A DNA stretch of 30,844 nucleotides from Neocallimastix lanati (nom. inval.) (taxonomy: Eukaryota > Neocallimastigomycota > Neocallimastigomycetes > Neocallimastigales > Neocallimastigaceae): contig JACVTC010000414.1 in the NCBI GenBank assembly GCA_016946835.1, forward strand, positions 1-30,844, given 5' to 3'. The notes beneath the pieces were generated by a model that did not search any database, was not told where the DNA came from, and worked only from the letters and a program-made list of their open reading frames with translations. Below are positions 1 to 30,844 of the stretch, in pieces (position 1 is the first letter of the stretch; the number at the start of each line of letters is the position of its first letter). Position numbers and translations under genes: made by a program.

Positions 1-56
1 CTACCTCCCCTACTTGCATAAAATCTAAATTTGGTCAAGATATTATCTCTCCTACT
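1..56. repeat. Left copy of long target-site duplication
   Basis: These 56 bases are identical to 5573-5628 and the match ends abruptly at base 57. They flank the complete retroelement at 57-5530, as expected for a target-site duplication made when that element inserted into an older LINE copy. The left copy is cut by the window edge. The duplication could reach about 98 bp if it starts directly after the poly(A) at 5530. Confidence 0.85.
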
Positions 57-847
57 CCCCAATGAAGTGGACTGTTTTTCCAGGTCCATGGAGGGTTGAT
101 GGAAAAGGAATAACCTATATCAGGTGTACTAATTACAGCTTTCTGTGATTCTGATGATAATATATGGTTATACTTTCTAAAGTGGCTCCCGAGCAGGGGT
201 GTACTCGATTTATGTATTTAAATCGCCTGCAAGGGGAATTAACTTTACTCTTATTAAAGTAGATCCACAGTACTGGTGCAAAATAGTAGTAAAGTTATAT
301 TTTGTGTTAATTAATAACATTATGCGCAATGGTAATGTTTTTGGTAAAATTTTTCTGGTGAACACTCACTGCGGAATATAATGGTGCTTTTTTGGAACAT
401 TGTTAAATAAGTTACACCCAAGAATTAGTAATACATTTTCATTGTATTTCTATTTTCATGTAGTATTACTATTCTCATGTAAGAATCTATTGTATTCAAT
501 TGTATTTCAACTTTATATTTCATGTATCACGTTGTAAGAGATTGATTCACTCTAAATCTTGTAGTAATTTATTTAACTCTGTACTAATTTTGTGCCATTT
601 TATTTCATCAATTCAATCTTAGTCATTAAATACTTTATGATATTCAATTTAAATAATATACTGAAAAAAGTGCTAAATCAAATTATTTTTCAATCATTCA
701 ACAAACTACTAATTATCGAAATTATTTACTCCAAAAAGATATAAAATTATTACAATTCTCATTATACTCAAGACTTTATAATAAAAATTGACTTTTTTTT
801 ATTTTTTTTTTTTTTTTAGTTATTAATTTTTAGTTTTTATTACTATT
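57..847 (+). other. 5' leader of LINE copy 1
   Basis: The stretch precedes the LINE start codon. Bases 57-410 have nearly normal base composition; 410-840 is very A+T-rich and ends in a T run near 794-818. A LINE internal promoter would be expected in such a leader, but no specific motif can be pointed out. The small ORF at 199-381 has no recognisable feature and is not called as a gene. Confidence 0.6.
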
Positions 848-3800
848 ATGGAAATCCAATTTATAAGAAATAAGAATTTCATTCTAAGAGGTTCAAGGTG
901 CCACGGTATACCAATGGAGAATACGAAACTACTCTTTATCCGCGGACTTCGATCTTGGCCAGAAATCAAAATGAGAAGACATTTAAAGAAAACTCTGAAT
1001 GAATTAAATGATAAGGTTTTATCAGTTAAACGTATTGCTAATTTTAATGATGCATTCTTTAAAATTAAAATAGTAGGTAATGAAGAAGAATTAACATCTA
1101 TTACTGATTGTATTGTTAATAGTTTCAAACGTGCTTCAATTAACGTTATTAATTGTAGCAAAAGGAATCATAAATACAGTTTTTCTTCACTCAAAAGGAA
1201 ACATTTTGCCTTATCAGAAAAAGTGAATTCATCTTATAATATCAACTTATTCACTACTTCAAATTCAAATGCAGATTCAAGTCAAAATTCAAATTCAAGT
1301 TCAAATACAGATTCATGTTCAAGTTCAAGTACAAGCTCAAGTTCAAGTTCAAGTCCAAGTTCAAGTACAAGCTCAAGTTCAAGTTCAAGTACAAGTTTAA
1401 GTACAAGTTCAAGTACAGGTTCAAGTTCAAGTTCAAGTACAAGTTCAAGTTCAAGTTCAAGTTCAAGTACAAGTTCAAGTTCAATTTCAAATTTATGTTT
1501 AAATTCAGTTTCAAGCTCAGATTCAAATTCAAATTTCAGTTCAATCAATTATAATAATTCCAATAATATTAATAACACTCATATTAATAATAATACAGTT
1601 AAAGAATTTTCTCTATGTGTCAGTTGGAATACTAATGGATGGAACTTTGATAAAAAAGACAGTGTTGAATTCTTTATTTCAATGTACAAACCACTTTTCT
1701 TATGCTTTCAGGAAACAGGAAATGGTTCAGGTTCTAGCAGTAAATATCCATGTCGAGTATCATTAAAAAACTACAAACATTTCTTCAAAAAAGCTAATAA
1801 TGAAATTCCCGGTAAAAGAGGTCTTTATATTGGGTTTCATAATTCTTGTCAAGCCTCTCTTGAAAACAACACTTATGAGTATATTATTTCCTTGTATACT
1901 TATAATTTTTGGAATTTCACTAAATGTTCTATTGGTAATGTGTACGTACCTCATAGTGGCCATAGCCTTCATGCTAGAGCTGCTAGAATTGAAATATTGT
2001 CTTGGTTAAATAGTCACTCTTCTCATCCTTCAATGTTGGTTGGTGATTTTAATTTACCTACTGAGAAATTAAGTAATTTGCTCTCTAAATTTAGTAATTG
2101 GAAAATTCTTCCCTTATGGGGCTCCCCAATTTCATGGAGTAGAGGTAATAGAGAATCTGATATAGATCATGCGATTGTCAATGATCATATATTAGATTTA
2201 CTTTCATATGGTACTTTTATTGACTTTCCCCCCATTTCGGATCATAAACCTTTATTAATAAAAGGTAAATGTTTTTCATCAGTTAATTCAGATAATTCTT
2301 TCTCTCTGCCTAAAAAGACAGTTAAATGGGATAGATTAAAATGTATAAATGAAAAAGAATCAATTTTTGACAACAACTATTTTAGTGTATTAGAGGAAGT
2401 GATTCCAGATCCTAATATTAGTATTGATGATATTTCAAAGAAATTTATTTCAACTTCATTCAATATTGCTAAGGAACTTAATATCACGTCAATTTCAGAA
2501 GTTCGAAAATCTTTTTTTCATATGTCGCAGAAAATATTTAATTTGCAAAAACTCAAAATGAAATTATATAAATCCATTAAAAGAAGAGGTTCTTATCATA
2601 ATTTAGATGAATTTGAAGAATTAATTGATAAATATAATAGAATGTGCAAAATTATTCATCATATGTGTAATATTTATAGGAAAACTGAATACCAACATTG
2701 GATTAATACAGGATGTGAATATATGAAATCTCATAACCCTAAAAAAGCTTGGAAATGGCTTAAAACAACAGCAAAAGTAGATAAATTTAAAAATATGTCA
2801 AATTCTCCAGTAAAGGACAAAAATGGTAAACTAGCTACTTCTACTAAAGAACAGTTAGAAGTATGGCACAATCACTATAAAAAACTTGCTTCAAGCCATT
2901 CTGATATCAATAGTGCATTAATCGAATGGTATAATAAATTTTCCAATGGAACATTTAGGTATACGAGACACAATGAATGGGATATAAATCAAGACATCAG
3001 TATAGAAGAAATTAGAGAAGCAATTTTGGCTACTCCAAATTTTAAAGCTTCAGGCCCGGATGGAATTCCTATTGAATTTTATAAAGCTTTAATTCCTCCG
3101 GATGACGAAAATTCAGTAAATAATTCTTCTTCTGGTTTAAATTGTTTACAGAAGATATACTCAAGAATTTGGAATGGAGAATTTCCTAGCTCATGGAATG
3201 AAGCAAGTATTATATCTATTCCTAAAAAAGGAGATGATCTATCTGATTGTGACAATTATCGAGGTATCTCTCTGATTAACAATGGTATTAAACTCATTTC
3301 GAAAATAGTCTCCAAAAGAATTTCAGAATATGGACTTAAAAATAATTTTATTAGGCCAGAGCAATTTGGATTTCGTACTAAAGAAGAATGTGTTAGTTTA
3401 TTTATTTCAATTCGAGAAATTTGTCAAAGGCGTAAAAATGATAATAAAGAAACTTACCTAGCTTTTCTAGATTTAAAAAAGGCATATGATTCTGTTCCAA
3501 TAGGTAATATTTTATATAAATTAGATGCTTTAGGTATTAGAGGTAAATGTTATCAATTTATAAAAAATCTATATTTGACATCCAAAGCTAGTGTTAAAAT
3601 TGATGATCAATATTCGGAATCTTTTAATATTATGAAAGGAGTTAGACAAGGTTGTCCACTATCACCAATTCTTTTCAATCTTTTTATTAATGACATTTTT
3701 AATGTTGTTTTCAGAACTTGGAATTCCTTTAGGCGAATCTAGATGTTGTGGTGGACTCTTTGCAGATGATATTGTTCTATGCGCACCGTCAAGAATTAAG

Positions 3801-5269
3801 TTGAAAAAAATGCTTAAGAAGGTAAATGAATGGGCTAAATTTAATATGATGAATTTTGGAATTAATAAGTGTGCAACGATGGTGATTCGACCAGACACAC
3901 CTCTTTTTCAAAATAAAAGAGATCCTACTTTTATCTTGCTGGTCAATCAATTCCAATAACTAAATGTTATACCTATTTAGGTATACCATTTGATAAAAGC
4001 TTATCGTTGAAACCTATTATTAAATTACTTAACTCTAAAGTAACTAAATCTCTCTTTTCTGTTAGTAAATTTCTTTCAAATTCCAAAATTCCTATTCCAT
4101 TTAAGAAGATTATAATTAACTCTTATGTACTTAGTAAAGTCTCTTACTTTGCACCTTTACTTGGTTCGAATAAAACGAGAACAAATAATACTCAGAAATT
4201 AATTAATAAAGGATTAAGATGGATTGCAGGTATACAAAAAGCCAAATCATTTATTAATGTATATTCTATTTCAAAAGATTTACATATTCCTCCATTGTCA
4301 GCTAAGTGTGCTTTGTCTCAGGTCAAATGTTTTGATAAATGGAAAAATTCAAATTGTATTATTTCCTATTTAGTTAATAATATTCCAAAATCTAGAAAAT
4401 ATACATGGACAAAAGAAAGTAGAACTCTTAAACGTAAACTAGAGAAAAGAGGTAATAACGATAATAAAATCAAGGATTTTTATTGGAAAAGAGATATGAA
4501 AATCAATTCTATTAAAGCTGAGTTTTATGACAAAAACAAATTCGAAGAAACATCAAAATTTATAAAATTTTGTTATGACTATCCTGATCTTTCATATGGT
4601 TTCTATTGGCTATTGAGAGCACGAAGCGGATATAGATTAGATGCTAGAATTGCTAAAGCTGCAAAAATAGTGGACCAAATGTGTCCTAATTTTTGTCCCT
4701 GTTGTAAAAGTAATAAACAATGGATAAGTCATTGGTTAATTGATTGTCCCTTTTTCAATCATACTCGTAGTAAAGTTAATGATAAAATTTTATTTTTATA
4801 TAATGCTTTTTACCGTGGCAACCTAACAAATGATATTGTTAATAGTAATAATGATAATAGTAATAGTAATAATAGTAATAGTTATAATAGTAATAATAAT
4901 ATTAGTAATAGTATTTTTAGTAATGTTAGTAATAGTATTGAAAATAATGTGTATATTGATTCTAGTGTGTGTGAAAAAGTGTTTAATTTCCTTCTTGGAG
5001 GTCGAAGTATTAATAACAGTACAAGGGAATGGAAGGATCTATTTAAGTGCCAGATGAAATCAGGTGCTTATTCTGATACTCCGTTCTTAGTAGTTACTGC
5101 GGCACTTCTCCAATCGATTATACCTATTGCTATTGGCCAGCAATGGTCTTTATTCAATAGGTTCAAATCGAATCGTACTACTACTACCAAGAGCGTCAAT
5201 GCTGAAGAAACAGTAAGACAGGCCAGCAGGGCTAGCGCAACTAATGAAGATCATAATTTTGTATCTTAA
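848..5269 (+). pseudogene. LINE polyprotein: endonuclease / reverse transcriptase / zinc knuckle, two frameshifts
   Basis: The reading frame starts at ATG 848. Residues 1-130 are a basic N-terminal domain of unclear fold, followed by a Ser-rich low-complexity segment (about 137-230). An exonuclease-endonuclease-phosphatase domain follows, with SWNTNGW near 258, QETG, GDFNLP near 399, SDIDHA near 437 and SDHKPLL near 464. Reverse transcriptase motifs are SGPDGIP near 734, YRGISLIN, QFGFR, FLDLKKAYDSVP near 873, GVRQGCPLSP near 931, and FADD at about 3761-3772. The C-terminus has a CPCC...H...C knuckle (4695-4750) and an Asn/Ser-rich stretch (about 4830-4960). The frame changes by one extra base near 3705-3713 and one missing base near 3930, both in T-rich runs. 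The role is reverse transcription and integration of its own RNA. The shifts may be sequencing errors, since the flanking repeat is still perfect. Confidence 0.9.
1258..1540 (+). repeat. Hexanucleotide (TTCAAG-type) repeat coding poly-Ser in LINE ORF
   Basis: Imperfect tandem hexamers of the TTCAAG type give a run of Ser with scattered Thr and Asn in the LINE frame. The reverse-strand and other-frame ORFs here are artefacts of the repeat. It separates the N-terminal domain from the endonuclease domain and is probably a flexible linker. Its length is likely variable among copies. Confidence 0.85.
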
Positions 5270-5530
5270 AATTATGATTAACATTGCGAAGTCAAAGTTA
5301 ATTATTATACTTCAGTATAATAATGCCCTTGTGAAGTCTTACAAATATTAATTAAATGAAACTAGAATATATTATTCCATTATTTTATTTTTATTTTGTG
5401 TTGTGTTTTATTTTTTGTTTATTTTTTTATCTTTTTTTTTTTATTATTTTATTACATGTATTTTTATCAAATATTTAATTAATAAAGATGAAACAAGTTT
5501 GCTGCCGTTAAAAAAAAAAAAAAAAAAAAA
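5270..5530 (+). other. 3' UTR and poly(A) tail of LINE copy 1
   Basis: After the stop codon comes an A+T-rich tail with an AATAAAG motif at about 5481-5487 and 21 A at 5510-5530. The older copy ends in a similar way, with an AATAAAG motif and then A40 at 8299-8338, which supports these as true 3' ends. Confidence 0.75.
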
Positions 5531-5572
5531 TGATGTTAAGTTGGGTGATTTTATAGGAGGGGACGTATTCAT

Positions 5573-5628
5573 CTACCTCCCCTACTTGCATAAAATCTAA
5601 ATTTGGTCAAGATATTATCTCTCCTACT
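5573..5628. repeat. Right copy of long target-site duplication
   Basis: The sequence is identical to 1-56. It reads in frame into the coding sequence of the older LINE (SPTKQLDRWAEYY follows), so the target was the older element. The 42 bases between the poly(A) end and this block (5531-5572) probably also belong to the duplication, but the matching left part would lie outside the window. Confidence 0.85.
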
Positions 5629-8295
5629 AAACAATTAGATAGATGGGCTGAATATTATAAAGATCTAGCTTCTGATCCCTCAGGTCACAGCCTTAATTGT
5701 AACTTCTGGATCCATGCTTTAAGGAATATTAGTCTTAGATCCTCTACCTGGAATATCAACGATTCCATTACGATTGACGATATTAAAAAAACAATTTCAT
5801 CTATGAAAAACAACAAAGCACCCGGCCCCGATGGTATCCCGATTGAATTCTACAAAGCTCTGTTTTGCAATGAAGAATTACTAGAAACACATCCTGCTGC
5901 TGGAAAATGTCTTAAATTGATTTTTAATAAAATATGGAATGGGTCTTTTCCTAAAAAATGGAACTCAGCTTCTATTGTATCAATCCCTAAGAAAGGTGAC
6001 CTATCAGATTGTAGTAATTATCGAGGTATTTCTCTCATTAATGTTGGACTGAAAATCATTTCAAAAATTGTAACAGATAGAATATCTTCTTACGCACTCT
6101 CACACAATTTCATTAGACCTGAACAATTTGGCTTTCGCAACCGTGAAGAATGCATTAGTTTATTCATTTCCGTTAGAGAAATATGCCAAAGAAGAAAATT
6201 TCAAGGAAAATTCACATATTTTAGCCTTTTTAGATCTTAAAAAAAGCTTATGATTCAGTTCCTATTTTTAACATTCTTACTAAATTATATCATTATGGCG
6301 TACGTGGTAAATGTTTTGATTTTTCTTTGTAATTTATATACTTCATCTAAAGCTCGTGCTCGATTTGCTTCAATGTTATCAAATGAATTTCCTATTAAAA
6401 GAGGTGTTCGTCAAGGTTGTCCATTATCTCCAATTTTATTCAATTTATTCATCAATGATATATTAAAATGACTGTGAAAAGTATGGTGTTAATATTGGAA
6501 GAAAAAAGTGTTGTGGTGGACTCTTTGCTGATGATGTTGTTCTCATTGCTCCAAGTGCAAAAAAAATTTAGAAAAATTACTAAAAAAAGGTACATAAATG
6601 GGCTAATTTAAATGAAATGACTTTTGGTATTGAAAAATGTGCAACTATGGTTATAAAACCAATGAACTTCCAATCTCCTCCAAACTATAGTGACCCAACC
6701 TTCTATTTAGGAATGAATGCTATTCCTAAAGTTTCTAGTTATGTCTATCTTGGTATTCCTTTTTCTGATGATCTCCTACTAGAACACATTATATCTCACA
6801 TGCATTTTAAAGTTAGAAAATCCCTTCTTTCATTTACACGTTTCTTCTCAAATAAACTTATCCCTATTGCATACAAGAAAAAAAGTTCTTCAATCCTTTG
6901 TTATTAGTAAAGTAATTTATTATTCTCCTTTACTTGGTTCAAACAAATCTAGAACGGCTAGAATTCAAACATTAATTAATACTGGTCTATTTTGGTGTAT
7001 CGGTTCCTTCTCTAAAAATGGTAAAACAAATACAGAAAACAATGACTATATTAGACATAATTCAACAATGAGTACTTATGCTTTATCTCGAGATCTAAGC
7101 ATCCCTCCTATTGCTGGTATCTGCGCAGCCTTACAGATTAAATCATTTTGCAAAATGGAGTAAATCAAACTGTATCATAAAGGATCTTATTAAATCTATT
7201 CCCAAAATGCCTTATTATTCCTTGGACTAAAGAATCTAGAACACTATATAAAAAAAAATCAAAAAATATAAATGTGTAAAATATGAAGATATTATAGAAC
7301 GTTACTGGAAATCAGTTTCCAGATTTCAAGGTATTAAAGGTCAAAACTACGATAGTAACAAGTTCTCAAACAATAAAGCTATAATAATGCTTAGCTTAAA
7401 ATATCCCCAATTCAACTTAGGATTTTCGTGGATTATACGTTTACGCTGTGGTTATAAATACAATACTACTTATTGCTATTAGAATGGGTAGAGTTTCAGA
7501 AGATTGTCCAAAGTCCTGCCCCTGTTGTGGTGAATGTAATCAATCTTTTTGAACATTGGATTTTTAAATGCGATGCTCTTGCATCTTTTAGATGGAATTC
7601 TTTAAATTTCATCGATGATCTCTATGTTTTATTCCTTAGGAAGATTAGAAGCGTTTAATCCTCTTTCTTCCTATGACTCTATTTCTGATTTTGAAGATTA
7701 TATCAAATCATTATATATACTTGTTCCTTCTTGGTGGGAACTTTAGTTTTAAATGAACTACATTTCGATAGTGGGGAACAGAGACATTTAAATGAACTAC
7801 TTTTCAAAAGGTTCATCTGAGTCACCTGTTCCAAAAAATTGTGGGCTTGGCGGAATTCTTAACAAGTGCAATACCTATCATTAGTAGTTCGTTTGAGCTA
7901 TTATTTGATAGGTATTTGCAAAATACCAAACTTATCCAAGAGCGTCGACGTCGTACTGATAAGGCATCAATGATAATACAGGATCGTCATCTATTGCTAC
8001 GAAGGATGAATCTCTCCCTAGTAGTTTAATAAATGATGAGTCCGGGGAGAGTTTAGTGGACACCACACTATCTATTTTAAAGATGTTACTTCTAGGTTTT
8101 ATTTCTTTTTTATTTGATAGGAAGGGAAAAATTCCCGCATAGTACAAATTGCCGAAATACATAGTATTTTCGAGCTTTTTTATTTTTTTTTTTTATTTTT
8201 TAATTTTTTATTTTTAATTTCAAATGTACTTTTCACCTACATGTATTTTTTAAAATAAAATTTAATAAAGTTTTGGAAGTGTATTCTCTTCCCTG

Positions 8296-8333
<38 letters not shown>

Positions 8334-8338
8334 GGACA
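5573..8338 (+). pseudogene. Older LINE copy 2, interrupted and frameshifted reverse transcriptase
   Basis: This is the 3' half of a related LINE, split by the insertion of copy 1. Fragments follow the same order as copy 1: APGPDGIPIEFYKAL near 5818, YRGISLIN near 6020, EQFGFR near 6121, GVRQGCPLSP near 6402, GGLFADDVVL near 6514-6545, LLGSNKSRT near 6933, and a CPCC...H...C knuckle near 7518-7572. The reading frame changes repeatedly (for example near 6230, 6470, 6570, 6890, 7160 and 7470), so no functional protein is expected. It ends with a poly(A) of 40 bases at 8299-8338. The 5' half would lie to the left of the window. Confidence 0.88.
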
Positions 8339-9654
8339 AGCAGGATATAACTTTTTATTTTCTCATTCGGATCTACTGAATCGATTTGCTGAAACATTAT
8401 CGTGAAACAAACTTCTGATCTTACTCAAACATACATAGTTTTGGAATAATGAATACTGTGGGGTAAATTTATTTATTTGAGGAATTTAATCCTAATAATC
8501 ATCATCATCATCTTACTTGGAATAAGTAATGTATTATCCTATTTACTAATTGGAAGAAATTCAAAACACGAGGCTTGATATGATATGAAAAAATAATAAA
8601 TAAAGCTCCTTGGCCCCTGATGATATTCCCATTCCCAATTGAATTTTTTTTTTTTTTTTTTTTGAAAGCCTTTCTTTTAATGAATCTTGATTGATCTGAA
8701 ATTCAAGACGCTTCTCCAAAATGTTCACTACTCGAATCGGATGATGCTAAAATAACTTTAAAACTTTCATTTATTTAAACAAAATCCAGGGGGGGATGGT
8801 GATTTCCTTGAAGTGTGGAATTCGGCTTCTATAATATCAATTCCAAAACAAAAAAAAAAAAAAAAAAAAAGGAAGATCTTTCGGATTGTAATAAATTATC
8901 ATGGTATTTCTCTCTTATTAATGTTGGACTTTTAAAAATTATTTCAAAGATGGTTAACTAATAGTTTTGCTAAATATGCCATGCCTTAGCCCAATAAATT
9001 TGTTAGACCTGAACAGAACAATTTGGATTTTTAGAAATAAAGAAGAATGTATCGTATCAGTTTTTATATATATATATATATATATATTTCAATGAGAGAA
9101 ATATGTCATGGAAGAAGAAAATTTCAAGAAAATTTTTACTTTTTTTTTTGGATTTTTCTTGATTTTTCTTGATTTTTCTTGATCTTAAAAAAAGCCTATG
9201 ATTCAGTTACCTATCTTTAATATATTTTGACTAAAATTATATAACTTTGTTAGGAATTAGAGGGTAAATATCATCTGTTTTTTAAAAGGAACCTTTTATC
9301 TATCCTCTAAAGCTCATGCTTTTTTTTTTTTTTTTAAAAGGTAATCTTTTAGAAGAATTTTTGATTAATCGTGGTTTATTCGACAAGGATATACCCTCTA
9401 TCTCCTTTTTTTTTTTTTTTTTTTTTTTTTATTTTTTTTTTATTCAATTTTAGTTCATTAATGATGGATGTACTGGATAATTTTGTGATTAAATAGGGTT
9501 TATAGATTGAGATTCCCCGTATGGTTGTGGTGGTGGACTTTTTGTCCCCGGATGGTATTGTTTTTTTAGTTGCTCCAATCGAAACAAGCGCTCTTAAAAG
9601 AAAAAATTTTAAATAAAAAGTTCATGAATGGGCTATTAAAAAAAAAAATGAAAT

Positions 9655-9690
<36 letters not shown>

Positions 9691-10092
9691 GAATGAATAA
9701 GTATGCTACTCTTTGTTGTAAAAAAAAAAAAACCGATTAACTTTTTGTTAAAACCAGATAAATTACGAAAGACAAGATCTATCTTTCTTTAGTGGTAGTA
9801 ACAAATTTTTACTTAAAAACTGACCACTATACTCTTTTATCTTGATATTCCTTTTTTTGTGATGAATCTTTTATATCATTTGAAACCTATACAATTCAAA
9901 TGAAACAGTCATTTTTAATTTAAATGTCAAAATTAAATTTCGTATACTTTCGATTTTCTTATTATTAATAAATTCTATATTCCTCTTCCATTGAAGAAAT
10001 ATTGTTATTTGCTCTAATTTCCTTTATTCTTAGTCTTGTTTTATAAATATGCTCCTCTCTTCAGTTCAAATAAGAGCAGAGACTCTAAAGCT

Positions 10093-10140
<48 letters not shown>

Positions 10141-11185
10141 TAATAGAGGACTTTATTTGGAGTTTATGGATTTAAATTTTAAAAAATCTCGTTAATTTTC
10201 TTTATGTTAGTCTCTTAATGATTATTACTCCTGAATTGAGAAATACCACCCTTTTTTTTTTCAGCTATCTATCGGTGCTTTTATCTCAATTACGCTGCTA
10301 TTAGAAAATGGAAAAAAAAACTTCATCATGTATTATTAATCATCTCTCCATCACTAATAATCGTCCTACTTATGTCACATTACCCTCATGGACTAAAGAC
10401 TCAAGAACTTTAAATAAGAAAAATTAAATGATTAAAAAAAAAAAAACAAAGTGAAATAAAAAAAGTTTTTATTGGGAAAGAGATGTCTTCAAACCCCCTC
10501 AAAAATCTAAAAAAAAAAAAAAAAAAAAAAAAAAAGCAATTATTTACAAGGAGCATGATTTTGGAATTCATTTCAGAAATGAAAAAAACTTCTAACATGT
10601 CAAATATCCTAAGGATCAGTTGGAAATTCTTTTTGAATTTCTCGAATGAGGGAGGGGGGTGAACTTTTTTTAATTTGACATGAACATTTTTTCCATTAAA
10701 AGGAATAAAATCGTCTTCGAGAACTCCGAGAACTCCGAGAAGATTGCCCTAAAATGTAAAATGTTTGCCCTTATGTCTTTTGTCTTTGTGGTGGTGGTGT
10801 TAAGTATACCTAGCTTTTTTTTTTTTTTTTTTTTCATTGGATCTTGGATCTTGGATCTTTGCCCGCAAAAGAATTGTGTAAAAATTTACAGAAATAAATT
10901 CTATCTCTTTCCCTTTTCTATTTCTAGATGATCTCTTTTTTTTTTTTTTTTTTGAAGTTTGCCATGATGCCATGATAATTGAACAAAAATCCTTAAATGG
11001 TTCTTTGTTTGGATTCTGAAAAGGATTATGATAAATAAATATTTTTATTAATTTATATTGAGTGCTTTTCTTCTTCTTCTTTTCTTCTTTGGCGGGCGTT
11101 CAATATATATGAAAAAAAAAAAATTAAAATTAAAGTTAATGATGGGGGAACAAAGACAATTTTATTTCACTGGATCATTAATGTA

Positions 11186-11219
<34 letters not shown>

Positions 11220-11250
11220 TTAATAAAAATTTGGGATAACGATTGGAACT
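8339..11250 (+). pseudogene. Strongly degraded LINE relic 3 with expanded A/T runs
   Basis: No long frame remains, but pieces of the LINE coding sequence appear in the right order. They correspond to APGPDGIP (8604-8645), WNSASIISIPK (8815-8850), the YRGISLIN block (8880-8930), EQFGFRNKEEC (9008-9050), DLKKAYDS (9182-9208), RQGCPLSP (9380-9404), the GGLFADD block (9526-9560), the LLGSNK block (10050-10090), WTKDSRTLNK (10388-10420), FYWERD (10466-10485) and a trace of the zinc knuckle near 10740. Between them sit homopolymers of 15-45 A or T, for example at 9405-9440, 9660-9690, 10096-10138 and 10509-10535. The right border is approximate. Confidence 0.75.
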
Positions 11251-11259
11251 TCAATTGGT

Positions 11260-11870
11260 GATAAACGTTGTTGTTGTTGTTGTGGTGGTGGTGGTGGGAG
11301 GTCTCTTTTGCTGATGATATTGTTTGTTTATGTGATGTGCTCCGACTTCATGATCCTAACTTAAGAAATTTGTTTAAAATTTGCGCCAGTAAAGTAGGGC
11401 CTAGAAATAATGAAAAAAGCAATTTGGTATCCATAAATGTTACCAGTTTAGTAGTACCTGAAAAAAGTTTCAAGATTTCTCAATAAAAAAGTAATCCTAC
11501 TTTTTTTTTTTATCTTTCAAGTCAAGAGTTACCTAAAAAATGAATTGCCTATACCTACGTACGTAGGTGTACCGTTTTTCAAATGATTTAGAATTGAAAC
11601 TGATTCCATATGCAGAGAATTGAATAATAAAGTAAGAAAAGCAACTTTATTCTATAAAAGGATTTCTTAAATAAGAATCCTCATATTTCCTATTCCTTAT
11701 ATAAAAAAAAAAAATTGTTATTTTCAGCTATAGTAAATTGGACAAGTTTCATATTAGGCACTTCTACTTGGATCTAACAAAGAAAGAACGAGAAGGAGAC
11801 AGAGACATTAGTTAATTCAGGATTATTAACTAGATTAAAGGATTTTTCTAAAATGGGGAAATAGATTTTT
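11260..11870 (+). pseudogene. LINE relic 4 (FADD motif to C-terminal region)
   Basis: A further LINE fragment starts with GGRSFADDIV at about 11290-11320, the reverse transcriptase active-site block. It continues with a PTFYLSSQELP-like stretch near 11497-11540, a YVGVPF-like block near 11560, and LLLGSNKERT near 11764-11795. The same blocks occur in this order in copies 1 and 2. It is unclear whether this is a separate insertion or a displaced piece of relic 3. Confidence 0.65.
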
Positions 11871-11983
11871 ACTTTTCCCTTTTTTTTTTTTATTGTGTTT
11901 CTAAAAAAACTTAACCTTCCGTTCCTCCTCCTCCTCTTTTTTTTTGGCGAAATAAGCGATTGCTTAGGTAAAGTAAAGTGTTT

Positions 11984-12016
<33 letters not shown>

Positions 12017-12245
12017 GGGAAAAAAATTGGAAAAAAAAAAAAAACTCTTGCATAAAGAAATAAGTAAATATATGAAAAGAAATACACGAAACGAATGAAT
12101 ATAGAAAAAAGAGGCATGTAAGAAAAATGATTCTATTTTTTATAAATTTTTAAAATTAATTAATAATTTTGATAAACATCATCGATTACAAAAAACTACA
12201 ATAAGTAATTATACCAAAATATTCAGTGTGAAATTTTGATAAAGG

Positions 12246-12290
<45 letters not shown>

Positions 12291-12612
12291 ATAGATAAAG
12301 GAAAAGAATTCATGAAAATAAAACTGGAAAAAAAATATAGAAAAAAGAAATAATGAAAGTAGAATTGGAAAAAGGAAAAAAAAGATAGAAAAAGAAAAAA
12401 AAAAAACTATGAATTAATGAAAATAGTATTGAAAATGAAAAAAAAAAATAATAAAAAAAATAATATGAACCATTTGAGCCAGTTGAAGATGAATAATTAC
12501 TTGGTTGGTCTTTATTATAACTAGTTTGTCCTATCAAAATGATGAATAAGGCCATCGGGAATATCAGCGGATTCAATACTTATAGTCCGAGGGTAGCCAT
12601 GCTGCAAAAACG

Positions 12613-12655
<43 letters not shown>

Positions 12656-12660
12656 AGATA
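11871..12660. other. Homopolymer-rich relic DNA, no gene
   Basis: The stretch contains A runs at about 11986-12014, 12246-12288 and 12615-12654, and no credible frame. The block at about 12557-12614 has more balanced composition and directly precedes 40 A. It may be the 3' end of another retroelement copy, but this is inference. Confidence 0.5.
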
Positions 12661-13690
12661 TATATTACTAAAATAAAGCGAAATAACATTGTAGCTAATG
12701 ATAAATTTTCAAGTATTTAAATCGTAATATACTTATTATTTATTTGTTTGATATTGTTCAAATATTTATATATAAAATTTATTGTTTTTGTTGATATTAA
12801 ATAGTTAAATATTTATTGTTAATATTATACTAAAAATCACTTTATTTTATACTTTTGTATTATTATTCTGAAATATTAGTAAATATATTTTTAAAATATA
12901 AATATCTATACTTTCATAATTTTAGTTTTGTTAATCATTATAACTATATAAGTTTATTAGTACAAATATATTTAATTTTAAATATATAAACTATACATAT
13001 ATTTATACTGTCCATTTAAATGATTGCACAATAAAATATAAACTATAAATTAATTTTAATATTATTTATTAATAAATACTCTTATTTTATTTTTTATTAT
13101 TTATTAATAAATACTCTTATTATTATTTATTTTTTATCATTATATATTATTTATTATTTATTTTTTATTATTGTTAAAAGTCTTGGAATTTATTATTAGT
13201 TAATTATGTCAACTTTATTTTTATGTTTTATACTCAATAATTACTCAAGAATTACTCAAAAGTATAATACGTGCCTTATACGTTTAATTTAATACAATAT
13301 GTGCCAATACATTATAGATACATTTGACGAATGGGGAGAGTGCATTTCGAAAATTTGTATTTTGTTGTATGGCTTAATTATTTTAATTTTAAGCCACTTA
13401 ATTTTATTAAAATTTTAATGAATAATAATTAATTAATTAAATAAATAAAATTACAATTCTCAAAAATTTTCAAACACGTAATCTTACGTGGGGCGTATAT
13501 CTAATTGTATCATATTTTTGTGGCTTTTTTCTACAATTTTTTAAAAGCTATATATTCACAATATGGCGTGAATAATAAATGCGGTGATATTTTATGACGA
13601 AAATTTATAAGCCATCAAGAATTTGGCGAAATTCAACTGGACGAAATTCAACTTTTGGCGAAATACAGCACTTCAATAAATAATAATTAG
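12661..13690. other. A+T-rich intergenic DNA
   Basis: I see no gene here. The part at 13320-13690 is less A+T-rich and holds short direct repeats of a GGCGAAATTCAAC type (about 13622-13670) and a 16-base palindrome (13475-13490). This could be a terminal region of the DNA transposon whose transposase relic starts at 14225, but no matching inverted copy was found on the right. Confidence 0.4.
13475..13490. repeat. Perfect palindrome CACGTAA-TC-TTACGTG
   Basis: Seven-base arms with a 2-base centre form an inverted repeat. It contains CACGT/ACGTG boxes of the kind bound by bHLH proteins. No gene start is near, so it is listed only as a structure. Confidence 0.5.
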
Positions 13691-13691
13691 G

Positions 13692-14040
13692 TTAGGTATT
13701 TCTATTTAACATTGAAAAATAAAATAAAAAATAAATAAACATTTTATTTTTTAATGCTTAAAAAATAAAATAAAAATAAGAAATAAGAAAACTTTTTTTT
13801 TAAACATTGAAAAATAAAATAAAAATAAATACACATTTTATTTTTTAATGCTTAAAAAATAAAATAAAAATAAATTAACATTTTATTTTTTAATGCTTAA
13901 AAAATAAAAAATAATAAGAAATAAGAAAACTTCTTTTTTAAACATTAAAAAATAAAAATAAAAATAAATAAAAATTTATTTTCTAAGCATTAAAAAATAA
14001 AAAAAATAAAATAAAAAAAAAAAATAAAAAATAAAAATAA
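13692..14040. repeat. Tandem hairpin-forming A/T repeat
   Basis: Repeated blocks each contain a T-rich arm, the loop TGC and a complementary A-rich arm. The clearest has 14-base arms at 13741-13754 and 13758-13771, repeated near 13834 and 13878. Interspersed AAGAAATAAGAAAACTT blocks recur at about 13778 and 13917. The region is a degenerate tandem array of possible hairpins. Confidence 0.65.
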
Positions 14041-14224
14041 AAATAAATAAATAAAATAGTAAATAAAAAAATAATAAATAATTAATAATTAAATAATTAT
14101 TTAAATAATTATATAATTAATTAAAAAAAGGTTTATTATTTTAAATATTAAAAAAAAAAAAAAAGTTTCAAAGCATTTAAAAGTATATTTATTAAAATAT
14201 TTTATTGAAAAATTTTAATTATTA

Positions 14225-14857
14225 ATGGAAGACAATATAGAAATTGTAATAAGTGAAACAAATCGAGGAAATGAACAAATTATTATTAATAAAAAACACA
14301 AATTTAATTTTTCATTTCAAACGAAAGATAAATCAAAAATTTATTGATACACTGAATATAAGACTTTAAATAAATGTAAATCTTTAATTATTTTAAATGA
14401 TAAAAAGGAGGTTTTAAAATATGAAAGTTTACATAACCATCTCGAAAAAGAAATTGATGTGTCTATATCAGTATCAAAGCATAAAATTAAGGAAGAAATT
14501 AAGAAAAATTCAATTCTTATGGATATAAAACCTAAACATATATTTAATGCCGTTTCTCAAGAAATGGGACTTATATGTCCCGAATATAGTACAATTAGAT
14601 CCCAAATAATAAGAAATATAAATAAACAATTTCCTCCAAACATAAAAAGTTTTGATGATATTCCCATTGAATCAGAATATTATAAAACGAAAAGAAATGA
14701 AAATTTTATGATATTTAAAAATACTGATCTAATAATCTTTCAATCACCATTCCAAGCATATTTATTTTCGAATTATCATAAAAATATATTTGCGGACGGT
14801 ACATTTTATGCAGCACCGAAATTTAGTTATCAGTTATTTATAACAAGAATAGTTTAA
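14225..14857 (+). pseudogene. FLYWCH / MULE-type transposase N-terminal relic
   Basis: From ATG 14225 the frame runs 40 codons to a TGA at 14345-14347 and then continues open in the same frame to 14857. The part around the stop resembles a FLYWCH-type zinc finger: a Tyr/Trp-rich strand, a Cys near 14375 and HNH near 14440. The TGA stands where an aromatic residue is expected. The last part (FADGTFYAAPKFSYQLFI) is the start of a MULE transposase catalytic domain with its first Asp. The protein stops directly afterwards, where the 84-bp tandem repeats begin, so the rest of the catalytic domain is missing. It is a dead fragment of a Mutator-like element. MULE identity is from family knowledge of the DGTF...P...QL pattern. 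Confidence 0.7.
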
Positions 14858-15160
14858 ATAATAATTAAATAATCTTAATTTAAAAAAATGCTAGAAAAAT
14901 ACAAATTTATTTATTTTAAATTTATATTTATAATCGTTTAAATAATAATTAAATAATCTTAATTTAAAAAAATGCTAGAAAAATATAAATTTATTTATTT
15001 TAAATTTATATTTATAATCGTTTAAATAATAATTAAATAATCTTAATTTAAAAAAATGCTAGAAAAATATAAATTTATTTATTTTAAATTTATATTTATA
15101 ATCGTTTAAATAATAATCTTAATTTAAAAAAATGCTAGAAAAATACAAATTTATTTACCT
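14858..15160. repeat. 84-bp tandem repeat, about 3.7 copies
   Basis: The marker AATGCTAGAAAAATA recurs with spacings of 84, 84 and 76 bases. The last copy lacks 8 bases (AATTAAAT). The array starts exactly at the broken end of the transposase relic. Confidence 0.9.
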
Positions 15161-15252
15161 ATTGTGTTTATTTAATAATCTTAATAGAAATTATCTTTTA
15201 GTTATTTTTATTAAGTAATTTATAACTAAAACCGATTTATTTGATACTAGTT

Positions 15253-15390
15253 AAAATTTTATTGATATCAATATCAATATTATATAATTATAAATTTTAT
15301 TAATATCAATATCAATATTATATAATTAAAAATTTTATTAATATCAATATCAATATTATATAATTATAAATTTTATTAATATCAATATAC
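15253..15390. repeat. 38-bp tandem repeat, about 3.5 copies
   Basis: An AATTTTATTAATATCAATA-type unit recurs every 38 bases (T4 tracts begin at 15257, 15295, 15333 and 15371). Copies are nearly identical, so the amplification looks recent. Confidence 0.9.
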
Positions 15391-15750
15391 TTTTCAAAAT
15401 TAATTATGTTATTAAAAATATTAAATTCAATAAAAGATTTTTATTATTTTATTAAAATTCTAATTGTTATAATTATATTTTAATAATAATTGATTCATAT
15501 TGATCAAACATTATAAATATTACTACGCAAATAATTAATTATTTTAATAGGATCAATTATTCAACTCTTATTGTTTTAATTTTTAATTCTTATATTATTT
15601 AAATTAATATATATATATATATCGTTTATGAAAATATGAATTATAAATAATTAAAATTATTTACTTTTCATTTAAATTTTTTTATTTACTATAATAAAAT
15701 ATAATAATTAAAAGACAAACGTTATTATAACTAAATTTTTTTTTTTTTTA

Positions 15751-16097
15751 GAAAAATTAATGAAAAAAAATTAAAATATATAAGATTCCTATATATATAA
15801 AATAATTATTATATTTTTTATTTTATTTTATTTTATTTTATATTTATTTCACCTATATACTATTATTTAATATTTTTATATATGTTAAACTTATATATAT
15901 TTATATGGTTTATATATTATATAGAAAAATAAATGAAAAAAAATTAAAATATATGATTTCTATATATATAAAATAATTATTATATATTTTTTTTATTTTA
16001 TTTTATTTTATTTTATATTTATTTCACCTATATACTATTATTTAATATTTTTATATATGTTAAACTTATTTATATTTATATGGTTTATATATTATCT
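15751..16097. repeat. 173-bp tandem duplication
   Basis: The block starting GAAAAATTAATGAAA at 15751 is repeated from 15924 with few changes, including the TTTCACCTATATACTATT segment. Both copies are very A+T-rich and non-coding. With the 84-bp and 38-bp arrays it fills the space between the transposase relic and the microexon array. Confidence 0.85.
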
Positions 16098-16173
16098 TAA
16101 CTTTTAAAAAAATAATATTTAGTTTAATAATAAATTTAAAAATTAATCTATAAAAAATCTATTTTTTATTTAT

Positions 16174-16396
16174 TTAACCACGCCAACACCAACCATATTC
16201 AGTAAGACAGTATTTACCAACTATATCATAAACACGAGCATCACGATCAACATAACTTCTCCATGAAAATCCACCTCTTGTGTTATTTGGTGTGTAATAA
16301 CATCCATTTTTGGTACTTATATGTCTAGTAATCCATTTACATTTATCTGGATTTTTATATTGTGTATCTCTAAGATATGCTCCAACAGGGATTTCT
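16174..16396 (-). CDS. Orphan C-terminal coding exon, Cys-containing protein of unknown function
   Basis: Reading right to left, a frame of about 74 codons ends at TAA (16176-16174). The translation contains EIPVGAYLRDTQY, KCKWITRHI, NGCYYTPNNTRGGFSW and KYCLTEYGWCW at the end. Base composition is clearly less A+T-rich than the surroundings, as in a real exon. Its 5' border has a good acceptor (CTTAC branch-like motif followed by TAATTATAG, ending at 16397). The open frame continues about 12 codons further without an ATG, so 5' exons are missing or lie antisense to the microexon array. Four Cys and many aromatic residues suggest a secreted domain. I do not recognise the family. It could be the stranded tail of a gene cut by rearrangement. 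Confidence 0.5.
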
Positions 16397-16406
16397 CTAT
16401 AATTAG

Positions 16407-16538
16407 GTAAGATTAATTTTTTGTTTAATTGTTATTAAAAAATTTTAAAAATAATTGAAAATAACATATATTTATTATAAATATTTTTAATATTTAATAA
16501 TTATAAAATTTTAATTACAAATTTCTTTATCTATATAG
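16407..16538 (+). other. First intron-like unit of the array, starting at AG|GTAAGA
   Basis: A donor-like GTAAGA at 16407 directly follows an acceptor-like AATTAG. The distance to the first triplet (132 bases) equals the usual intron length in the array. No exon in the required phase is open upstream (TAA in frame), so the site may be a zero-length (recursive) splice site or the broken edge of the array. The same bases serve as branch-like motif and acceptor for the minus-strand exon. Confidence 0.4.
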
Positions 16539-18763
16539 GCAGTAAGTATAAATATATATTTAAATGTATTATTAAAATTTTCTTAAAAACTAATTTTAAA
16601 CAACATATATTTATTATGAATATTTTAAATATTGAATAATTGTAAATTTTATAATATAAATTATTTCATATCAATAGGGAGTAAATATGAATTTATGTTT
16701 AGTTATTATTAAATATTATTGAAATTAATTTGTAAATAACATATACTTATTATCAATCATTCAAATATTTGATTATTATAAATTTTGATTTATAAATTCT
16801 TTTATATAAATAGGCCGTAAGAATAAATAATATACTTTAATATTATATTAAAAATTTAAAAATTTATAATAAATAACATATATTTATCAAAAATATTTTT
16901 AATGTTTGTTTTTATTAATATTATAATACAAATTATTTTATTATAAACAGAATGTAAGTAAATATATAATTAAATATATATAATAAAAATTTTTGAAATT
17001 AATTGTATATTATAATTAATTGTATATTATATATTACAAATATTTATTTTCATTCATTCAAATATTTGATTATTATTAATTTTATGCTACAAAATATTTC
17101 ATGTAAATAGGCGGTAAGTATAAATATACAATTAAATATTTTATTAATAGTTTTAAAACTAATTATAAATAATAAATATTTATTATAAATTATTCATATA
17201 TTTAATTATTATAACTTTTATATTATAAATTATTTAATACAAATAGTTTGTAAGTATAAATATATATTTAAATGTATCATTAAAATTTTTTTAAAAACTA
17301 ATTTTAGACAACATATATTTATTATGAATATTTTAAATATTGAATAATTGTAAATTTTATAATACAAATTATTTCATATCAGTAGGGGGGGGGGGGTAAA
17401 TATGAATTTTATGTTTAGTTATTATTAAATATTATTAAAATTAATATGTAAATAATATATACTTATTATTAATCATTCAAATATTTGATTATTATAAATT
17501 TTGTATTATAAATTCTTATATATATATAGGCCGTAAGTATAAATTTATCTTAAAAGATTCTATTAAAAATTTTTGAAATTAATTGTATATTACATTTATT
17601 TATTATTTATATTCTAAATATTTGATTATTAAAAAATTTATAATACAAAATATTTCATATAAATAGCCCGTTAAGTTTAAATCTATATTTAAATATATTA
17701 TTAAAATTTTTTAAAATTAATTGTAAAATAGTATATAGATTATTAATCATTAAAGTATTTAATCATTAAAATATTTAATTAATATAAATTTTATATTATA
17801 AATTATTTCATATAAATAGATGGTAAGTATAAATTTATAGTTTAATATATTTATAAAATTTTATAAAATTAATTATAAATAAACTCTATTTGTTATAAAT
17901 CATTTATATAATTTGATTATTATTAATATTATACTACAAATTATTTCATATAAATAGATAGTAAGTTTAAATATATATTTAAATACATTGTAAAAAAAAA
18001 AGAAAATTAAAATAAATTGTAAACATATATTTAATATAAATATTTTAAATATTTAAATATTATTAATATTATACTATAAATTATTTTGTATAAATAGAAA
18101 GTAAGTATAAATTTATATTTTTATATATTTTTGAAATTAATTGAAAATAACTAATGTATATTATAAATATTTTTAAATATTTAATTATTATTAATTTTAT
18201 ACTACAAAATTATTTCATATAAATAGGTGGTATGTATAAATATATATATTAATTTTATTATTAAAATTTTTTGGATGTAATTGTAAATAACAAATTATTT
18301 ATTTATTATTAATTTTATACTACAAAATATTTCATATAAAATAGTTGGTATGCATAAATTTATGCCTAGATATTATTAAAAATATTTTAAATTATTAAAA
18401 TTAATTTTAGAAATATATATATATATATATATATAATTAATGTTTGATAATTTTATATTTTTAATTTTATATTGCTAATTGTTTCAAATGAAAAGAACGT
18501 GAGCATTTATATAAATATAAATTTAAAAATATATTAAATAATTATATATGAGTATTAAAAAATATATTTAAAATATTTAATAAACTTTAATATTATATAA
18601 TAAATACTTCTGTATAAAATAGTCAGTAAGTATAGATATATATATATTACTTTGTTAATAAAATTATTTAAATTATAATAATTAAAATACATTTTAAAAA
18701 AAAAATTTAAAAAAATTATATATTTATTTATATATTTTATTTATTGTTACTCATAAATAGTGT
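16539..18763 (+). repeat. Array of 17 units of about 138 bp with 3-nt candidate microexons
   Basis: Each unit reads TATAAATAG-like acceptor, three bases (17 sites, one expanded), then GTAAGTATAAAT-like donor and an A+T-rich intron-like body. Triplets and starts are: GCA 16539, GGA 16678, GCC 16814, AAT 16951, GCG 17111, TTT 17247, a G run 17386 (10 nt), GCC 17530, CCC 17667 (donor GTTAAG), ATG 17820, ATA 17958, AAA 18098, GTG 18227, TTG 18345, AAC 18496 (donor GTGAGC), TCA 18623, TGT 18761. Spacing is mostly 127-153 bases. The intron bodies are recognisable homologues of each other, while the triplets differ. Counting the G run as GGG, about half of the triplet bases are G or C, against perhaps a tenth in the introns. 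In the phase open in the downstream exons there is no stop. No upstream first exon was found. Confidence 0.6.
17386..17396 (+). repeat. Run of 11 G at one microexon site
   Basis: In a region with almost no G or C, eleven G lie between the acceptor AGTAG and TAAATATG. The neighbouring unit at 16676 has GGGA in this place. With GTAAAT as donor the exon is 10 nt and would shift the frame; a GGG triplet would keep it. It is either a slippage expansion or a base-calling error. Confidence 0.8.
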
Positions 18764-18907
18764 GTAAGTATAAATATATAGTAAATGCATTATAAATTCA
18801 TTTAAATTTATTATAATTAATTTATTTATAAATTATATCTTAATAAATATTTTAAATAATAATATATATTTTTAATTTTTATTTAAAAATTTATTTTATA
18901 TAAATAG

Positions 18908-23227
<4,320 letters not shown>

Positions 23228-23387
23228 GTAAATAAAATTATATTATTATATTTTAATTTTTTATTGAAATATTTATAATTTTTTTATTATTAATAAATAT
23301 AAATTTATTTATTAAAAATTGATGAATAATTAATATATTATTTATATAATAAATATTTTATTAAAATTAATGAAAATGATAAAATAG

Positions 23388-25955
23388 AAGAAGAAGAAGA
23401 AGAAGAAAATGAAGAAAATGAAGAAGAAAATGAAGAAGAAGAAGAAGAAGAAAATGTTGAAGAAGAGGAAAATGAAGAAGATGAAGAAGATGAAGAGAAT
23501 GAAGAAGAAGAAGAAGAAGAGAATGAGGAAGAAGAAAAAGAAAATGAAGAAGAAGAAGAAGAAGAGAATGAGGAAGAAGAAAAAGAAAATGAAGAAGAAG
23601 AAGAAGAAGAAGAGAATGAGGAAGAAGAAAAAGAAAATGAAGAAGAAAATGAAGAAGAAGAAGAAGAAGAAAATGAAGAAAATGAAGAAGAAAATGAAGA
23701 AGAAGAAGAAGAAAATGAAGAAGAAGAAAATGAAGAAAATGAAGAAGAAAATGAAGAAGAAGAAGAAGAAGAAGAAGAAGAAGAAAATGAAGAAAAAGAA
23801 GAAGAGAATAATGAAGAGGAAGAAGAAGAAGAAAATGTTGAAGAAGAAGAAGATAATGAAGAAGAAGAAGAAAATGTTGAAGAAGAGGAAAATGAAGAGG
23901 AAGAAGAAGAAGAGAATGAAGAAGAAGAAAATGATGAAGAAGAAGAAGAGAATGATGAAGAAGAAGAAAATGATGAAGAAGAAGAAGAAAATGATGAAGA
24001 AGAAGAAGAGAATGATGAAGAAGAAGAAAATAATGAAGAAGAAGAAGAGAATGATGAAGAAGAAGAGAATGATGAAGAAGAAGAAAATGATGAAGAGGAA
24101 AATGATGAAGAAGAAGAGAATGATGAAGAAGAAGAGAATGATGAAGAAGAAAATGATGAAGAAGAAGAAGAAGAAGATAATGAAGAAGAAGAAGAAGAAG
24201 AAGATAATGAAGAAGAAGAAGAAAATGAAGAAAATGAAGAAGAAGAAGAAGAAGAAAATGAAGAAGAAGAAGAAGAAGAAAATGAAGAAGAAGAAGAAGA
24301 AGAAGAAAATTAAGAAGAAGATGAAGAAGAAAATAAAGAAGAAGAAGAAGAAGAAAATAAAGAAGAAGAAGAAGAAGAAAATAAAGAAAATGAAGAAGAA
24401 GAAAATAAAGAAAATGAAGAAGAAAAAGAAGAAGAAAATGAAGAAAATGAAGAAGAAAATGAAGAAGAAGAAGAAGAAAATGAAGAAGAAGAAAATGAAG
24501 AAGAAGAAGAAGAAAATAAAGAAGAAGAAGAAGAAGAAAATAAAGAAAATGAAGAAGAAGAAGAAGAAGAGAATGATGAAAAAGAAGAAAACGATGAAGA
24601 GGAAGAAGAAAATGATGAAGAAAAAGAAAATGATGAAGAAGAAGAAGAAGAGGAAAATGAAGAAGAAGAAAACGATGAAGAAGAAGAAGAAGAAGAAAAT
24701 GAAGAAGAAGAAGAAGAAGAAGAAGAAAATAATGAAGAAGAAGAAGAAGAAAATAAAGAAGAAGAAGAAGAAGAAAATAAAGAAAATGAAGAAGAAGAAA
24801 ATAAAGAAAATGAAGAAGAAGAAGAAGAAGAAAATGAAGAAAATGAAGAAGAAAATGAAGAAGAAGAAGAAGAAGAAGAAAATGAAGAAGAAGAAGAAGA
24901 AGAAAATGAAGAAGAAGAAGAAGAAGAAGAAAATAATGAAGAAGAAGAAGAAGAAAATAAAGAAGAAGATGAAGAAGAAAATAAAGAAGAAGAAGAAGAA
25001 GAAAATAAAGAAGAAGATGAAGAAGAAAATAAAGAAGAAGAAGAAGAAGAAAATAAAGAAGAAGAAGAAGAAGAAAATGAAGGAAAAGAAGAAGAAGAAA
25101 ATAAAGAAGAAGATGAAGAAGAAAATAAAGAAGAAGAAGAAGAAGAAAATAAAGAAGAAGATGAAGAAGAAAATAAAGAAAATGAAGAAGAAGAAAATAA
25201 AGAAAATGAAGAAGAAGAAAATAAAGAAAATGAAGAAGAAGAAGAAGAGAATGAGGAAGGAGAAGGAGAAAATGAAGAAGAAGAAGAAGAAAATGAAGAA
25301 GAAGAAGAAAAAGAAAATGAAGAAAATGAAGAAGAAAATAAAGAAGAAGATGAAGAAGAAAATAAAGAAGAAGAAGAAGAAGAAAATAAAGAAGAAGAAG
25401 AAGAAGAAAATAAAGAAGAAGAAGAAGAAGAAAATTAAGAAGAAGATGAAGAAGAAAATAAAGAAGAAGAAGAAGAAGAAAATAAAGAAGAAGAAGAAGA
25501 AGAAAATAAAGAAAATGAAGAAGAAGAAAATAAAGAAAATGAAGAAGAAAATGAAGAAGAAAATGAAGAAAATGAAGAAGAAAATGAAGAAGAAGAAGAA
25601 GAAAATGAAGAAAATGAAGAAGAAAATGAAGAAGAAGAAGGAGAAAATGAAGAAGAAGAAAATGATGTAGAAGAGAATGATGAAGAAGAAAATAAAGAAA
25701 AAGAAAATGAAGGAAAAGAAGAAGAAGAAGAAAATGAAGAAGAAAACGAAGAAGAGAATGATGAAGAAGAAAATGTTGAAGAAGAAAATGTTGAAGAAGA
25801 GAATGATGAGGAAGAAAATGATAAAGAAGAAAATGATAAAGAAGAAAATGATGAAGAAGAAAATGATGAAGAAGTAAATAATGAAGAAGAAAATGATGAA
25901 AAAGAAAATGATGACGGAGAAGAAGAAAATAATGGTGAAAAAGAAGAAACACCAC
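23388..25955 (+). repeat. GAA-rich low-complexity tract coding acidic brush
   Basis: Over 2.5 kb of GAA codons are interrupted by AAT, GAT, AAA and GTT, with higher-order repeats such as GAA-runs followed by AATAAA. No GAA-frame shift occurs along the tract, which argues for selection on the coding frame. Only two point changes (AAT AAA to AAT TAA) create stops, at 24311 and 25436, in nearly identical surroundings. The open frames in the other phase and on the opposite strand are side effects of the repeat. Confidence 0.9.
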
Positions 25956-27329
25956 GTGAATTTACAATTACTACTACTACTATAACTGATAGTGCTACTG
26001 CTACTGACTCACAATCTGCTACTGTAACTGATAGTGCTACTGCTACTGACTCTCAATCTGCTACTGTAACTGATAGTGCTACTGCTACTGACTCTCAAAC
26101 TGTTACTGACTCTCAATCTGCTACTGTGACTACTACTACAAATAAAACTCAAACTAGTACGAAAACTAGTACTTCAAGAGAAACGAATAGCAATACTGAT
26201 AGATGTGGTGAAGGATATGGTAAATGTGCTGAAGGATACTGTTGTAGTAAGTACGGATGGTGTGGAAAGAGTGAGAAGTACTGTGATGTAAACAAAGGAT
26301 GTCAATCCAAATATGGAAAATGTAATGGTATAGTTGAAGATGATGAAAGATCTGATGACGATGATGAAATTACTGGAGCCCCAGTTGAAGATGATAATGA
26401 ATCTGAAGATGATGAAGAAAGTCCAAAGACTGCAAAGGTATCTGAAAATGATAGATGCGGTAAAGGATTCGGAGTTTGTAAGAAGGGATATTGTTGTAGT
26501 AAGTACGGATGGTGTGGAAAGAGTGAAAAGTACTGTGATGTAAACAAAGGATGTCAATCTGAATTTGGTGAATGTAATAAAAACAACGAAAATGGAAAGC
26601 AATCTGATGCCGAAATTACCGGAATTCCAACTGAAGATGATAATGAATCTGAAGATGATGAAGAAAGTCCAAAGACTGCAAAGGTATCTGAAAATGATAG
26701 ATGCGGTAAAGGATTCGGAGTTTGTAAGAAGGGATACTGTTGTAGTAAGTACGGATGGTGTGGAAAGAGTGAAGCCTACTGTGATGTAAACCAGGGATGT
26801 CAATCCGAAATTTGGTCAATGTAATAGTACAGGAAAAACTGAAGGAAAAACTGAAGGAAATACTGATAGATGTGGTAAAGGATATGGTAAATGTGCTGAA
26901 GGATACTGTTGTAGTAAGTATGGTTGGTGTGGAAAGAGTCAAAAATACTGTGATGTAAACCAAGGATGTCAATCTGAATTTGGAAAATGTAATGAAGTTA
27001 TTAATACTAATGGAAGATGTGGTATTAAGTATGGTAAATGTCCAGAAGGTGAATGTTGTAGTAAATATGGTTGGTGTGGAAAATCTAGTAAATACTGTAA
27101 TATAAGTGAAGGTTGTCAATCAGAATTTGGAAACTGCAAAACTGAGAAGACTATTACTGAGACCACCACTATGAGAACTATTAGAAAATCTTTAAATGGA
27201 AGATGTGGTGAAAAGTATGGCAAATGTCTTCATGGTGAATGCTGTAGTAAGTATGGTTACTGTGGTACTTCCAAAAAATACTGTAAAAAGAGTTCTGGAT
27301 GTCAATCCAATTATGGTACATGTTGGTAA
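23388..27329 (+). CDS. Poly-Glu / Ser-Thr linker / six ChtBD1 chitin-binding domain protein, large 3' exon
   Basis: The exon begins after AAAATAG (acceptor 23386-23387), in the phase set by the microexons. It encodes about 850 residues of Glu with Asn, Asp and Lys, then a Thr/Ser/Ala linker with repeated DSATATDSQSATVT (from 25985), then six hevein-type domains (26201-27326), and stops at TAA 27327-27329 after GTCW. ChtBD1 domains bind chitin or GlcNAc polymers, so the product is probably a secreted or wall-associated protein; the acidic part may act as a long charged spacer (inference). Two in-frame TAA codons (24311-24313 and 25436-25438) and one extra A near 26807-26810 interrupt the frame. 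The first ATG in the intact 3' part is 26126, giving a 232-residue fragment that ends early at 26824. It may be a pseudogene, contain sequencing errors, or be spliced in unseen ways. Confidence 0.75.
25985..26130 (+). repeat. 42-bp Ser/Thr/Ala coding repeat, about 3.3 copies
   Basis: A 14-codon unit reading TDSATATDSQSATV recurs at 25985, 26027 and 26069; the last copy is rearranged. Ser/Thr-rich linkers of this sort are commonly O-glycosylated in fungal wall proteins. The codon frame is kept in each copy. Confidence 0.9.
26201..27326 (+). other. Six ChtBD1 (hevein-like) domains
   Basis: Domains lie at 26201-26326, 26453-26578, 26699-26825, 26868-26993, 27015-27139 and 27201-27326. Each has the pattern RCG..YG.C..G.CCSKYGWCG.S..YC....GCQS.(F/Y)G.C, with eight Cys as in hevein; the last has YGYCG. 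Domains 1-3 are separated by near-identical acidic linkers (EDDNESEDDEESPKTAKVSEN-like), showing recent duplication. Domain 3 carries an extra A near 26807-26810 that shifts the frame four residues before its last Cys. Domains 5 and 6 are more diverged. Confidence 0.92.
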
Positions 27330-27440
27330 ATTTATTAATTAAAAAAAAAAAAAAAAAAATAACATAAAATTTAAAAATATATAAAAAAAATATTATTACA
27401 GTTAATAGCCTTAATTCAAAATTCAAAATTTTTTATAAAA

Positions 27441-27472
<32 letters not shown>

Positions 27473-27722
27473 ATTAAAAATTGGTGGTAAAATTTCAATT
27501 CATTATTAATCTATTATTATAATTTTACATTTATTTAAAATTAAGTAATAAAAAAAATTTTTTTTTTTTTTTTAAATTAATTAAATTTATCATTAACATT
27601 TTGAAATATATTATATGAATTATTATAACTTTAAAAAAAAAAAAAAAAAAACAATATTAACTTATATAAAAATAGTTATTAGTAATTAATATTAAAATAT
27701 TATAATTTATTAATAATTTAAG

Positions 27723-27753
<31 letters not shown>

Positions 27754-28158
27754 GTGAAATAACTAATAAAATTATAAAATTATAAAATTATAAAATTATT
27801 AAATTATAAAATTTTTTAATTTTTTAATTTTGTATTATTGATCTTTATTTTTTTGTTTTGCTTTGTTTTGTGTACATTTTTTTTTTCAAATTATAAATAT
27901 TATAATTGTATTCAATTTACCATAATATTAATATATATATAATTATTTTTATTTTTTTTTTTTTTTTTTTTTTTATCAATGTATCTTTGTTTAAATATAA
28001 AACGTTTAATTAAATGATTAAATAAATTGATCCTTTTTCTTTTTTCTTTTTTCTTTTATTTATTTATGTACTTTTTATAGTTTAATTCAGTGATTGATTG
28101 CTATACGTATACATTTATTTATTTACTTATTTATACACATTAATAATAATCTAATAAA

Positions 28159-28197
<39 letters not shown>

Positions 28198-28455
28198 AAA
28201 ATTTTTAATTTTGATAAATAATATCAAAATAGAAAATAAAAAAAATTTTAACAGCATTGGAAAAATAATTACATCAATTAAAACTAATAAAATATTAATA
28301 TAAATAAAATAATAAAAATAATTAAATGTTATAATTTAATATTTTATAATAAATAAATAATAATATATTCATATAAACACTTTAAAATATTTTTAAAAAT
28401 AATATTTATTATTACTTTATATTATTTTATTTTATTAATGTATTTCTTTCTAAAT

Positions 28456-28491
<36 letters not shown>

Positions 28492-28829
28492 GATTTACAT
28501 GTAAATTTCTTTAATTTTAAAATTTAAATATTTAAAGTTTTTTTTTTTTTTTTTTTCCCGTAGTGCAAAAAATTATTATTAGTATTTCAGTAATTTATTT
28601 ATTTACTTAAATTATGTTAAACTTATATAATGAAAAATATGAAAAAGATAGTAATTAAATGAGATATTATATCATATTACTAGTAATAATATAGTATAAT
28701 ATAATACATTGTACATAATTATTATTTTAATTCTAATTCTAATTTTTCCTTTTTTTTTAAAAAAAAAAAAAAAATAAATAAATAAATATAATAATAAGAA
28801 TTTAAGATATTTCTAAATTATTAATTTAT
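27330..28829. other. Convergent intergenic region, T-run rich
   Basis: The space between the 3' ends of the chitin-binding gene (+) and the sulfhydrylase gene (-) holds no credible frame. It has T runs at about 27553-27573, 27727-27752, 27953-27974, 28161-28193, 28465-28491 and 28538-28556, and a short ATAAAATT repeat at 27768-27800. Both 3' UTRs and poly(A) sites must lie here; I cannot place them. Confidence 0.6.

Positions 28830-30844
<2,015 letters not shown>

Follow-up and report, generated by a model that had tools for sequence, protein, structure and literature searches.

Rows of three-base exons in a probable family of microexon genes of the gut fungus Neocallimastix lanati

We conclude that a row of three-base inserts, each lying between a splice acceptor and a splice donor in a 30,844-nucleotide stretch of Neocallimastix lanati DNA (hereafter the window), is very probably a row of codon-sized exons in a microexon gene, this being the explanation that best fits the evidence as a whole. 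In the gene as we reconstruct it from relatives that seem intact, a leader of two exons would be followed by cysteine-bearing exons of 12–21 bases, 8–62 three-base exons set apart by introns of nearly uniform length, further cysteine-bearing exons of 9–51 bases, and one long exon. With few exceptions, the internal exons have lengths divisible by three and begin at the second position of a codon (intron phase 1).

The first-pass annotation of the window had described 17 consecutive candidate microexons between positions 16539 and 18763 of the forward strand, about 138 bases apart, and this description holds: all 17 acceptor-insert-donor sites are present, with a spacing of 118–160 bases (mean 138.9). 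When the sites were read directly and tabulated, the insert was found to be exactly three bases long at 16 of the 17, namely GCA (16539–16541), GGA (16678–16680), GCC (16814–16816), AAT (16951–16953), GCG (17111–17113), TTT (17247–17249), GCC (17530–17532), and CCC (17667–17669, followed by a weak donor, GTTAAG, at 17670), and, in the block 17820–18763, ATG, ATA, AAA, GTG, TTG, AAC, TCA, and TGT, starting at 17820, 17958, 18098, 18227, 18345, 18496, 18623, and 18761, respectively. The remaining site (17386–17395), previously noted as a run of G, consists of ten G and is a damaged unit, the C268 counterpart of which is GGG. The donors are much as claimed (GTAAGT at ten sites, GTAAAT at two, and GTAAGA, GTATGT, GTATGC, GTGAGC, and GTTAAG at one each), as are the acceptors, of which seven of the 17 read exactly ATAAATAG and the others are similar. 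The strict rule used for the triplet counts per array below scores 15 window triplets, the ten-G and GTTAAG sites being excluded. Tandem Repeats Finder reports a period of 139 over 16407–18315 (13.6 copies, 70% matches); the array stretch repeats imperfectly in tandem, with a 139-bp unit and a GC content of ∼10%, and, on this basis and that of direct reading, we place the array of intron-plus-codon units at 16407–18909 on the forward strand. Past 18763, exon-like pieces of 3–45 bases continue to 23227. In the window, the short splice motif taken alone shows only modest enrichment: AATAGNNNGTAAGT, with up to two mismatches, has 34 matches on both strands compared with a mean of 19.4 (largest 33) in shuffled sequence.

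The window corresponds to contig C351 in an assembly of 762 contigs and 199 Mb, and arrays of the same kind occur at nine further loci there, with 8–62 triplets each. Under the strict rule, the counts are 8 (C135), 9 (C112), 11 (C643b), 15 (C90), 18 (C235), 20 (C104b), 25 (C643a), 45 (C268), and 62 (C445). The relatives were examined in ten 20-kb regions and 9.5 kb more from the same assembly. One region, C104a, is nearly the same as the window (99.96% identity over 14.5 kb) and was excluded from the unit, stop, codon, and chain counts. Across the whole genome, a 23-base pattern of one unit has 314 matches with up to two mismatches, 66 of them exact, compared with 113 for the backwards pattern, and a two-unit chain pattern has 147 matches compared with one for the pattern reversed; among the two-unit matches listed, a few (C1, C335, and C434) seem not to be array units. 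In the window and the nine fetched regions, C104a being left out, chains of two sites spaced by 110–140 bases number 114 for an insert of three and none for any other length from 0 to 12, and there are none on the opposite strand. Further, in the window and all ten regions (here including C104a), an acceptor-to-donor distance of three was seen 239 times and any other distance from 0 to 39 at most 13 times, and none of the distance-three cases listed lies on the opposite strand. These array counts are of non-independent events because some arrays arose by recent duplication. The chain of three-base sites is not due to chance. The exact 23-base pattern had no match in a viral contig collection and two stray matches in a prokaryote genome collection (a Spiroplasma and a Peptostreptococcaceae metagenome-assembled genome). 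We also note from one-unit pattern matches that further arrays are present in contigs C70, C431, and C571; there are triplets common to the window, C70, and C431, and C571 shares triplets with C445.

The composition of the inserts is that of codons. Among 141 units left after removal of near-duplicates, in which the invariant flanking AG and GT are a consequence of the selection rule, the three insert columns are near-maximally variable (1.98, 1.69, and 1.92 bits), with a GC content of.43,.25, and.50 compared with.08 in background columns. Positions 1, 2, and 3 of the triplets resemble codon positions 2, 3, and 1 of unrelated open reading frames in the window, and a codon model derived from those frames favored the same phase in nine of ten arrays, the exception being C112, in which another offset scored best. 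At the favored offset, there is one stop in 218 codons, compared with 3 in 228 at offset 0 and 58 in 218 at offset 1. Offset 1 is ruled out by these stops together with the codon model; offset 0, with its three stops only, is ruled out mainly by the codon model and the flanking exons. Shuffling of the triplet order within arrays gave a mean of 6.0 stops compared with the one observed (P =.0046), and the sole in-phase stop sits in C445, at a place where the strict rule dropped a six-base exon; when C445 was omitted, there were no stops compared with 4.4 expected from shuffling (P =.003).

Full gene models were built for five of the eleven regions (C268, C104b, C445, C643a, and the window); C235 was left out because its last exon consists partly of N, and the remaining regions because both gene ends were not placed. 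A model using splice sites and composition without regard to frame gave, for C268, C104b, C445, and C643a, 152 three-base exons and 60 others. As the splice-site tables had been trained mainly on three-base sites, the recovery of three-base exons by such models is partly circular and only the 60 other exons provide an independent test: 53 of them are multiples of three (P = 1e-18), and seven are not. When a frame was imposed, phase 1 scored best in all five genes, the window included. Introns in the modeled genes measure 104–753 bases, and those preceding three-base exons (n = 153) are uniform, with a median of 132 bases (5–95% range, 124–279). The donors of the 211 modeled exons are strong, mostly GTAAGT (130) or GTAAAT (42). 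Words resembling ACAAAT or TACAAA are enriched near acceptors across all 215 introns, and a search of the 62 non-array introns gave no convincing branch-point motif.

In the relatives, the arrays are preceded by a two-exon hydrophobic leader, which reads MLLKYFKILYIVLFQEFLINFVKA in exons 1 and 2 of C268 and is a probable signal peptide judging by its sequence, and then by cysteine-bearing exons of 12–21 bases. They are followed by further cysteine-bearing exons of 9–51 bases and a long last exon with an open frame of 2,057 codons in C445 and of 3,796 in C643a. The corresponding exons of the window, all on the forward strand, are a 12-base exon (TTGGAACGGATG, 18908–18919; its C268 homologue is present in P0001, a protein record described below, as FGTD), the three-base exons AAT (19415–19417) and TAG (19548–19550), a 12-base exon (19655–19666), and a series of modeled exons with cysteine codons: 21 bases at 19823–19843, 9 at 20100–20108, 9 at 20594–20602, 24 at 20794–20817, 12 at 20954–20965, 12 at 21296–21307, 45 at 21826–21870, 12 at 22702–22713, 30 at 22858–22887, and 18 at 23210–23227. 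A further 21-base exon at 21552–21572 is absent from the script model in both the window and C268, and its C268 homologue is present in P0001 as GLKSFNK. The long last exon (23388–27329) encodes a poly-Glu/Asn tract, a Ser/Thr-rich link, and six stretches matching PF00187. Six such stretches are likewise present in the ∼700-residue C-terminal pieces of C445 and C643a that were searched, and the scores (81.2 and 85.4 bits for two window pieces, 143 for C445, and 141.7 for C643a) lie above the curated cut-off of 27.8. The predicted product thus begins with a hydrophobic leader, continues with a cysteine-bearing part and a long stretch of poly-Glu, and has six hevein-type chitin-binding domains at its C-terminal end. 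Two side observations concern the introns of this part. At 19115–19125 of the window, an acceptor and a donor enclose four bases, and, in C268 (at about 10890 as oriented) and C104b, they enclose two (AA); this site, which is incompatible with the frame and absent from P0001, is perhaps a dead unit. Within a predicted intron of the window (20266–20527), there is a perfect TTA microsatellite of 87 copies that is much shorter in C104b and C268.

The protein P0001 ties the array to a spliced product. The predicted C104b exons were spliced together as far as the poly-Glu exon, and their translation served as a query against 5.8 billion proteins. The sole protein to pass was P0001, of 248 residues (E = 8e-53, 57% identity over 95% of the query), the record of which gives a JGI source, a contig of 1,132 bp, and the description "hypothetical protein." The C268 prediction, which had been typed before the letters of P0001 were known, is 98% identical to it, with gaps of one and seven residues. 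In the adjusted model, 172 of 174 residues of the predicted C268 splice product are identical to P0001, including 48 of the 49 codons that touch the array, across 44 three-base and two six-base exons. For this comparison, two leader exons, one 12-base exon, and an AAG exon, all present in the earlier typed prediction, were added to the script model, and two changes were made with P0001 in view: the 21-base exon, which was spotted by eye in the window, and the use of a tandem acceptor such that an exon reads TAGGGG and not GGG. At this tandem acceptor (ATCAG|TAG|GGG), P0001 is consistent with splicing at the first AG, which gives a six-base exon. The resulting C268 model has 67 exons totaling 523 bases and spread over 12.1 kb, and the longest part of P0001 that can be read unspliced from the DNA is 18 residues, in the leader. 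From this, we infer that the nucleic acid behind the P0001 contig was RNA; the match to the C268 splice product means that at least one member of the family is spliced codon by codon. The proposal that the triplets are spliced as exons is therefore borne out for the family, by the passage of P0001 through the C268 array, and not for the window copy, which looks like a relic (see below). The accompanying view, that each exon changes a single codon junction, needs amending: with introns in phase 1, each exon adds one residue. No product skipping the whole array was seen, one product having been found in total. Searches with the C445 and C643a predictions, in one of which 8,000 candidates were scored, gave no spliced relative, and P0003, P0004, and P0005 were rejected as such because their matches are short or of low complexity. 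P0001 itself has no Pfam match at E = 0.1 and one chance-level match in the PDB (E = 0.94).

We next consider how the arrays change. In close relatives, splice sites differ by 0–1.4% and introns by 3.6–6.1%, and paired triplets differ by 12.5% (6/48) between the window and C268, 25% (9/36) between the window and C104b, and 43% (23/54) between C268 and C104b (P for the excess over introns,.008,.0001, and 9e-14, respectively); units were paired by best flank match, so some of these pairs are possibly not strict counterparts. Between C268 and C104b, the differences amount to 23 of 54 triplet bases, 119 of 1966 flanking intron bases, and 1 of 162 splice-site bases. The other downstream exons differ by 7.4% (window and C268), 11.1% (window and C104b), and 14.4% (C268 and C104b), compared with 4.5–5.0% for introns (P =.10,.0001, and 5e-7, respectively). 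The excess divergence is clear for C268 and C104b, less so for the window and C104b, and weakest for the window and C268, and part of it could stem from faster loss of G and C. For the other exons, dN/dS lends no support to positive selection, being uninformative at 46–60 codons (dN of.092,.092, and.121 compared with dS of.107, 0, and.153), and recently copied units within C445 have no significant excess of triplet change (7/81 compared with 167/3200, P =.20). Overall, the data support fast divergence of array residues from gene to gene. The C445 array clearly illustrates how an array can grow through tandem duplication: it is a three-unit repeat of ∼405 bp that reads (Asp-Asp-Phe)n, with flanks differing by 5% at a lag of three units (in 27 closer pairs) and by 22% at a lag of one.

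Several other explanations of the arrays deserve attention. That the stretch is indeed a tandem repeat, with a short motif modestly enriched in the window, would agree with a non-coding AT-rich repeat in which splice-like motifs are incidental and the triplets are meaningless; we consider this extremely unlikely given the codon signature, phase, and scarcity of stops of the triplets and given that the triplets change faster than the introns while the splice sites hardly change at all, and, for C268, it is contradicted by the presence of the triplet-coded residues in P0001. The same record contradicts, again for C268, the idea that the sites are stepping stones for the recursive removal of one long intron and that the triplets are absent from mature RNA. 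Adjoining acceptors and donors at regular steps do resemble recursive sites; nevertheless, P0001 retains 48 of the 49 array codons, and a codon constraint on the triplets would be pointless if they were discarded, which leaves this idea with very little credibility. The significance of P0001 would be altered if it came from an intronless gene or a retrocopy in another strain or species and not from RNA. Its terse record is compatible with such an origin, as are the eight residues ahead of its inner Met, which do not agree with C268 DNA. We consider this origin improbable: a six-frame search of the fungus's own genome with P0001 found no match at E = 0.001, a weak negative because the search had no positive control, and a retrocopy requires a spliced RNA template, so that splicing would still be shown for some past time.

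A further possibility, compatible with three-base exons as such, is that the inclusion of single triplets is regulated and that one gene yields many isoforms differing by single residues. Any three-base exon can be skipped in frame, and the use of the C268 tandem acceptor, with TAGGGG and not GGG in P0001, would accord with variable splicing; on the other side, the only known product contains all of the array exons of the C268 model, and we regard regulated inclusion as conceivable but rather unlikely.

The window copy itself looks, from its sequence, like a 5'-truncated and decayed relic of the family that has retained its array. A pattern search upstream of the window array found no leader exons, and the copy carries the ten-G site (also present in the near-identical C104a), the GTTAAG donor, and, in its last exon, two in-frame stops (24311 and 25436) and a shift of frame near 26790–26822. 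It is doubtful that it is instead a functional variant that uses a different first exon, such as the short forward-strand frame that ends AATTAG at 16406, beside a donor, GTAAGA, at 16407. The good preservation of the window array and its cysteine-bearing exons would suit such a variant, but, apart from the defects just listed, this frame joins the array in the wrong phase (the 15 window triplets then give three stops in 14 codons, at offset 1) and was rejected as a first exon, and the opposite strand has an open frame in the same place. The latter (16174–16398, minus strand) encodes 74 residues ending in a stop (…CLTEYGWCWRG), has no Pfam match, and abuts the first array donor; at its border with that donor (16406/16407), its own strand carries an acceptor-like TTATAG. 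Elsewhere in the window, we noted by eye reverse-transcriptase-like open frames on the forward strand at 827–3742, 3917–5269, and 5557–6240, which are probably the remains of a non-LTR retroelement, and a transposase-like piece in a 169-residue forward-strand frame at 14348–14857 that has no Pfam match; on the minus strand, 28830–30143 encodes a Cys/Met-metabolism PLP-dependent enzyme (PF01053, 441.7 bits).

Returning to the reading that we favor, a row of codon-sized exons, we can propose how it might operate. Three bases are too few for exon definition, from which we infer intron definition and an ordered removal of introns from the 5' end. With each ligation, the following donor would come to lie at the edge of a normally sized exon, and each triplet would become the tip of the growing upstream exon, such that no isolated three-base exon would need to be recognized. 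Because each unit amounts to one codon in phase 1, the gain or loss of units keeps the reading frame, and units may come and go as similar units are duplicated in tandem or exchanged unequally. We expect that the protein would leave the cell and bind chitin via its hevein domains, with a cysteine-bearing, fast-changing head exposed on a long acidic stalk. It is tempting to go further and view it as a "codon array," a dedicated device for residue-by-residue diversification, through unit exchange, unit skipping, or both, in which each codon sits in its own intron and exchange between intron repeats would insert, delete, or swap single residues in frame; we offer this tentatively. If it is true, the skipping and inclusion of units could give rise to a very large number of isoforms of a single surface protein bound to chitin.

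The statement in the first-pass annotation that an ordered series of three-base exons is undescribed in fungi agrees with our search of open-licence papers, in which we found no report of a row of consecutive three-base exons; tens of consecutive one-codon exons are, within that literature, a splicing extreme. The arrays make it possible to test how a spliceosome works where exon definition has nothing to act on and whether intron removal must then proceed stepwise from the 5' end. Such genes escape annotation, as seen in the annotated N. lanati record P0002 (97 residues), the first 29 residues of which correspond to exons 1–3 of C445 before it runs on into an intron.

Features of these genes recall several known systems. 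Hevein-type chitin-binding proteins (PF00187, CBM18) share the six C-terminal stretches found in the window gene, C445, and C643a, whereas neither the poly-Glu stretch nor the N-terminal part encoded by microexons falls within that family. In plants, single exons as short as 1 nt are spliced (PMC8831610), and Trichoderma Xlr2 has a functional microexon of 20 nt, functional microexons having previously been undescribed in filamentous fungi (PMC11121469); in the parts of these reports available to us, such microexons (1–20 nt) number one or two per gene, in contrast to the dozens in a row here. In RS-exons, as far as the source describes them, a donor lies beside an acceptor and ligation to the preceding exon proceeds stepwise (PMC6224609); unlike at recursive splice sites, the insert here is kept in the product (P0001, C268). 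The closest likeness in structure is to two groups of genes. The micro-exon genes (MEGs) of schistosomes combine a secretion leader with numerous short exons, most of them divisible by three in length, that lie between longer introns; the exons are given variously as 3–81 or 6–81 bp and are mostly of 15 bp (PMC10526429). The gut-fungus genes likewise have short exons, mostly multiples of three (152 of three bases and 53 of the 60 others), between long introns, and differ from MEGs, as described in the portion of that source available, in having a row of dozens of one-codon exons and in belonging to a different phylum. The bicycle genes of aphids have many tiny internal exons, nearly all starting from codon position 2 (118 exons in a megacycle gene), and encode rapidly changing, putatively secreted effectors named for their CYC motifs (PMC9168663, as far as available). 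The small internal exons of the gut-fungus genes also start at codon position 2 (phase 1 in all five genes); unlike the insect bicycle genes, P0001 has no CYC motif by eye, and a codon-sized tandem array is not described for bicycle or megacycle genes in what we could consult of that source (PMC9168663). After flatworm MEGs and aphid bicycle genes, the gut-fungus genes are possibly a third case in which tiny exons of the same phase go with predicted secreted, fast-changing proteins. Overall, we conclude that the array is an extreme form of the micro-exon gene, its likeness to MEGs and bicycle genes being one of structure.
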